Source: Halobacillus kuroshimensis DSM 18393
Lineage (GTDB): Bacteria > Bacillota > Bacilli > Bacillales > Halobacillaceae
Assembly (NCBI RefSeq): GCF_000425705.1
Contig: NZ_AUDY01000008.1
Span: 496,001 to 560,000 of the forward strand
Length of the DNA stretch: 64,000 bases
Reading direction: 5' to 3'
Both the position numbers and the translations under genes were made by a program. The notes under the pieces were generated by a model. That model was given only the letters and a program-made list of their open reading frames with translations. It was not told where the DNA came from and searched no databases. This document shows positions 1 to 64,000 of this stretch, in pieces (the stretch's first letter is position 1; every line of letters starts with the position of its first letter).

Positions 1-1
1 G

Positions 2-709
2 TGGGCACGCATTATTATTCCACATCAGGCTTCGAAAAAAGATGCCCGGGGGTATCCTGGCTACATCCCTGAAAGGCAGCTTAGTGCTCTGGCGGATTCC
101 AAATGGAAGGGAAATGGCATGCTTGTTGTCCATGATAAGCAGGCGATGCTTCTGGATGAAAAACGCCAGCCGTTCCTGGAACTCAGTTACCTGACTTCTC
201 TTCCCGTCATTCAAGAGGAGGGCGTGCTGATCAAGGCCCGCACCCCTCATGGGAAAGGCTATGTATCTGCAGAGGCAGTCACGGTTTACCCTTCTGGTGA
301 AGCGGTCCCGAAAGGCAGTGGAGCTGCCATTATAGAATCAGCAGAAACCTTCCTTGATCTGCCTTATTTCTGGGGAGGGATGAGTGCATATGGGTTTGAC
401 TGCTCAGGTTTCGCTTATGCGCTGCACAAAGCTCATGGCTACATCATTCCGCGTGACGCCACTGACCAAGTGACCAAAGGAGTGGAAGTACCGATCGATC
501 AAAAGCAGCCTGGCGATCTGCTGTTTTTTGCCTATGACCAAGGTCAGGGACGTGTCCACCATGTCGGGTTCTATTATGGAGACGGAAAAATGCTTCACTC
601 TCCGAATATAGGGAAGAGCATTGAAATCATTGAGCTGAAGGATACAATTTATGAAAAAGAACTGTGTGCGGTACGAAGATACTGGGAGGAAGCGGAGGAG
701 GCAGGATGA
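2..709 (+). CDS. ykfC: NlpC/P60 cell-wall peptide endopeptidase, YkfC-like (5' end outside window)
   Basis: Probable gamma-D-glutamyl-L-diamino acid endopeptidase that trims murein peptides for recycling. The frame is open from base 2 with no stop, so the N-terminus lies outside the window; the first internal ATG (119) is not the true start because the preceding codons read as coherent protein. The C-terminal half is a C40 peptidase domain: the catalytic Cys lies in FDCSGFAYAL and the His in RVHHVGFYYG. The stop overlaps the start of the next gene (ykfD) by 4 bases (ATGA), as expected for the ykfABCD murein-peptide operon of Bacillus. Assignment to YkfC rather than another NlpC/P60 enzyme rests on that neighbour. 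Confidence 0.88.
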   Translation, partial: WARIIIPHQASKKDARGYPGYIPERQLSALADSKWKGNGMLVVHDKQAMLLDEKRQPFLELSYLTSLPVIQEEGVLIKARTPHGKGYVSAEAVTVYPSGEAVPKGSGAAIIESAETFLDLPYFWGGMSAYGFDCSGFAYALHKAHGYIIPRDATDQVTKGVEVPIDQKQPGDLLFFAYDQGQGRVHHVGFYYGDGKMLHSPNIGKSIEIIELKDTIYEKELCAVRRYWEEAEEAG

Positions 710-1719
710 CGATGGAAAAAGTATTGGAAGTCAAACAATTGAAAAAGCACTTTGACATCGGCAGAAACAAATCGTTGAAAGCTGTGGACGGCATTAGCTT
801 TGATGTATATGAAGGGGAAACGTTCGGCCTTGTCGGGGAGTCCGGGTGCGGCAAATCGACCACAGGCCGTACGATGATGAATCTGTATTCCGCCACAGCT
901 GGAGAGGTTCTATATAAAGGGAAAAGTGTTCATAACCGTAGTGAACAGGAGCAGTTCCACTTGAAAAGAGAGATGCAGATGATCTTTCAGGATCCTTATG
1001 CTTCTTTAAACCCAAGATCCACAGTAGCGGAAATTATTGCGGAACCCATGGAAATTCACAAGCTCTTCCGAACAAAGCGGGAGCGGATGGAACGGGTGTA
1101 TGAACTGCTTGAAGAAGTCGGGCTCAATCGTGATCATGCCAATCGATATCCACACGAATTCAGCGGCGGGCAGCGGCAGCGGATCGGGATTGCCCGCGCT
1201 CTTGCTCTTGATCCATCCGTCATTATTGCTGACGAACCTATTTCTGCGCTCGACGTTTCTGTTCAGGCTCAGGTGGTCAACCTGTTGGAGAGGCTGCAGG
1301 AGGAGAAGGGGCTCACTTATTTGTTTATTGCCCACGACTTGTCTATGGTGCAGCATATATCCGACCGCATCGGGGTGATGTATTTAGGTCACCTCGTCGA
1401 GCTGACAACCAGTGACCAGCTTTATAAAAAACCCCTCCATCCTTATACAAAAGCGCTGTTGTCTGCGATTCCAATTCCTGACCCGGATTTGGAAGATGAG
1501 CGCGAACAAATGATTATTGAAGGGGAAATTCCCAGTCCGATTGATCCTCCGAGCGGGTGTGTGTTCCGGACAAGGTGCCCGGCAGCAATGGACCGTTGCG
1601 CAAAGGAAGTACCAAAATGGCAGGAGGTTGAAGGTGGACACCATGTAGCCTGTCACTTGTATAACGAAGACGATAGGTCAGGGAAGGATTTACGGAGCCG
1701 ATCTATATCCCTTTCCTGA
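706..1719 (+). CDS. ykfD: Oligopeptide/murein-peptide ABC transporter ATP-binding protein
   Basis: ATPase of an Opp/Dpp-type peptide importer, cytoplasmic side. The 337-residue protein has Walker A GESGCGKST (about residues 44-52), signature FSGGQRQR, Walker B VIIADEPISALD, and the C-terminal oligopeptide-transporter extension with clustered Cys (GCVFRTRCPAAMDRC). I chose the ATG at 706, preceded by GGAGGAGG and overlapping the ykfC stop, over an upstream alternative at 664 inside ykfC. Coupling to YkfC suggests uptake of cell-wall peptides. The permease genes are not in view, so the ATPase presumably serves permeases encoded elsewhere. Confidence 0.88.
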   Translation: MTMEKVLEVKQLKKHFDIGRNKSLKAVDGISFDVYEGETFGLVGESGCGKSTTGRTMMNLYSATAGEVLYKGKSVHNRSEQEQFHLKREMQMIFQDPYASLNPRSTVAEIIAEPMEIHKLFRTKRERMERVYELLEEVGLNRDHANRYPHEFSGGQRQRIGIARALALDPSVIIADEPISALDVSVQAQVVNLLERLQEEKGLTYLFIAHDLSMVQHISDRIGVMYLGHLVELTTSDQLYKKPLHPYTKALLSAIPIPDPDLEDEREQMIIEGEIPSPIDPPSGCVFRTRCPAAMDRCAKEVPKWQEVEGGHHVACHLYNEDDRSGKDLRSRSISLS

Positions 1720-1786
1720 TGCATTTCTTATTTTTTTGAAACGATTGGCTGCTTGTTTCGTATGGACAGAAGAAGGAGGCAGCCTG

Positions 1787-1987
1787 GTGAAAAAATATCT
1801 GATTTTTATAAGTAGTTTTATCGTACTCTATTTTTCCTATCAATATCTCTCTGGTATGATTTTGACGATCCAATATGATCCTGAGACAGGCGGAGCAGGA
1901 AGTGGTCCATCCCATCTGTTGATCCTTGTCGTGATGGCCACCGTATCCTATTTCCTGTCTTGTCTGCCAAAAAGAAAACAGGCATAA
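1787..1987 (+). CDS. Small two-helix membrane protein, unknown
   Basis: Hypothetical 66-residue protein starting at GTG 1787 behind AGAAGGAGG; the longer frame from 1736 lacks a ribosome binding site. There are two predicted membrane segments (residues 3-20 and 43-59), joined by a short polar Gly-rich loop, and a basic tail KRKQA. It lies 67 bases after ykfD and ends at a strong hairpin, so it could be the last gene of that transcript. I do not recognise the family. Confidence 0.55.
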   Translation: MKKYLIFISSFIVLYFSYQYLSGMILTIQYDPETGGAGSGPSHLLILVVMATVSYFLSCLPKRKQA

Positions 1988-1998
1988 ACTTACATAAT

Positions 1999-2033
1999 AA
2001 AAGAGGCTGCCGGATTTCCGGCAGCCTCTTTTT
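1999..2033. terminator. Bidirectional terminator between 1787-1987 and the carotenoid operon
   Basis: GAGGCTGCCGG/CCGGCAGCCTC stem with a 4-base loop, flanked by A-run and T-run, so it can stop transcription from both converging units. Confidence 0.85.
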
Positions 2034-2046
2034 GCAGGTGTGACAT

Positions 2047-3513
2047 TCACTCGATATGGACAATTTTTCCGATGATTTGATTAGCTACGTTTTCTCCACT
2101 GAGAACGACCATCGGGGAACCACCACCGGGATGGGTGCTGCCACCACAGAACCATAAGCCTTTCAAGTCCTGGGATTTGTTGAACGGCCTCATAAATGCC
2201 TGACTTCTGCTGTTGGAGGAAGGGCCGTACAGGGAACCACGATAGGCTCCGAATGCCGCTTCAATTTCCTCCGGGCCGATGACCTTCTCATACACGAGAT
2301 GATCACTGATGGGGATGCCGGCCTTTTTCAGCTTGTCATAGATCAGCTCTTTATAATGGTCCTTATTTTGCGGATGCCCGCCAACGGCTGGGGCATTGAC
2401 GAGAATAAAGCAATTATCCCCTTTAGGAGAAACATCGGGATCTGATTTTGCTGAAGTACAGATATAAATCGTCGGATCGTCGGCATAACCTCCAAGGGAT
2501 AGCTGCCGGAACTCTTTTTTGTAATCACCTGAAAAGAGCAGATGATGGTGGTGAAGCTGAGGAAGATAGGTATCCAGTCCTGCCATGATCACAAAAGCGG
2601 AAATGGAAGGATCATAGGAAGCGAGCTTTTCGTCACTCATTTTTTTCCTTTCTTTCTGATTGATGAGTTCCGGGACTGCCTGGAGCAGATCTCCGTTTAC
2701 GATGACATGATCTGCTTCAAAGAAATCGCCATCCTCTGTTTCGACACCTACTGCACTTCCTTGATACGTATGGATTTTTGATACAGGGGTGCCGCTGTAT
2801 AGATGGACACCGGCTGCTTCTGCTGCTTGAACGAAGGCTTCCGCAATTTTCGTATTTCCGCCTTTCACATAATACACTCCATCATTCCATTCAAGGTGGG
2901 CAATCATACTGAATGTGGCTGGAGCCTGATAAGGATTGGATCCGATATACGTTGAGTACCGGTTCAAGGCCTGAATAATATCAGGATTGGTAAAGTACTG
3001 CCTGAAAAAATGATCCATCGATTGGAGCGGACGTACATTTATCATGCTTTTCATAAGGGCAGGAGACAGATAATCCTTCCATCCGTTGAATGTTCTGTGC
3101 AGGAAATGCTTCCGGGACATATGGTAGAGCCGCTCGATCTCCTTCAGAAACGGTTCATAAGCCTGGTACCCGTTAGGATCAAGCTGCTTCAGCTGTTTTT
3201 TCATAACATCCTGATTGGTGGAAAAATCAAAGGTTGTGCCATTCGGAAAGACATTTCTCGTATGAGTGTCAATCTTTTCAAAGTCGAGAAGATGAGGGGA
3301 GAGTCCAGCTTTCGACAGAACTCTTGTGAAGACTTCCGGCATTGTCATAGTATTGGGGCCAAAGTCGAAGTGATAGCCCTCTTCGTCTACGGCCATCATT
3401 TTGCCTCCAAAATGGCTGTTCTTTTCAAACAATTTCACATCTACGCCTTCACTGGCCAGGTGGACCGCAGCGGAAAGACCACCGAGTCCACCCCCGATAA
3501 TAACTGCTTTCAT
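2047..3513 (-). CDS. Carotenoid desaturase/oxidase of the CrtN/CrtP (phytoene desaturase) family
   Basis: FAD-dependent enzyme of C30 carotenoid synthesis, 488 residues. The N-terminal dinucleotide fold GGGLGGLSAAVHLA (about residues 8-21) and the C-terminal FAD motif GSTHPGGGSPMVVLSGENVANQI-type region are typical of CrtI/CrtN/CrtP. The start at 3513 overlaps the stop of the glycosyltransferase by 4 bases (translational coupling) and is preceded by AAAGGCAGG; a start at 3534 has no site. It is the last gene of a four-gene pigment operon. Desaturation versus terminal methyl oxidation cannot be told from sequence alone, so no symbol is given. crtM (dehydrosqualene synthase) is not in the window. 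Confidence 0.85.
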   Translation of the reverse strand: MKAVIIGGGLGGLSAAVHLASEGVDVKLFEKNSHFGGKMMAVDEEGYHFDFGPNTMTMPEVFTRVLSKAGLSPHLLDFEKIDTHTRNVFPNGTTFDFSTNQDVMKKQLKQLDPNGYQAYEPFLKEIERLYHMSRKHFLHRTFNGWKDYLSPALMKSMINVRPLQSMDHFFRQYFTNPDIIQALNRYSTYIGSNPYQAPATFSMIAHLEWNDGVYYVKGGNTKIAEAFVQAAEAAGVHLYSGTPVSKIHTYQGSAVGVETEDGDFFEADHVIVNGDLLQAVPELINQKERKKMSDEKLASYDPSISAFVIMAGLDTYLPQLHHHHLLFSGDYKKEFRQLSLGGYADDPTIYICTSAKSDPDVSPKGDNCFILVNAPAVGGHPQNKDHYKELIYDKLKKAGIPISDHLVYEKVIGPEEIEAAFGAYRGSLYGPSSNSRSQAFMRPFNKSQDLKGLWFCGGSTHPGGGSPMVVLSGENVANQIIGKIVHIE

Positions 3514-4619
3514 TGATACGACCTGCCTTTCCATTGATAGGTACGTCCTCGTTTATGTACAAGCATGGATGCCCACATCATCGCAATCAGCAGCATTCCT
3601 GCTACAGGCATGAGAAACGACAGCCACAAGGGGTGTCCTGTCCGTGCATCCACATACATTTTGAACGTAATCAGCAATACATAGGGAAGCAGCAGGTAAA
3701 GAGCTCCTGATATCATACCGAAAATGGCAAGACCTCCGGGGAGTACAAAAAGAGTGGCATACAAAAGGGTGAGAAAGACGACCATCCAAGTTGAACGCCC
3801 GATGCCGGTGTATAGGTTTTTTTTAAAGCCTGCCCACGTTTCCTGATTGGATTCATACATATACGAAAGAGCCGATGATGTAATATTGGCAAGGATCATG
3901 CGGTAACCGTTCTTTTTCATTTCACGAGCGAGATGAACATCTTCTACAAGCGATTCCTTTACCGATTCATGGCCTCCGACGGCCTGATAAGCCGATCGTT
4001 CAATCATAATAAAGATGCCGCAGGCTGCTGTAAACATCGGCTTTGTCGTGCGGTTGGCCATGAAAAGTGGAAGGTGAAGCAGCACGACCATATGCTGGAG
4101 AGGGACAAGCATATGGCTGAGGAAATGATGATTCGGATAAAAAGGGAATCCACTGAGCATCGCTGCTTTTCTTTTTTTCATTGTTCCCAGTGTCTTTTCA
4201 ATCACTGTAGGAACGACTCGTGCATCAGCATCCAGGAAAAACAGGTAATCGCCTCCTGCCTTTTTTGAAAGCTGGTGACAGGCGTGTACTTTACCGTTCC
4301 ATCCATCCGGCAGCTCCTTCCCCTGCACAACGGTAAAACGGGCATCCTCCGCAGTAAGAGAGAGCAGCTTTTCATAGGTGCCATCCTCAGAATGATCATC
4401 GAGAAGAAGCATTTCAAGATTCGGATACGTGAGTGATGATAGCGAGCGTATCAATCCTTCCACGTTATCCACTTCATTGCGGAGCGGGACGAGCAGGGAA
4501 ACTTTTTGATCCGCCTCTTCGTGTTTACCTGCCTGCAAGGGATATAGGAATAAACTGTTAACCATTGTCCATACGTTCATGACGACTAAAAGAAGGACAA
4601 AGATAAAAAACCATAGCAA
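3510..4619 (-). CDS. Family 2 glycosyltransferase, likely carotenoid glycosylation (CrtQ-like)
   Basis: Membrane-anchored GT-A fold enzyme of 369 residues. There is an N-terminal helix (residues 1-25), a nucleotide-sugar domain with LLDDHSEDGT and the DxD-type FLDADARV, and two or three C-terminal membrane segments. It probably transfers a sugar from UDP-sugar to a carotenoic acid. TTG 4619 is the start, with AAAGGAGG nine bases upstream. It follows the acyltransferase by 21 bases and overlaps the desaturase by 4. The substrate is inferred from context only. Confidence 0.82.
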   Translation of the reverse strand: MLWFFIFVLLLVVMNVWTMVNSLFLYPLQAGKHEEADQKVSLLVPLRNEVDNVEGLIRSLSSLTYPNLEMLLLDDHSEDGTYEKLLSLTAEDARFTVVQGKELPDGWNGKVHACHQLSKKAGGDYLFFLDADARVVPTVIEKTLGTMKKRKAAMLSGFPFYPNHHFLSHMLVPLQHMVVLLHLPLFMANRTTKPMFTAACGIFIMIERSAYQAVGGHESVKESLVEDVHLAREMKKNGYRMILANITSSALSYMYESNQETWAGFKKNLYTGIGRSTWMVVFLTLLYATLFVLPGGLAIFGMISGALYLLLPYVLLITFKMYVDARTGHPLWLSFLMPVAGMLLIAMMWASMLVHKRGRTYQWKGRSYQ

Positions 4620-4640
4620 TGACGGCAGCCTCCTTTCTGT

Positions 4641-5303
4641 TTAAATGGGGCGGAACAGCTGATGGTTTTCCTGGACGACTCGTGTCCGGAGTTCATCCAG
4701 CTGCTTCGTGGCGGCTGTTTCAAAGTAATGTGTCATAGACTTCCGATTGAGCTCGGAGTACCCCTCCTGTGGAAGAGGCTCTCCGATTGTTATGTAAGCA
4801 TTCGGTTTTCGTTCATGCTCCAGGGCATAATAGATGGAAACAGGCACCACGTTGACGTGTGGGGCTTTTTGAACGATATAACTGATGCCGGAAAAAAACT
4901 CAAGAGGACGTTTTTCCAAAGGCTGTTCCGCCCCCTGGGGGAAAATCCATACCGTTTTTCCTTTAGATAACAGATCGGCACTATAGGAAAGGGATTCCAT
5001 AAGATGCTTCCGGTTGCTGCTGTTGATCGAGAAGGCACCAATGCTCCTGAAAAAGGGGAATTTCTGCAGCCCATCCTCATGCATCATGCCGTACCCGTCG
5101 GAATGGATGACCTGATCATTCAAATAAAAAATGAATAAAGGATCCCACCAGGCGGAATGATTGATGAGAAACATGGTGTTCTCTTTTGGAACCGATTCTG
5201 GAGCATTCAGCAAAATCCGGTTAAAATGTATGTTCAGGAACATCCGGTTGAAACGAGTGAATCCCCATTCGATGACCGGACGTTTATGAGACGGCTTGAA
5301 CAT
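4641..5303 (-). CDS. PlsC-type acyltransferase, likely acylates glycosyl-carotenoid
   Basis: 220-residue 1-acyl-glycerol-3-phosphate acyltransferase-like protein with the catalytic HX4D-type motif NHSAWWDP and the later block WIFPQGAEQP. The start at 5303 has a perfect GGAGG seven bases upstream; the longer frame from 5330 is rejected. It overlaps the 3' end of the CruF-like gene by 20 bases. In staphyloxanthin-type pathways a glycosyl-carotenoid is finally esterified with a fatty acid; this gene is a good candidate for that step here, although it belongs to the PlsC family rather than the staphylococcal CrtO family (inference). Confidence 0.8.
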   Translation of the reverse strand: MFKPSHKRPVIEWGFTRFNRMFLNIHFNRILLNAPESVPKENTMFLINHSAWWDPLFIFYLNDQVIHSDGYGMMHEDGLQKFPFFRSIGAFSINSSNRKHLMESLSYSADLLSKGKTVWIFPQGAEQPLEKRPLEFFSGISYIVQKAPHVNVVPVSIYYALEHERKPNAYITIGEPLPQEGYSELNRKSMTHYFETAATKQLDELRTRVVQENHQLFRPI

Positions 5304-6054
5304 GTTTTTTCCTCCAAAAATAAAGAGCATACCAGCCCGCTGTTAATAGAGCGACAAGCGTAATTGCTAAATACAGTCCCCCGGTAAATGCCATACAGAT
5401 AAATAAGAACACCATCAGCCCGAACACCAAAGCCATTCGTTTCGGCCACGTTCCTTCATTCACCAGGTTATCCGGATTCCAAATCAGGAATACGAGGTGG
5501 AAGAAGGCAGCGGTGACAAACCAGCCGGTGAAATTGCTGAAAGGAATGTCATAATAGAGGCCGGGTTCCTGCCAGATCCAGTATTCTTTTACTTTATAGG
5601 ATACTGGGTCGAGAATAAGATCGATTGTTACGGCGCACAACGCTCCCGTTAAAAGAAACGTAAGGAAGCGGGTGAAGGATGGGAGGCCGCTGGAAATGAC
5701 ACGTGCGATTTCGTGGGAGCACCCGATGATCAAGAGCCAGGCAAACCCAATGGTGACAGGGGTGTCGGCGATCTTTATCCCAAAGTCCTGCGTGTAGTCA
5801 TAGGTTCCGAACAGGAAGTTGTAGGCCACCCCTAAATGCTCGACATAAATACTGGCAGCAATAATGAACAGGCTGTAGAGGATGCCTGTTCTTTTCCCAT
5901 ACATATGTATAAAATACAGTCCGGCGACAATACCGGCAGCAATTAGGAACACACTGTTGGCCCATTCGAGCCAGGGGGGCAGCCAGTCAAAGGTGACCAG
6001 GAATACGCCGCATATGTACCAGAAAATGAAAAAGCGGAAGATATAAGTGGACAT
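5284..6054 (-). CDS. Carotenoid biosynthesis membrane protein, CruF/DUF422 family
   Basis: 256-residue polytopic membrane protein with about seven hydrophobic segments, conserved EHLGVAYNFLFGTYDYT and DLILDPVSYKVKEYWIW, and many aromatic residues, as in the CruF (carotenoid 1',2'-hydratase) family. It is the first gene of the pigment operon; the start at 6054 has GAGGTG seven bases upstream. The reaction in C30 pathways is uncertain: family membership suggests carotenoid hydration or a related end-group change, but the operon context is the stronger argument for a pigment role. Confidence 0.8.
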   Translation of the reverse strand: MSTYIFRFFIFWYICGVFLVTFDWLPPWLEWANSVFLIAAGIVAGLYFIHMYGKRTGILYSLFIIAASIYVEHLGVAYNFLFGTYDYTQDFGIKIADTPVTIGFAWLLIIGCSHEIARVISSGLPSFTRFLTFLLTGALCAVTIDLILDPVSYKVKEYWIWQEPGLYYDIPFSNFTGWFVTAAFFHLVFLIWNPDNLVNEGTWPKRMALVFGLMVFLFICMAFTGGLYLAITLVALLTAGWYALYFWRKKHVQAVS

Positions 6055-6184
6055 GAACGCACCTCAATTTCTACGAAGAATATCAAATATATAACAGGGT
6101 CGAGACCTCCTTTCATGATACCTCATCCATATAGAAAATAAACAATATTTTGCATTCAATCTTCCGGAATACAGGGCTTCTTTT

Positions 6185-6223
6185 CAAACACAAAGAGCAG
6201 GCATGTGCCTGCTCTTTGTGTTT
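6185..6223. terminator. Strong hairpin downstream of the DoxX gene
   Basis: A 17-base perfect stem (AAACACAAAGAGCAGGC and its complement) around a four-base loop, between the DoxX gene and the carotenoid operon. On the minus strand it lies just after the DoxX stop, so it isolates the pigment operon from upstream transcription. Confidence 0.75.
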
Positions 6224-6233
6224 GTCTATTCTG

Positions 6234-6737
6234 TTACGTATGAGCCAGCTGCCCTTTTCGTATGTGAGGCAGGCGTTTCTGCATGAATGGAACGATCCAG
6301 TGATCCAGGCCGTACCGCCCGGCGTTGATACCAGCAGCAAGGATAAAGACCGTCAGGATGACCATCTGTGGATTCGTGCTGACTGTACCACTGAATAAGA
6401 AAGCAAAATTCATCAGGATGCCTCCAAAGGCTGCAGCTGTTGTAAATAATCCAAGGATAAGAGCGATACCCGCAAGAATTTCTCCCCACATGACGAGCTG
6501 TGCGAATAATGTATGATTCGGAAGCGCGAACCCCTCAAGGAAAGCCGCCCACCATCCTTGTACGGCCGGGTGCTCGCCTGCCGCCTGACTGATGGCTCCC
6601 TGGAGAAATCCCTGAACTTCAAAACCGCCGGTCAGCTTACCAATACCCGCTTTCAGCCACGTCACACCGATATAAACCCGGATGACCGCTAATACAGCAG
6701 CCGCTATTTTATTGGTTCTCAAGAAATTATTCAACAT
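6234..6737 (-). CDS. DoxX family membrane protein
   Basis: 167-residue four-helix membrane protein of the DoxX/DoxD-like family: RVYIGVTWLKAGIGKLTGG near the N-terminus and GEILAGIALILGLFTTAAA in the third helix. ATG 6737 is chosen, with AAGGAG eight bases upstream, over GTG 6746. The family is linked to thiol/redox stress and quinone use in other bacteria, but nothing here fixes a function. It is monocistronic, ending at the hairpin before the pigment operon. Confidence 0.85.
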   Translation of the reverse strand: MLNNFLRTNKIAAAVLAVIRVYIGVTWLKAGIGKLTGGFEVQGFLQGAISQAAGEHPAVQGWWAAFLEGFALPNHTLFAQLVMWGEILAGIALILGLFTTAAAFGGILMNFAFLFSGTVSTNPQMVILTVFILAAGINAGRYGLDHWIVPFMQKRLPHIRKGQLAHT

Positions 6738-7012
6738 ATTGCTCACTCCTTCATATGTTTTGTTCAGTATTTCACATGATTGCCGGCATCTTTCTTACAA
6801 TTCAATTATACGATGAATCAAGTGCATGAATGGTATATTGCTCATTATTTCACAAGATGGCCATAAACTTTAGAATAAGTTGTGAACGGTGGGTGTAAAA
6901 GAAGGTTATCGGAAAACAGTCCCGTATAAAGAAGAGAGGAACGCCTAAAATAAACGAAGCGGATGAAAGCGTTTTTTGTTAGAATGGGAGTAGAGAGAGG
7001 AGTGGGAAGATC

Positions 7013-7090
7013 ATGGAAATTGTCATGAATGTTGTGAGCATCGTCGTTATGCTGGGGTTGATCGGCCTCACCATTTTTGATCACGGTTAA
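7013..7090 (+). CDS. Putative 25-residue hydrophobic peptide
   Basis: Short frame of 26 codons, preceded by GAGGAG nine bases upstream and followed within 6 bases by a very strong terminator. The product is one hydrophobic helix (residues 3-22, VVSIVVMLGLIGLTIF) with an acidic residue at each end, like single-pass regulatory or sporulation micropeptides. No family recognised. It could still be chance. Confidence 0.45.
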   Translation: MEIVMNVVSIVVMLGLIGLTIFDHG

Positions 7091-7095
7091 TACGT

Positions 7096-7146
7096 AAAAA
7101 AGGAAAGCCCGGAAACCTGTAATACAGGTTTCCGGGCTTTCCTTTT
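7096..7146. terminator. Very strong bidirectional terminator after the appendage subunit genes
   Basis: A stem of about 20 bp (AAGGAAAGCCCGGAAACCTG and its complement) around a short AT loop, with A-run and T-run on either side. It ends the minus-strand transcript of 7175-7851 and the plus-strand transcript of 7013-7090. Confidence 0.9.
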
Positions 7147-7174
7147 AAGACACTCGTTTGTAGACCTGATTTAA

Positions 7175-7495
7175 TTAAGCAAGGACACGCTTGTAAAGCG
7201 TGATGCAGTAGGTACCGCTGTCGCCCACAACAGATGTAATGGCAAATGCAGTTGGATTGTTTACGCTAACAGAATCTGTGTTGCCTGGTAATGCTGAGAG
7301 GGCACCGGTTGGTGTGATAGCTCCTGTTACGGGACCTGCACTGGAAGCTGAGTTAAAGATTTGGAAAGTACCAGAAATATAGCTGCCTGCAGGAGCAGTC
7401 CATACTGGATCAGCTAAAACTCCATTGAAATTCCCACAAATTTTTTCCTGAATGATCTGCGCCTGCGGACAGCAGGCCGAATGGGATTGACACAT
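7175..7495 (-). CDS. S-Ena (DUF3992)-type endospore appendage subunit, short form 1
   Basis: 106-residue protein with the features of S-Ena fibre subunits of Bacillus spores. There is a short N-terminal connector with adjacent cysteines (HSACCPQAQ), then IIQEKICGN that starts a beta-sandwich domain, rich in Ser/Thr/Gly/Val, and a terminal Cys strand GTYCITLYKRVLA. In known S-Ena fibres the N-terminal cysteines make disulfide bridges to neighbouring subunits. It lies 23 bases downstream of a close paralogue (7519-7851). AAAGGAG stands ten bases before the ATG. There is no signal peptide, as expected for a protein made in the mother cell. Assignment is by motif and size; no database search was run. 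Confidence 0.78.
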   Translation of the reverse strand: MCQSHSACCPQAQIIQEKICGNFNGVLADPVWTAPAGSYISGTFQIFNSASSAGPVTGAITPTGALSALPGNTDSVSVNNPTAFAITSVVGDSGTYCITLYKRVLA

Positions 7496-7518
7496 ATTTA
7501 ATATTCTCCTTTGTTTTA

Positions 7519-7851
7519 TTAGGCTAAAATACGCTTATACAACGTAATACAGTAAGTCCCGTTTACACCAGCAAGTGCTGTTACCGTGAATGTAGTTGGG
7601 TTATCGACACTCTCAGACTGTGTGTTTCCAGGAGTTACTCCTGCGAAGACAACGTCTCCTGCTACGACAATGTTTCCTGTACTTGATGCTGAATTAAACA
7701 CCTGAAAGGTTCCCGAAATATAACTCCCCGCTGGAGCTGACCAAAGTATGTCTGCTGTTAGAACACCGTTAATGTTCCCACAGATTTCCTCCTGGACGAT
7801 CTGTGCCTGGGGGCAGCACGCGGACACGGAATCCGAGTAGACACCACACAT
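7519..7851 (-). CDS. S-Ena (DUF3992)-type endospore appendage subunit, short form 2
   Basis: 110-residue paralogue of the product of 7175-7495: SVSACCPQAQIVQEEICGN connector, beta-rich body with SAPAGSYISGTFQVFNSASS, and C-terminal GTYCITLYKRILA. I chose ATG 7851, seven bases after GGAGG; the ATG at 7857 is too close. It is the first gene of a two-gene minus-strand unit. The two copies differ mainly in the loop after NSASS, as expected for co-assembling fibre subunits (inference). Confidence 0.78.
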   Translation of the reverse strand: MCGVYSDSVSACCPQAQIVQEEICGNINGVLTADILWSAPAGSYISGTFQVFNSASSTGNIVVAGDVVFAGVTPGNTQSESVDNPTTFTVTALAGVNGTYCITLYKRILA

Positions 7852-7898
7852 ATTCATTCCTCCTTGCAGTCTCAAATTTCGCTTCTACACTATAGTAA

Positions 7899-7907
7899 TA
7901 ATCTATG
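7899..7907 (-). promoter_or_regulatory. Possible sigma-K type -10 element upstream of the appendage gene pair
   Basis: On the minus strand CATAGATTA fits the sigma-K -10 form CATANNNTA about 50 bases before the start at 7851. A well-spaced -35 AC is not obvious, so this is only suggestive. Confidence 0.3.
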
Positions 7908-8038
7908 TCTTTTCGTAGAAACAGCTTGTGTATCCGTCTATGTAGCCTTATCATTCCGTAATTTGGGCCGGTGGTAAAAATAGACAGACACCTATCCGTC
8001 TTTCGCTTCGATTATAGAAGTGAGAGGAGGTGAAAGAC

Positions 8039-8263
8039 ATGGCCGTAACCAACACACGCATGGATTCCCGTCTGCAGCTTGTATTAGCGGTTGGACAGGA
8101 TGAAGATGGAAACATGGTTTACAAGACAAAATCATTTAACAACATAAAAGTCGAAGCAACAGATGAACAGCTTTACCAAACGGCAGCTGCCCTTGCCCCG
8201 CTTCAACAGCACATTATGGAAGAAGTCGCTCGTGATAACCGCTCGATTCTTACTGAAGAATAA
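8039..8263 (+). CDS. DUF1659 family small protein
   Basis: 74-residue protein with NTRMDSRLQLVLAVGQDEDG and KTKSFNNIKVEATDEQLYQTAAAL, the pattern of DUF1659 proteins, which in Bacillaceae are usually followed by a DUF2922 gene and a YvrJ gene, as here. The start is ATG 8039 after GGAGG; GTG 8030 overlaps that site. No biochemical role is established. It is the first of a three-gene set. Confidence 0.8.
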   Translation: MAVTNTRMDSRLQLVLAVGQDEDGNMVYKTKSFNNIKVEATDEQLYQTAAALAPLQQHIMEEVARDNRSILTEE

Positions 8264-8281
8264 TGACAGGGAGGTCAAATG

Positions 8282-8494
8282 ATGAAAAAGCTGGAGCTCA
8301 AATTTTTAAATGAAGAAAGCAGAACAGTGACGATCAGTCTGGATGATCCTGTAGAACCGGTGGATCCGGCAGTCGTGAACGCTGCGATGGATGAAATTCT
8401 TGTTCAGGACTGCTTCACATCGACAGGCGGAAGTCTTGTTTCAAAAAAAGAAGCCCGTATTGTGGAACGCAACGTCTTTGATATTACGCTGTAA
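8282..8494 (+). CDS. DUF2922 family small protein
   Basis: 70-residue protein starting KKLELKFLNEESRTVTISLDDP, with the conserved pattern of DUF2922, and ending EARIVERNVFDITL. It starts six bases after GGGAGGT (8282; the adjacent ATG 8279 is also possible), 18 bases after the DUF1659 gene. Function unknown. A hairpin follows before the YvrJ gene. Confidence 0.8.
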   Translation: MKKLELKFLNEESRTVTISLDDPVEPVDPAVVNAAMDEILVQDCFTSTGGSLVSKKEARIVERNVFDITL

Positions 8495-8500
8495 ATGAGG

Positions 8501-8533
8501 AAAGCCGCCCACGGAATGCGGGCGGTTTTTTTT
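8501..8533 (+). terminator. Terminator after the DUF2922 gene
   Basis: GCCGCCC/GGGCGG stem followed by eight T, located inside the three-gene set, so it may reduce read-through to the YvrJ gene. Confidence 0.75.
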
Positions 8534-8553
8534 ATCAAAGGAGGGTGCCGATC

Positions 8554-8697
8554 TTGGACACTTGGATATCCATTATAGCGGACGTCGGCTTTCCTGTTGC
8601 GGTGACATTTTACCTGCTTCACCGGATTGAAGGAAAGCTTGACCAGCTCATTGAAACGATGCATCAGTGGCCGGAAAAGCTGATCAATCAAAAATAA
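8554..8697 (+). CDS. YvrJ family membrane protein
   Basis: 47-residue protein starting at TTG 8554, nine bases after AAAGGAGG. It has the YvrJ layout: one N-terminal helix (WISIIADVGFPVAVTFYLL) and an amphipathic tail HRIEGKLDQLIETMHQW. YvrJ proteins commonly follow DUF1659/DUF2922 genes in Bacillaceae. Short length and the TTG start make it easy to miss. Function unknown. Confidence 0.8.
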   Translation: MDTWISIIADVGFPVAVTFYLLHRIEGKLDQLIETMHQWPEKLINQK

Positions 8698-8732
8698 AAA
8701 ACATCCAGCCTTTATGGCTGGATGTTTTTTTA
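8698..8732. terminator. Terminator shared by the YvrJ gene and lepB
   Basis: AACATCCAGCC/GGCTGGATGTT stem with flanking A and T runs, between the converging genes; it touches the lepB stop. Confidence 0.85.
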
Positions 8733-9251
8733 ATTGGTTAGACCCCATTGATTGAATGGATAGATGACCAGTTCTGTGCGGCCGATGATTTCCTCTTCTT
8801 CAATAAAGCCGAGACCATTACGGCTGTCTTTACTGATGGAGCGGTTGTCACCCATAACGAAATATTTTCCGTCTGGAACATCGACAGGACCATAGTCTCT
8901 CGTGGCGGAAGCAGCATCTTCACTCAAATATTCCTGTGTTTGCTTCTCCCCGTTGACATAAAGCTCGTGGTCCCGGATCTCGATGGTATCCCCAGGCTGA
9001 CCGATGATTCGTTTCACATAACTTTTAACAGGACGTTCAATGATAACGATATCTCCACGCTCAGGTTCATCTATATAGTAGATAATTTTATTGAACATGA
9101 CTCGTTCACCGTTTTGGAGAGTAGGATCCATACTGGCACCCTCTACGATAGACGTGGCGAAGAAGAACGTTCTTAGAATGAAGGCCAGTGTGATGGCAAC
9201 AGCAATGGCTTTCAACCATTCCAACCATTCATTTTTAGATTGTTCAGACAA
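8730..9251 (-). CDS. lepB: Signal peptidase I (type S26)
   Basis: Membrane-bound serine protease that removes signal peptides from exported proteins; 173 residues from TTG 9251 (AAAGGAAG eight bases upstream; ATG 9257 would be too close to it). One N-terminal anchor helix (about residues 10-30), catalytic Ser in EGASMDPTL, catalytic Lys in SYVKRIIGQPGDT, and box E VMGDNRSISKDSR. Size and single anchor match the Bacillus SipS/SipT/SipU type. It lies among spore-surface genes but is probably housekeeping. Confidence 0.93.
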   Translation of the reverse strand: MSEQSKNEWLEWLKAIAVAITLAFILRTFFFATSIVEGASMDPTLQNGERVMFNKIIYYIDEPERGDIVIIERPVKSYVKRIIGQPGDTIEIRDHELYVNGEKQTQEYLSEDAASATRDYGPVDVPDGKYFVMGDNRSISKDSRNGLGFIEEEEIIGRTELVIYPFNQWGLTN

Positions 9252-9383
9252 TCTCATCTTCCTTTCTCGATGAACAGATATGATTTCGCTCTTATTTTAC
9301 CATATTGGTTTAGAAATGAAAGGGAGATCGATTTCAATGTAATGGATATGTAACATAGGAAAGTGGAAATCATCGTCTTACTA

Positions 9384-9390
9384 TGTCGAA
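9384..9390 (+). promoter_or_regulatory. Possible Spo0A box (0A box)
   Basis: TGTCGAA matches the 0A box TGNCGAA. It lies in the intergenic region between lepB and the Spo0E-like gene, 154 bases before the latter's start. A seven-base match alone is weak; the context gives it interest. Confidence 0.3.
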
Positions 9391-9543
9391 TTGTAAATTG
9401 TTTTAGCATATATCTTTACAAAAGGAATGAAAATTGAGATAATTCTTTTCGTGCAGGTTGGACAGGCGAACAAACATTCCTTTTGCTTACGTATATGAAA
9501 GAGATAAAGACAAAAAGATAGGACTGGCAGGAGGTCGTCGCAC

Positions 9544-9702
9544 GTGCAGGTCATGGATAAAGAGACGATGCTGGAAGAGATTGAGCACCTTCGTAAACGA
9601 ATGATGGAGGTCGCCAATGAAAAGGGATTCTCCAGTGTGGAATCGGTTCAAATTAGTCAACGGCTGGATACATTACTCAACGAGATTCAACATAAATCAT
9701 AA
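9544..9702 (+). CDS. Spo0E-like aspartyl-phosphate phosphatase
   Basis: 52-residue protein of the Spo0E/YisI/YnzD family, small helical-hairpin phosphatases that dephosphorylate Spo0A~P and so delay sporulation. The signature is the central SVESVQISQRLDTLLNEI (family pattern SXXXSXXLD). GTG 9544 is eight bases after GGAGGT; ATG 9553 is an alternative. It is monocistronic, followed directly by a terminator. Confidence 0.82.
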   Translation: MQVMDKETMLEEIEHLRKRMMEVANEKGFSSVESVQISQRLDTLLNEIQHKS

Positions 9703-9737
9703 AACTTACAGAGCTTACTGTTCTGTAAGTTTTTTTA
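9702..9737 (+). terminator. Terminator of the Spo0E-like gene
   Basis: AACTTACAGA/TCTGTAAGTT stem, eight-base loop, then seven T. Confidence 0.85.
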
Positions 9738-9782
9738 TGTAGCTGCTCTTAGAAAGGATGTAAGTTTTAAGCAAAGAGCAGA

Positions 9783-10646
9783 TCAGTTATTTTCTGCTTG
9801 ATTGGGACAGGAAATAGAGTCGCTCGGAGGGCGGGGCTCACATTCCTGAGCAGTGACAGCAATGGTAGCAGGGTAAATCACTTTTACGGACTGGCAGATA
9901 TCAATCAGCATTTCCAGGCAGAGGCAGTGTTTGATTTTCGTAATCATTTGAACGCTGCAGGTGAATCGGGTCACTTCACATTGGATACTCGTGCCGGGCG
10001 GGGCACAGAGGAGCAGCTTTTCTATTTGCGAAAAGGCACACACACATACACATCCATTAGGGAGTTTGACACCGAGACAGCCTTCTTTACATAAAGTAAC
10101 TTCATGAAGGATAAACGTTTCACCAGAAGGCAGAAGAACTGGGACTTCTTTTCTCTGTCCAATTTCCCTGCATACAATAGAGGTAAGATCGGATTTCCTG
10201 CAGCACCCATCCGTTAAAAAGCAGGTGTAGCATTCACAATCAAGGGGCAGTTCTTCCTGACCTTGAGGTAGGATGTAGTTTAAATCCAGGCAGTATTTTC
10301 CTTTTAAAATTCCATCGCCTGTACGGACAACTTCAATATTTTGGAAGCCTCGAACGGTTCTGCTGAATGTTTTCCCTGTACCACTATTTATTTTTTCTCC
10401 ATTAATGAAAATAGAAAGATCGCTTAAATCTCCCTGCTTAAGGGTGAGGACAATGGTTCCTGTGACAGGCTCAGCCAACAGTGACTGCCATAGCAGCTCA
10501 CGGGAGTCGTTCGTCAAAGTAAAATTCCCGCAGACTTCATCCATGAGAACATCATCAACAAACGAAATGGTTAAGCATTTCGTAAATTGAAGCGGTGCGG
10601 TTACCCAATCATACACTTTTTCTGTTTGTATACAATGCTTATCCAT
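9783..10646 (-). CDS. KVYDWV-type spore-surface protein with embedded Ena-like domain
   Basis: 287-residue Cys-rich protein. Residues 4-14 carry CIQTEKVYDWV. Residues about 28-130 resemble the product of 11589-11978: VCGNFTL near the start, a Trp-Gln-Ser strand, FQNIEVVRTGDG and GKYCLDLNY at the end. Then comes a Cys-rich linker (DCECYTCFLTDGCC) and a C-terminal domain whose motifs LLLCAPPGTS, ICQSVKVIYPATI and ECEPRPP recur in the 41114-41785 protein. ATG 10646 follows AAAGGGGGGG; the longer frame from 10688 is rejected. It is the last gene of a three-gene minus-strand set. A spore-surface location is inferred from the Cys content, lack of signal peptide and neighbours; a role as base or anchor of the appendage is speculation. 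Confidence 0.7.
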   Translation of the reverse strand: MDKHCIQTEKVYDWVTAPLQFTKCLTISFVDDVLMDEVCGNFTLTNDSRELLWQSLLAEPVTGTIVLTLKQGDLSDLSIFINGEKINSGTGKTFSRTVRGFQNIEVVRTGDGILKGKYCLDLNYILPQGQEELPLDCECYTCFLTDGCCRKSDLTSIVCREIGQRKEVPVLLPSGETFILHEVTLCKEGCLGVKLPNGCVCVCAFSQIEKLLLCAPPGTSIQCEVTRFTCSVQMITKIKHCLCLEMLIDICQSVKVIYPATIAVTAQECEPRPPSDSISCPNQAENN

Positions 10647-10763
10647 AAGATCCCCCCCTTTAGAATAGTAGCCGGCACCTGCAAACATTCATGCTGGTCC
10701 CTCTTTTTTATCATTCGTAGCAAAAGCCCCTCCATCTTCGTTCTGCAGGGTAACCATAACGGA

Positions 10764-11504
10764 TCAAGGACAGATCGGTTTCACGGGTTCCGGATCTTCG
10801 CATCCGGTGATCCGCAGATTATCTAAAAAAGCGGCCGTGTTAAACACCCGGTCAATGACATCAGCCACTCTGATCTGTAGGGTGATCAGTTCACAGCTGT
10901 AGCAGGATAGGTCAAGCTCTGCTGTGTAAATTTCGGTAGTCACAGCGTTGTACGTAACATCATTTGGTGTAGGGAAAGGAGGAAGAGGAGCCATGGAACT
11001 CCCATTCGGCATATTGGAAAACGGCGCAGCATTCGTAACTGTGACAGGACTTCCGTCTGGGAGCAGGGCAATATTTTCTGTGCCGAGAGAAGTGAAGACA
11101 TCCGCCCGGAAATAGTCGGCAAATTGTCCGACAAACTCCGGGTTTTCCTCGGTCCCGAATTTCCAGTCGAATGTCAGCTTGCCGGGGTCCTTCGGCAGAA
11201 GGAATTGAAGCCTGACGGTGACAACATCAAGAGACTCCTGTCCGTCCGGGGAACCTAAGGGGTCTCCGGCGGGAACGATGGGGCCGCCTGTGTTTTCAGA
11301 AACAAAAGTAGGAGCCGTTCCCGGAGTCAGGCTGGCAAAACCACTGCTTAAAACAACAAATTCATTTCCATCTGTCGGAAATCCCTGCAGTGGTGTGGAA
11401 AAAATCTCACTTTGAACAGAAGGGCCCGTCAACGTTGCATTTACTAAACAGCACTGTGTTAAAGGAGTGACCAGCGCTTCGACAATTTCATCAATCGTGG
11501 CCAT
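10764..11504 (-). CDS. Choice-of-anchor L-like protein in the appendage locus
   Basis: 246-residue protein with no signal peptide and few Lys. After an N-terminal helix and adjacent cysteines (TPLTQCCLVNATL) there is a beta-sandwich with SSGFASLTPGTAP and LTFDWKFGTEENPEFVGQFADYFRADVF-type sequence, resembling the choice-of-anchor L domain found in secreted or surface proteins. The end is DNLRITGCEDPEP. The N-terminal CC resembles the connector of Ena subunits, which suggests it could cap or attach to the fibre (inference). It lies between an Ena subunit gene and the KVYDWV-Ena fusion gene. Confidence 0.65.
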   Translation of the reverse strand: MATIDEIVEALVTPLTQCCLVNATLTGPSVQSEIFSTPLQGFPTDGNEFVVLSSGFASLTPGTAPTFVSENTGGPIVPAGDPLGSPDGQESLDVVTVRLQFLLPKDPGKLTFDWKFGTEENPEFVGQFADYFRADVFTSLGTENIALLPDGSPVTVTNAAPFSNMPNGSSMAPLPPFPTPNDVTYNAVTTEIYTAELDLSCYSCELITLQIRVADVIDRVFNTAAFLDNLRITGCEDPEPVKPICP

Positions 11505-11546
11505 ATAGGCACACCACCTTTCAAAATGGACCAGCCTCTAATCGTA

Positions 11547-11581
11547 AAATAAAAAGGCAGGAAAGTATAAGGAATCCTGCC
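11547..11581 (-). terminator. Intra-operon terminator between Ena subunit and partner genes
   Basis: Read on the minus strand, GGCAGGA / TCCTGCC stem followed by TTTTTATTTT, 8 bases after the stop of 11589-11978. It may leave the subunit mRNA in excess over the downstream genes. Confidence 0.7.
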
Positions 11582-11588
11582 CCGCTGT

Positions 11589-11978
11589 TTATAATCGATA
11601 ATTCGCGCTGATGCAGTATTTTCCACGGCATGAGTTTCCTGCTGCCGCATCTGTATTACATATAATCCGGACTTCGTCAAAAGTCTGCACCGTTACCGAT
11701 CTTGTATTCCCGTTACTTCCAAGGCTGGCTAGAGGGACAGTGAAGGTGTCAACAACTACGCCTCCATTTGCTACATAGACGGTTAGGGGGTTGGCACAGC
11801 CGGTATCATAAAAGACGCTGACTGTACCTGCATCAATGGTGAAACTTGACGACCAGACCGTTTCAGCTAGATCAAAGGCCGGGGCTGTCGTATCTGTTAA
11901 ACAATCAATGGTGAAGTTTCCGCAGAACTCATCCATAGCAAATTGACCACCGCGGTCGGGACAACAACAATTCGCCAT
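11589..11978 (-). CDS. S-Ena (DUF3992)-type endospore appendage subunit, long form
   Basis: 129-residue protein: N-terminal ANCCCPDRGG connector with three cysteines, DEFCGNFTI start of the beta-sandwich, TRSVTVQTFDEVRIICN, and final strand GKYCISANYRL. Layout (Cys connector, FCGNFT, FDEVRI, terminal Cys strand) fits S-Ena fibre subunits such as Ena1A/Ena1B of the Bacillus cereus group (recalled, not searched). ATG 11978 follows GGAGG by seven bases. First gene of a three-gene set, followed at once by a terminator, consistent with a major structural component. Confidence 0.78.
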   Translation of the reverse strand: MANCCCPDRGGQFAMDEFCGNFTIDCLTDTTAPAFDLAETVWSSSFTIDAGTVSVFYDTGCANPLTVYVANGGVVVDTFTVPLASLGSNGNTRSVTVQTFDEVRIICNTDAAAGNSCRGKYCISANYRL

Positions 11979-12085
11979 TCATTTTCCTCCTTCAATCGAT
12001 ATAGTACAGCCTATGAAAAAAAGAAGAAGCTGCATAGGTTCATGTACTAGAGGATTGAAAGTTTTTAAAATCAGGCATTTCCAAT

Positions 12086-12113
12086 AAAAAAACACACCCG
12101 TCACGGATGTGTC
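12086..12113 (-). terminator. Terminator of patA
   Basis: On the minus strand an ACACATCCG/CGGGTGTGT-type stem followed by seven T, about 150 bases after the patA stop. Confidence 0.7.
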
Positions 12114-12144
12114 TTTAAAACGATTTGAAAAATTCCAGGCCCCC

Positions 12145-12232
12145 AGTTTTCCTGACCAAGTTAGCTGAGGACGTGCTTTTGGCAGGCATCCACCGGTAAG
12201 CGGTATGTGACCACCTCCACATGACTTCTTTA
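12145..12232 (-). repeat. Degraded copy of the element found in the copZ-trhA gap
   Basis: Bases 12145-12203 match the reverse complement of 23683-23741 at roughly 84% by eye (shared block GACCAAGTTAGCTGAGG), and weaker similarity continues to about 12232. Both lie in intergenic DNA. No inverted ends remain visible here, so this copy looks decayed. Confidence 0.65.
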
Positions 12233-12261
12233 CATCTGCAAATAGTCACACGTGTTTTCTG

Positions 12262-13410
12262 TTATTTCAAGTATTTCTCAAGTCTATCGAGTCCTTTTTT
12301 CAGTGTCTCCATGCTGTAAGCGTAGGAAAGACGCATATATCCTTCTCCATAGGTGGAAAAAGCATCCCCCGGCACGAGAGCAAGACCAGCCTCCTCTACC
12401 AGCTCGACGGCTTTATCTGTGGTCGTTTTACCATCCAGGGGGAATTGGATAAACAAATAAAAGGCGCCGTCCGGCTGAGCGAATGATAATCCCATTTGTT
12501 TGAGGCGTCCGGCTGCATAATCGCGTCGTTCTTTATAGGCATCACGCATGTTCTCTGCTTCCTGCTTTTGATTGGACAAAGCTTCCAGAGCGGCATATTG
12601 GCTGATCGAGGTAGCGCAGGACACGTTATATTGATGAACTTTCAATAAATGCCGGGACAACCATTCCGGTGCAAGCAGATAGCCGATCCGCCAACCTGTC
12701 ATGCTGTGGGACTTGGATACTCCGTTTACGACGATAACGTTGTCGCGGACATCCGGAATAGAAGCAATGGATGTATGAGGACGTTCATAGACGAGTTCAC
12801 TGTATATTTCATCGGCAATAAGGAAGATTTCCTTTTTCTTAATGACATCGGCAATATCCTTCAGCTCATCTTCTGTTAGAGAAACACCAGTCGGGTTGGA
12901 AGGGTAAGGAAGAATAACCGCTTTTGTTTTCTCAGTGACATGTGACTGAATGATATCCCCGGTCAGCTTAAATCCTTCAGCACTCGTATCTGCAAATACC
13001 GGTATGCCGCCAGCGAGTCGGATCAATGGTTCATATCCCGGATATACAGGGCCGGGGAGAATAACTTCATCTCCAGGATGGAGGATAGTACGCAGGGAAA
13101 GATCCAGCGCTTCGGATGCTCCGACGGTAATAATGATTTCCTGTTCGGCGTCATAGGAAAGACCATAGGATGCGGCCGCATGATGCTGGACCGCCCGGCG
13201 CAGCTCGATGAGACCGGCATTATGTGTGTAGCTTGTCTGGTTATTTTCAATCGCCTGGATGCCTGCCTGTTTAACGGCTTCAGGCGTAGGAAAGTCCGGC
13301 TGGCCGATGGTCAACGAAACGACGTCTTCGTAATGACTTACCATATTGAAAAAACGGCGGATCCCGGATATTTCAATATTTTTAACCGCAGGGTTGATCA
13401 AGTGTTCCAT
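12262..13410 (-). CDS. patA: N-acetyl-LL-diaminopimelate aminotransferase
   Basis: PLP enzyme of the acetylase branch of lysine/meso-diaminopimelate synthesis. 382 residues, starting MEHLINPAVKNIEISGIRRF, very close to B. subtilis PatA. Motifs: SYTHNAGLIELR, YPSNPTGVSL, catalytic Lys in VNGVSKSHSMTGWRIGY, and YMRLSYAYSM. The other acetylase-branch genes dapH and dapL are at 26980 and 27799. It is monocistronic and divergent from the FbpB-like gene. Confusion with other class I aminotransferases is possible but the N-terminus and synteny with cheV and ykyB support PatA. Confidence 0.9.
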   Translation of the reverse strand: MEHLINPAVKNIEISGIRRFFNMVSHYEDVVSLTIGQPDFPTPEAVKQAGIQAIENNQTSYTHNAGLIELRRAVQHHAAASYGLSYDAEQEIIITVGASEALDLSLRTILHPGDEVILPGPVYPGYEPLIRLAGGIPVFADTSAEGFKLTGDIIQSHVTEKTKAVILPYPSNPTGVSLTEDELKDIADVIKKKEIFLIADEIYSELVYERPHTSIASIPDVRDNVIVVNGVSKSHSMTGWRIGYLLAPEWLSRHLLKVHQYNVSCATSISQYAALEALSNQKQEAENMRDAYKERRDYAAGRLKQMGLSFAQPDGAFYLFIQFPLDGKTTTDKAVELVEEAGLALVPGDAFSTYGEGYMRLSYAYSMETLKKGLDRLEKYLK

Positions 13411-13480
13411 TGTATCTCTCCTCTTTTACATAAAGTTAACAAAATGTTCAAACAATTCAAGTATTTAATTTGTTGAATTT

Positions 13481-13489
13481 TGTTATAAT
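13481..13489 (+). promoter_or_regulatory. Extended -10 promoter of the FbpB-like gene
   Basis: TGTTATAAT is a perfect extended -10 (TGNTATAAT), 31 bases before the ATG at 13520; no strong -35 is seen. I could not identify a convincing Fur box by eye. Confidence 0.6.
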
Positions 13490-13519
13490 TTAAACTGAGA
13501 CAAGGAAAGGAAGTGTAGA

Positions 13520-13669
13520 ATGAGATCGATTCACCGTTTATCTTTTGAAGAACTCGTTGATCGTAACAAGCAGCAGCTGCTGCAAGACGAAGAAGCGATT
13601 GAAGAAATTGAAAGACAAATAGATGAAAAACATACAAATAAACTTCGTCCTGACCTTTTTGTTAATTGA
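13520..13669 (+). CDS. FbpB-like small protein
   Basis: 49-residue helical protein, RSIHRLSFEELVDRNKQQLLQDEEAIEEIERQID, the pattern of the FbpB family of small, Fur-regulated proteins thought to help the iron-sparing response (in B. subtilis, with the sRNA FsrA). Ribosome site GGAAAGG stands about nine bases before the ATG. It is followed by a terminator. The protein is less basic than B. subtilis FbpB, so the function is tentative. Confidence 0.7.
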   Translation: MRSIHRLSFEELVDRNKQQLLQDEEAIEEIERQIDEKHTNKLRPDLFVN

Positions 13670-13681
13670 TTACTGGACTAT

Positions 13682-13714
13682 AAAAAGCAGCCGCCTCCAA
13701 GGGGCTGCTTTTTA
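13682..13714 (+). terminator. Terminator of the FbpB-like gene
   Basis: AAAAGCAGCC/GGCTGCTTTT stem with a T-run. Confidence 0.8.
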
Positions 13715-13780
13715 CATTTTCATAGGAACGTGGCAGAATGTAAAGCATAAACCATAACTATTTTCAGGCAGGTGATCCAT

Positions 13781-14650
13781 ATGAACGATGTTGGTTTAGT
13801 GTTGGAAGGCGGCGGGATGCGGGGAGCTTATACCGCAGGAGTCCTGGATTATTTTCTTGATCAGGGTCTGCATTTCCCCTATGTTGTCGGAGCCTCTGCC
13901 GGCGCTTGTAATGGCAGTTCCTATGTAGCGAGGCAGCGGGGCAGGAATTACCGGGTCATTGTTGAATACGGAGATCATCCCGAATACATATCCTATAAGC
14001 GAATGCTTACGAAGCGGCAGTTGTTTGGCATGGACTTCCTTTTCGATAAGCTTCCAAATGAACTGGTCCCTTTCGATTATGATTCATTTATGAAACAAAC
14101 GACGAAGTTCGTCGTAGCGACAACAGACATGGATTCCGGCAGGCCGGTCTTTTTTGATTCCTTCCATGACAGGGAAAGTCTACTGAAAGTCATCCGGGCT
14201 TCCAGCTCGCTTCCGATGATTGCCCCCAGCATTGACTTCGGTGGATTTCAACTCATGGACGGCGGCATTGCCGATCCGATCCCATTGCAACGTTCGATTG
14301 ATGACGGCAATCAAAAGCATGTCATCGTCCTGACAAGAAATGACGGGTATACGAAAGAAAAGTCCAAAGCGGGCTGGTACTTGAACCATCGGTATAAAAA
14401 GTTTCCGAACTTCGCCAAAACGATGACAGACCGCCATATTCACTACAACGCTCAGTTGGAACACGTAAGAAAATTGGAAGAAGAGGGCAGGGCTCTCGTC
14501 ATCCGTCCCCGCCAGCCGCTTGTGGTCAGCCGAATTGAGAGGAACCGTGACCGGCTGCATAACCTCTATACGCAGGGCTATCAAGAAGCAGAGGATCTTG
14601 GAGAACAGCTGACAGATTTCCTCCAGTTATCTAAGGCGGGACGTCCATGA
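13781..14650 (+). CDS. Patatin-like phospholipase (YjjU/RssA-like)
   Basis: 289-residue cytosolic lipid acyl hydrolase of the bacterial patatin family. The oxyanion loop is EGGGMRGAYTAGVL (about residues 7-20), the nucleophile Ser is in GASAGACN, and the Asp of the dyad is in DGGIADPIP. ATG 13781 has AGGTGA eight bases upstream. It overlaps the alkD-like gene by 4 bases (ATGA), so the two are translated together; the functional link is unknown. The substrate is not predictable. Confidence 0.85.
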   Translation: MNDVGLVLEGGGMRGAYTAGVLDYFLDQGLHFPYVVGASAGACNGSSYVARQRGRNYRVIVEYGDHPEYISYKRMLTKRQLFGMDFLFDKLPNELVPFDYDSFMKQTTKFVVATTDMDSGRPVFFDSFHDRESLLKVIRASSSLPMIAPSIDFGGFQLMDGGIADPIPLQRSIDDGNQKHVIVLTRNDGYTKEKSKAGWYLNHRYKKFPNFAKTMTDRHIHYNAQLEHVRKLEEEGRALVIRPRQPLVVSRIERNRDRLHNLYTQGYQEAEDLGEQLTDFLQLSKAGRP

Positions 14651-15351
14651 GCACTGAACGAATCGTTTCTGAAATCAATGCTGCATTGGCGGAACACCGG
14701 GATGACCAACAACGGCAGCCGATGGAAACCTATATGAAAAACCACTTTCCATTCTACGGAATCAAAACGCCCGAGAGGAAAAAAATCCTGGCCCCCTTTG
14801 TAAACGACAGTAAAACCTTCAGGGAGAAAGAACGATTCGAAGTGGCGTTTCAACTTTTTCAGATGCCTGAAAGAGAATGTCATTATGCAGCCCTTGCTGT
14901 ATTGGAAAAAGGGAAAAAGGCCGTTTCTCCGGAGGCGGTGGAGTTTTACAGAGAGCTTCTTTTGACGAAACCGTGGTGGGATACCGTTGATATGATCGCT
15001 TCCCACCTGTGCGGTGAATATTTTAAGCTTTACCCACAACAGCTGCGTCCATATACAGAACAATTCCGCGATTCGGACTTTATGTGGCTGCGGCGTGCTG
15101 CGCTGCTTTTTCAACTGAAGTACAAAGGAGAGACAGACCAAGCCCTTTTATTTGAAACCATCCTCTGTTTAAAAGACGAGAAGGAATTTTTCATAGAAAA
15201 AGCCATCGGATGGGCGCTCAGGGAATACAGCAAAACCGATCATGATGCTGTTATCGATTTTTTGTCGACGCATGAATGCCGCCCTCTAAGCCGCCGGGAG
15301 GGGTTGAAGTGGCTGAAGAACAAACAGCCTCACCTTCTGGATCGCCTCTAG
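14647..15351 (+). CDS. DNA alkylation repair protein, AlkD-like HEAT-repeat glycosylase
   Basis: 234 residues, all-helical with HEAT-like repeats. Family blocks YMKNHFPFYGIKTPERKKI near the N-terminus, WWDTVDMIASHLCGEYF in the middle and FFIEKAIGWALREYSKTD towards the C-terminus match AlkD-type DNA glycosylases, which excise 3- and 7-alkylpurines. Length is near that of B. cereus AlkD (about 237). It is coupled to the upstream patatin gene by ATGA overlap. Confidence 0.87.
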   Translation: MSTERIVSEINAALAEHRDDQQRQPMETYMKNHFPFYGIKTPERKKILAPFVNDSKTFREKERFEVAFQLFQMPERECHYAALAVLEKGKKAVSPEAVEFYRELLLTKPWWDTVDMIASHLCGEYFKLYPQQLRPYTEQFRDSDFMWLRRAALLFQLKYKGETDQALLFETILCLKDEKEFFIEKAIGWALREYSKTDHDAVIDFLSTHECRPLSRREGLKWLKNKQPHLLDRL

Positions 15352-15414
15352 GTTTATTCCTTAAAGCTCCTGTTCATAATGGATAGGAGAACAAGGATAA
15401 AGGAGACATACAGG

Positions 15415-15822
15415 ATGAATATAGGTGGATGGCTGGATCCTCACTTTTTAGAAGAACCAATCCAATGGCTGGATGAAGATATCCTTCAGATATTCGGTAT
15501 GGAGCCGGAATACATCCAGTTTCTACTGGTGTTTGCTTTCATGGGGGCATTGATGTGGGTGGTGAAGCCGGTGGTCGAGTGGCTGATGCTGCGAAACTGG
15601 CTCCTCTTTTTAAGCGGCGGGGCCTCTGTATTGATCGCTCTCGTTTTCCTGCAGATGGTGGACAGGTATGCCATGTCTGGAACAACATCCACACTGCCGG
15701 AATACTACTGGTTCATCTGCCTTTCCGCTATCAGTGGTTACGGTCTCGCCCTTGCCGGGTGGCTGACGGTAAAACAGGCGTACCTCAGATTCGCGAAGCG
15801 GAAAAGAAGGAAGGCTGCTTGA
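15415..15822 (+). CDS. Membrane protein of unknown function
   Basis: 135 residues. The N-terminal 35 residues are acidic and amphipathic, followed by three membrane helices (about 36-60, 65-85, 98-120) and a basic tail KRKRRKAA. ATG 15415 is nine bases after AAGGAGA; the longer frame from 15379 includes that site. It lies 63 bases after the AlkD-like gene and may be the third gene of that operon, ending at the hairpin at 15822. Family not recognised. Confidence 0.7.
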   Translation: MNIGGWLDPHFLEEPIQWLDEDILQIFGMEPEYIQFLLVFAFMGALMWVVKPVVEWLMLRNWLLFLSGGASVLIALVFLQMVDRYAMSGTTSTLPEYYWFICLSAISGYGLALAGWLTVKQAYLRFAKRKRRKAA

Positions 15823-15850
15823 ACTCTCTTTTAAATGAAGAGAGTTTTTA
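15822..15850 (+). terminator. Terminator before cheV
   Basis: AACTCTCTT/AAGAGAGTT stem with a short T-run. Confidence 0.75.
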
Positions 15851-15877
15851 TTTTTCCTTCACCACCGGACGAGTCCT

Positions 15878-15885
15878 GCCGATAC
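15878..15885 (+). promoter_or_regulatory. cheV: Candidate sigma-D -10 element for cheV
   Basis: GCCGATAC fits the sigma-D -10 form GCCGATAT/A seven of eight, 35 bases before the cheV start. The expected TAAA -35 is not conserved (TCAC at the right spacing). Sigma-D control of cheV is known in B. subtilis. Confidence 0.45.
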
Positions 15886-15919
15886 TATAGGAGGACGCTT
15901 AGAAGAAAGGGCGATGTTC

Positions 15920-16825
15920 ATGAGACAGGACCAGGGAATTTTACTGGAGAGTGGTACCAATGAACTCGAAATCGTAGAGTTTGGAATTGGTGAAAACCGC
16001 TTCGGTATGAATGTGATAAAAGTAAAAGAGATTATAAACCCGCAGCCGATTACAAAAGTGCCTCACTCCCACCCCTCTGTAGAGGGAATTATCGATATAC
16101 GGGGCGAAGTCGTGCCCGTTGTCGATGTTGCTCACGCGCTGGGATTTCCAGCCTCCGATCATCCGGAAAAGGATAAGTTTATTCTCTCGGAATTCAACCA
16201 GACGAAAATCGTTTTTCACGTACATACGGTTACGCAGATTCACCGGATTTCCTGGGAACAGATCGAAAAACCGAATCAAATGTATCAAGGACTGGACACG
16301 CAGATCACCGGGGTCATCAAAAGAGAAGAAGATATGCTGCTTCTGCTTGATTTCGAAAAAGTGGTCGCTGATATCAATCCGGAAACGAGTATGAAAAAAG
16401 AACAGCTCCGGGAGCTGGGACAGCGGGAGCGTTCTTCAAAAAAGATCCTTATAGCTGAAGACTCTGCCATGCTCCGTGCGATGCTTCAGGAAACGTTGAG
16501 TGAAGCAGGGTATGATCAGACCGTCAGTTTTGAAAACGGCAGGGAGGCGTGGGATCACCTCGCAGAAATGATTGAAGAAGGGAAAACGATGACCGATGAA
16601 TACCAGCTGATCATTACAGATATCGAAATGCCTATGATGGACGGCCATCATTTTACGAAGCTGTTGAAAGACCATGAGCAGCTGCAGGTACTTCCTGTCG
16701 TCATTTTTTCCTCCCTTATAACGGAGGATCTCAGACATAAAGGAGAACGAGTAGGGGCAGATGCCCAGGTCTCCAAACCGGAAATCGTGGAGCTTGTCAA
16801 AATCATCGATCAAAATATCTTGTAA
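15920..16825 (+). CDS. cheV: Chemotaxis coupling protein CheV (CheW-REC)
   Basis: 301-residue adaptor linking chemoreceptors to CheA. The CheW domain is about residues 10-150 (EIVEFGIGENRFGMNVIKV, GIIDIRGEVVPVVDV) and the receiver domain about 172-300 with the phosphorylation Asp near 233 in IITDIEMPMMDG. ATG 15920 is preferred, about eight bases after AAGGG; ATG 15914 is also possible. Position between patA and ykyB matches B. subtilis. Single-gene unit with its own terminator. Confidence 0.93.
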   Translation: MRQDQGILLESGTNELEIVEFGIGENRFGMNVIKVKEIINPQPITKVPHSHPSVEGIIDIRGEVVPVVDVAHALGFPASDHPEKDKFILSEFNQTKIVFHVHTVTQIHRISWEQIEKPNQMYQGLDTQITGVIKREEDMLLLLDFEKVVADINPETSMKKEQLRELGQRERSSKKILIAEDSAMLRAMLQETLSEAGYDQTVSFENGREAWDHLAEMIEEGKTMTDEYQLIITDIEMPMMDGHHFTKLLKDHEQLQVLPVVIFSSLITEDLRHKGERVGADAQVSKPEIVELVKIIDQNIL

Positions 16826-16828
16826 CAT

Positions 16829-16864
16829 AAAGAAAAATCCGCTGGAATCAGCGGATTTTTCTTT
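16829..16864. terminator. Terminator shared by cheV and 16863-17069
   Basis: AAAGAAAAATCCGCTG / CAGCGGATTTTTCTTT stem between converging genes. Confidence 0.85.
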
Positions 16865-17069
16865 ATTTCTTGAGTCGTTCGAATAGTTCGTCATGCCAGG
16901 CGTAAGCCTGTTTGGAAAGGGTTTCCGGTCCTTGTTTTGTAGGGGATGACTCTACAATCAGGCTTTTTTCATGATCGGATAGATGCTCATAAGAAGCTCT
17001 CATTTCTGTCGTATACTCCATATACTTTTTCAAGTGCCATAAAAAATCGTCCATTGGATTCATCGTCAT
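16863..17069 (-). CDS. Small soluble protein of unknown function
   Basis: 68 residues, mostly helical: MDDFLWHLKKYMEYTTEMRAS, then a Pro-containing SSPTKQGPETLS loop and YAWHDELFERLKK. The start at 17069 follows GGAGGAGGA by seven bases. It lies 69 bases downstream of ykyB on the same strand, probably one transcript. Family not recognised. Confidence 0.7.
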   Translation of the reverse strand: MTMNPMDDFLWHLKKYMEYTTEMRASYEHLSDHEKSLIVESSPTKQGPETLSKQAYAWHDELFERLKK

Positions 17070-17138
17070 AGTGATCCTCCTCCTCTGGTACTTTCATTCC
17101 TTCTTCCTGAAAGAACGAAACATCAAAAAGGAAGAGAA

Positions 17139-17612
17139 TTACATTCTTCTTCTCGGACGCTGATTCCACGGAGTTTCCGTCCTTTGACCGAGCAGGGATG
17201 GCTGCGGAGTGGAATGAAAGGCGCGGGGGGAGCTTTTTTCCGGCTGCTTCCAGTTTAAGTATTGGTATAAGGTCCGTTTCGCACGGGATAAAGACAGCTT
17301 CGGTTTTGGATTGCGGTAGGACTGGTCGACCCGGCCCAGGTGTTCCAGCTGCTGGAAGTCCTCCTTTGCTGCTGGTACGTGAAAATAATACCCGCCAATT
17401 TCAATCAGAAGAGTGGAATGCTGCTGACTTAAACGAGGATGATCAGAGTAATGAAGACCAACTTTCCTGGCCCGTTTCTCCTTCAGCAGGAGGTCGATGG
17501 TGTGTTTTTTTATGTCATATAAATGCTTCGGCTCAGGAGCCGTTTTTGCGTGGCGGTTTACGATGAATAATGATTCGGCAATCTCACGGTCGGATAGCTG
17601 CTTTCTGTTCAT
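17139..17612 (-). CDS. ykyB: YkyB family protein
   Basis: 157 residues, close in length to B. subtilis YkyB (about 154), which also sits next to cheV. The conserved N-terminal half contains REIAESLFIVNRHAKTAPEPKHLYDIKK and a beta-hairpin ending GGYYFHVPAAKEDF. The C-terminal 40 residues are basic and Ser/Pro-rich (TETPWNQRPRRRM), suggesting disorder or nucleic-acid contact (inference). AAAGGAGA precedes the start. Function unknown. Confidence 0.87.
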   Translation of the reverse strand: MNRKQLSDREIAESLFIVNRHAKTAPEPKHLYDIKKHTIDLLLKEKRARKVGLHYSDHPRLSQQHSTLLIEIGGYYFHVPAAKEDFQQLEHLGRVDQSYRNPKPKLSLSRAKRTLYQYLNWKQPEKSSPRAFHSTPQPSLLGQRTETPWNQRPRRRM

Positions 17613-17675
17613 CTAAGATCTCCTTTCCATCCAAGTATAGCGTTCCCTCTATCAATTGACAACATTTTACATCGG

Positions 17676-18230
17676 TCACTTTTTATATTCTTTTAAATCT
17701 TTGATGATCTTGTCGATGCTCTCGGCGCTCGTCCCGCTGTAAGTCTCTAATCTGTCCCCGTCAGGACCGACAAGGAAGAAGCTCGTCCCGTGGGCCATCT
17801 GATCAGAATCTTCCATCTTCTTGACAGGGGATTGAAATGATTTGATCGACCATTCTTTGACATCCTCGTAAGAATAGCCTGTCAGGAAGTCCCAATTGTC
17901 GTAGTCGGGCTGATAGGGATCCGCAAAGCTTTTCAGCACTTCCTTCGTATCATTCTCCGGATCCACACTTACAGATACGAGCCGGGCGTCCAGGTTTTCC
18001 GATTCTAACTGCTGCTGGAGTCTGGACATATGTCCGGTCATTGGAGGGCAGACGGTTTCACAATTAGTGAAAATGAAATCAACGATCCAGTAGTCCCCTT
18101 CATAGGACTGGGGGAGGGTTCGTTCTTTTCCGTTCTGATTGACAGCGTGGAGGGTATTGACATCCTGCGATCCGCACCCCGTTATAAAGAGAACGGTACA
18201 TAGTAGTCCAAACCAAAGTTTTGCTTTCAT
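17676..18230 (-). CDS. SCO1/SenC-type copper metallochaperone lipoprotein
   Basis: 184-residue membrane-anchored thioredoxin-like protein used in building the CuA centre of cytochrome c oxidase. Lipobox LFITGC puts the lipidated Cys at residue 19. The copper ligands are the two Cys of TNCETVCPPM and the His of DQMAHGTSF, all present. The start follows GGAGG. It corresponds to B. subtilis BsSco (YpmQ). It is monocistronic here, and 2.7 kb from the csoR-copA-copZ genes. Confidence 0.9.
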   Translation of the reverse strand: MKAKLWFGLLCTVLFITGCGSQDVNTLHAVNQNGKERTLPQSYEGDYWIVDFIFTNCETVCPPMTGHMSRLQQQLESENLDARLVSVSVDPENDTKEVLKSFADPYQPDYDNWDFLTGYSYEDVKEWSIKSFQSPVKKMEDSDQMAHGTSFFLVGPDGDRLETYSGTSAESIDKIIKDLKEYKK

Positions 18231-18322
18231 GATCCTGCCTCCATGTCTTTAGATGAGTCTAGTGTAACATTCAGGGGAGAAGAGAGACGCTGGTTCTGTC
18301 ATTTGTCACAAAACTGTACGAG

Positions 18323-19183
18323 TCAGATATCCTTATGCTTGAGCTGGAAGACGGAATATTCCGGCCTGCAGAGAAAACGGTAAGGGAGTCTCGTCGTACC
18401 AATCCCCCGGCTTACATATAAGTCGAAGGTTTCTGTGATTGAATAATGCCCTTCCACATACTTATCGGCATAAGGCGGCGTAACCAGGTGACCGATCAAA
18501 GGGAGCTGCACCTGACCGCCGTGACTGTGACCAGAAAGCTGAATATCGACAGCTCTGTCTGTGAAGCGGTCGGCTACATCCGGCTCATGAACCATCAACA
18601 GCGTAAAAAGCTCTTCATCCGCCCCGGATAACGCTCTGGCAATGTCTGGTTTTCCGAGCATCACATCATCCAGTCCTGCCAGAGTGAAGGAAGAGTCCCC
18701 GTTTTTTATGGTTCTATGCTCATTTTGGAGCAGTTGAAAACCGGAAGAATCCATCACCTGCTGAATTTTCTCGGTCCCATAACCGCCATGGTCATGGTTG
18801 CCATAAATCCAATATTTACCATTGGAGGCGTGGAGTTTCTTGAGCTCATCCACAAGTCTCGGTGAAAAAGGGTACGTCTGCGGTTCATCCACCAGGTCAC
18901 CCGTGAACAAAAGCAGATCTGGCTTTTCTTCATTGATTTTCCGGACAAGTTTTTCAAGTTGTTCCAAATCATAATGAAACCCGAGGTGGGTATCGGAAAA
19001 CTGTAAAATTTTAAAGTTATGAAAGGCGCGCGATACCTTTGGATGCTCGATGACATAGGTTTGTCTGGAAAGCAGACGCGGCTCTATATACCAGGCATAA
19101 GAATAACCGAGGGCACCGATCCCCACAAATCCGGCTATTCCGGCGGTCATCCGCTTGATAAACTGGCGGCGTGTTAAGTTCAT
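18323..19183 (-). CDS. ykuE: Tat-exported metallophosphoesterase, YkuE-like
   Basis: 286 residues. The N-terminus MNLTRRQFIKRMTAGIAGF is a twin-arginine signal (R5-R6). A calcineurin-like phosphoesterase domain follows: QFSDTHLGF, TGDLVDEP, YGNHDHGGYG and SGHSHGGQVQLP carry the metal ligands. ATG 19183 is seven bases after GAGGAGA; a start at 19213 would hide the signal. In B. subtilis YkuE is Tat-secreted to the cell wall. It is divergent from fadH, as in the B. subtilis ykuE-ykuF region. Confidence 0.9.
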   Translation of the reverse strand: MNLTRRQFIKRMTAGIAGFVGIGALGYSYAWYIEPRLLSRQTYVIEHPKVSRAFHNFKILQFSDTHLGFHYDLEQLEKLVRKINEEKPDLLLFTGDLVDEPQTYPFSPRLVDELKKLHASNGKYWIYGNHDHGGYGTEKIQQVMDSSGFQLLQNEHRTIKNGDSSFTLAGLDDVMLGKPDIARALSGADEELFTLLMVHEPDVADRFTDRAVDIQLSGHSHGGQVQLPLIGHLVTPPYADKYVEGHYSITETFDLYVSRGIGTTRLPYRFLCRPEYSVFQLKHKDI

Positions 19184-19331
19184 AGCGATTCTCCTCTGAA
19201 ATTCTTTCGTCATTATATCACGAATTACTGTAAGGAGAAGTCGAATGATCGATTAAATTTCGAAAATGAACAGGAATTCATTTTCCTTTTGTGGAATGTA
19301 ATTTATGAAGTCAAAAAGATGGAGGTACATG

Positions 19332-20099
19332 ATGAAGGATCAAGTAATCATCGTTACTGGTGGGTCAAGCGGTATGGGGCTCCATATGGCGAAACGTTTC
19401 GTTTCCGAAGGAGCCCGTGTAGCTATTACTGGAAGGAATGAAGAACGTCTGGCGGCCGCTAAACAGGAAATAGCAGGTGGAGATGAGTCTGCCGTATTGA
19501 CTATTCAAATGGATGTCAGGGAAGTGGAGGATGTACAACGGATGGTAAAGGAAACAGTAGATACATTCGGTACCATCGACCACCTCGTCAATAATGCGGC
19601 CGGTAACTTTATAGCTCCAGCTGAAGAACTTTCACCAAACGGCTGGAATTCGGTTATTAATATCGTCCTCAATGGTACATTCTACTGTAGTCAGGCCGTA
19701 GGCAAGTACTGGATTGAAAACCATATCAAAGGGTCGATCCTGAACATGGTGGCTACATATGCCTGGAATGCAGGGGCCGGCGTCATTCATTCTGCCTCAG
19801 CGAAAGCAGGCGTTCTCACTATGACCCGGACCCTTGCGGTGGAGTGGGGGAGTAAGTATGGAATCCGGGCCAACGCCATAGCCCCGGGGCCGATTGAACG
19901 TACAGGAGGGGCCGATAAGTTATTTCAATCCGAAAAGGCTGCCCAGCGTACCATTCAATCGGTGCCGCTCGGACGTGTCGGAACTCCGGAAGAGATTGCC
20001 GGCCTGGCAACGTTTATTCTTTCTGAGGAAGCGGCTTATATGAACGGCGAATGCATCACCTTGGATGGTGGTCAATGGTTGAATAAGTTTCCTTTTTAA
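19332..20099 (+). CDS. fadH: 2,4-dienoyl-CoA reductase (SDR family)
   Basis: 255-residue short-chain dehydrogenase, NADPH-dependent, for beta-oxidation of unsaturated fatty acids. The nucleotide-binding motif TGGSSGMG is at about residues 9-16 and NNAAGN near 86. The usual YXXXK is replaced by SXXXK (SASAK) with a Tyr upstream in VATYAWNAG, as in dienoyl-CoA reductases. ATG 19332 is five bases after GGAGGT. Synteny with ykuE-ykuF of B. subtilis supports the name (ykuF is fadH). Confidence 0.9.
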   Translation: MKDQVIIVTGGSSGMGLHMAKRFVSEGARVAITGRNEERLAAAKQEIAGGDESAVLTIQMDVREVEDVQRMVKETVDTFGTIDHLVNNAAGNFIAPAEELSPNGWNSVINIVLNGTFYCSQAVGKYWIENHIKGSILNMVATYAWNAGAGVIHSASAKAGVLTMTRTLAVEWGSKYGIRANAIAPGPIERTGGADKLFQSEKAAQRTIQSVPLGRVGTPEEIAGLATFILSEEAAYMNGECITLDGGQWLNKFPF

Positions 20100-20206
20100 C
20101 CGTTCATCATCCGTTTGAGTACAAAAGCCGGGAGGAACCAGACTCAATCGGTTCTCAAGGGAGCGGGTATGTCCTGTGTCCATGAAGGCCAACGTCTAAA
20201 AGCTGA

Positions 20207-20239
20207 AACTGCCGGGGAAAATCCCCGGCAGTTTTTTTG
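20207..20239 (+). terminator. Terminator of fadH
   Basis: AACTGCCGGGGA/TCCCCGGCAGTT stem with seven T, about 110 bases after the stop. Confidence 0.85.
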
Positions 20240-20292
20240 TTTCAAAGGTTCTTATGCCTGCTGTGCCTGAAAAAGGAGTCTTTGTATTTAGA

Positions 20293-20558
20293 CTACACTG
20301 CTTCTTTGATTCCTTTTTTGACGAGAATCCTGGCGGTCTGAATCATCATAAAAACCAGCCGTTGATCGGCCCTGCAACATTCATGACTTTCATCATCTGA
20401 GGATGACGGATGACCTCAATGATTAAAATAAGAGAACAGACAAGACCTGTGAGTATGGATGCCCATGAGAGGGTGGTAAGCCATTCAATCGGTCCCTTAT
20501 ATAAAATGTTATTTTTGTATACCCCCGGTATGTAATTATGAAAAGATGAAAAATACAT
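20293..20558 (-). pseudogene. DUF4396 membrane protein remnant with internal deletion
   Basis: The frame from 20558 gives a DUF4396-like first half: EWLTTLSWASILTGLVCSLILIIEVIRHPQMMKVMN, then breaks at AGPINGWFL-stop (20346). In another frame immediately after is FMMIQTARILVKKGIKEAV-stop (20293), which resembles the C-terminal end of the same family. Thus the middle of the gene is lost with a frameshift. It lies divergent to csoR, with a CsoR-like palindrome (20519-20531) near its 5' end. Confidence 0.6.
20519..20531. promoter_or_regulatory. CsoR-like operator 1
   Basis: ATACC-CCC-GGTAT, a perfect 5-bp inverted repeat like GC-rich CsoR sites. It stands 114 bases before csoR, near the 5' end of the DUF4396 remnant. 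Confidence 0.5.
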
Positions 20559-20577
20559 AGAATTTCGATCGTTTCTT

Positions 20578-20607
20578 TTGACTATGCATACCTATACCGG
20601 GTATATT
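20578..20607 (+). promoter_or_regulatory. csoR-copA-copZ promoter with CsoR-like operator 2
   Basis: TTGACT, an 18-base spacer, then TATATT. The palindrome TATACC-G-GGTATA (20593-20605) overlaps the spacer and -10, where a bound CsoR would block polymerase. GGAGG follows, before the csoR ATG. Confidence 0.7.
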
Positions 20608-20632
20608 AAGGTTATTAAAGGAGGCGGAGAAC

Positions 20633-20950
20633 ATGTGTGAGCACCCATTACCTGAAAACAGCGGGAAAGACCCGGTGACTCCAAGAACAGATGATGAAAA
20701 GCAGGCCGTCGTAAACAGGCTCCGGAGAATTGAAGGTCAAGTCCGTGGTATCCAGAAAATGGTCGAGGATGATCGTTACTGTGTCGATATTCTCGTACAG
20801 ATATCAGCCATCGATAAAGCCCTGAAACGCGTCGGCTATTCCCTTCTTGAGCGCCATACACACCATTGCGTGAAAGATGCCATTCAAAAGGGAGACGGAG
20901 ACGAAGCTATTGATGAGTTAATGAAAGTCGTTCAGCAGTTCTCCAAATAA
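20633..20950 (+). CDS. csoR: Copper-sensing transcriptional repressor CsoR
   Basis: 105-residue all-helical repressor. The Cu(I) ligands are all present: Cys in DDRYCVDIL, His and Cys in [12 protein letters not shown]. The DNA-binding N-terminal stretch is [21 protein letters not shown]. It starts after AAAGGAGG and is followed 14 bases later by copA. Copper binding releases the repressor from the promoter at 20578-20607 (known for the family). Confidence 0.93.
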
Positions 20951-20964
20951 GGAGGGATCAGTAC

Positions 20965-23370
20965 ATGTCCGATACAAAAGAAATACAATTTGGTGTAACA
21001 GGGATGACTTGTTCCGCCTGTGCTTCCAGAATTAAAAACGTGTTAAATAGAATGGATGGTGTGGAACAGGCAGACGTCAATCTTGCCATGGAAAAAGCGT
21101 CTGTTTCCTACCGTAATGATGAAGTCGATGCCAATCAGATTAAAGAACGGGTGGAAAAACTCGGCTATGGTCTCCGTATGGAAAAGCTGGAGCTTGATAT
21201 TGAAGGGATGACATGCTCTGCCTGCTCCTCCCGCATCCAAAAAGTGCTGAGCCGGACGGATGGTGTCAATGAAGCAGCCATTAATCTCGCCACAGAAGCG
21301 GGAGTCGTGGAATATGACCCATCTGAAGTTACGGTGGATGATATCATTGCCCGCGTGAAAAAGCTCGGATACGGTGCCGTAGTGAAACGTGACAGGGAGG
21401 AGCAGAAGGAAAAGAAAGAAGAGGAAATCCAACTGAAGAAGCGCCGTTTATGGATTTCGGCTCTCCTTTCACTTCCTCTGCTTTATACGATGGCTGGTCA
21501 TCTTCCTTTTGGTCTTGCTTTTTACGTCCCTGAACTGCTGATGAATCCGTGGTTTCAATTTCTTCTGGCAACTCCCGTCCAGTTTTACATCGGGGCGCCG
21601 TTTTACAAAGGGGCCTGGCGGGCATTATCCAATAAGAGTGCCAACATGGATGTACTCGTTGCGCTGGGTACGTCGGCGGCTTATTTTTACAGTGTTGTAG
21701 AAATGATCCGCTGGATGAGCGCATCAGACAGGATGCCGGATCTTTATTTTGAAACGAGTGCCGTACTTATTACGCTGATCCTCGTTGGGAAGTTGATTGA
21801 AGCCCTGGCTAAGGGAAGAACAACAGCAGCCCTTTCCCACCTGCTGAATCTGCAGGCAAAGGAAGCTGTCGTCGTTAGAGACGGAAAAGAAGAGAAAATT
21901 CCTGTTCAACAGGTTCAGGTCGGCGATGAGCTCATCGTTAAACCCGGAGAAAAAATACCCGTTGACGGGACGGTCCGTTCCGGGATGACTTCTATCGACG
22001 AATCAATGATCACCGGTGAATCGATTCCGGTCGAGAAAATGGAAGGAGAAGCGGTCATCGGGTCCACCATCAACAAGCATGGTACGATCCGAATGACAGC
22101 GGAAAGGGTAGGAAAGGATACCGCTCTTTCCGGCATTGTGAAAATCGTCGAGGAGGCCCAGGGGTCCAAAGCTCCAATCCAGCGCACAGCGGATCGGATT
22201 TCTGGAATTTTCGTGCCGATTGTCGTCGGAATCGCTTTGGTGACTTTCTTAGTATGGATGATCTTTGTATCTCCAGGAGAATGGGGGCCTGCTTTGGAGG
22301 CTGGGATTGCTGTCCTTGTTATTGCCTGCCCTTGTGCCCTCGGCCTTGCTACACCGACCTCGATCATGGTTGGGACTGGTAAGGGAGCAGAACACGGCAT
22401 TTTATATAAAGGCGGAGAATATTTGGAGGGGACACATAACCTGACGACTATTCTGTTGGATAAAACGGGGACAATTACGAAAGGAAAACCGGAAGTCACG
22501 AACTTTGAATCATTTGATGATCGCCTTGATCTGCTGCGTCTCACTGCTTCTGCGGAATCGGCATCTGAGCATCCGCTTGCTGAAGCGGTTGTCGACTATG
22601 CGGGAAAGCAGAAGACAGCGCTGGCAGAACCTGAGCGATTTGAAGCCGTTCCTGGTTATGGGGTCATTGCAGATATAGAAGGACACCACATTATGATCGG
22701 TACGAGAAAATTGATGGAACGGGAACAGCTGGATTATGAGGCTTATGAATCGAAAATGGCAGATTTTGAGCAGGAAGGGAAAACAGCGATGTTCATCGCT
22801 GTCGACGCCACACTTGCAGGTATTATAGCTGTGGCTGATACGGTGAAGGAATCATCAAGGGAAGCTGTGGCCGATTTGAAGAAGCTCGGTCTGGATGTGT
22901 ACATGGTCACAGGAGATAACCGCCGGACGGCTGAAGCGATTGCCAAGGAAGTAGGCATTCACGGCGTCTTTGCAGAAGTGCTTCCCGAAGAAAAAGCTGA
23001 AAAAGTCAAGCAGCTGCAGCAGGAAGGTCATAAAGTGGCCATGGTCGGTGATGGAATCAACGATGCACCTTCGCTTGCTGTGGCCGATATAGGTGTAGCG
23101 ATCGGGACTGGATCGGATGTTGCGATTGAAACCGCAGATATTACTCTAGTCGGGGGGGACCTTGCCCATCTCAGTCAGGCTGTTTCCCTCAGCAGGAAGA
23201 CGATGCGCAACATCCGTCAGAATTTATTTTGGGCGCTGGCATACAACAGTGCAGGAATTCCGGTAGCTGCACTTGGGCTGCTCGCGCCCTGGGTGGCCGG
23301 TGCAGCCATGGCCTTCAGCTCGGTCAGTGTTGTAACCAATGCTCTCAGACTGAAGCGGGTTAAATTGTAA
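20965..23370 (+). CDS. copA: Copper-exporting P1B-type ATPase CopA
   Basis: 801-residue Cu(I) exporter in the cytoplasmic membrane. Two N-terminal metal-binding domains, [11 protein letters not shown] (about 13-23) and [11 protein letters not shown] (about 80-90); eight membrane helices; TGES actuator loop; CPC ion site in [14 protein letters not shown] (about 454); phosphorylation Asp in DKTGT (about 498); [19 protein letters not shown]. Length is near B. subtilis CopA (802). Middle gene of csoR-copA-copZ, with GGAGG before both copA and copZ. Confidence 0.96.
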
Positions 23371-23383
23371 AGGAGGAACGATA

Positions 23384-23584
23384 ATGGAAACGATGCTGCA
23401 AGTAGAAGGAATGACATGTGACCACTGCAAAAAGGCGGTGGAAGGAGCTTTAACCGGACTTTCCGGGGTGGAACAAGCCGATGTCAACCTGGAATCGGGA
23501 AAAGTCCGTGTTTCTCATAACGATACGGTCTCCAATGAAGCTTTGAAAGAAGCGGTCGAAGATCAGGGATACGATGTAGTCTAA
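23384..23584 (+). CDS. copZ: Copper chaperone CopZ
   Basis: 66-residue HMA-fold protein that delivers Cu(I) to CopA. The metal-binding motif is GMTCDHC (about residues 8-14), typical of CopZ (MTCXHC). It starts after AAAGGAGG, 13 bases from the copA stop. The transcript terminator just after it was duplicated by an insertion. Confidence 0.93.
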   Translation: METMLQVEGMTCDHCKKAVEGALTGLSGVEQADVNLESGKVRVSHNDTVSNEALKEAVEDQGYDVV

Positions 23585-23590
23585 ATAAAA

Positions 23591-23615
23591 AACGCTGCGC
23601 ATGAAGCGCAGCGTT
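23591..23615. repeat. Hairpin copy 1 (direct repeat flanking the inserted element)
   Basis: AACGCTGCGC/GCGCAGCGTT hairpin, identical to 23984-24008. It keeps the left-hand A-run but has no T-run on the right, so it should terminate on the minus strand only. Confidence 0.85.
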
Positions 23616-23983
23616 CAGGCTGTAGAAAAAGCCGTGTTATCCAGTTAGAGTTGTCCGCATGTCGTGTTGAGGGTGACACGTTCCGCTTATCGGTGGATGC
23701 TTGCCGCGGGCACGGCCTCAGCTAACTTGGTCAAGAAAACCCTTTTGACCAAGTGGATCTTCGGCTCGCGCTGTTCCCGCAGGCGTCACCACCGAACGCT
23801 CCTCGTGCCGATGCCTGTGGGAAGACAGCTTTACCCTCAGATAAAAGAGAACGTTAAGCATCTCTCCTTCGCCGTTTCAAAAGAACAGGACAAGCTGCGT
23901 TACTGCCGACTGCGTGGGAAAAATCCTATCCATGACCAAGTATTGATGACCACTCCTTTGGAAAAAGGTTTCTCTACAAGCTA
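23616..23983. mobile_element. 368-bp MITE-like insertion between duplicated terminator hairpins
   Basis: Non-coding segment between two identical 25-base hairpins. The ends look like imperfect inverted repeats: CAGGCTGTAGAAAAAGCC at 23616 and GGTTTCTCTACAAGCT (its rough complement) at 23967-23982. It holds an inner hairpin (CTTGGTCAA / TTGACCAAG, about 23727-23752) and a block shared with 12145-12232. No transposase is present, so movement would need a trans-acting enzyme. The open frame inside it (23664-23984) does not look like a protein. Confidence 0.65.
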
Positions 23984-24008
23984 AACGCTGCGCATGAAGC
24001 GCAGCGTT
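23984..24008. repeat. Hairpin copy 2 (direct repeat flanking the inserted element)
   Basis: Same 25 bases as 23591-23615, but here followed by TTTTTATT and without the left A-run, so it works as a plus-strand terminator; it also abuts the trhA stop. Confidence 0.85.
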
Positions 24009-24012
24009 TTTA

Positions 24013-24651
24013 TTATCCGATGATATAAAAGAAGATCGTGAAGAAGTGAAGAATCGACCCTCCGAGTACGAACAGGTGCCATACCATATGGTGGTAGGTG
24101 AAGCTTCTCCATACGTAAAAGATGGACCCGATGGAATAAAGGACGCCTCCTACGACGAGATAGGTGATGCCGGCAGCTGGTACTTGTGCAGTCAAAGGCT
24201 CCCAGGCGAGAACGATGAGCCAGCCCATCAGCAGGTAGAAGACCGTGGACATAAAGACGTATTTTTTCACGAAAAATACTTTGAAAACGATCCCCAGAAT
24301 GGCAATTCCCCACACGATTCCGAAAAGCGTCCAGCCGAGGGAACTTCTCAGTGGAACAAGGAGAATTGGTGTATACGTACCGGCAATAAACAAATAGATG
24401 GCCGAATGGTCGAAAATCTCAAAGAGATCTTTGGCGCGGCCGGGAGGAAAACTATGGACGAGAGTCGAAGAAGTGTAGAGCAGGAGCATCGTTACCCCGT
24501 AAATCGTCACACTTGTAATGTGCCACGCATTTCCTCCGAGACTTGCGAAAACAATCAGCAGGACAAGCATAGCCACACTCAGGACGGCTCCAATTCCGTG
24601 AGTTACGGCATTTGCGATTTCTTCCTTTTTCGTAAATGTATGTGTCAGCAT
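24013..24651 (-). CDS. trhA: Hemolysin III / TrhA family membrane protein
   Basis: 212-residue seven-helix protein of the PAQR/hemolysin III family. The conserved N-terminal EEIANAVTHGIGAVLSV, the S-x3-H-type block SSTLVHSFPPGRAKDLFEIFDHSAIYLFIAGTYTP-like region, and the C-terminal YHHMVWHLFVLGGSILHF carry the family's Ser, Asp and His (zinc) residues. In other bacteria TrhA affects membrane energetics. Monocistronic. Confidence 0.9.
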   Translation of the reverse strand: MLTHTFTKKEEIANAVTHGIGAVLSVAMLVLLIVFASLGGNAWHITSVTIYGVTMLLLYTSSTLVHSFPPGRAKDLFEIFDHSAIYLFIAGTYTPILLVPLRSSLGWTLFGIVWGIAILGIVFKVFFVKKYVFMSTVFYLLMGWLIVLAWEPLTAQVPAAGITYLVVGGVLYSIGSIFYVWRSFTYHHMVWHLFVLGGSILHFFTIFFYIIG

Positions 24652-24905
24652 CGATTCAACCCCAATATTGTTCAGTTGTACTCATTATAAGCCGTTAAGA
24701 AAAATTTATAAAGACCAAGTGTGTTTTACAGGTTTTGACAGCGTGTGGAACAGGGTATCAGATAATCGTCAACCTGGTCAGAGAGAGATTTGTCGGGAAT
24801 TGCGGTTCGAGTTTTAGGATGATGTATGATAAGCTGTTTATGGTCCAATGAACGTCTCTTTCTGCTCCTTCAATGGTCGTGAAAAAAAGAGGAGTGAAGT
24901 AGAAC

Positions 24906-25370
24906 ATGGTAAGTTTACAAAAAGAAACACTGCGTATTCCATTAGTATCGGAGCTGATGATTCCATCTGAGAAAGTGGCCCACGTACAAATCAGCAACCC
25001 GTTGGAGCATGCCCTGCTCGTATTAGTGAAATCCGGGTATTCCGCTGTTCCTGTACTGGACCCGTCTTATACATTTCAAGGTGTGATCAGCAAAACGAGA
25101 ATTTTAGAGGAAACGATTGGTATAGAAGAATTCGAGATGAACCGTCTTTCGGAAATTATGGTCAAGGAAGTCATGGATGATCAAGTTCCATGTCTCACCA
25201 AGGAGCAGACGATGATTGATGCACTGCACAAGCTGATCGATCATCCTTTTGTTTGTGTGACAGACGACAAAGGCGAATTCGACGGTATTGTGACCCGTAG
25301 AACGATATTAAAACAATTCAGCAAACACTATCATGAAACGTTGAAGTATACCATGCTGGAGACAACATAA
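24906..25370 (+). CDS. cbpB: CBS-domain c-di-AMP receptor CbpB/DarB (YkuL)
   Basis: 154 residues forming a tandem CBS pair (about 10-70 and 80-140). Motifs LLVLVKSGYSAVPVLDPSYTFQGVISKTRI and PFVCVTDDKGEFDGIVTRRTILKQFSKH match B. subtilis YkuL/DarB, which binds cyclic di-AMP and acts on Rel and pyruvate carboxylase when the nucleotide is low. GAGGAG precedes the ATG. Together with ktrC in this window it represents two parts of the potassium/c-di-AMP network. Confidence 0.88.
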   Translation: MVSLQKETLRIPLVSELMIPSEKVAHVQISNPLEHALLVLVKSGYSAVPVLDPSYTFQGVISKTRILEETIGIEEFEMNRLSEIMVKEVMDDQVPCLTKEQTMIDALHKLIDHPFVCVTDDKGEFDGIVTRRTILKQFSKHYHETLKYTMLETT

Positions 25371-25445
25371 TCTTCCATCTATGGTAAAATGGATGACATC
25401 CACCGGGTGTCATCTTTTTTTATAACGAAAAAGGTGGAGATACAT

Positions 25446-26915
25446 ATGTCGAATACACAACAAAATAGAGGACTGGTCCTCGCTTCGATTATGCTGGCGA
25501 TGTTTCTGGCGGCTATTGAAGCCACCATCGTTTCAACAGCCATGCCGAGTATCGCAGCAGACCTCGGCGGTTTCCGATGGTATTCCTGGGTGTTCTCCGC
25601 TTATCTTTTGACGAACGCGGCCACCGTTCTGCTATTCGGCCGCCTTTCTGATGTTTTTGGTCGAAAACCAGTATTTATGACCGGCATCGGTCTGTTTTTA
25701 ACCGGAGCGGTTTTATGTGCGCTCGCGCCTTCAATGGAAGTCCTGATTGGGGCAAGACTGTTACAGGGACTGGGTGCAGGTGCTTTGATGCCGATAGCAA
25801 CCACCATCGTCGGGGATATCTATACAAAAGAAGAACGGGCGCAGATCCAAGGATGGCTGTCCAGTGTATGGGGATTATCTGCAGTCGCAGGGCCGCTGCT
25901 CGGCGGATTGTTCGTCGATGTGCTCAGCTGGCCTTATGTCTTCTGGATGAACCTGCCTCTCGGTATTCTGGCTCTGCTTGGCATTTTATTCTTTTTCAAG
26001 GAAGAGAAAACCAAAGAAAAGCGCAGCGTAGATCTGCCCGGTTCCGTATGGGTGATGATTACGATCAGTTCCTTGATTGTCATTCTGGTTGAGGGCGGGA
26101 CAAGCATCCCCTGGCTTTCGTGGGGAATGGCTGCACTGGCCGTGATTTCCACAGGAGGGGCCCTGGCTTTTATTATGCATGAAAGAAAGATGGAGGACCC
26201 GATGATGCCGCTCGATTTGTGGAAGATCCGGTCCATTCGTTACTCCAATGCCACATCTTTGGTTACGGGTATGATTTTGATTGGAGTGAGCAGTTATCTC
26301 CCGGCTTTTGTTCAGGGAGTGATGGAGCAGTCCGCTACGGTGGCAGGATTTACACTTACCACGATGTCGATTGGATGGCCGGCAGCATCAGCAGCTGCCG
26401 GACGGTTGTTTTTGAAGATCGGTTTCAGACCTACAGCTCTAGCCGGTGGTGTTTCTCTTATCGTTGGGAGTGTTATCTTTTCCTTGCTTTCTCCTGAGAA
26501 AGGGCCCTTATTCGCGGCGGCTGGTTCTTTGTTCATTGGAATCGGGATGGGATTGACGACCACTTCTTTTATCGTCTCCATTCAAAATAGTGTGACCTGG
26601 GAAAAAAGAGGGATAGCAACGGCTTCCAACATGTTTATGAGGACAATTGGAAGTGCGCTTGGAGCAGCGCTTCTCGGTGGTCTGCTGAACAGCCGTGTAT
26701 CTGATGAGATTGAGGAGGCCGGCATGGGCAGCGAACTGAGCATTGACGATACGAACGCCCTGCTCCGTGAAGAAACACGACTCTCTTTGGGGGAAGAAGC
26801 TCTTGCCGTGCTCCAGCATGGACTGACTTCCGGCCTCCATATCGTATACATCAGTCTGGTCCTTTTAGCAGCCGTAAGTTTTCTACTGATTCTGCAAATT
26901 CCGAAAAAAGATTGA
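25446..26915 (+). CDS. MFS drug exporter, DHA2 (EmrB/QacA) family
   Basis: 489-residue transporter with about 14 membrane helices. Motif A is GRLSDVFGRKPVF between helices 2 and 3, and motif C-like GLSAVAGPLLGGLFVDVLSWPYVFWMNLP is in the helix 5-6 region, as in proton-coupled multidrug antiporters. ATG 25446 follows AAAGGTGGAG; the longer frame from 25389 is rejected. The substrate is unknown. It sits between cbpB and dapH. Confidence 0.87.
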   Translation: MSNTQQNRGLVLASIMLAMFLAAIEATIVSTAMPSIAADLGGFRWYSWVFSAYLLTNAATVLLFGRLSDVFGRKPVFMTGIGLFLTGAVLCALAPSMEVLIGARLLQGLGAGALMPIATTIVGDIYTKEERAQIQGWLSSVWGLSAVAGPLLGGLFVDVLSWPYVFWMNLPLGILALLGILFFFKEEKTKEKRSVDLPGSVWVMITISSLIVILVEGGTSIPWLSWGMAALAVISTGGALAFIMHERKMEDPMMPLDLWKIRSIRYSNATSLVTGMILIGVSSYLPAFVQGVMEQSATVAGFTLTTMSIGWPAASAAAGRLFLKIGFRPTALAGGVSLIVGSVIFSLLSPEKGPLFAAAGSLFIGIGMGLTTTSFIVSIQNSVTWEKRGIATASNMFMRTIGSALGAALLGGLLNSRVSDEIEEAGMGSELSIDDTNALLREETRLSLGEEALAVLQHGLTSGLHIVYISLVLLAAVSFLLILQIPKKD

Positions 26916-26979
26916 TAACCCCGGACATCCTTTGATAAAGTAAAGGATGAAAGATACATAAAGGAGGAAGAGATGACTG

Positions 26980-27699
26980 ATGAAACAAATGGATGCCAAC
27001 GAGATTATTTCTTTTATCTCAAACAGTGAAAAATCTACACCTGTAAAGGTTTATCTTAAAGGTAACAATCTGGAAAGCCTTGATTTTGGTGACCAGATCC
27101 AGGACTTTATTACTGGTAACAGCGGAGTAATTTTCGGCGAATGGAAAGTCATTCAGCCACTTCTTGAAAAGTACGAAAATGATATTGAGGATTATGTCCT
27201 TGAAAATGACCGCCGCAACTCTGCGATTCCTCTGCTTGACTTGAAGAAGGTCAATGCACGGATCGAGCCGGGTGCTGTAATCCGTGATCAAGTGGAAATC
27301 GGTGATGGAGCGGTAATCATGCTGGGGGCGATGATCAACATTGGATCTGTCGTCGGTGAAGGTACGATGATTGACATGAATGTCGTTCTGGGCGGCCGTG
27401 CGACGGTCGGTAAGAACTGCCATATCGGTGCAGGCGCAGTCCTCGCGGGAGTCATCGAGCCGCCTTCCGCCAAACCGGTGGTTGTAGAAGACGGCGTTGT
27501 CATTGGTGCCAATGCGGTCGTCCTTGAAGGTGTCACAGTCGGAGAAGGCGCCGTTGTTGCTGCTGGAGCGATTGTAACTGAAGATGTACCGGCAAACACG
27601 CTCGTGGCGGGAACCCCGGCTAAAGTCATCAAGGAAATTGATGACCAGACAAAATCAAAAACAGAAATCAAACAGGAGCTGCGCAAGCTGGATAACTAA
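26980..27699 (+). CDS. dapH: Tetrahydrodipicolinate N-acetyltransferase
   Basis: First enzyme of the acetylase branch to meso-diaminopimelate and lysine. 239 residues: N-terminal domain from [24 protein letters not shown], then a left-handed beta-helix of hexapeptide repeats (about 95-215; [41 protein letters not shown]), then a short helix. Very close to B. subtilis DapH. GGAGG is 12 bases before the ATG, a rather long spacing. Followed by dapL. Confidence 0.94.
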
Positions 27700-27720
27700 T
27701 TCCACTTCATAAGCTTTATA

Positions 27721-27778
27721 CAGGCGCAGTCCAAAGCGGGCTGCGCCTGTCTGATACCCTGCGTTCTGCAGGGTTTTT
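27721..27778 (+). terminator. Two hairpins between dapH and dapL
   Basis: A nine-bp CAGGCGCAG/CTGCGCCTG hairpin without a T-run (27721-27749), then ACCCTGC/GCAGGGT followed by TTTTT (27756-27778). Likely a partial terminator that lowers dapL expression. Confidence 0.6.
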
Positions 27779-27798
27779 CTATAGAAGGAGTGAATGCT

Positions 27799-28914
27799 TT
27801 GCAACTGGATCAACTGATAGACATCCGCAGGGAACTGCATCAAATCCCTGAACTGGGATTTGAAGAATATAAAACACAGACCTATTTACTTTCCTATATT
27901 GACACACTGCCTCAGGAAAGGTTAACGGTAGAAACGTGGAGAACCGGTGTTTTCGTCCATGTGAAAGGGACGGAAGGGAAGCGGACGATCGGGTACCGTG
28001 CTGATATCGACGGCCTGCCTTTGACAGAAACAACCGGATATCCGTTTTCATCGATCATTGAAGGGCGAATGCACGCCTGTGGGCATGATTTTCATATGAC
28101 CATTGCCCTTGGCGCATTGACCCGGCTGGCCGAACAACCACCAGAAGACGACATCCTGTTTCTTTTCCAGCCGGCGGAAGAAGGCCCGGGCGGAGCGGAG
28201 CCGATGCTTGCCTCTGAGCCAATGAAACGAATGAAGCCGGATATCATTTTTGCGCTGCACGTAGCTCCGGAGCTTCCTGTCGGGACAGTGACTTCGCGCC
28301 CGGGCCTGCTGTTTGCCAACACAAGTGAACTTTTCATCGATTTCAAGGGAGTAGGGGGGCATGCCGCCTTTCCTCATCTGACGCATGATATGGGGTTAGC
28401 GGCAAGTACGTTTGTTACACACATCCAGCAGATTGTGGCCCGCCGGATGGATCCGCTCGACAGTGCTGTCATTACCGTAGGGAAAATCGAGGCCGGTACT
28501 GTTCAGAATATCATCGCAGAAACGGCAAGGCTTGAAGGAACGATCCGCACCCTTTCTCCGGAATCCATGAAGCTGGTAAAAGAAGAAATCGAAAAAATCG
28601 CACGCGGGTTTGAAATTACCCACGACTGCAGCATCTCCATAGATTACGGCTCCACTTATCATCAGGTATATAATGACAGGGAGCAGGTGGAGGCTTTTCA
28701 AAAGGTGATGAATCGTCTTCCTTATACGTTCAAAGAAGCTCCGATGGCTATGACAGGGGAAGATTTCGGATACATGTTGAAAGAAATTCCGGGCTTTATG
28801 TTCTGGCTTGGGGTTGACTCGGAGGCAGGACTGCATCAATCTTCTTTAATGCCGAAAGAAGAAGCCCTGGTCGTAGGCGTCGATACTGTCGAACAAACGC
28901 TCCGTTCTTTGTGA
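27799..28914 (+). CDS. dapL: N-acetyldiaminopimelate deacetylase
   Basis: Metal-dependent M20D amidohydrolase, last acetylase-branch step giving LL-diaminopimelate. 371 residues (B. subtilis 374). Metal-binding motifs [29 protein letters not shown] and the C-terminal [11 protein letters not shown] are intact. TTG 27799 is eight bases after AGAAGGAG; GTG 27790 overlaps that site. Second gene after dapH. Confidence 0.93.
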
Positions 28915-28934
28915 GCCGGCGTATAGCTTCCCCG

Positions 28935-29012
28935 CTTATGTGAACACTAGAGAAAGGTGTTTAGAATACGTCCTTATTGGTAAAACATGTGTAGTAGAAG
29001 TTCACATAAGCA
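28935..29012. repeat. 78-bp element bounded by a perfect 12-bp inverted repeat
   Basis: GCTTATGTGAAC at 28935-28946 and GTTCACATAAGC at 29001-29012, with 54 AT-rich bases between. It lies between the dapL stop and the terminator. Could be a small non-autonomous element or an RNA hairpin with a large loop. Confidence 0.55.
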
Positions 29013-29019
29013 ATGACGG

Positions 29020-29047
29020 AAAAAGAGGAGGGACGGCTCCTCTTTTT
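29020..29047 (+). terminator. Terminator after dapL
   Basis: AAAAAGAGGAG/CTCCTCTTTTT stem, six-base loop. Confidence 0.8.
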
Positions 29048-29071
29048 CTATAGTGGAGGGGATCGGCTGAA

Positions 29072-30361
29072 ATGGAATCGGTGTTAAAGTTATCTGCAGT
29101 AGCGGTTTTAATCATTTTGACAGCTTTCTTTGTAGCAAGTGAGTTTGCAATCGTAAAAGTGAGAAAAACACGGATTGAGTCGGCTGCCTCCGATGGGAAT
29201 AAACGGGCGGGCAACGCCTTGAAAGTGTTAAATGACCTGGATTACTACCTTTCGGCCTGTCAGCTCGGAATCACGATCACAGCCCTCGGTTTAGGGTGGC
29301 TGGGAGAACCGACACTGGATGTCCTTCTCCGCCCTTTGTTTGACCGTTTTCCGCTTCCTGAAGGGGTCACCCACACGCTCTCCTTTGCGATTGCGTTTTT
29401 CATCATTACATTCCTTCATGTCGTCCTCGGGGAACTCGCTCCGAAGACGGTAGCTATCCAAAAAGCAGAAGCACTCACTCTGGTTTTATCCAGGCCTTTA
29501 ATGCTCTACAGCAAGGTCATGTACCCGCTGATCTGGCTGTTGAACGGCGCTGCCAATATTTTTGTACGGATGATGGGATTCCATACAGCGAATGAATCTG
29601 AAGAGGCTCATTCTGAAGAAGAACTGCGCCATATTTTGTCTCAAAGCTACCAAAAAGGCGAAATCAATCGGTCAGAATATACGTATGTCGACCGGATATT
29701 TGAATTTGATAACCGCACAGCCAAGGAAATTATGATCCCCCGGACAGAAATGGCGGTCATCAATGTACATCAGCCGGTGTCCAACATCATACGTGAAGTG
29801 AAGCAGAACCGTTTTACCCGTTATCCTGTCATAGATGGGAATAAAGATGAAGTGATTGGAATCATTCATATGAAAGAGCTGCTGTTTGATGATGCAGAAC
29901 ATCATACATCACTACGCCCTTTCATGCGGCCGGTGATGAAAGTTTTTGAAAATGTGCCCATTCATGATCTGCTGGTGAAAATGCAGAAGGAGCACAACCA
30001 TATGGCTGTTCTGATTGATGAGTATGGAGGAACGGCCGGTATCGTGACGGTCGAGGATATCCTCGAAGAGATCGTCGGGGAAATCAGGGATGAATTTGAT
30101 GCAGAAGAGGAACGGGACATCAAACGCTTGAAAAACGGGCACTACCTCGTCGAGGGGAAAACAGCGGTTCAGGATATTAATGAGTACTTTCAGGTAAACC
30201 TTCATCATGAGGATATAGATACAATATCCGGTTGGATCTATACGCAGGACTATGAGGCTGGAGAAGGAACGGTTGTCGTGAGCAGCGGCTATTCCTTTAA
30301 AGTCGTCGATATGGTGAAGGGACAGATAAAAAAAGTGGAAATATGGAAAGTGAAAGAATGA
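29072..30361 (+). CDS. CNNM/CorC-type (hemolysin family) membrane protein
   Basis: 429 residues: DUF21 membrane domain (about 1-190, with FFVASEFAIVKVRKTRIES and GELAPKTVAI), a CBS pair (about 205-340, with PRTEMAVINVHQPV and YGGTAGIVTVEDILEEIVGEI) and a C-terminal transporter-associated CorC domain (about 350-429, DTISGWIYTQ). Related B. subtilis proteins (YhdP/MpfA, YugS, YqhB) are Mg2+ efflux or magnesium-related. Which paralogue this matches cannot be decided by eye. Confidence 0.88.
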   Translation: MESVLKLSAVAVLIILTAFFVASEFAIVKVRKTRIESAASDGNKRAGNALKVLNDLDYYLSACQLGITITALGLGWLGEPTLDVLLRPLFDRFPLPEGVTHTLSFAIAFFIITFLHVVLGELAPKTVAIQKAEALTLVLSRPLMLYSKVMYPLIWLLNGAANIFVRMMGFHTANESEEAHSEEELRHILSQSYQKGEINRSEYTYVDRIFEFDNRTAKEIMIPRTEMAVINVHQPVSNIIREVKQNRFTRYPVIDGNKDEVIGIIHMKELLFDDAEHHTSLRPFMRPVMKVFENVPIHDLLVKMQKEHNHMAVLIDEYGGTAGIVTVEDILEEIVGEIRDEFDAEEERDIKRLKNGHYLVEGKTAVQDINEYFQVNLHHEDIDTISGWIYTQDYEAGEGTVVVSSGYSFKVVDMVKGQIKKVEIWKVKE

Positions 30362-30362
30362 G

Positions 30363-30396
30363 AAAACGCCCGGATCAAATCATCCGGGCGTTTTTC
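30363..30396. terminator. Terminator shared by the CNNM gene and ykuT
   Basis: AAAACGCCCGGAT/ATCCGGGCGTTTT stem, five-base loop, between converging genes. Confidence 0.9.
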
Positions 30397-30398
30397 TG

Positions 30399-31241
30399 TT
30401 ATTCTTCGTTTTTATGAACGTAAACTTGATGAGGGAACGGAATTTCAATACCTGCAGCATCAAGCGCTTCTTTCATCGCTTTTCTCAGGTCGCGTTCCAC
30501 GGCCCACTGCTCCATGTTTTCCGTTTTACCGAGAATACGGATGACGACATCGGATGATCCGAGGCTTTGGACACCAAGGACGTCCGGACCTTCTTTGAAG
30601 CGTTCATCCGCTTGGAAATCCTGAGCCACTTTCTGAAGGACAGCCATTGCTTCGTCAATGTTCTCATCATAGCCGATTCCAATGTCTACAAGGGCACGCA
30701 TGTTGCCGCGGGAATGGTTAGCTACACCTGAAATATTGCGGTTTGGAATGAAGTTCAACGTTCCATCAAAGCTCCGGATGCGCGTTGTGCGGATGCCTAC
30801 TTCCTCGACAATTCCGTCATAACCGCCGGCGGTTACGTAATCATCCACTTCCACTTGACGTTCAAGCAGGATGAAAAAGCCGGTGACAATGTCTGACACA
30901 AGCCCCTGGGCTCCGAAACCAATCGCAAGACCAACGATTCCTGCACCGGCAAGGAGAGGGCCGATTTCAATGCCGACAGCACTGAAGAGCATCATGACGA
31001 GGATGAAAATAAGAGCATAGGAAAAGAGGTTAACAGAAAGCTTCTGTAACGTTTTATTCCGTCCTTCGGAGAGTTTTCTCTGGGTACTTAAGCGGTTGAT
31101 GGCCGTTTCGATGGCTTTACGGCCCAGTGGTTTTGCAATAGCATAACCGATCAGCAGTACGAGCACTTTCAAGCCGACTTGAATGAGAAGTTCGACCAGC
31201 TCTGAGAGGTTAAATTGCATTCCTTCTTCAAATAAATTCAT
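30399..31241 (-). CDS. ykuT: Small-conductance mechanosensitive channel, YkuT-like
   Basis: 280-residue MscS family channel that releases solutes on osmotic downshock. Three membrane helices (about 15-35, 65-88, 90-115), the pore helix with GLAIGFGAQGLVSDIVTGFFIL, then the beta domain RQVEVDDYVTAGGYDGIVEEVGIRTTRIR and a C-terminal alpha/beta domain. Neighbourhood with dapH-dapL matches ykuT of B. subtilis. Useful in a salt-adapted cell together with the BCCT transporter at 55163. Confidence 0.92.
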   Translation of the reverse strand: MNLFEEGMQFNLSELVELLIQVGLKVLVLLIGYAIAKPLGRKAIETAINRLSTQRKLSEGRNKTLQKLSVNLFSYALIFILVMMLFSAVGIEIGPLLAGAGIVGLAIGFGAQGLVSDIVTGFFILLERQVEVDDYVTAGGYDGIVEEVGIRTTRIRSFDGTLNFIPNRNISGVANHSRGNMRALVDIGIGYDENIDEAMAVLQKVAQDFQADERFKEGPDVLGVQSLGSSDVVIRILGKTENMEQWAVERDLRKAMKEALDAAGIEIPFPHQVYVHKNEE

Positions 31242-31628
31242 AGCTGCATAGAGCTCCTTTCTTTATGTCCTTGTACTTACCTCTCTAATAGAATAGCGGA
31301 ACGTAAGGGATGATTTCAATGATTTGTCGAAAATACGCATAAAACTTCGCATATTCGCTTACGTTTTTTACATTTCTTTCTATTTGCCGAGTGGCGTATA
31401 GGAATACCATTATATTGTGCATGTAATGGAAAGATATATGTATGCGTGTGATGTTCATGCTGGTATATATAAAAGCCGGCGAAGGAAACATAAAAGCGTT
31501 TGATGGGACAACGTTGTAAAGTGGGGAAGGTCTTAACAGAAAATTTTAAAAATTATTTCAAATGGGTGGCAATTTATTTCGATACCCGATATATTTATAA
31601 ATACGTTGACAGCGAAGGAGGTCATGAT

Positions 31629-33386
31629 TTGGATACGTTTAAAAAGTTGAAACAGTTCTACTGGCCGTTCAAAAGTTATTTTTTGTGGTCCATGTTCGCC
31701 CTGCTTTTTGTTACAGCTATTACCGTGGTTTATCCGATTGTCCTGCAGAAAACGATTGACGATGCCGTAACAGGGGAGCAGTACAGCTTAATTCCCTACT
31801 TATGTGCTGCTTTTATCGGACTGATGATTATTAAAGGATTCGCTACATATTTCAACCAGTATTATGGAGATTATTTCGGCATACGTTCGGTCTACACACT
31901 CAGGGATGAAATTTACAAGAAACTGCAGCGTCTGCCTTTCCGTTACTATGACAACGCGAAAACGGGGGATCTAATGTCCCGTTTGACAGCAGATGTGGAA
32001 GGCTTCCGGTTCTTTTTATCCTTTGGCTTTTCAGAACTGCTCCGGATTGTCCTGTTGATTGTGATCAGCTTGAGTGTCATGTTTTACTATTCCGTTCCTC
32101 TGGCACTGGTCACGATGGCTGCAATGCCGTTTCTTGGTATAGTCGTCTACCGGTTCGACCGCCGTGTGCACCCCGCCTTTCGTAAAATCCGGAAATCATT
32201 CGGTAAATTGAATACAAGAGTACAGGAAAATATCAGTGGAATGAACACGGTAAAATCTCTTTCCAGAGAGGATTTTGAAATCGGTCGTTTCTCCAACCGC
32301 AGCAATGATTACAGGACGAAGTATATCGACACCTCCAACATATGGTCGCGTTATTTTCCGCTGATGGAGTTTATCGGAAACGTGTCGGTTGTGGCCCTGC
32401 TGGCCTATGGCGGGTACCTTGTCATCAATGGCTCGCTCCAGCTTGGAGAGCTGGTGGCCTTTTTCAGCTTTGTGTGGTATATCCTCGGTCCTTTGATGAA
32501 TCTGGGGTTTGTCATCAACCAGTTTTCACAGGCTAAAGCATCCGGCGAGCGGCTGCTTGAGATATTAGAAGCTCCGGAAGAGATTACGGAAAAGGAAGAT
32601 GCCATCCACCAGGACCGGCTGAAAGGCCATGTCACCTTCAAGGATGTCACACTGACTTATGTGGAAGATGATGACTCAGCACTAAAGGATATCAGCTTTG
32701 ATGCCCCTCCTGGGAAAACGATCGGGTTGATAGGAGCTACAGGATCAGGCAAAACGAGTATCACCCAGCTGATTACCCGTTTTTATGAACCGGAAAAAGG
32801 AGAAGTGCTTGTCGACGGCCGGCCGGTTTCAGATTATGGATTGAGAACCCTCCGGAAGAATATAGGCTTCGTGCTCCAGGAATCGTTTTTATTCTCGACA
32901 TCGATCAAGGAAAATATCGCCTATGGTAATCCAGATGCAACCATGGATGATGTGATTGATGCAGCTAAAAGAGCCCAGGCTCATGAGTTTATCATGGAGT
33001 TGTCCGAAGGCTATGACACGCTCCTTGGAGAGAGGGGCATGGGATTATCCGGCGGACAGAAGCAGCGGATTGCGATTGCCCGCGCGATTCTTATTGACCC
33101 TGCTGTCCTCATTTTGGATGATGCGACGTCAGCTGTTGATATGGAAACCGAGTTCAACATCCAAAAAGCTCTTCAGGAAGTCATGAAAGGCCGTACGACC
33201 TTCATCATTGCCCACCGCATTTCCTCTTTGAAGCATGCCGATGAAATCATCGTTCTCGAAGATGGAAGCGTGAAAGAACGCGGGGTGCATGAGGAACTGT
33301 TGAGCAATGGAGGACCGTATCAACGCATTTACGATATTCAATACCAGGACAAAGAAAAGATTCTAAATACAGCTTCCCATCGATGA
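31629..33386 (+). CDS. yknU: ABC exporter half-transporter, YknU-like (degenerate Walker B)
   Basis: 585 residues, equal to B. subtilis YknU. Six membrane helices (about 15-300), then an ATPase domain: Walker A GATGSGKTS (about 370), signature LSGGQ (about 472) and Walker B VLILDDATSAVD, in which the catalytic Glu is Asp. TTG 31629 lies eight bases after GAAGGAGG; the upstream frame from 31500 is not supported. It is followed 19 bases later by yknV, so both form a heterodimer (inference). Substrate unknown; a CydDC-like role is possible given cydAB next door but less likely. Confidence 0.85.
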   Translation: MDTFKKLKQFYWPFKSYFLWSMFALLFVTAITVVYPIVLQKTIDDAVTGEQYSLIPYLCAAFIGLMIIKGFATYFNQYYGDYFGIRSVYTLRDEIYKKLQRLPFRYYDNAKTGDLMSRLTADVEGFRFFLSFGFSELLRIVLLIVISLSVMFYYSVPLALVTMAAMPFLGIVVYRFDRRVHPAFRKIRKSFGKLNTRVQENISGMNTVKSLSREDFEIGRFSNRSNDYRTKYIDTSNIWSRYFPLMEFIGNVSVVALLAYGGYLVINGSLQLGELVAFFSFVWYILGPLMNLGFVINQFSQAKASGERLLEILEAPEEITEKEDAIHQDRLKGHVTFKDVTLTYVEDDDSALKDISFDAPPGKTIGLIGATGSGKTSITQLITRFYEPEKGEVLVDGRPVSDYGLRTLRKNIGFVLQESFLFSTSIKENIAYGNPDATMDDVIDAAKRAQAHEFIMELSEGYDTLLGERGMGLSGGQKQRIAIARAILIDPAVLILDDATSAVDMETEFNIQKALQEVMKGRTTFIIAHRISSLKHADEIIVLEDGSVKERGVHEELLSNGGPYQRIYDIQYQDKEKILNTASHR

Positions 33387-33405
33387 AAGGAAGGAGGGAC
33401 TTTCT

Positions 33406-35217
33406 ATGGCAGAAAAAAATAAACACTTAAACCGTTTCAAATATTCACAGGATCAGGCCATTGAGAAGCCTTTTAACTGGGCACAAATGTGGCGTCTGCT
33501 TACGTACATCAAGCCGTATACAAAAAATCTTCTGCCTGTATCCATTATTTCCATGCTGGTTTCCACACTGGTCCGGCTTATTGTACCGATTTTAATTGGT
33601 AAGGTGGCTATAGATGCTGCGATTGCAGAAAGAGACAACGGTTTATTGATCCAATTGGTGCTGGGAATCGCAGGCTTGTATGTTCTCAGCTATATCGCCA
33701 ATGCCCTGAGGATTAAGTATGTCAACATTCTGGGGCAGAACGTGATTTATGATCTACGACAGCATCTGTTTTCCCATGTCCAAAGGCTGTCTCACAAGTT
33801 TTTCGATTCGAGATCTGCCGGTTCCATTCTTGTGCGGATTATGAATGATATCAACTCTCTTCAGGAACTGTTTACAAACGGGATTATCAATCTTCTGATG
33901 GATATTGTTCTTTTAACAGGGATCATCGCTATTCTGCTGGCGCTCGATCCGAAGCTTGCCCTGGCGATTCTCGTGATCATGCCGCTGATGTTTTATATCT
34001 CCACGAAGCTGCGGCGGAATATCCGACGCTCCTGGCAGCAGGTACGAATCCAGCAGTCCAGGCTGAATTCCCACCTGAATGAAAGTCTTCAGGGCATTCG
34101 GATTACCCAGTCTTTTACACAGGAGAAGGAAAATAACGAATACTTTGACGGGGTGAACACGGATAACTTTCTCGCCTGGAAGGAAGCGACCAAAAAAAGC
34201 GCCATGTTCCGTCCGTTTGTCGAAATGAGCAATGCCATCGGTACGGTGATTCTCGTTTCATTTGGGGCCTGGTTGATTCTACAGGGAGATATCGAGGTCG
34301 GAACGTTTGTATCGTTCGCCTTTTTCCTTGGGATGTTCTGGGAACCCATTTCCAGACTGGGAATGATGTACAACCAGCTTCTTATGGCGATGGCGGCTTC
34401 TGAGCGGATATTCGAATTCCTTGATGAAGAACCGAATGTAGAAGAGAAGAAAGACGCTGTGGAATTAAAAGAGATGAAAGGGCATATCGAATTCGATCAT
34501 GTTCAGTTTGCCTACGATTCCAAGCGGATAGCTCTTCATGATATCAACCTTGAGATGAAACAAGGAGAAACGGTGGCGCTCGTGGGACATACGGGATCAG
34601 GGAAATCTACGATTGCCAATTTGATCAGCCGTTTTTACGACCCAACCAAAGGTGCCGTCAAAATCGATGGGGTGGATTTGAAGGATGCTTCCATTGATAG
34701 CATCAGACAGCAGATCAGTGTCGTTCTTCAGGACACGTTCATTTTTTCGGGAACGATCATGGAAAATATCCGCTTCGGGCGGCCGGATGCTACGGATGAA
34801 GAGGTGAAAGAAGCAGCAGAAGTGGTAGGAGCGGATGGTTTTATCCAGCGCTTGAACAACGGCTACGAAACAGAAGTAGAGGAGCGGGGGAATATCCTTT
34901 CAGCCGGAGAACGGCAGCTTCTATCCTTTGCCAGGGCCCTGCTTGCCAATCCGAGGATTCTCATTCTCGATGAAGCAACAGCGAGTATAGATACAGAAAC
35001 CGAACTGAAGATTCAACAGGCATTGAAGAAGCTCCTGAAAGGTAGAACAGCCATTATGATTGCCCACCGCTTATCAACGATCCGGGAAGCCGACAACATT
35101 TTCGTGCTCGAGCATGGAAAGATTCTTGAGCAGGGATCTCATGATGAACTTATGGATCAGCACGGCGAATATTATGAACTTGTAAAAGCCCAGTTCCAAA
35201 TGCTGGATGCAATATAA
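33406..35217 (+). CDS. yknV: ABC exporter half-transporter, YknV-like (degenerate signature)
   Basis: 603 residues (B. subtilis YknV 604). Six membrane helices, Walker A GHTGSGKST (about 395), signature LSAGERQ (about 497) in place of LSGGQ, and a canonical Walker B ILILDEATASID. The non-canonical signature here and the Asp in YknU's Walker B belong to the same composite ATP site, as in other heterodimeric exporters. AAGGAGG precedes the ATG. A terminator follows. Confidence 0.86.
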   Translation: MAEKNKHLNRFKYSQDQAIEKPFNWAQMWRLLTYIKPYTKNLLPVSIISMLVSTLVRLIVPILIGKVAIDAAIAERDNGLLIQLVLGIAGLYVLSYIANALRIKYVNILGQNVIYDLRQHLFSHVQRLSHKFFDSRSAGSILVRIMNDINSLQELFTNGIINLLMDIVLLTGIIAILLALDPKLALAILVIMPLMFYISTKLRRNIRRSWQQVRIQQSRLNSHLNESLQGIRITQSFTQEKENNEYFDGVNTDNFLAWKEATKKSAMFRPFVEMSNAIGTVILVSFGAWLILQGDIEVGTFVSFAFFLGMFWEPISRLGMMYNQLLMAMAASERIFEFLDEEPNVEEKKDAVELKEMKGHIEFDHVQFAYDSKRIALHDINLEMKQGETVALVGHTGSGKSTIANLISRFYDPTKGAVKIDGVDLKDASIDSIRQQISVVLQDTFIFSGTIMENIRFGRPDATDEEVKEAAEVVGADGFIQRLNNGYETEVEERGNILSAGERQLLSFARALLANPRILILDEATASIDTETELKIQQALKKLLKGRTAIMIAHRLSTIREADNIFVLEHGKILEQGSHDELMDQHGEYYELVKAQFQMLDAI

Positions 35218-35223
35218 CAAGTT

Positions 35224-35254
35224 ACCCTGTAGAAAATTTCTACAGGGTTTTTTT
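35224..35254 (+). terminator. Terminator of yknUV
   Basis: ACCCTGTAGAAA/TCTACAGGGT stem with seven T. Confidence 0.85.
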
Positions 35255-35347
35255 ATTTGAACAGCGTTAGAAAAGAACGGAGGAGGGGAACAGGCAGATA
35301 GGTCGACATCACGGATGGTCTGCGGTACGATAAGAATCGAAAAGACT

Positions 35348-35365
35348 TTGTGAAGTTTGTCACAA
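35348..35365. promoter_or_regulatory. Rex-type operator upstream of cydAB
   Basis: TTGTGA-N6-TCACAA, a perfect inverted repeat equal to the core of the redox (NADH)-sensing repressor Rex site, 100 bases before the cydA start. Rex control of cytochrome bd genes is established in Bacillus. Confidence 0.8.
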
Positions 35366-35464
35366 AATAGTCATCATCTTGAATACCACAACGGTGTTTT
35401 ACGTTTTATACTAATCCCAGAAGAGATTTTGAGATTATTCCTGGGTAGGAGGGAACGAATTAAG

Positions 35465-36826
35465 ATGTTTGGATTCGAAACCGTCGAAGTGAGTCGTGCG
35501 CTCACCGCGATGACACTATTATTTCACGCCATTTTCGCAACACTGGGAGTCGGGGTCCCCGTCCTTGTGTCCATTGCGGAATTCATCGGAATCAAGCGGA
35601 AAGATCCGCATTACACCCTGCTTGCCAGGCGGTGGACAAGAGGGTATACGATTACGGTCGCTGTCGGAGTTGTGACAGGGACGGCGATCGGTCTGCAGTT
35701 GTCCCTCATCTGGCCGAGCTTCATGAGGCTGGCGGGGAACGTGATTGCACTGCCGTTATTTATGGAAACCTTCGCTTTCTTCTTTGAGGCGATATTCCTT
35801 GGGATTTACTTATATACGTGGGACCGGTTCAAGAAGCCGATCTACCACTGGCTGTTGTCCATTCCTGTAGTCATTGGAGGAACGATGTCCGCCTTCTTTA
35901 TTACAACGGTGAACTCGTTTATGAACACGCCGCAGGGGTTTGAGCTGGAAGAGGGTCGTTTTACATCGGTGGATCCACTTGCTGCGATGTTCAATCCTGC
36001 GACACCGACGAAGGTCTTTCACGTCATATCTTCCTCCTATTTAACCGCTGCTGCGGTGCTTGCAGGGATTGCTGCTTTCATCATTTTGATAAAAAAAGGA
36101 TCCCTCTATCACAAAAAAGCATTAAAACTTACGATGACTGCCACTTTTATCTTTGCCATGCTTACAGCGCTCGCCGGTGATTTATCTGCGAAGTTTCTTG
36201 CTGAGCATCAACCCGAGAAGCTCGCTGCCGGGGAATGGCACTTTGAATCCGAAGAAGGCGCCGACCTTGTTGTATTCGGTACGCTGAATGAGAACAATGA
36301 AGTCGAAAATGCCATCAGGATCCCCAATGCTTTGAGTTTTCTTGCTCATGGCGATTTCAATGCAGAAGTGGAAGGCCTCGAGGAAACACCTGAGAACGAG
36401 CGGCCTCCCTTATGGATACACTATATGTTCGACCTGATGGTATCGATCGGTTTTTACACCCTGGGGATTTCCCTGCTCTTCCTTGTGCTCTGGAAATGGA
36501 AGAAAGGAAACCCGTTCCATCCTATCCTCTTGTGGGGAGTGGCAGCGACTGGTCCTTTGACGATGCTCGCGATTGAGTTTGGCTGGATTTATGCCGAAGT
36601 CGGGAGACAGCCGTGGATTTTGAGAGGTTTTATGACTGTTGCTGAAGGTTCGACGACATCCCCGTACATCGGCTGGATGTTTGCGCTGTTTGCTGCCGTA
36701 TACCTTGTGCTCGCTGTTGGATGTCTGCTTACGTTACGCAAAATATTCAAAGGCAAACCGGCCGAGCTTGAACTGGAGCACCGCTTTCCGAATACAGCCG
36801 CAGCCAGCAGGGAGGGACAGTCATGA
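35465..36826 (+). CDS. cydA: Cytochrome bd-type quinol oxidase subunit I
   Basis: 453-residue heme protein of the high-affinity terminal oxidase. A conserved N-terminal VSRALTAMTLLFHAIFATLGVG includes the heme ligand His (residue 21); EVGRQPWILRGFMTV is the GRQPW block. The short Q-loop is of the Bacillus type. ATG 35465 follows AGGAGG; the longer frame from 35357 covers the Rex site region and is rejected. It overlaps cydB by 4 bases. Could be the YthA paralogue of B. subtilis rather than CydA. Confidence 0.9.
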   Translation: MFGFETVEVSRALTAMTLLFHAIFATLGVGVPVLVSIAEFIGIKRKDPHYTLLARRWTRGYTITVAVGVVTGTAIGLQLSLIWPSFMRLAGNVIALPLFMETFAFFFEAIFLGIYLYTWDRFKKPIYHWLLSIPVVIGGTMSAFFITTVNSFMNTPQGFELEEGRFTSVDPLAAMFNPATPTKVFHVISSSYLTAAAVLAGIAAFIILIKKGSLYHKKALKLTMTATFIFAMLTALAGDLSAKFLAEHQPEKLAAGEWHFESEEGADLVVFGTLNENNEVENAIRIPNALSFLAHGDFNAEVEGLEETPENERPPLWIHYMFDLMVSIGFYTLGISLLFLVLWKWKKGNPFHPILLWGVAATGPLTMLAIEFGWIYAEVGRQPWILRGFMTVAEGSTTSPYIGWMFALFAAVYLVLAVGCLLTLRKIFKGKPAELELEHRFPNTAAASREGQS

Positions 36827-37836
36827 GCTATGAAATCATCGGTATATCCGTCCTCTGGTTTTTCCTTTACGGATATTTGATCGTCGCATCTGTGGATTTT
36901 GGTGCTGGCTTTTTCGCTTATTATGCAAGAATGACGAAAAAGGATCACTTGATTAATCAGCTGATCTCCCGGTACCTCTCCCCGGTATGGGAAGTGACGA
37001 ATGTTTTCTTCGTCTTTTTCTTCGTCGGTCTTGTCGGGTTCTTCCCTGATATGGCGTATTATTTTGGGCAGTCCCTGTTGATTCCGGGAAGTATTGCGAT
37101 TGTCCTCATTGCTATACGGGGTTCCTTTTATGCGTTTGAAAACTATGGATCCAAAGATAACTCTCTCTACATGTTCCTTTATGGAGCGACAGGCCTGCTC
37201 ATTCCGGCCTCTTTATCCACCGCTCTGACGATCTCAGAGGGGGGCTTTATTGAAGAGACGGAAAATGACGTGCAGCTGCTTTACGGGGAACTGTTCTCAA
37301 ACCCTTATTCATGGAGTGTCGTTTTTCTCGCCATCGTTTCCGTTCTTTATATCAGCGCGATGTTTTTAACGTATTATGCCCATCGTGCGGGCGACCGACC
37401 GGCACTTGAAATTGTCAGGAAGTATGCGCTGTTCTGGAGCTCTCCGACCATCATTGCCAGCTTGACGACATTCATTGCTTTGAGTCAGCAGAATCCAGAG
37501 CATTTTCAACGGGCGATGGACTTGTGGTGGGTGTTCGGAATTTCTGTTGGTTTCTTTATAACTGCGCTGTTCCTCGTCTATACCGGAAAGTTTTACGGAT
37601 GGGCCTTTATCGCCGTGATGCTTCAGTTCTTCGTTGCCTTCTTTGGGTATGGAGCTTCCCATCTACCTTATCTGCTTTATCCGTACGTGACGATTTCCAA
37701 TGCGGTTACGAATGAATCGATGGCTGTGGCGCTTGTCATTGTCTTCATTGCAGGTCTTCTCCTGCTGATTCCATCGCTGATTCTCCTCATGCGCATGTTC
37801 TTGTTCGATGCAGATTATGTGAAGGGAGAAAAATAG
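36823..37836 (+). CDS. cydB: Cytochrome bd-type quinol oxidase subunit II
   Basis: 337-residue partner of CydA with about eight membrane helices: IIGISVLWFFLYGYLIVASVDFGAG near the N-terminus, SRYLSPVWEVTNVFFVFFFVG, and a long C-terminal helix FIAGLLLLIPSLILLMRMFLF. Start overlaps the cydA stop (ATGA), indicating coupling. No cydCD genes follow directly. As for cydA, the YthB paralogue is possible. Confidence 0.89.
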   Translation: MSYEIIGISVLWFFLYGYLIVASVDFGAGFFAYYARMTKKDHLINQLISRYLSPVWEVTNVFFVFFFVGLVGFFPDMAYYFGQSLLIPGSIAIVLIAIRGSFYAFENYGSKDNSLYMFLYGATGLLIPASLSTALTISEGGFIEETENDVQLLYGELFSNPYSWSVVFLAIVSVLYISAMFLTYYAHRAGDRPALEIVRKYALFWSSPTIIASLTTFIALSQQNPEHFQRAMDLWWVFGISVGFFITALFLVYTGKFYGWAFIAVMLQFFVAFFGYGASHLPYLLYPYVTISNAVTNESMAVALVIVFIAGLLLLIPSLILLMRMFLFDADYVKGEK

Positions 37837-38253
37837 CAGGGATTCTTCTTTACTCTTACTGAAGAAAAACGACTTGCTGTCCGCACTTCATCGTGTAAGA
37901 TTACGTATCACTTATGCGGATGCCAGCCTGACCAAAATAGATATCAATAAAAGGGAAGAACCTCTGTGAAACAGAGGTTCTTCCCTTTTTGTCCTTCAAG
38001 ATCATAGTGGAAATGAACATATTCGTTATGCATCCTTTGGTTGACACAGCCTATTCAGACGCCTGCCTCGGGACGCATCATCCACCCGGTAGTCCTTGCA
38101 CACCTTATTTCCACCGGATCATTCCAAACGTTTGAGAACAGCCGTCACAGGCGGCCGTTTACAGAATTTGCAGGGTCCAGCCTTCCCTCGGACCCGGCTG
38201 AATGGTCGGAGCTTCTGAAGGCAATGGAAGAACAAGTGGTTTCTACTTTTTTG
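37837..38253. other. Intergenic region between cydB and ktrC
   Basis: No convincing gene. It holds a strong terminator (37949-37990), a TTGACA at 38041-38046 without a convincing -10, and an open frame 38041-38283 that starts with TTG, lacks a ribosome site and matches no family I know. Confidence 0.5.
37949..37990 (+). terminator. Terminator of cydAB
   Basis: AAAAGGGAAGAACCTCTGT and its complement around a three-base loop, followed by T-run; about 115 bases past cydB. Confidence 0.9.
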
Positions 38254-38281
38254 TGTGATGATCACAATTGTGTGATAGAAT
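38254..38281. promoter_or_regulatory. ktrC promoter region with TGTGAT-G-ATCACA palindrome
   Basis: TGTGATGATCACA (38254-38266) is a perfect palindrome, and TTGTGTGAT occurs twice 17 bases apart. The second copy runs into TAGAAT (38276-38281), a good -10, 40 bases before the ktrC start. A repressor could bind here; which one is unknown. Confidence 0.5.
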
Positions 38282-38321
38282 AAGCATAGATTTTTTACGT
38301 GATAGATGGGGGTCGAGAGAG

Positions 38322-38987
38322 ATGAAGAAAGAATTTGCCGTCATTGGTCTTGGACGATTCGGGGGCAGTATATGCCGCGAATTAAGCCGTGAAGGAATGG
38401 AAGTGCTGGCGCTTGATCTTGATGAGGATAAGGTCAATGAGTACAGGGATATTGCGTCCCATGCCGTCATTGCGGATTCGACGGATGAAAATGCCCTGAA
38501 AGAGCTTGGATTCCGCAACATTGATCATGTCATTGTTGCCATTGGTGACAATATACAGGCCAGCATGCTGACTACTTTGATTCTAAAAGAAATGGGCATC
38601 AAAATGATTACGGTCAAAGCCCAGAATGATTACCACGAAAAGATCCTGAACAAAATCGGAGCCGATCAGGTCGTCCACCCGGAACGGGATATGGGGAAAA
38701 GGATTGCCCATAACATCATTTCCAACAACATTCTGGACTACATTGAACTTTCTGATGACCACAGTGTCGTTGAGGTCAAAGCTGGCAGTAAAATGAGTGG
38801 AAGAACATTGGTGGACCTGGATATCCGAGCCGAATACGGATGTAACGTCGTAGCAATTAAACGGGAAAAAGATGTCATTGTCTCCCCGATGGCTACGGAG
38901 GAAATCAGGGAAAGTGATGTCCTGATCGTCATTGGCGCAGACAAGGATATCAGCCGGTTTGAAAAAAATCTTGTTGTTGAGGACTAA
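38322..38987 (+). CDS. ktrC: Ktr potassium uptake regulatory subunit KtrC
   Basis: 221 residues, same as B. subtilis KtrC (YkqB). N-terminal RCK_N domain with GLGRFGGSI and the acidic ribose-binding LDLDEDK, and a C-terminal RCK_C domain (about 140-221, the site that binds cyclic di-AMP in related proteins). It forms an octameric ring that gates the membrane subunit KtrD or KtrB, not encoded here. ATG 38322 follows GGGGGTCGAGAG; position next to the rnjA region matches B. subtilis. Confidence 0.92.
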   Translation: MKKEFAVIGLGRFGGSICRELSREGMEVLALDLDEDKVNEYRDIASHAVIADSTDENALKELGFRNIDHVIVAIGDNIQASMLTTLILKEMGIKMITVKAQNDYHEKILNKIGADQVVHPERDMGKRIAHNIISNNILDYIELSDDHSVVEVKAGSKMSGRTLVDLDIRAEYGCNVVAIKREKDVIVSPMATEEIRESDVLIVIGADKDISRFEKNLVVED

Positions 38988-38992
38988 ACCAG

Positions 38993-39030
38993 AAGCCCCG
39001 GTTCCTATATGGAAGCCGGGGCCTTTATTA
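38993..39030 (+). terminator. Terminator of ktrC
   Basis: AGCCCCGG / CCGGGGC stem with a 13-base loop followed by a short T-run. Confidence 0.7.
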
Positions 39031-39094
39031 TAAATATTTATAAATAGTAATAAGGACTTGCCGCTCATTGGTCTCATTCGGAGGCGAGATTCAA

Positions 39095-39238
39095 TCAGCT
39101 TTTCCTTTTTAAACAGCAGCCCCCTCGTTTAACAGGACGTTCGACTTTATTTTTCGTCGTTTCAATAACGATTGGGGTTGGGGTTTGTTTCATGGTCCGG
39201 TTGACCTTAACCAGTCTTTTCCTTCTTTTTTCTTTCAT
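39095..39238 (-). CDS. Small very basic protein with terminal CC motif
   Basis: 47 residues with 16 Lys/Arg: KEKRRKRLVKVNR at the start and RPVKRGGCCLKRKS at the end. AAGGAGAGG stands six bases before the ATG. It lies 63 bases downstream of the JAMM protease gene on the same strand, among spore-type genes. High charge and the CC pair recall small spore-coat or DNA-binding proteins, but no family is recognised. Confidence 0.55.
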   Translation of the reverse strand: MKEKRRKRLVKVNRTMKQTPTPIVIETTKNKVERPVKRGGCCLKRKS

Positions 39239-39301
39239 AGCCACCTCTCCTTACACCTTGATACTGTAGTATAAGCACACTATGGAAAAAGGGAAGGGCG
39301 C

Positions 39302-39703
39302 TTAACGCTCCCCGATATGAAATGGGTGCTTTACATAGCGGCCGTCCAATATGGAGTAGCAGGCAGAGCGGGGAGAATGGAATTTGTAGGAGATGATCAC
39401 CATTTTCACCGTACTGTCCTGGTGACTTTGAAGATCATAAGAGGAGGGCACGGGTGCTGTTCCCGGATGGGTATGATAAACGGCCAGCACCTGCTGCCCT
39501 GATTGTTCAATGGCATCAAGGGTGGAAGAAACGATGGTCTTGCTGACAAAAAAACGGTGGGGGGAAGGGCGTTCGTTTACAAGCGGCCAGATTTGTTCAA
39601 CTTTTTCATCGTGACCGGAGATCAGTCCGCAGGCTTCATTCGGCAGGCAGGTATATCCGTGATCGACCATTTGCTGATATAACCTCTGATCAATCCTCAC
39701 CAT
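39302..39703 (-). CDS. JAMM/MPN+ family metalloprotease (Mov34/M67)
   Basis: 133 residues with a complete JAMM site: Glu in NEACGLISG, His-X-His in VYHTHPGTAPVPSSYD where Ser and the metal Asp follow. Such proteases cut isopeptide bonds or process small proteins, and in bacteria appear in sulphur-carrier and Ub-like systems. ATG 39703 overlaps the upstream gene's TAA by one base (TAATG), showing translational coupling; GTG 39715 is an alternative. A Ub-like partner is not seen nearby. Confidence 0.82.
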   Translation of the reverse strand: MVRIDQRLYQQMVDHGYTCLPNEACGLISGHDEKVEQIWPLVNERPSPHRFFVSKTIVSSTLDAIEQSGQQVLAVYHTHPGTAPVPSSYDLQSHQDSTVKMVIISYKFHSPRSACYSILDGRYVKHPFHIGER

Positions 39704-40791
39704 TATCCGTTCCACTTCTGAAAAATGGAAAAGATCGAAGAGAATTCCCGTTTTTTAGCGGGTGTCTCCTTCTCTACTAACGTTTCTGACTCAGGATAAA
39801 CGATTTCCGGCTTTTGCTTCTGGGTAATTTTAGCCTTTTCGATCGAGACAGGGGAGGTGCGTTTCATACCCTTAGAAGTCTGTTGTTCAGGGAGAACGGA
39901 TTCCTCTGCAGGAATGGACGCGATGGTATGAGCGATGGTTTGCACCAGCGCTTTTTTATTTTCGGGCTCCTTTTGAATCGTGGTTACCGCCGGTGGAGTG
40001 TAGGAACTCACGGTCTGGGCGGGTTCTTTATCGTTTTTTTTTGAAGTTGACTTTAAGATGGTATTTTTGACAGGTTCAATAAACGGATGGCGGGACGACC
40101 GTTTCTGTCCTCTCCGAGTCGACTCGTGTGAGACGGGGTAGTTTTGCTGGTACTGGCCCGGTTGTGGTGGATAGTAGGAGGCAGGGCTGGAATAAGGATA
40201 AGGCTGCTGTGGAGGGTAATAATCCTGTCTCTGGGCTGGATACATGGGGGAGGAATGCAGCATCGTTTTCAGTCTCCGATACTCTGAAACTTTAGGACCT
40301 GCCTGCCCTTTAGCCGGAGTCTCCTGTTCGGCGTATTCCTGAGTCCTCTGCGCCTTCATCTCCGCTTTTAACTGATCAATTTCACTTTTTAACCGGTCAT
40401 TCTCAGATTGCTGCACTTGTTCCTGTTCACGATCGTCCTGCTGCTCAATAATCACATTCATTTTTTGAATTAAATCTTTTAATTGCAGGCGGTCAAGCTT
40501 TTCCTTAATATCTTCCACATCGTCCTTCAATAGATGAACATGTTCACTCAGTTGCTGAACTTGAGCTGTGAGCTGATTCGTTCGCAGCTCAAGCTGCTGG
40601 TTGAATTCTTCCATTTTGTTGATAACTCCTTCTAACAATAACTTATAATGAAGCGGTTCTTTTCCCCTGTACCCATCCTCCACCGTCCAGTCACCATTTT
40701 CCAGAGAGTGGACCATCTCTTTAAAAAGGTTGATGTTCCATTTTAGGAGCTCCACATGGTCCGGGCCTGTATGGCTGTACTGTCCCATCAT
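39703..40791 (-). CDS. Coiled-coil, Pro/Tyr-rich protein coupled to the JAMM protease
   Basis: 362 residues, no signal peptide. Residues about 10-60 are an ordered helical domain (LLKWNINLFKEMVHSLENGDW); 60-150 form a long coiled coil rich in Gln/Glu/Leu; 185-230 are low-complexity with repeated PYPYSSP/YYPPQ; the rest is Lys/Thr-rich and disordered, ending SSIFSIFQKWNG. Tyr/Pro-rich tails are common in spore coat morphogenetic proteins, which suggests but does not prove such a role. Translationally coupled to the JAMM gene. Family not recognised. Confidence 0.65.
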   Translation of the reverse strand: MMGQYSHTGPDHVELLKWNINLFKEMVHSLENGDWTVEDGYRGKEPLHYKLLLEGVINKMEEFNQQLELRTNQLTAQVQQLSEHVHLLKDDVEDIKEKLDRLQLKDLIQKMNVIIEQQDDREQEQVQQSENDRLKSEIDQLKAEMKAQRTQEYAEQETPAKGQAGPKVSEYRRLKTMLHSSPMYPAQRQDYYPPQQPYPYSSPASYYPPQPGQYQQNYPVSHESTRRGQKRSSRHPFIEPVKNTILKSTSKKNDKEPAQTVSSYTPPAVTTIQKEPENKKALVQTIAHTIASIPAEESVLPEQQTSKGMKRTSPVSIEKAKITQKQKPEIVYPESETLVEKETPAKKREFSSIFSIFQKWNG

Positions 40792-41045
40792 TCATCACCC
40801 TTACCAGCACAGTATTATAGTATTGATTCGTTCCTGATCCGTGACACATCGGTGAGGTGTTTTTAAGACACCTGCCTAAGGTTGTGAAACGGCTCTTTTT
40901 ACATATCAGCCTATGCCCTCCCGGCTGTTGTTATGTGTGGAACATTTCCTTTTGGCTGGACAGACACCATATGAGGTCTCCTGCATGTAATATAGGTGTT
41001 CGCACAAAATTGTAAAATCCCACCAAACATCAGCGAATGTACTAG
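40792..41045. other. Divergent intergenic region
   Basis: No gene seen. It separates the minus-strand coiled-coil/JAMM genes from the plus-strand KVYDWV gene and must hold both promoters; only the plus-strand one (41046-41073) could be recognised. Confidence 0.5.
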
Positions 41046-41073
41046 ACCCAAGCTTTTTTCCAGACATATGCTA
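41046..41073 (+). promoter_or_regulatory. Sigma-K type promoter of the KVYDWV protein gene
   Basis: ACC (41046-41048) as the -35 AC, a 17-base gap, then CATATGCTA (41065-41073), an exact fit to the sigma-K -10 CATANNNTA, 40 bases before the ATG at 41114. This predicts late mother-cell expression. Confidence 0.65.
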
Positions 41074-41113
41074 CGAATGAAAGAAAAATCTTATTCGGAG
41101 GTGTTTGCTAACC

Positions 41114-41785
41114 ATGCAAGCAAAAAATCTTAATGGGGGCCAGGAGCTCCTATGTATCAACACAACAAAAGTTTATGACTGGGTAATCAATGAGGCTTCG
41201 TTTGATTTAACAATCGGAGACTTTGAGCTTCCCGTCGGTCCTTCAGGAGAACAGCTTGAGTGTGAGGACATTGAAGAAGTCATCTGTACAGTAGAGCCGC
41301 GTGAAACCGATCCGATTGAAATCGTCGGACGCGTAGATCAGGAGCTTGTCGTTGACGGAACGCTGTTGACGCTTCAGCTTGTAAACATCCGTAAATACTT
41401 TACGGTAACCATTGCTGTAGAATTGACAGCAGAAAATGGTGGGGCAGTTGTAGAAGTAGGAGAAGCTGACTTTGTCCGCTGTGAGCAGGTACTATTGTGT
41501 GCGCCGGAAGGAACAGACGTCGAGGTTACTTATACAGATCTTGACTGTTTTGTTTGTAACTTCACGTGTGAAGAAAATGGCACAGCTGGAGATTCCCTTG
41601 ATGACATCACGGTATCCGTCCGTCTCTGCCAAAGTATCCAATCCACATTTCCAGTAACGCTTGAGCTTATCGCTGAGTTCTGTGAGCCGCGTGACTTGCT
41701 TCCAATCCCGCCTTGCCCGGCTCCAACACTGCCACCACAGTGTCCGGTATTGTTCCCAACGGCTGACGATGGTGATAATGCGTAA
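41114..41785 (+). CDS. KVYDWV-type spore-surface protein (no Ena domain)
   Basis: 223-residue acidic protein. Near the start CINTTKVYDWVINEASF; then an acidic beta-rich region (EDIEEVICTVEPRETDP, VVDGTLLTLQLVNIRKYF), and a C-terminal domain with LLCAPEGTDVEVTYTDLDC, LCQSIQSTFPVTL and EFCEPRDLLP, all paralogous to 9783-10646, which has an extra Ena-like domain. The tail is Pro-rich (PCPAPTLPPQCPV). ATG 41114 is ten bases after GGAGGTG. No signal peptide; with the sigma-K promoter it is probably deposited on the spore from the mother cell (inference). Confidence 0.72.
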   Translation: MQAKNLNGGQELLCINTTKVYDWVINEASFDLTIGDFELPVGPSGEQLECEDIEEVICTVEPRETDPIEIVGRVDQELVVDGTLLTLQLVNIRKYFTVTIAVELTAENGGAVVEVGEADFVRCEQVLLCAPEGTDVEVTYTDLDCFVCNFTCEENGTAGDSLDDITVSVRLCQSIQSTFPVTLELIAEFCEPRDLLPIPPCPAPTLPPQCPVLFPTADDGDNA

Positions 41786-41797
41786 ACCAGCTGCATA

Positions 41798-41837
41798 AAT
41801 ACAAGAGAGGAAACCCTTCTTCTCTTGTATTTTTTTT
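41798..41837 (+). terminator. Terminator of the KVYDWV protein gene
   Basis: AATACAAGAGA / TCTCTTGTATT stem followed by a T-run; it leads into the ribosome site of the next gene. Confidence 0.7.
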
Positions 41838-41851
41838 GGAGGTGGTATGGT

Positions 41852-42391
41852 ATGGAACGGTTGTTGAAGTTGAAAAAACAGCAGGAGGACCGCATCAAGG
41901 ACATCCGGAAAAAAGTCACCGCACTGAAGGCAGGACAGCACAGGGCTGTTATCTGCTTTTTTACGTATTCCATCCACGTTTCCCATGATTCCGATCAGGA
42001 AAGCATGATGATCGCAAGCTTTCATATGCGTAACCTGGGGCATCAGGTGATGCATGAGCCTTACATCTGCCTGAAGATGTCAGAGGATTCCCCATGTCAA
42101 TTCTCGGGAAAATATGTACATAAAGCTCAAGTCGCAAAAATGAAGGCAGCAGGTGCCTGGCTTCGGATGGATGAAGAACAGGCGAAGAACGAATTCTGGT
42201 TAAAACCCCTGGATCAGAATGAGATTGAACCTGGAGGCTCCCTGACTTTCGCGAATTTTCAGCTGAGGTGGAAACCGGAGAAATCCTATGCTTCCATTAT
42301 GCAGGGATTTGCGTATGGAAAAGGATGGGAATCCGGTGTACCTTCCTTGAACCAGATGAGTGCAAGTGGTGTGAAAGGGGAGGGAGATTAA
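41852..42391 (+). CDS. Unknown protein, spore-cluster gene
   Basis: 179 residues: an N-terminal basic coiled coil (residues 1-30, ERLLKLKKQQEDRIKDIRKK), then a probable beta-sandwich (HVSHDSDQESMMIASFHMRNLG, SLTFANFQLRWKP). ATG 41852 is eight bases after GGAGGT. It ends in TAATG shared with the next gene. Position 66 bases after a sigma-K-type gene suggests a sporulation role. Family not recognised. Confidence 0.65.
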   Translation: MERLLKLKKQQEDRIKDIRKKVTALKAGQHRAVICFFTYSIHVSHDSDQESMMIASFHMRNLGHQVMHEPYICLKMSEDSPCQFSGKYVHKAQVAKMKAAGAWLRMDEEQAKNEFWLKPLDQNEIEPGGSLTFANFQLRWKPEKSYASIMQGFAYGKGWESGVPSLNQMSASGVKGEGD

Positions 42392-42669
42392 TGGCGGAAG
42401 AAGATGTCCAGAAGTTTATAAAGCACTGGCTTGTTGATAAACTAAAACAGAAAAAGAGTGCCAAGCGGACAGAAGACCAAAGTTTTGTTTTTCTGGAGGA
42501 AGACTCCTTGAAGCTGCTTTTCCTATACTTGATACAAAAACAGGAGCATAGGGGAGAGTTGGAAAAGTCCCCCCCTATGGACGAGGTGGAACAGTGGATG
42601 GGGGATGTATTGGTACAGCTCGAAGAGATAGTGGCCCTATTAGATGAGGGGAAGGAAAGTGAGGAATGA
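42391..42669 (+). CDS. Small acidic helical protein coupled to 41852-42391
   Basis: 92 residues, helical and charged: EEDVQKFIKHWLVDKLKQKK at the N-terminus and VEQWMGDVLVQLEEIVALLDEG at the C-terminus. Its ATG overlaps the upstream stop by one base, with GGGGAGGGAG as ribosome site, so both are made together and may interact (inference). Followed by a terminator. Family not recognised. Confidence 0.65.
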   Translation: MAEEDVQKFIKHWLVDKLKQKKSAKRTEDQSFVFLEEDSLKLLFLYLIQKQEHRGELEKSPPMDEVEQWMGDVLVQLEEIVALLDEGKESEE

Positions 42670-42679
42670 AAGGATCTTG

Positions 42680-42708
42680 AGAACGGGAGGAATCCCCGTT
42701 CTTTTTTT
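42680..42708 (+). terminator. Terminator of 41852-42669
   Basis: AGAACGGG / CCCGTTCT stem with seven T. Confidence 0.8.
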
Positions 42709-42779
42709 GTTTACTGAAGATGCGATAAGGAAATACAAAGGGTAGACGAGAAATTCAGCAAGTTGAAAGGATGAAGCAT

Positions 42780-44501
42780 ATGTTTGAAAAACGTACAGGA
42801 GCATTACTGACACAGCAGTTGATCGACTGGGGTGTGGATCATGTATACGGCATGCCTGGTGATTCAATAAATGAATTGATTGATGATTTAAGAAAAAGAA
42901 AGGACGAAATCGAATTTCTTCAAGTCCGCCATGAGGAGACTGGTGCTCTGTCGGCAGCCGCATATGCGAAGCTTACCGGAAAACTTGGTGTGACAATGGG
43001 GATAGCCGGTCCTGGAGCCATCCATCTATTAAATGGACTTTATGATGCGAAGGCTGATGGGGCCCCGGTCCTCGCTATCGTGGGACAGGTACACAGCGAG
43101 GAAATTGGAACGGGAGCATTTCAGGAAATTAATCTGGAGCGTATGTTTGATGATGTATCGGTTTTTAATCAACGGGCGGAAACAGAAGAGCAGCTCCCGG
43201 ATCTGCTGGACCAGGCAGTGAAGGAAGCTTATGCCAATAAGGGTGTTTCTGTATTGATTGTCCCGGATGATTTATTCGCTAAAAAGCAGAGCGATAACAC
43301 GAGACGGACATCAGGGGAGTTCTTCAAACCTGAAATTTTCCCTCGTCAAAAACATTTAAACGAGGCAAGGAAACTGATTGAGAAGTCGGAAAAACCGTTG
43401 ATTCTGGCAGGACAGGGAACAAAGTCTTCAGCCAATGAACTGATTGCCTTTGCTGAAACCATCAAAGCGCCGATCATTATGAGCCTGCTCGGAAAAGGGA
43501 TTATTCCCGATAATCACCCGTATTGTCTCGGACAGCACGGGCAAATTGGTACCAAACCAGCGTATCATGCGATGAAGGAAACCGACCTTCTCATCTTGGT
43601 CGGTACCCAGTTTCCATATCGTGACTTTCTCCCGGAACAAGTGAATGCCATTCAGATTGATCGGGAGCCCGCTCACCTTGGGAAGCACTATCCGATTACA
43701 ACCGGCCTTGCCGGAGACAGCCGGGAAACTCTGCAGGCGCTGACAGACGTGATCGAACCAGTGGAAGAACGCAGCTACCTGTCTTACTATCAGGAAAAGA
43801 TGAAGGATTGGCGTATTGCTGTACAGGAGGAAAAGAGAAGGGAAGAGGACCCTCTTCACGCTCCACAAGTGATGTATGAATTGGAAAAACATTTGAAGCC
43901 GGGAGCAGTCGTTTCCGGAGATGTTGGGAACGTTACCGTATGGCTCACACGCTTCCTTCATCTCGTTAACCAGAAATTCCTTATTTCCGGCTGGCTTGGA
44001 ACCATGGGGAGTGGACTCCCAGGTGCCATAGCAGCGCAGAAAGCTCATCCGGAAAAGCAGGTGGTCGGAGTATCGGGAGACGGTGGATTTTCCATGGTCA
44101 TGCATGATTTCGTCACCGCTGTTAAATACGAACTGCCGATTAAAATGGTTGTTCTGAATAACAGTAAGATCGGGATGATCAAGTATGAGCAGGAACAGAT
44201 GGGACACTTGAATTATGCAACAAACCTTGGTGAAGTGGATTTTGCCAAATTTGCTGAAGCCTGCGGAGCAGAAGGCTACCGTATTGAGTCCTATGAAGAA
44301 CTTGGGACCAAAATGAAACAGGCATTCCTATCTGATAAACCGGTTCTGATTGATGTAGTCATTGAAGACCAGGCTCCACTTCCAGGGAAAATTGATTACA
44401 CATCTGCTGTGAATTATTCGAAGTATATCGTCAAGGAATTCTTTGAATCCGGGACGCTGGACCTCCCTGACCTTAAGAAATCCATTCAACGTTTATTCTA
44501 A
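42780..44501 (+). CDS. Pyruvate oxidase-like ThDP enzyme (YdaP)
   Basis: 573 residues (B. subtilis YdaP 574). Thiamine-diphosphate enzyme of the pyruvate oxidase/acetolactate synthase family: the catalytic Glu is in QVRHEETGALSAAAYAKLTG, a central FAD/nucleotide domain lies around 190-330, and the ThDP motif GDGGFSMVMHDFVTAVKY-NN is at about 440-475. It probably oxidises pyruvate to acetate/acetyl-phosphate at the membrane. ATG 42780 is about nine bases after AAAGG; ATG 42771 is too close. In B. subtilis ydaP belongs to the general stress (sigma-B) regulon; no such promoter could be confirmed here. Confidence 0.86.
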   Translation: MFEKRTGALLTQQLIDWGVDHVYGMPGDSINELIDDLRKRKDEIEFLQVRHEETGALSAAAYAKLTGKLGVTMGIAGPGAIHLLNGLYDAKADGAPVLAIVGQVHSEEIGTGAFQEINLERMFDDVSVFNQRAETEEQLPDLLDQAVKEAYANKGVSVLIVPDDLFAKKQSDNTRRTSGEFFKPEIFPRQKHLNEARKLIEKSEKPLILAGQGTKSSANELIAFAETIKAPIIMSLLGKGIIPDNHPYCLGQHGQIGTKPAYHAMKETDLLILVGTQFPYRDFLPEQVNAIQIDREPAHLGKHYPITTGLAGDSRETLQALTDVIEPVEERSYLSYYQEKMKDWRIAVQEEKRREEDPLHAPQVMYELEKHLKPGAVVSGDVGNVTVWLTRFLHLVNQKFLISGWLGTMGSGLPGAIAAQKAHPEKQVVGVSGDGGFSMVMHDFVTAVKYELPIKMVVLNNSKIGMIKYEQEQMGHLNYATNLGEVDFAKFAEACGAEGYRIESYEELGTKMKQAFLSDKPVLIDVVIEDQAPLPGKIDYTSAVNYSKYIVKEFFESGTLDLPDLKKSIQRLF

Positions 44502-44510
44502 TACAACATC

Positions 44511-44546
44511 AAAAAAGCCCGCTGTCTCTCGACAGCGGGCTTTTTT
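44511..44546. terminator. Terminator shared by the pyruvate oxidase gene and rnjA
   Basis: AAAAAAGCCCGCTGTC / GACAGCGGGCTTTTTT, four-base loop, between converging genes. Confidence 0.92.
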
Positions 44547-44547
44547 A

Positions 44548-46215
44548 TTACACTTCCATAATGATTGGAAGAATCATCGGACGACGTTTTGTTTTTTCAA
44601 ACAGGAACGGCGCGATGGTATCTGTAATTTCATTTTTAATTTCAGACCATTGAGTCGTACGGCGTTCCATCACTTTTTCAACGTGGGAACTGACGAGCTG
44701 CTGGGCCTCTTTGATCAAGTCCTCGGATTCCCTCATGTAGACAAAACCTCGGGAAATGATGTCAGGACCGGAAGCAATCTTAAATTCCTTCATGTTGATA
44801 CTGACCACAACGATGACAAGCCCTTCTTCAGAAAGGATGCGGCGGTCACGGAGAACGATATTTCCAATATCACCGATGCCGCTTCCGTCTACATAAACAG
44901 AGCCGGACGGGATTTTTCCTGCCACAGAGGCTTCTTCCTTGCCTAAGGCAAGCACATCACCGTTATCCATAACGAAGCAGTTCTCTTCCTGAACATCACA
45001 GTCCAGACTCAATTTCACATGTTCTTTCAGCATGCGGTATTCACCGTGAATCGGCATAAAGAACTTCGGCTGCATAAGGCGGAGCATGAGCTTCATTTCT
45101 TCCTGACTGCCGTGTCCGGATGTGTGGATATCATTCAGTGGTCCGTGAATAACATCGGCACCTGCACGGTACAACTTGTTAATGGTACGGCTGACACTAA
45201 TTGTGTTTCCAGGGATTGGGGAAGAAGAGAACACAACGGTGTCGCCTGGTTGAATTTGAATCTGACGGTGGGTACCGTTGGCGATTCTTGACAGGGCGGC
45301 CATCGGTTCACCTTGGGATCCGGTACAAAGGATGACAACTTCGTTTGCCGGCAGACGATTGATCTGCTGGGCATCAATGAATGTATCCTTAGGGGCACGG
45401 ATATATCCAAGTTCCTGACCGATGCGGATGGAAGATTCCATACTACGGCCGAATACGGCAACTTTACGGCCATGTTTAATAGCGGCTTCCACGACCTGTT
45501 GAAGGCGGTGGATGTTCGACGCGAAGGTCGCAAAAATTAAACGGCCGTCCATACGCGTGAAGATGTCATGGATGCTTTGGCCCACAACACGTTCGGATTT
45601 AGTGAAACCAGGAACCTCACTATTGGTACTGTCAGAAAGGAGGGCAAGAACGCCTTCTTTACCGATTTCAGCCATTTTAGCAAGGTTGGCCGGTTCACCT
45701 ACAGGAGTGAAATCAAATTTGAAGTCACCTGTGTGAACGACGTTGCCTGGTGGTGTTTTTACAACGATTCCATAGGAATCAGGGATGCTGTGTGTCGTCC
45801 GGAAAAAGGATACGGACGTTTTGCGGAATTTGATCACGTCTTCTTCCTGAATCGTGTTTAATTTCGCGCTGCGCAGCAGGCCGTGCTCATCCAGTTTATT
45901 ACGGATTAAGCCGATGGCAAGCTTCCCTGCATAGATTGGAATATTGAGTTCACGCAGAAGGTAGGGAATACCACCGATGTGATCTTCGTGACCGTGCGTG
46001 ATGAACAAACCTTTGATTTTATCTTGATTCTGCACGAGATAAGTATAATCCGGAATGACATAGTCGATACCGAGCAGTTCGTCTTCCGGGAACTTAATCC
46101 CTGCATCAATGAGGATGATTTCGTCTTGGAATTGTACGCCGTATGTGTTTTTACCGATTTCACCGAGGCCTCCAAGGGCAAACACGGCGGTCTGGTCATT
46201 TTTCACAAATTTCAT
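44548..46215 (-). CDS. rnjA: Ribonuclease J1
   Basis: 555-residue metallo-beta-lactamase/beta-CASP nuclease with 5'-3' exonuclease and endonuclease activity; main RNA decay and maturation enzyme of Firmicutes. The zinc site HGHEDHIGG is at about residues 74-82, with HTGDFKFDF and the C-terminal [10 protein letters not shown] (beta-CASP). Same size as the B. subtilis enzyme. It lies three bases after the rpoY stop, with GGAG inside rpoY, so the two are co-translated. Confidence 0.96.
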
Positions 46216-46218
46216 CGG

Positions 46219-46428
46219 TTAAAACTGCTCCAGCCTGAAATCTTCGGATTGCTGCTCATATGCCAGGTGATCCTCATCAAGCACCTGGATATATTCAATA
46301 TTAAATCCTGCATTTTTTAATTTTTCACGTACTTGTCTTTCGGTTTCCGCTTCCAGGTACATGCTGTCTGTACGTTCGCGGACAGGAACTTCAGTATCAA
46401 GCTCCTGATACAATACTTTGAATATCAT
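46219..46428 (-). CDS. rpoY: RNA polymerase epsilon subunit
   Basis: 69 residues, identical in length to B. subtilis RpoY (YkzG). MIFKVLYQELDTEVPVRERTDSMYLEA start and FNIEYIQVLDEDHLAYEQ end are typical. It binds RNA polymerase near the beta' jaw. The correct start is 46428 after AGGAGCG; the frame extends upstream to 46548 without support. The rpoY-rnjA pair is conserved across Bacilli. Confidence 0.93.
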   Translation of the reverse strand: MIFKVLYQELDTEVPVRERTDSMYLEAETERQVREKLKNAGFNIEYIQVLDEDHLAYEQQSEDFRLEQF

Positions 46429-46552
46429 TACGTTATCGCTCCTAACTAGATATAATTTCCACATTCTTGTCCTCTCATCATCATAGCACGATTCCAGCGT
46501 GTATGGTAATGATTCTTGTATGCGCAGGTGGCCGTACACCTGAAACAATGAT

Positions 46553-46624
46553 TTACGCGTATGTCTTCCGCTTCATGAAATTTTTCCAACGTTTTCTAAG
46601 CTTTCTTCTCAGACGCTTCATCAT
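46553..46624 (-). CDS. Possible 23-residue arginine/lysine-rich peptide
   Basis: Frame MMKRLRRKLRKRWKNFMKRK followed by three residues; 12 of 23 residues are basic. AAAGGGGATGG precedes the ATG by about ten bases. It lies 124 bases upstream of rpoY on the same strand in otherwise empty DNA (46429-46865). It may be a real micropeptide, a leader, or chance. Confidence 0.3.
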   Translation of the reverse strand: MMKRLRRKLRKRWKNFMKRKTYA

Positions 46625-46865
46625 TTGCATCCATCCCCTTTATGTTGATGAAGAAAACGCCAAAAACGTTAAACCGCCCAATCCCTGTTATCTCTAGTAT
46701 AATACGGTTTGTGAAAGAATGAAACATTTACATTTTATATTTTGTCATTATGGTGTGTTTTTCTTCTCAAACCTATCCACTCATGCTACAGTATAGCCAA
46801 AGAGCAGGACATGCTATGATAAGAGCGTAGAAATGAAAGAATTTGAATATGCAGGAGGAACGCTT

Positions 46866-47642
46866 ATGGATAAGAAAATTGCCTTTTTTGATATTGATGG
46901 AACACTGCTTGACCATGATAAAAAGCTTCCGGAGAAGACGAAAAAAGCGGTTCAGGACCTGAAGGATCAAGGCGTTTACTGTGCCATTGCCACAGGACGT
47001 GCTCCTTTTATGTACAAAGAGCTGAGAGAAGAACTTGGAATCGATTCCTATATCAGTTTCAACGGCCAGTATGTTGTTTTCGAAGGGGAGGAAGTCTATA
47101 CGAACCCCCTCTCAGGGACTGATCTTGAAAAACTGCATGCACATGCAGAATCCAATGATCATCCGATGGTGTTCATGAACCATGAGGAAATGAGGGCCTC
47201 CACACCGGATCATGAAGATATTTCTTCCAGTCTCGGAACATTATACATTGATCATCCTGATGAAGATGCGTCTTTTTATAAAGGAAGAAACATTTATCAG
47301 TCCCTTATTTTCTGTGAAGGCGATGAAATTGAAGAGTACAGGGAAGCCTTTCCGGCCTTTGATTATATCCGCTGGCACCCGGTGTCCTGTGATGTGCTTC
47401 CCCGTGGAGGGTCGAAGGCAGAGGGGATTAAGAAACTCGTAGAAGCTGCCGGCCTCCGGATGGAGGACACTTTTGCCTTTGGAGATGGATTGAATGATAT
47501 TGAAATGATCCGGGAAGTCGGAACGGGTGTAGCTATGGGGAATGCCGTTTCCGAAACGAAGGCTGTGAGCGATTTTGTTACGGTTGATGTCGGGGAGGAC
47601 GGCCTGTCCCACGCGATATATGAACTTGGTTTATTAAAATAA
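46866..47642 (+). CDS. ykrA: HAD-superfamily Cof-type phosphatase, YkrA-like
   Basis: 258-residue type IIB HAD hydrolase. Motif I DIDGTLLDHDKK, motif II ATGR, motif III Lys in the GGSKAEGIKKL block and motif IV FGDGLNDIEMI are present, with a C2B cap between (about 85-185). Probable sugar-phosphate or FMN-type phosphatase; the substrate is unknown. GGAGGAACG precedes the ATG, and an extended -10 (TGCTATGAT, about 46812) lies upstream. Position between rpoY and def matches B. subtilis. Confidence 0.9.
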   Translation: MDKKIAFFDIDGTLLDHDKKLPEKTKKAVQDLKDQGVYCAIATGRAPFMYKELREELGIDSYISFNGQYVVFEGEEVYTNPLSGTDLEKLHAHAESNDHPMVFMNHEEMRASTPDHEDISSSLGTLYIDHPDEDASFYKGRNIYQSLIFCEGDEIEEYREAFPAFDYIRWHPVSCDVLPRGGSKAEGIKKLVEAAGLRMEDTFAFGDGLNDIEMIREVGTGVAMGNAVSETKAVSDFVTVDVGEDGLSHAIYELGLLK

Positions 47643-47644
47643 TG

Positions 47645-47681
47645 AAAAGAGCGCCGCTGAGTGATCAGACGGCGCTCTTTT
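47645..47681. terminator. Terminator shared by ykrA and def
   Basis: AAAAGAGCGCCG / CGGCGCTCTTTT stem between converging genes. Confidence 0.88.
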
Positions 47682-47682
47682 A

Positions 47683-48237
47683 TTAACGATCGGCGGGTGT
47701 GGCGTTTTCAGGTTCTTTAAACGGCTGCTCCTGGTCGATGTGATCGTAGAACATCACTCCGTGAAGGTGATCGATTTCGTGTTGAAAGACAATGGCCGCG
47801 TAATCCTTCAACCGAAGTTTCACATCATTTCCTTCCAAATCTGTCGCTTTTACTGTGATTCTCCGGTACCTTGGGACATACCCGGGCACTTCACGGTCGA
47901 CAGAAAGACAACCTTCTCCAGTGGATAGATACGTACGCTCCACCGAGTGACTGACTATACGGGGATTGAACAGACCGTAACTGTATAGTTTATCTTTCAT
48001 ATCTGTAAAATGTACGGCCAGCATCCGCTTGTTCACATTAATCTGTGGTGCTGCGAGGCCGACACCGGGACGCAGGCCGTAGCGGCTGCACACCTGTTCA
48101 TCCTGGCTGTTTTTTAAGTATTGGACCATTTCCTCCAATGTTTTCTTATCTTCTTCGGAAGGAGGGAGGGGTACTTCTTCCGTGACTGTCCTTAAAGCGG
48201 GGTGACCCTCGCGGACAATATCGTCCATTGTGATCAT
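47683..48237 (-). CDS. def: Peptide deformylase
   Basis: Removes the N-formyl group from new proteins; 184 residues, same as B. subtilis DefB (YkrB). The three metal-site motifs are intact: [18 protein letters not shown] and [10 protein letters not shown]. The insertion-bearing N-terminal region ([22 protein letters not shown]) marks the type II enzyme of Gram-positives. AAAGGATG precedes ATG 48237; the frame from 48255 adds six unsupported codons. Confidence 0.95.
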
Positions 48238-48392
48238 GAAACAACATCCTTTCAAGCTTATATCTTCATCTGTATTTCCATTGACAGGGCAGGTGAATCA
48301 ATTCGGTACTTTTCAATTCCTGCCAATTATTATACTATTGTAGATATGCTTAGTTTACAATAATGTGTCAGGGATTACGAGGGGGAAATGTT

Positions 48393-49088
48393 GTGCGATT
48401 ACATACGATGATCGGAGCGCTTGCTGCAGCGGCCTTAGTTATGACAGGCTGTTCCAATCAGGCTCCGGAAGAACAAATTTACGAGCATTTGGAAGAAGCC
48501 GTTTCACAGGAAGAAACCTTCCGGGAACAGCAGGAGCCGATGGTTGAACTGGAAGAGCAGGAACAACAGCTTTATGACGAAATCATTGCCTTGGATATGG
48601 ATCAGTTTGATCAGATCAAAGAAAAATCAGAGGAAGCAGCAGGCATCGTGGAGGAGCGCCGGAACAAGCTGGAGCTCGAAAAAGAAAGCATCGATGCTGC
48701 TAAAGCTGAATTTGATGAGATTAAATCTCCTGTAGAAGATCTTGGCGAAGAAAATCAGGAAGCTCAGGAAAAAGCGCAGGAGCTTATTGATGTTATGGAG
48801 AAACGATACAGTACATATGAAGAGTTATACAGTGCTTATGACGAGGCACTCACGCTTGATGCGGAATTGTATGAAATGACGCAGAAGGAAGACCTGAAGG
48901 AAGAGAACTTGAAATCACAGGTCGAGAAGATTAATGAAAGCTACAATAAGGTCATAGAAAAGAACGAAGTGTTTAACCAGTATACAGATGAATACAACAC
49001 CTTGAAGAAAGAGCTTTATGAGACAATGGAGCTCGATGTGACCTATGAAGAATCTGGAGAGGACACATCAGAGGAAGAAGCTTCATAA
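48393..49088 (+). CDS. ykyA: Coiled-coil lipoprotein, YkyA-like
   Basis: 231 residues. Signal peptide with lipobox ALVMTGC (lipid Cys at about 20), then an almost wholly helical, very acidic coiled coil to residue 210 and a disordered Glu-rich end (ESGEDTSEEE). This matches YkyA of B. subtilis, upstream of pdhA there as well. GTG 48393 is seven bases after GAGGGGG. It is a putative cell-wall-binding lipoprotein; function unknown. Confidence 0.86.
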   Translation: MRLHTMIGALAAAALVMTGCSNQAPEEQIYEHLEEAVSQEETFREQQEPMVELEEQEQQLYDEIIALDMDQFDQIKEKSEEAAGIVEERRNKLELEKESIDAAKAEFDEIKSPVEDLGEENQEAQEKAQELIDVMEKRYSTYEELYSAYDEALTLDAELYEMTQKEDLKEENLKSQVEKINESYNKVIEKNEVFNQYTDEYNTLKKELYETMELDVTYEESGEDTSEEEAS

Positions 49089-49130
49089 CAACAAAAGGCC
49101 CGCTTGCACATGTGAGCGGGCCTTTTGTTG
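49088..49130 (+). terminator. Terminator of ykyA
   Basis: AACAACAAAAGGCCCGCT / AGCGGGCCTTTTGTTG stem around a loop, followed by T-run. Confidence 0.9.
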
Positions 49131-50724
<1,594 letters not shown>

Positions 50725-50727
50725 ATC

Positions 50728-51705
50728 ATGGCACAAATGACAATGATTCAAGCCATCACAGACGCGATGCGCACAGAACTTAAAAATGATGAAAACGTGC
50801 TGATCTATGGTGAAGACGTTGGTCAAAACGGCGGAGTATTCCGTGCTACTGAAGGTCTTCAAAAAGAGTTCGGCGAAGATCGTGTATTCGATACACCCCT
50901 AGCTGAATCCGGAATCGGCGGTATGTCCATCGGACTTGCCCTCACTGGTTTCCGTCCAGTACCAGAAATTCAATTCTTCGGCTTCGTATATGAAGTCATG
51001 GATGCGATCAGCGGCCAAATGGCTCGTTACCGTTACCGTTCCGGTGGTACACGTCCGATGCCGATCACTGTACGTTCTCCATTCGGCGGCGGTGTTCACA
51101 CGCCTGAACTTCACGCCGACAGCCTTGAAGGTCTAATGGCACAGCAGCCTGGTCTGCGTGTAGTTATTCCATCCAACCCTTACGATGCCAAAGGTCTTTT
51201 GATCTCTTCCATCCGTAATAATGATCCAGTTATCTTCCTTGAGCACATGAAGCTCTACCGTTCTTTCCGTGAAGAAGTACCGGAAGAAGAGTACACAGTA
51301 GATCTGGACAAAGCAGCAGTTAAGCGTGAAGGTACAGACGTAACACTTGTCGCTTACGGTGCTATGGTTCATTCTTCCCTTAAAGCGGCAGAAGAACTTG
51401 AGAAAAATGGAATCAGCGCTGAGGTTCTTGACCTTCGTACGGTTTCCCCAGTGGACTACGAAACAATCCTTGCTTCTGTGAAGAAGACAAACCGTGCCGT
51501 TGTTGTGCAGGAAGCACAAAAACAGGCAGGAATTGCTTCCAACATTGTAGCTGAAATCCAGGAAAAAGCGATTCTTCACCTTGAGGCACCAGTCCTGCGT
51601 GTAGCTGCACCAGACACGGTTTATGCATTTACTCAAGCGGAAGAAGTATGGCTTCCTAACCACAACACGATCGTTGAAAAAGTCAACGACGTTATGAACT
51701 TTTAA
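50728..51705 (+). CDS. pdhB: Pyruvate dehydrogenase E1 beta subunit
   Basis: 325 residues, transketolase-like pyrimidine-binding domain plus C-terminal domain. [18 protein letters not shown], the catalytic Glu region [17 protein letters not shown] and [17 protein letters not shown] are the family blocks. Three bases separate the pdhA stop from its start, with AAAAGGAG inside pdhA. It forms the alpha2beta2 E1 with PdhA. Confidence 0.96.
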
Positions 51706-51734
51706 TTATCTCTAATTACTAGGAGGGAATACCC

Positions 51735-53030
51735 GTGGCATTTGAATTTAAACTGCCTGATATCGGTGAAGGTATCCACGAAGGTGAAATTGCAAAGTGG
51801 TTCGTCAAACCGGGCGACGAAGTAAAAGAAGACGATGTACTCTGTGAAGTACAGAACGACAAAGCCGTTGTTGAAATTCCTTCACAAGTGGATGGTACTG
51901 TAAAAGAAATTCACGTTGACGAAGGCGAGACTACAACAGTTGGAACAGTGATCATTACCATTGATGACGGTTCTGAAGACACTGGTTCTTCTGAAGCTCC
52001 TCAAGAAGAGAGTAAAGAAGAAGCAGAGGCTCCTAAAGAAGAAAGCAAAGAAGAAAAAACTGACCAGCCGGCTGCAGCTTCTGCAGACGTAGACGAAGAC
52101 AAGCGTGTCATCGCTATGCCGTCTGTACGTAAGTTTGCCCGCGACAATGATGTTGAAATCCGTCAGGTTCAAGGCTCTGGAAAAAATGGCCGTGTTCTTA
52201 AGGAAGATATTGAAAGCTTCATGAACGGTGGACAAGCGGAATCAGCTTCTTCTGAAGCTCCGGCACAGGAAGAGAAACAGGAAGAAGCAGCATCCAGCAA
52301 ACCGGCAGCACCAGCTGCAGGCGAAGCTTATCCAGAAACTCGTGAGAAGATGAGCGGAATCCGTAAAGCGATCTCCAAAGCTATGGTGAACTCCAAGCAT
52401 ACAGCTCCTCACGTAACATTAATGGACGAAGTGGATGTTTCTGAACTTGTTGCGCACCGTAAGAAATTCAAGAGCGTAGCTGCAGAACAGGATATCAAGC
52501 TGACTTACCTTCCATATGTTGTGAAGTCCCTTGTTTCTACACTGAAGAAATTCCCTGTTCTAAATACGTCTATTGACGACAATACAGATGAAATTATTCA
52601 GAAACACTACTATAATATTGGTATTGCTGCAGATACAGAAAAAGGTCTGATGGTTCCTGTTGTTAAAGATGCGGATCGTAAGTCTGTATTCTCTATCTCA
52701 AGTGAAATCAATGAACTGGCTGTTAAAGCCCGTGATGGTAAACTTTCTGGTGAAGAGATGAAAGGTGCTTCCACAACGATTACGAATATCGGTTCTGCCG
52801 GTGGTCAGTGGTTTACACCAGTTATCAACCACCCTGAAGTAGCTATTCTAGGAATCGGCCGTATCGCTGATAAGCCGATCGTACGCGATGGTGAAGTCGT
52901 AGTGGCTCCAGTTCTTGCTATTTCCCTAAGCTTTGACCACCGTATTATTGACGGTGCAACAGCTCAGCACGCAATGAACAACATCAAGCGTTTACTGAAC
53001 GATCCACAACTAATTATGATGGAGGCGTAA
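51735..53030 (+). CDS. pdhC: Dihydrolipoyl acetyltransferase (E2 of PDH)
   Basis: 431 residues: one N-terminal lipoyl domain (1-78, lipoylated Lys43 in [11 protein letters not shown]), a Glu/Ser/Ala-rich linker, a peripheral subunit-binding domain (about 120-155, [14 protein letters not shown]), a second linker, and the catalytic domain (about 200-431) with active-site His and Asp in [12 protein letters not shown]. Forms the core of the complex. AGGAGGG precedes the start. Confidence 0.96.
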
Positions 53031-53033
53031 AGT

Positions 53034-54443
53034 ATGGTAGTAGGAGATTTCCCAATTGAACTAGACACATTAGTAGTAGGTGCGGGCCCAGGCGGTTATG
53101 TTGCTGCCATCCGCGCCGCCCAGACGGGTCAGAAAGTAACCATCGTTGATAAGGGCAACCTTGGCGGTGTCTGCTTGAACGTCGGTTGTGTACCTTCAAA
53201 AGCATTGATTCAGGCTGGTCACCGTTATGAGCATGCTAAAGGTGCCGACGACATGGGTATCCAATCTGAAAATACAACGGTTGACTTCTCCAAGGTCCAG
53301 GAATGGAAGAGCGGCGTTGTAAACAAACTTACCGGCGGTGTTGAAGGCCTTCTTAAAGGAAATAAAGTAGACATCGTAAAAGGCGAAGTATACTTTGTCG
53401 ATAAAAACACGGTGCGCGTGATGGATGAGAAAAACTCTCAAACCTACACGTTCAACAATGTGATTATTGCAACAGGATCCCGTCCAATTGAACTTCCAAA
53501 CTTCAAGTTCTCTGACCGCGTGCTTGATTCTACAGGAGCTCTCTCTCTTCAGGAAGTTCCTAAGAAGCTTGTCGTCATCGGAGGAGGGTACATCGGTACG
53601 GAGCTTGGTACAGCTTACGCAAACTTCGATACGGAAGTAACCATCCTTGAAGGTATGAAAGATATCCTTGGCGGATTCGAAAAACAAATGTCTTCCATTG
53701 TGAAGAAACGTCTGAAGAAAAAAGGCGTTGCCATCGAAACGAACGCTATGGCTCAGGGTGTTGAAGAAACAGAAAACGGTGTAACCGTAACCTATGAAGT
53801 AAAAGGGGAAACGAAAACCGTCGACGCTGATTACGTTCTTGTAACTGTTGGACGCCGTCCGAACACAGATGAAATCGGTCTTGAAGATCTTGGCTTGAAC
53901 ATGACGGATAAAGGTCTGATTGAAATCGACAACCAATGCCGTACAAACCTAGAAAACGTTTATGCCATTGGTGATATCGTAGCAGGGCCTCCACTTGCTC
54001 ACAAAGCTTCCTACGAAGCGAAAGTGGCTGCTGAAGCTATCGCTGGTGAGAAAACACAGATCGATTACCACGGCATCCCTGCTGTAGTATTCTCTGATCC
54101 AGAGCTTGCTTCTGTTGGTTATACAGAGCAGGAAGCTAAAGACGCTGGTTACGAAGTGAAAGCTTCTAAATTCCCGTTTGCAGCTAATGGTCGTGCGCTT
54201 TCTCTTAACGACAGTGACGGTTTCTTGAAACTTGTTACACGTAAAGATGATGATCTTGTTATCGGTGCTCAAATTGCTGGTCCGAATGCCAGTGATATGA
54301 TCGCTGAGCTTGGCCTTGCCATTGAAGCTGGAATGACTGCTGAAGACTTGGCTCTTACAATCCACGCTCACCCTACACTTGGTGAGATTACGATGGAAGC
54401 TGCTGAAGTTGCTATCGGTCAACCGATTCACATTACAAAGTAA
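53034..54443 (+). CDS. pdhD: Dihydrolipoyl dehydrogenase (E3 of PDH)
   Basis: 469-residue FAD/NAD enzyme reoxidising dihydrolipoamide. FAD fold [17 protein letters not shown], redox disulfide Cys47/Cys52 in [16 protein letters not shown] fold [12 protein letters not shown], second FAD motif [18 protein letters not shown], and catalytic His-Glu in [15 protein letters not shown]. It starts three bases after pdhC and ends the operon at a terminator. Confidence 0.96.
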
Positions 54444-54453
54444 TGATTAAAGT

Positions 54454-54488
54454 AAAACTGCCGGACTCTTGTCCGGCAGTTTTTTTTA
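54454..54488 (+). terminator. Terminator of pdhABCD
   Basis: AAAACTGCCGGAC / GTCCGGCAGTTTT, four-base loop, eight T. Confidence 0.92.
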
Positions 54489-54518
54489 TTTCCACATAAA
54501 CGGTGGGTCAGCGTCCCC

Positions 54519-54565
54519 AAACGAAAAGAAGCAGCCCGTCGAGAGCGGCTGCTTCTTTTCGTTTG
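54519..54565. terminator. Long hairpin downstream of the Slp-like gene
   Basis: CAAACGAAAAGAAGCAGCC and its complement, a stem of about 19 bp. No long T-run, but position suggests a terminator for the minus-strand lipoprotein gene. Confidence 0.7.
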
Positions 54566-54581
54566 GATGTATGTTGTTTGT

Positions 54582-54962
54582 TTATGTTCCTGAGAGCACG
54601 AGTGCCTCCTCCAGGGTGGATGAAATTCGATTTTCGGTTTCAATACCGGAAAGCCGGGTAATTGTACGGCCTTCCTTTTTGACAACGAGCATAGGGAGAG
54701 AAGCCCCTTCAATGTCTTCGACATTGTGGGAATCCGTGGTCGTTTGTTTGAATTGCAGACGGTTGTGATCCTGATGCTCTAATTTCCAATTTAAAAGGGC
54801 GGTCATGTAGTTTTCAGCCTTTTCCTCCTGATCCGGATTCGTATAGAGGTACAAATCATAATCATCAGGAGATGTAGAAAGAACCTGGACTTCTTCAGAC
54901 TGACCGATACAGCCCATTAATAGGAGAAGGACAGTGAAGATCATTAGTTTGTTCGTTTGCAT
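54582..54962 (-). CDS. Small lipoprotein, Slp-like
   Basis: 126 residues. Signal peptide with lipobox LLLLMGC (Cys18), then a small alpha/beta domain: YDLYLYTNPDQEEKAENYMTALLNW, ASLPMLVVKKEGRTITRLSGIETENRI, reminiscent of a thioredoxin-like fold without the CXXC. Length and position (after pdhD, before SR1 and speA) match the peptidoglycan-associated lipoprotein gene slp of B. subtilis, but Slp there lies on the same strand as pdhD. GGGAGAG precedes the start. Confidence 0.72.
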   Translation of the reverse strand: MQTNKLMIFTVLLLLMGCIGQSEEVQVLSTSPDDYDLYLYTNPDQEEKAENYMTALLNWKLEHQDHNRLQFKQTTTDSHNVEDIEGASLPMLVVKKEGRTITRLSGIETENRISSTLEEALVLSGT

Positions 54963-55122
54963 GCAGCTTCTCTCCCTTATCTGAGTTCATGTTCAGTTTA
55001 ACAGATGAAGAGGCTGGAACCCGGGTTGTTATGGATTTGTCACAGGAATGAAAGCCTGGTGTTTTATAATGAAAAGAGATGTTAAAAAAGGGGAGGTAAT
55101 CATAAAGAAAGATATTGGATAT

Positions 55123-55155
55123 AAAAATGCCCGGGTGGTTTACCCGGGCATTTTT
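55123..55155. terminator. Terminator of the BCCT transporter gene
   Basis: AAAAATGCCCGGGT / ACCCGGGCATTTTT stem usable on both strands, seven bases past the BCCT stop. Confidence 0.9.
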
Positions 55156-55162
55156 GTTGAAC

Positions 55163-56695
55163 TTATCGTTTTTTCTTAAGGTCGACTTTCTTCGCTTCTT
55201 CCTGGAACGTTTTTAATAGGGAGAAACAGATGAGAATTAAAATGAATGTGAACGGGAAGGCTGCGATAATCGCAGCTGTTTGAAGGGCTCCCAGACCACC
55301 CTGCCACAGCAGTACAGCAGCAGCTCCTGCCTGAATGATTCCCCAAGTGAATTTCACCTGGTTTTTAGGGTTCAGGCTTCCATTTGTCGTCTGCATACCA
55401 AGAACGAAGGTTGCAGAGTCGGCAGAAGTGATAAAGAAGGTGCTGATTAACAGCAGTCCGATGACACTCATAACAGCTCCAAGCGGAATGTGCTCAAGCA
55501 TGGAGAATAGAGCAACTTCTGTACCGAGTTCATTAACGTCAGAGATGATATCAACGCCGTCAAAGAATTCCAGAGAGATCGCTGTTCCGCCGAATACGGA
55601 GAACCAAAGGGCACCGAAGATCGTTGGAACGAGCAGGACACCAAGAATGAATTCACGGATGGTACGGCCGCGGGATACACGAGCAATGAATGTACCTACG
55701 AATGGTGCCCATGAAATCCACCATGCCCAGTAGAAGATCGTCCAGCCTTGAACCCAGGAATTATCCTCGGCAAACGGTGTCAGACGGAAACTCATATAAG
55801 GAAGGTCACGGACATAAGAACCGAATGTCGTCGTGAAATAATCCATGATAAAGTTCGTAGGACCTGCAAACAGTAGGAAAACCATTAATGTAATTGCTAG
55901 TACGATGTTCGTATTACTCAGGTATTTAATACCCTTGTTCAACCCTGTCATAGCAGAAACCATGAACAATACGGTAACAGCACAAATGATGATCAGCTGC
56001 AGCGTAAAGGTGTCCTCAAGTCCATCGATGACAAAAGCAAGACCACTTGAAATCTGCAGGGCACCAAGACCGAGTGATGTAGCGACACCAAAGATTGTGG
56101 CAAATACAGCGATAAAGTCCACGATTGTACCGATTGGACCTTTTACTCTCTTTTCACCTAAAACCGGTGTAAGAGCCGCACTGATAACACCAGGAGCATC
56201 TTTTCTGAACTTGAAGTATGCAAGGGCAAGAGCAAGTACAGCATAAATGGCCCAAGGGTGGAGCCCCCAGTGGAAGAAGGCATATTTCATTGCAGCCTGG
56301 GCCGCTTCTTCACTCATAGGATCCTGTCCTGGAAGTGGCGGCGTGTGGAAATGGGAAAGTGGTTCCGCAGCTCCCCAGAATACAAGACCAATCCCCATAC
56401 CTGCACTAAACAGCATCGCAAACCATGTAATGTATGGGTATTCCGGCTCGTCGTCAGGCTTACCAAGCTTCAGCTTTCCGAATTTAGAAAAGACGAGGAA
56501 GATGGCAAAGATTAAGAAGCCTGTAGCAGATAATAGATAAAACCATCCGAATTTATCGGTTAGAAATCCCTGAATTGTAGATGTAACGTTGCTTAAGTTC
56601 CACGTGGGAAGGGTGGATTCAGGAATAACACCCCATCCAATGAATAATATTGCAGCGACAACTGAGATATAAAACACTTTCGTCACTTGATTCAT
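55163..56695 (-). CDS. BCCT family compatible-solute transporter (OpuD/BetL-like)
   Basis: 510 residues, 12 membrane helices; B. subtilis OpuD has 512. The glycine-rich helix GMGIGLVFWGAAEPLSHF (about 100-117) and the substrate Trp box WTIFYWAWWISWAPFVG (about 315-331) are typical of Na+-coupled glycine betaine/choline/carnitine carriers. The short cytoplasmic tail KVDLKKKR is basic. Probable glycine betaine uptake for salt tolerance. AGGAGGG precedes the start. It is monocistronic. Confidence 0.92.
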   Translation of the reverse strand: MNQVTKVFYISVVAAILFIGWGVIPESTLPTWNLSNVTSTIQGFLTDKFGWFYLLSATGFLIFAIFLVFSKFGKLKLGKPDDEPEYPYITWFAMLFSAGMGIGLVFWGAAEPLSHFHTPPLPGQDPMSEEAAQAAMKYAFFHWGLHPWAIYAVLALALAYFKFRKDAPGVISAALTPVLGEKRVKGPIGTIVDFIAVFATIFGVATSLGLGALQISSGLAFVIDGLEDTFTLQLIIICAVTVLFMVSAMTGLNKGIKYLSNTNIVLAITLMVFLLFAGPTNFIMDYFTTTFGSYVRDLPYMSFRLTPFAEDNSWVQGWTIFYWAWWISWAPFVGTFIARVSRGRTIREFILGVLLVPTIFGALWFSVFGGTAISLEFFDGVDIISDVNELGTEVALFSMLEHIPLGAVMSVIGLLLISTFFITSADSATFVLGMQTTNGSLNPKNQVKFTWGIIQAGAAAVLLWQGGLGALQTAAIIAAFPFTFILILICFSLLKTFQEEAKKVDLKKKR

Positions 56696-56750
56696 GAAGA
56701 AAATCCCTCCTAATAAGTATTATGTTTGATTCCCCTCATAAAAATCAGGT

Positions 56751-57815
56751 CTAAAAGTAGCACCTTTTCACGACATGCATCTGTTTTTCTGACAAATTTT
56801 GCAATTCTTCCAGGACGTCGTGAAAACAAAGCATTTCGTAGATTAAAATGGTTTGAGGGGGTAAGTGATGCCTGTACCCGGTCTGTTTCACGACATGTTC
56901 TTCTTTCCATTTCCAAAATGCTTCATCCAATTGATGCACCATATTGAATTGTTTCTCCCTGATCGAATGAGCCGGGTCAAGCAGTACATTGACATATTCA
57001 TCCGTCAGTTCGAGAAGCAGATCTTTTTCGCTTTCTGTAAAATCAGAGGCTTTAGTCTGGACATACTGCAGGTTCCCCAAATGATAGGCAATCTGCTGAA
57101 AAGCAGCAAGCTTTCGCTGTGAAAGCTGAAAAGAAACCATCTCTTCATCGGTATGACGATGGTACTTCCACTCTTCACGCTGATACCGGGACAACTGGTT
57201 CGTTTTTTCCAGCTGGGCTGTGAGTTGTCGGTATGACCGCTGGATCCCACGGGATTTCTCTTTAGAATCTGCCGTTACATTCTCGATTATACGCCTTAAG
57301 AGCAGACCAGCTTGATTATACAGACCATTGATGTTTTTGTAAATCGTGGGGGAATAGTTGGGTGGAAGCAGGAAAAAATTCACAAATGTCGATATGATGA
57401 TCCCAATGGATGTAGTACCCAATCTTGTGAAAAACGAAACAAAATATTGGTCCTGAAAATCGGGAATCATAGCTGTAGCTGTGATCGTTGCCACCAAAAT
57501 CCCATCATCAAGCTTTAATTTGTGGCAGACGGCAATCGTAGCCATGGCGACCAGCGCGAACGTCAGCGCACCTTTACCGAACAACCCATAAAAGGCGGTT
57601 GCAAGTAAAGCCCCGATTGCTGATGCAGGAAACCGGACCGCTGCCTTCTTAATGGAATCTGCTGCCGTATGCTCGATTGTCACGATGGCTGTAATAACAG
57701 CAAAGATGATCGGCAAATTAAAAAAACCGCATATTAATGCAGTCAAAAAGACAGAGATTCCCGTTTTCAACGTTCGGCTTCCCAAAATCTTAAAATTTTT
57801 CAATGTATGAAGCAT
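56751..57815 (-). CDS. Aromatic acid exporter family (ArAE/FUSC-like) membrane protein
   Basis: 354 residues: four to six N-terminal membrane helices (about 15-160) with RTLKTGISVFLTALICGFF and EHTAADSIKKAAVRFPASAIGALLATAF, then a long soluble helical C-terminal domain (about 165-354). This layout is that of the aromatic acid exporter family members of Bacillus. ATG 57815 is preferred because GGGTGATGG precedes it; the ORF continues to 57848. Substrate unknown. Confidence 0.8.
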   Translation of the reverse strand: MLHTLKNFKILGSRTLKTGISVFLTALICGFFNLPIIFAVITAIVTIEHTAADSIKKAAVRFPASAIGALLATAFYGLFGKGALTFALVAMATIAVCHKLKLDDGILVATITATAMIPDFQDQYFVSFFTRLGTTSIGIIISTFVNFFLLPPNYSPTIYKNINGLYNQAGLLLRRIIENVTADSKEKSRGIQRSYRQLTAQLEKTNQLSRYQREEWKYHRHTDEEMVSFQLSQRKLAAFQQIAYHLGNLQYVQTKASDFTESEKDLLLELTDEYVNVLLDPAHSIREKQFNMVHQLDEAFWKWKEEHVVKQTGYRHHLPPQTILIYEMLCFHDVLEELQNLSEKQMHVVKRCYF

Positions 57816-57950
57816 AACCATCACCCATATGTCGTGTCTTCTGACCACGGTTTACTATTATATAATAAATTACCCAAAAACGATAGAAAAAATGTCGGAT
57901 AATCTATTATAATGATAAAAGTGGAAATACATAACAGTGGAGGGTCAAAA

Positions 57951-58838
57951 ATGAAACGATGGTTTAGTGTGTTCCTGCTTTTGCTTGTATTCCTGGCTGC
58001 CTGTGGCGGTAACGAAGGTACTTCAGGGTCAGAAGAAGATCAGACAGCGTCAGATGAACCGGCTGCTGAGCAGCAGGAAAAGGACAGTACGGAGTCGTTG
58101 GAAAACCCTGGAGAAGGGGAAAAGGAAAAAGAGGAAACGGAACAATCATCAGAAGAGGAAGAGGATGCGCAGGAAGCTTTCGTGCAGAAAGAGGCACAAT
58201 ATGAGATGACAGACAACTGGTCATTCCAGCCGATTGCAGATGCTGATCCGAAGGTGGCCTTATTAACGATTGATGACATTCCTGATGCACATGCCATGGA
58301 GATGGCCGAAACATTGAAAGAGAAAGGCGCGCCCGCCATTTTCTTTGTAAATGGACACTTTTTAGACACTCCTGACGAAGAACTGGCAGAAAAGAGAAAA
58401 CAATGGGTGAAGGCCATTCATGACATGGGCTTCCCGATTGGAAACCATACTTATTCTCATAAGGATCTAAAAACAATGTCCGAGGAAGAACAGCGTGAGG
58501 AAATCCTGACTGTAAGTGACCAGATTGAAGAAATTACCGGGGAACGGCCGGTGTTTTACCGTTCGCCATTTGGATCGAATACAGACTTTGTCAAGGAGCT
58601 CGTAAAGGAAGAGGGCATGCTGTTGATGAACTGGACGTATGGCTATGATTGGGAACAGGAATACCAAAATGCGTCATCACTCGCTGATATAATGGTTGAT
58701 ACACCATTGCTGGCCAATGGCGCAAACTTACTGATGCACGATCGTGACTGGACGAATAAGGCTCTCGGGGATATTGTAGATGGATTGAGGGATAAAGGGT
58801 ATACCCTGCTTGATCCAGCGCTTATTCAAACACCTTAA
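57951..58838 (+). CDS. Polysaccharide deacetylase lipoprotein (NodB domain)
   Basis: 295 residues. Lipobox FLAAC (Cys18), a long acidic Glu/Ser-rich linker (about 20-75), then a NodB domain: TIDDIPDAHAME (family TFDD, here Ile for Phe), metal His pair in GNHTYSHKDL, RSPFG and LLMHDRDWT. It likely de-N-acetylates a wall glycan at the outer face of the membrane. ATG 57951 follows GGAGGG; the upstream frame from 57912 is rejected. The DD pair and both His are intact, so activity is plausible. Confidence 0.88.
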   Translation: MKRWFSVFLLLLVFLAACGGNEGTSGSEEDQTASDEPAAEQQEKDSTESLENPGEGEKEKEETEQSSEEEEDAQEAFVQKEAQYEMTDNWSFQPIADADPKVALLTIDDIPDAHAMEMAETLKEKGAPAIFFVNGHFLDTPDEELAEKRKQWVKAIHDMGFPIGNHTYSHKDLKTMSEEEQREEILTVSDQIEEITGERPVFYRSPFGSNTDFVKELVKEEGMLLMNWTYGYDWEQEYQNASSLADIMVDTPLLANGANLLMHDRDWTNKALGDIVDGLRDKGYTLLDPALIQTP

Positions 58839-58860
58839 ATAAGGACATTAACCATGATTA

Positions 58861-58888
58861 AAACAGGAAGCCGGGCGGCTTCCTGTTT
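58861..58888 (+). terminator. Terminator of the deacetylase gene
   Basis: AAACAGGAAGCC / GGCTTCCTGTTT stem with a four-base loop. Confidence 0.85.
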
Positions 58889-58943
58889 CTTTATTCTTTT
58901 TAAAAGAACAGGATCATATAATGGTAGGTAGGTGACTTATTAG

Positions 58944-58954
58944 TATGACATATA
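58944..58954 (+). promoter_or_regulatory. CcpN-like operator upstream of SR1
   Basis: TATGACATATA fits the CcpN consensus TRTGHYATAYW at all 11 positions, upstream of the SR1 -35. CcpN represses SR1 under glycolytic conditions in B. subtilis (known). Confidence 0.7.
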
Positions 58955-58978
58955 TTTTAAAAAGTTATACTAAAAGGG

Positions 58979-59007
58979 TTGATTTTCACAATAAGCCATA
59001 TTAAAAT
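58979..59007 (+). promoter_or_regulatory. Sigma-A promoter of SR1
   Basis: TTGATT, 17-base spacer, TAAAAT; predicted transcription start near 59014. Confidence 0.7.
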
Positions 59008-59017
59008 AAAACTACAC

Positions 59018-59031
59018 TGAAAACGATTACA
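59018..59031 (+). promoter_or_regulatory. cre box (CcpA site) in the SR1 leader
   Basis: TGAAAACGATTACA fits the cre consensus TGWNANCGNTNWCA at every position, just downstream of the predicted SR1 start, so CcpA could block transcription as a roadblock. Confidence 0.75.
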
Positions 59032-59050
59032 AATGAAGGGGTGGATATGA

Positions 59051-59161
59051 ATGGGAACAATCGTATGTCAAGACTGTCAAAAGGTGATTGAGCATTACGA
59101 AAACGAGAAGGTTTCTACTTTATACAGCACATGCCCGACATGCACGGATACCGAGAAATAA
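59051..59161 (+). CDS. GapA-binding peptide SR1P
   Basis: 36-residue peptide beginning MGTIVCQDCQKVIEHYENEK with a second Cys pair in CPTC, so a four-Cys zinc-ribbon-like pattern. It matches SR1P of B. subtilis, which binds GapA and, with it, stabilises gapA mRNA and modulates RNase J1 activity. ATG 59051 is preceded by AAGGGGTGG. It is encoded inside the regulatory RNA SR1. rnjA, the gene for its reported indirect partner, is also in this window. Confidence 0.85.
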   Translation: MGTIVCQDCQKVIEHYENEKVSTLYSTCPTCTDTEK

Positions 59162-59166
59162 ACATG

Positions 59167-59202
59167 AAAAAGCCGGACGCTATGAAGCGTCCGGCTTTTT
59201 TT
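59167..59202. terminator. Terminator of SR1 (also serves speA)
   Basis: AAAAAGCCGGACGC / GCGTCCGGCTTTTT, six-base loop. Confidence 0.93.
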
Positions 59203-59206
59203 AGGT

Positions 59207-60676
59207 TTATTTGAAGGCTCTCTGTTCACGGATGACCCGGATTGTTTCTAAGGTATCATCAACAGGTCCCTGGACAGGGAGTCCTGCCTCCACGTTTTCA
59301 TAAATGTAATCAATGTTATCGGCGGTAATGATTTCTCCCGGAATGAAAATAGGGATACCCGGAGGGTAGACCATTACAAATTCGGCACTGATTCTGCCTG
59401 CGGCTTTTTTTAAAGGAACGGTCTCGGTGGTGGAGTAGAATGCCTCTCTAGGAGAGAGCGCAAGAACAGGGATGTCGGGAACTTTTACAGAAACGGGTGT
59501 CACTTCTGCCTCGGTCCGGCAAAGGTCTGTTAAATGATGCAGCGCCTGTACAAGTTTTTCGACTTCCTGCAGGCTGTCGCCTGGAGTGATGATACAAAGA
59601 ATATTGTAAAGGTCGGAAAGTTCCACCTCAATGCTGTAATTCTCCCTCAGCCACACTTCAACATCGTAACCGGTCATGCCGAGATTTTTAACTGAAATAA
59701 TCAGTTTGGTCGGGTCATAGTCGACCGTTGCGCTGGACGATAAAATATCGGCACCTGGACAGAAAATGGCTGGAATTTGATTGAGCTTTTCACGTGCTCG
59801 ATCGGCCAGCAGAATAGCATTTTCCATCAGTTGATGTCCATGAATGGCAAGATGACGTCTTGCTGTATCCAGGGAGGCCAGCAGAATATAGGAGGTCGAT
59901 GTGGTATGAAGCATCGACAATACAGCCTGTACACGCTCATGAGAAACAAGCCCTTCCCTGATATTCAAAACAGAGCTCTGCGTTAATGATCCGCCCAGCT
60001 TGTGGACGCTGGTGGAAGCCATATCCGCCCCGGCCTCCATGGCAGACATAGGCAGACGTTCATGGAAGTGAATATGGACACCGTGTGCCTCATCCACAAG
60101 GACGGGTATATCAAAGCTGTGGGCAATATCCACAATCCCTTTTAAATCAGCCGATACACCGAAATACGTCGGATTGATAACAAGCAGGCCTTTAGCATCC
60201 GGATGTGCTTCACAGGCCTTCTTTACGGCGTCTGTCGTAATCCCGTGGGAAATACCGAATCGTTCATCCAGTTCCGGATGGATAAAAACGGGCTTGGCCC
60301 CTGAGAAAATGATCGCAGTGGTTACCGATTTGTGGACGTTTCTTGGAACAATGATTTTATCGCCCGGCTGGCAGACACTAAGAATCATCGTCATAATGGC
60401 GCCTGAGGTCCCCTGAACAGAAAAGAACGTGTAGTCCGCGCCAAAAGCCTCTGCTGCAAGCTCCTGTGCCTCTTTGATCATGCCTTGGGGATGATGGAGA
60501 TCATCCAATGGCTGTATATTAATTAAATCAATGGATAATGCATTTTCACCGATAAAGGAACGGAATTCCTCGTCCATTCCACGTCCGCCTTTATGACCGG
60601 GGATGTGAAATTGTACGGGATTGCGCTCCCGGTGTTTTTTCAACCCTGTAAACAGGGGGGTTTCATGTTGATTCAT
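59207..60676 (-). CDS. speA: Arginine decarboxylase
   Basis: 489 residues (B. subtilis SpeA 490). Fold-type I PLP enzyme of the Orn/Lys/Arg decarboxylase family making agmatine for polyamines: FHIPGHKGGRGMD near the start, DEAHGVHIHFH with the PLP-pairing Asp, and the Schiff-base Lys in TSVHKLGGSLTQSS (about 222). The correct start is 60676 (NQHETPLFTGLKKHRERNP next) behind GAGGTG; upstream codons to 60958 overlap the divergent neighbour. Biosynthetic type without the large N-terminal domain. Confidence 0.94.
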   Translation of the reverse strand: MNQHETPLFTGLKKHRERNPVQFHIPGHKGGRGMDEEFRSFIGENALSIDLINIQPLDDLHHPQGMIKEAQELAAEAFGADYTFFSVQGTSGAIMTMILSVCQPGDKIIVPRNVHKSVTTAIIFSGAKPVFIHPELDERFGISHGITTDAVKKACEAHPDAKGLLVINPTYFGVSADLKGIVDIAHSFDIPVLVDEAHGVHIHFHERLPMSAMEAGADMASTSVHKLGGSLTQSSVLNIREGLVSHERVQAVLSMLHTTSTSYILLASLDTARRHLAIHGHQLMENAILLADRAREKLNQIPAIFCPGADILSSSATVDYDPTKLIISVKNLGMTGYDVEVWLRENYSIEVELSDLYNILCIITPGDSLQEVEKLVQALHHLTDLCRTEAEVTPVSVKVPDIPVLALSPREAFYSTTETVPLKKAAGRISAEFVMVYPPGIPIFIPGEIITADNIDYIYENVEAGLPVQGPVDDTLETIRVIREQRAFK

Positions 60677-60799
60677 GTATGGGAACACCTCTTTATAATA
60701 GAAAAGCAAATGAATTATAGCAGAGTCCAGAACCTTGCGCCAGTCTTTTATGTCTCCTTTTTCCAATCGTGCTAAAATAGAAGTATGGAGGTGGAGCAA

Positions 60800-61756
60800 A
60801 TGAAATGGAATACACGAGTGACGGAACTTTTGGATATTACATACCCGGTGATACAGGGAGGGCTGGCCTATCTGGCCTATTCGAATCTGGCCGCCGCTGT
60901 TTCGAACGCAGGCGGGCTTGGTCAGCTGACAGCTATGAGCATGGATGGACCCGAACACTTAAAAAGAGAAATTAAAATGGTCCGGGAAAAAACCAACCGC
61001 CCGTTCGGAGTCAATTTTGCGATCGGCCAGCACGGGCGCCCTTTTGAAAAAATGGTGCAGACAGCCGTTGATGAGCATGTGCCCGTGGTTTCTGTTACTG
61101 GAGGAAACCCGCAGGGTGTTTTGGAAGCGCTTAAAGGAACCGGCATTAAAACGCTCGTCCTTGTTGCTGCGCGGAGGCAGGCGGTTAAAGCTCAGGAGCT
61201 TGGGGCGGATGCTGTGATGGTGGTCGGTCATGAAGGTGGTGGTCACCTCGGGCGTGATGATGTGGGGACGCTCGTCCTTACTCCACAGGTTGTCGATGCC
61301 GTCGATATTCCGGTTATTGCTTCCGGGGGAATTGGCGACGGCCGGGGATTAATGGCTGCGTTGTCCCTTGGTGCGGAAGGAGTGGAAATGGGCACACGTT
61401 TCATTGCTACAAAAGAGTGCACCCATGCGCACCCCGCCTACCAGGACGCCTTGATTAAAGCAGATGAAACGTCAACAACCGTCATCAAAAGAAGTTTAAA
61501 AGCTCCGGCCCGGGCCTTGAAAAATGACTGGACAACTCGTATTTTAGAATTGGAGCAGGAAAATGCCGGCTATGACGGTCTCCGCTCCTATATCAGCGGG
61601 GATGCGAATAAAACATTCATATATAAAGGACAGGCCGGTCAAGGCTTTGGATGGGCCGGACAGATTGCCTCCCGCATCCATGATGTTCCAACGGTAGAAG
61701 AGCTCTTTGCCCGGGTGATCAAAGAAGCGGAGGACATCCGCACCCGCTGGTCCTGA
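60800..61756 (+). CDS. Nitronate monooxygenase family FMN enzyme (NMO/FabK-like)
   Basis: 318 residues, FMN-dependent TIM barrel. YPVIQGGLAYLAYSNLAAAVSNAGGLG at the N-terminus, FGVNFAIG, GHEGGGHLGRDDVGT with the phosphate-binding region and IASGGIGDGRGLMAALSLGAEGV. It may oxidise nitronates or be an enoyl-ACP reductase II; the sequence does not decide. ATG 60800 is five bases after GGAGGTGG; ATG 60785 lies before that site. It heads the unit that includes yktA. Confidence 0.85.
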   Translation: MKWNTRVTELLDITYPVIQGGLAYLAYSNLAAAVSNAGGLGQLTAMSMDGPEHLKREIKMVREKTNRPFGVNFAIGQHGRPFEKMVQTAVDEHVPVVSVTGGNPQGVLEALKGTGIKTLVLVAARRQAVKAQELGADAVMVVGHEGGGHLGRDDVGTLVLTPQVVDAVDIPVIASGGIGDGRGLMAALSLGAEGVEMGTRFIATKECTHAHPAYQDALIKADETSTTVIKRSLKAPARALKNDWTTRILELEQENAGYDGLRSYISGDANKTFIYKGQAGQGFGWAGQIASRIHDVPTVEELFARVIKEAEDIRTRWS

Positions 61757-61772
61757 TGAAGGAGGAAAAAAG

Positions 61773-62045
61773 ATGAGTTATACTTATCCAATTGATGAAA
61801 TCCACTGGTCAAAGGAAGAGATCATCGATGTTGTGAATTTCTACAGCATCGTTGAGCAAGCGTATGAGCAGGGAGTGAAGCGGGACGACCTGCTGCTGGC
61901 TTATACGCGGTTTAAACAGATTGTGCCATCGAAGAGTGAAGAGAAAACACTCTGCGGGCAGTTTGAGAAAGAATCCGGATATTCCTGTTACCGTACCGTA
62001 AAGCAGGCACGCAGTCTCTCAGAGGGTGCCCGATTGAAAATGTGA
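61773..62045 (+). CDS. yktA: UPF0223 family protein YktA
   Basis: 90 residues, helical, with TYPIDEIHWSKEEIIDVVNFY and YTRFKQIVPSKSEEKTLC, close to B. subtilis YktA. It starts 16 bases after the preceding gene with GGAGG. Function unknown. Located with yktB, ykzI and yktC as in B. subtilis. Confidence 0.88.
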   Translation: MSYTYPIDEIHWSKEEIIDVVNFYSIVEQAYEQGVKRDDLLLAYTRFKQIVPSKSEEKTLCGQFEKESGYSCYRTVKQARSLSEGARLKM

Positions 62046-62051
62046 AGAAAA

Positions 62052-62080
62052 AAGAGACACACGTCTGACGTGTGTCTCTT
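62052..62080. terminator. Terminator between yktA and yktB
   Basis: AAGAGACACACGT / ACGTGTGTCTCTT stem, three-base loop, between converging genes. Confidence 0.85.
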
Positions 62081-62720
62081 ACTTTTCTTCCAGTTGTTTC
62101 GTAAAACGATATAAAGGCTCCAGCGTCTGGAATGTCTCGCGGCAGAATTCAATGAAGGCCTCAGGATCCTTCAATCGGTCATCTCCACGCTGAAGCTGAC
62201 GTCCACATAGGATTTCGGCTTTCTTGACTGTTTTCAACCGTTCCGTCATTTTGGAAAATGCTTCGTCATCCACATCACTGTGAGGGGCCGCTTCAGGCTT
62301 CGTATGATCGACAGACCACACATAATCCTCAGGGATGTGCGAAAGGATATCCTCTTTATTCTCTTCCAGCTTGGAAGCGAAGTCTACTTTGATTGGACTT
62401 TCATAAATGACGGCAAACCATACAAATACGTGAGTTTCCCACAAGCCGATCTGGAAGTGGGGGAGTTTTTTATAGCCGCGTTTACTGGAGGCGAGAGCGG
62501 CCCACGTATCGTTTGGCGGATTGGTTTTGCGACGGGCATGCCTGGCGACGTGGACAAACATTTCATCGCCTGTCATAGCTGTAACATCCGCTGAAAGTTC
62601 TTGCGCTGCCGCTTCAAGCTTAGGGGAGATCCTTTCCCGCAGAGCTTCCATTCGATTTTCCAGTCCGGGAATGGAAAATACGTCAAAGTCTTCTTGTTTA
62701 AAGCCTGTAAAAGTCGTCAA
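62079..62720 (-). CDS. yktB: DUF1054 family protein YktB
   Basis: 213 residues, near B. subtilis YktB (212). FTGFKQEDFDVFSIPGLENRMEALRERI opens the protein; VARHARRKTNPPNDTWAA and LPHFQIGLWETHVFVWFAVIYE are typical of DUF1054. TTG 62720 is eight bases after AGGAG; the ORF continues to an ATG at 62747 with no site. Function unknown. Confidence 0.88.
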   Translation of the reverse strand: MTTFTGFKQEDFDVFSIPGLENRMEALRERISPKLEAAAQELSADVTAMTGDEMFVHVARHARRKTNPPNDTWAALASSKRGYKKLPHFQIGLWETHVFVWFAVIYESPIKVDFASKLEENKEDILSHIPEDYVWSVDHTKPEAAPHSDVDDEAFSKMTERLKTVKKAEILCGRQLQRGDDRLKDPEAFIEFCRETFQTLEPLYRFTKQLEEK

Positions 62721-62900
62721 ACTATCATCTCCTACCATTTCTTCCATAATAGTTTAACACAATTCGACAAAGTTACTAAGGGATGTGTTTGACTGGTTTG
62801 AAGCTGTGAAAAATGGGTTACATATAAGTAATCTAATTGAAACTTCTGTCGTTAAAGCCACATATATATATGGTAAGGATTTAAAAGGGAGGGATTGGCA

Positions 62901-63089
62901 ATGAAACATGTTATGGAAGCGTTGCGTAAGAGAGAAGCTGAAGAGAAGCTCCCGGTAATCCGTATGGAGATTGATTATGAACTGGTCACCCTGCATGATG
63001 CCATGATTGCAGGAGACGCCGAGCAGATGTCAAAGACAAAAAGGCGCCTGATTGAACTTCGTAAACAATTGATTGAATGGTCGATCTAG
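62901..63089 (+). CDS. ykzI: YkzI family small protein
   Basis: 62-residue all-helical, charged protein: KHVMEALRKREAEEKLPVIRM and TKRRLIELRKQLIEWS. GGGAGGG precedes ATG 62901; TTG 62895 is also in frame. Size and position between yktB and yktC match YkzI of B. subtilis. Function unknown. Confidence 0.78.
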   Translation: MKHVMEALRKREAEEKLPVIRMEIDYELVTLHDAMIAGDAEQMSKTKRRLIELRKQLIEWSI

Positions 63090-63092
63090 AAC

Positions 63093-63122
63093 CAGGCAGC
63101 GATAAAGTTGCCTGTTTTTTTT
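63093..63122 (+). terminator. Terminator of ykzI
   Basis: CAGGCA / TGCCTG stem with eight T. Confidence 0.75.
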
Positions 63123-63273
63123 GTTCCCTGTAAAGGGATGAATCCTGTACCGCAAGCCTCCCTCTACCAATTGAGGCAGCTTGAAAGATTTGTGTTGGAA
63201 GAGGATCAAACATGCATTTGTTGTCTGCATTTGGTACGATTAAAGGTGAGACTGATAAAAGGGGTACGATGCT

Positions 63274-64000
63274 ATGGATCAACAGACAAAGAATGAAGTG
63301 TTCGATCAAGCTAAAGCATGGATACTGGAAGCGGGCGAGCGGATCAAATCAAACATTGATGCCCCCCGTTCCATTGAAACGAAATCCAATCCGAATGACC
63401 TTGTAACAGAAATGGATCAGCAGACGGAACAATTTTTCGCAGAGAAAATTAAAAGTGCCTACCCGGATCATTATCTGCTTGGAGAAGAAGGTTTTGGGGA
63501 TGAACTGGAAGACCTCGGAGGGACCGTCTGGATTGTGGACCCTATTGACGGCACGATGAACTTCGTCCACCAAAAACGCAATTTTGCTATATCCATCGGC
63601 ATTTACGTAGATGGTATAGGGGAAATCGGCTTTATTTATAACGTCATGGAAGGGACTCTTTACACAGCGAAACGAGGGGAAGGGGCATGGAAAAACGATG
63701 CGCAGCTTCCACAGCTTAGTAAAGAACGTCCATTAAAGCAGTCGATTCTCGCTTTGAATACAACCTGGCTCATTCCTGAAAACCCATTTATAGAACATAA
63801 AGGGGTGGAAGAACTGGTGAAGACGCTTAGAAGCACGCGTTCTTACGGGTCTGCCGCTCTTGAACTTGCATTCGTCGCTGAAGGTATTCTCGATGGATAT
63901 TTAACGATGACCCTCATGCCCTGGGATTATGCAGCAGGTAGTATCCTCGTCCGCGAAGTAGGTGGAATCGTTACCCGTGCAGATAAAGAAGATCTGGATC
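63274..64000 (+). CDS. yktC: Inositol-phosphate phosphatase family protein YktC (3' end outside window)
   Basis: First 242 codons of an Mg2+-dependent phosphatase of the inositol monophosphatase/FBPase superfamily. Metal-site motifs: Glu in LLGEEGFG, WIVDPIDGTMNFVH and, near the window end, MPWDYAAGS. ATG 63274 is preceded by AAAAGGGG. In B. subtilis YktC dephosphorylates inositol phosphates. It runs past base 64000, so the C-terminus is not seen. Confidence 0.9.
   Translation, partial: MDQQTKNEVFDQAKAWILEAGERIKSNIDAPRSIETKSNPNDLVTEMDQQTEQFFAEKIKSAYPDHYLLGEEGFGDELEDLGGTVWIVDPIDGTMNFVHQKRNFAISIGIYVDGIGEIGFIYNVMEGTLYTAKRGEGAWKNDAQLPQLSKERPLKQSILALNTTWLIPENPFIEHKGVEELVKTLRSTRSYGSAALELAFVAEGILDGYLTMTLMPWDYAAGSILVREVGGIVTRADKEDLD

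Follow-up and report, generated by a model that had tools for sequence, protein, structure and literature searches.

The genes, protein families and cysteine patterns described here support the presence of an ENA-type locus in Halobacillus, a halophilic Bacillaceae relative. On balance, the evidence favours the view that this locus makes and attaches an endospore appendage, and that its most unusual product, in which an Ena domain is inserted into a coat protein of the BMQ_0737 family, is the spore-proximal anchor of the fibre. The locus was analysed in a 64,000-nucleotide stretch of Halobacillus kuroshimensis DSM 18393, which as a whole is termed the window, and was compared with genomes of the same family, order and class.

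Gene content and layout of the locus

The original prediction of a five-gene Ena locus on the minus strand was borne out: the genes are real and are in place at the coordinates given below, four of the five products match Enas (PF13157, DUF3992) above the Pfam curated cut-off of 22 bits (40.4, 46.7, 58.7 and 76.2 bits), and the fifth (10764-11504), for which the PF13157 search gave no match, is a choice-of-anchor L protein. As had been proposed, the locus has plain subunits of two kinds, three in all, together with two unusual partners. The partner described as fused proved, by its profile matches, to be a BMQ_0737-family coat protein interrupted by an Ena domain, and the choice-of-anchor partner was confirmed by a match to NF038133 above the cut-off.

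11589..11978, minus strand: plain Ena subunit c, 129 aa, C-terminus GKYCISANYRL; PF13157, 76.2 bits
10764..11504, minus strand: choice-of-anchor L protein, candidate tip protein, 246 aa; NF038133, 65.5 bits (cut-off 27)
9783..10646, minus strand: BMQ_0737-family coat protein with inserted Ena domain, candidate fibre anchor, 287 aa
7519..7851, minus strand: plain Ena subunit b, 110 aa, C-terminus GTYCITLYKRILA; PF13157, 46.7 bits, and cysteines
7175..7495, minus strand: plain Ena subunit a, 106 aa, C-terminus GTYCITLYKRVLA; PF13157, 40.4 bits, and cysteines
7100..7144, minus strand: terminator-like hairpin 3' of subunit a, 20 pairs followed by a T-run
41105..41785, plus strand: stand-alone BMQ_0737-family protein without Ena domain; NF052457, 200.6 bits; 30 kb from the locus

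The genes form two groups, the first composed of ena c, the choice-of-anchor L gene and the fused gene, and the second, which lies past a signal peptidase gene, of ena b and ena a. The second group closes with the long hairpin, the longest of nine terminator-like sites in the region (4.9 expected). The genome contains four Enas matches at E ≤ 0.001, every one of them at this locus, and another Halobacillus genome (G014) carries the same five genes in identical order. Between these two genomes dN/dS is 0.15 for a, 0.13 for b, 0.17 for the fused gene, 0.04 for the choice-of-anchor L gene and 0.07 for c. The stand-alone BMQ_0737 protein might be the coat-layer partner of the candidate anchor.

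The pattern AC-N14..18-CATA-N2..3-TA, used here as the sigma-K consensus, precedes 12 of 49 ena-locus genes; 100 simulations gave 2.28 on average and never more than 8. Late mother-cell, sigma-K expression is likely for genes of such type and is predicted at this locus, where no full sigma-K-like pattern was found upstream of the five genes. The sequence CATAGATTA is located 56 bases upstream of ena b (7519-7851).

Plain subunits

Each of the three plain subunits contains adjacent cysteines in the N-terminal connector as well as the equivalents of Cys24 and Cys109. In Ena1B the connector cysteines and these acceptors link the turns of the fibre (PMC8619143). The S-type label given in the original prediction is tentative and derives from this cysteine signature. 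In the Ena tree, which comprises 105 columns and several long branches, all three subunits fall outside the starred 12-row clade that holds the pair of locus L166, called Ena1A/B-like by inference, and also outside another starred clade, of nine Ena3A-like rows. A wider group without a star (93/85) unites subunit c with the Ena1A/B-like rows, and a and b together with their relatives form a starred 6-row clade of their own. The jelly-roll of solved Ena subunits was found as the fold, and the fold of subunit c was counted as support. It may be envisaged that a, b and c polymerise via Ena-type contacts and that, as in Ena1B, the connector cysteines of one subunit would bond to the Cys24 and Cys109 equivalents one turn below.

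The separate clade of a and b also suits a reading in which no fibre is made, all proteins belonging to an ordinary coat or exosporium layer with Ena as a disulfide-linked lattice module and the fused protein as a two-domain coat protein. No fibre is reported for Halobacillus in the literature searched, and some relatives contain Ena arrays (eight genes at L164, nine at L168), which is in line with such a layer. It is nevertheless unlikely, given that three plain subunits combine connector cysteines with both acceptors, i.e., the residues of the fibre-turn links in Ena1B, that genes of the fused type lie close to plain ena genes in most copies, and that elsewhere the fused type adjoins Ena3A-like and BclA_C genes. 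The appendage reading is thus preferred below.

Architecture of the fused protein

The fused protein matches the BMQ_0737 family of morphogenetic spore coat proteins (NF052457) with 96.9-97.2 bits (cut-off 71) and PF13157 with 58.7-58.8 bits. Since the BMQ_0737 profile matches 2-24 and 45-187 flank the Ena domain, the latter is inserted rather than fused end-to-end:

10566..10634, minus strand: N-terminal strand of the BMQ_0737 module (profile 2-24), G000:C1:506566-506634, E 4.9e-4
10275..10550, minus strand: inserted Ena domain (profile 11-110), with Cys39 and Cys119 at the two acceptor sites
9798..10226, minus strand: core of the BMQ_0737 module (profile 45-187), G000:C1:505798-506226, E 4.2e-22

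The inserted Ena domain is without connector and keeps both acceptor cysteines. Both halves of the protein are under purifying selection (dN/dS 0.17 and 0.14), and the nearest named relative, from Halobacillus litoralis (NZ_WMEW01000013.1), is 87% identical in the best segment; the structure predicted from a two-row alignment has a pLDDT of 36. The protein does not qualify as an ExsL, as there is no CotZ match in it at E ≤ 1 and its Ena domain is internal, and the Pro/Cys-rich N-terminal linker typical of Ena1C is absent from it, the KVYDW strand being present there instead.

Distribution and gene neighbourhood of the fused class

A profile of five fused proteins (A1) was used to search 397 genomes of the order at E ≤ 1e-20. 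With the six best candidates per genome scored, full-length fused relatives were found at no fewer than 24 places in at least 22 genomes, representing 13 family codes; five of the 24 places are rows of A1 itself. One more full-length copy is present in G066, another genus of the family. For comparison, any Enas match was found in 80 of the 397 genomes, and among 398 genomes drawn from across the class, three (G000, which is the window's genome, G161 and G162), all of the same order, gave full-length fused matches. A second profile (A4) consists of 24 fused proteins, namely those of 22 of the 25 places (G323, G337 and G394 were left out) and the divergent L155 and L156 from loci fetched for their Ena matches. 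NF052457 is matched by all 24 (E ≤ 0.001) and PF13157 by 23. When PDB sequences were compared with the A4 profile, four Ena structures were recovered at E 1.7e-5 to 0.0086, and nothing but Ena structures appeared below E 0.1.

A plain ena gene lies at most 3 kb from the fused gene in 22 of the 25 copies, and in 10 of the 25 divergent pairs are formed, 184-264 bp apart. The three exceptions are G342, which has no other Ena match in its 14.4-kb contig, G234, where the Ena matches are weak and start from 3.8 kb onward, and G394, whose further Ena match shares the fused gene's frame and was left uncounted. The fetched stretches of four of the 25 copies include a stand-alone BMQ_0737 gene, besides the window's own, 30 kb off.

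The adjacent Cys pair just before the Ena domain is absent from 23 of the 24 A4 proteins (L138 has it). The position equivalent to Cys24 holds a cysteine in 19 of the 24, that equivalent to Cys109 in just five; the window's copy keeps both acceptors. In 18 of the 24 there is, instead or additionally, a cysteine five residues ahead of the Cys109 equivalent. Retention of the Ena1C-type acceptor (Cys109/142) by every fused protein was therefore rejected as a rule.

The candidate anchor proteins beside fibre genes differ among the genomes. In G009, G012 (second locus) and G066 a BMQ_0737-Ena protein, which in G009 is split across two ORFs, stands beside Ena3A-like and BclA_C genes. At L162 and L163 an Ena3A-like gene is adjoined by a CotZ-like protein with an Ena domain (34.0 bits in L162, above the CotZ cut-off of 24, and 21.7 bits in L163, below it), and L163 additionally has a collagen gene with a BclA_C-like end, as detected with our own profile. 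In G021, of the same genus as the window, the subunits resemble the window's kinds and are accompanied by an Ena1C-like protein with a Pro/Cys linker (L059). As CotZ, BMQ_0737 and Pro/Cys-linker proteins thus stand beside similar fibre genes, three kinds of spore-binding part can be distinguished. The idea that BMQ_0737 replaces CotZ for want of CotZ was rejected, since CotZ is matched three times in the window's genome and at least once in 41 of the 44 genomes of the family.

The fused protein as a putative anchor

Without ena1C, B. paranthracis makes fibres that are not attached to the spore. In B. cereus group S-ENA the Ena1C protein forms a nonameric ring and no fibre, and it needs Cys142, the counterpart of Ena1B Cys109 (PMC12921279). 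In the same fibres the connectors are directed toward the spore (PMC12921279). For these reasons a protein at the fibre base should have acceptors and a means of holding on to the spore, and should lack a connector. The 2026 report on Ena1C describes its receptor on the coat as not yet identified (PMC12921279), and BMQ_0737 was counted among the outermost proteins of the B. megaterium spore (PMC4656864). From this outermost placement and the residues of the A4 proteins, we infer that the fused protein is located in a BMQ_0737 layer, where it would offer an Ena base ring. The BMQ_0737 module would assemble into the outer coat layer, perhaps with the stand-alone BMQ_0737 protein of the genome, and the inserted domain, like Ena1C, would form a ring to which the connectors of the fibre's first turn bond. 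We regard the fused protein as representing a candidate third class of ENA anchors, one that accompanies S-like as well as L-like subunits. Points against this reading are the partial conservation of the acceptor cysteines in A4, the Cys pair of L138, the lack of a clear ena gene close to the copies in G342 and G234, and the rejection of the fused Ena domains as one clade (see below).

A domain without connector would also suit a subunit that ends a chain, so the fused protein might be a minor fibre component or a distal cap instead of the base. Such a role is quite improbable, as the S-ENA connector faces the spore, which makes a subunit with acceptors and without connector fit the spore-side end, and BMQ_0737 is a coat family. 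A position at the fibre base is therefore retained for the fused protein.

The choice-of-anchor L protein

The choice-of-anchor L protein is leaderless and has cysteines at positions 18, 19, 201, 204, 235 and 245. ENA fibres terminate in collagen-like tip fibrils (PMC11952670), and the protein was considered as a tentative candidate for the distal tip of the fibre, with odds clearly against it. The weakest step of the proposed mechanism is that such a leaderless protein, by means of the Cys pair near its N-terminus, would plug into the distal fibre end. A somewhat better case can be made that the gene is a chance neighbour, or that it encodes a separate coat protein, outside the appendage. Members of this protein family occur in only two of 44 genomes at the family level and seven of 397 at the order level, and stand next to ena genes in just two closely related Halobacillus genomes, so that a general link between choice-of-anchor L and ena was rejected; moreover, G006, G013 and G021 possess ena genes with neither choice-of-anchor L nor BclA_C. 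What speaks for an appendage role is that in both Halobacillus genomes the gene sits between an ena gene and the anchor gene and is strongly conserved, as its dN/dS indicates, and that neither genome has a BclA_C match, in contrast to G009, G012 and G066, where BclA_C is beside ena. The window's protein also starts almost at the domain, with the CC pair there, whereas in three relatives that are not part of ena loci the N-terminal region is longer, judged by eye to be leader-like in two of them, and the CC site carries no Cys.

Evolution of the fusion

Two changes, at least one of them forced, are required by the tree of BMQ_0737 cores, which has 25 fused and 21 stand-alone rows, which is compatible with one origin of the fused type as far as these sequences tell. 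However, the Ena domains of 26 fused rows, comprising the 24 of A4, L151 (a weak BMQ_0737 match) and L154 (called fused by eye, with no BMQ_0737 match in a search with our own profile), were rejected as one clade (p-AU 0.0067; G009, G323, G337 and G394 were left out of this test). In the 105-column tree the plain subunits of L132, L137, L142 and L143 nest beside fused domains from the lineage to which they belong. An exchange between the anchor and its partner may have occurred, or a repeated insertion at one site; the former would account both for the single-origin-compatible cores and for the rejected Ena clade.

Relation to known appendage systems and significance

The locus shares with ena1A-ena1B-ena1C several plain subunits that have the connector CC and both acceptors, and a further Ena-domain protein that lacks such a connector and keeps the Cys109/142 counterpart. 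It differs in that its Ena domain sits inside a protein of a named coat family, where Ena1C has a Pro/Cys-rich N-terminal linker, in the extra choice-of-anchor L gene, in the division into two gene groups and in the placement of a and b in another clade. ExsL, which is composed of a CotZ domain and a C-terminal DUF3992 domain and whose gene lies upstream of l-bclA and ena3A in B. paranthracis (PMC12921279), likewise carries an Ena-type domain on a spore-layer protein; in the window, however, the layer part is BMQ_0737 and not CotZ, the Ena domain is inserted and not C-terminal, and the subunits fall outside the Ena3A-like clade of L-ENA. The F-Anchor of F-ENA, made of a collagen stalk or CsxA-like part and DUF4183 (PMC11952670), is similar in that a fibre-type head domain is borne by a spore-surface protein, yet its fibre family is unrelated and its spore-binding parts are different. 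The KVYDW strand and the core of the fused protein match the NCBIfam model of BMQ_0737 of Priestia (Bacillus) megaterium, but an Ena domain of roughly 100 residues occupies the site for which stand-alone members use about 20. The principle of a fibre-type domain on a spore-binding part is thus already known from ExsL and the F-Anchor. No description of an Ena-BMQ_0737 fusion was recognised in the literature searched, a weak negative given that the main ENA papers were covered in part.

With about even chances of being correct, the view is put forward that appendage roots are exchangeable, one Ena-type receiver being joined to three or more different spore-binding parts (Pro/Cys linker, CotZ and BMQ_0737), that the BMQ_0737 form, with the receiver placed within a morphogenetic coat protein, is a widespread, unnamed class of anchor in the order that serves S-like and L-like subunits, and that at this locus the choice-of-anchor L protein took the tip over from BclA-type proteins. 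A single polypeptide unites the putative receiving Ena domain with a coat family in at least 22 of the 397 genomes of the order, which gives the attachment layer a name and makes it testable. The findings extend ENA-type loci to a halophile and suggest that anchors evolve through swapped spore-binding parts, and the fused anchor may offer a scaffold for display on the spores of a harmless organism.

Genes around the Ena-BMQ_0737 fusion

Downstream of the ena locus, the minus-strand genes at window 2047-6054 resemble a carotenoid pathway, and we take their ORFs to be a desaturase, a glycosyltransferase, an acyltransferase and a membrane protein. The fused gene is faced by a small ORF:

window 9544-9702, +, 52 aa, convergent with the fused gene

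It contains an SQRLD motif, presumably Spo0E-like, and its counterpart in a relative is longer (81 aa; L054:8946-9191). The fused gene of genome G009 is split, and is adjoined by an Ena3A-like gene and a BclA_C gene:

L056:8720-9446, -, Ena-BMQ_0737 gene in two ORFs

Ena and BMQ_0737 domains in other contexts

Two other genomes of the order carry tandem arrays. Two proteins in which a Cys/His-rich tail follows the Ena domain, each adjoined by a plain ena gene, perhaps represent a fourth anchor kind:

L164:4914-8915, eight Ena-domain genes in tandem
L168:1312-7045, nine Ena-domain genes in tandem
L158:5361-5954, +, Ena domain and Cys/His-rich tail
L159:5164-5754, -, Ena domain and Cys/His-rich tail

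BMQ_0737 domains also lie in very long open frames, and one may wonder, could these encode giant spore-surface proteins?

G008, contig C1:833478-833876, BMQ_0737 domain in a frame of 3127 residues
G015, contig C1:1706411-1706803, BMQ_0737 domain in a frame of 3197 residues

Three further BMQ_0737-type proteins, with element order read by eye, look like circular permutations, in which the core precedes the KVYDW strand and Ig-like repeats follow:

L063:3034-4344, +, permuted-looking
L064:2508-4586, -, permuted-looking
L065:3178-4515, +, permuted-looking

These proteins may hint that neighbours in the coat layer exchange strands.
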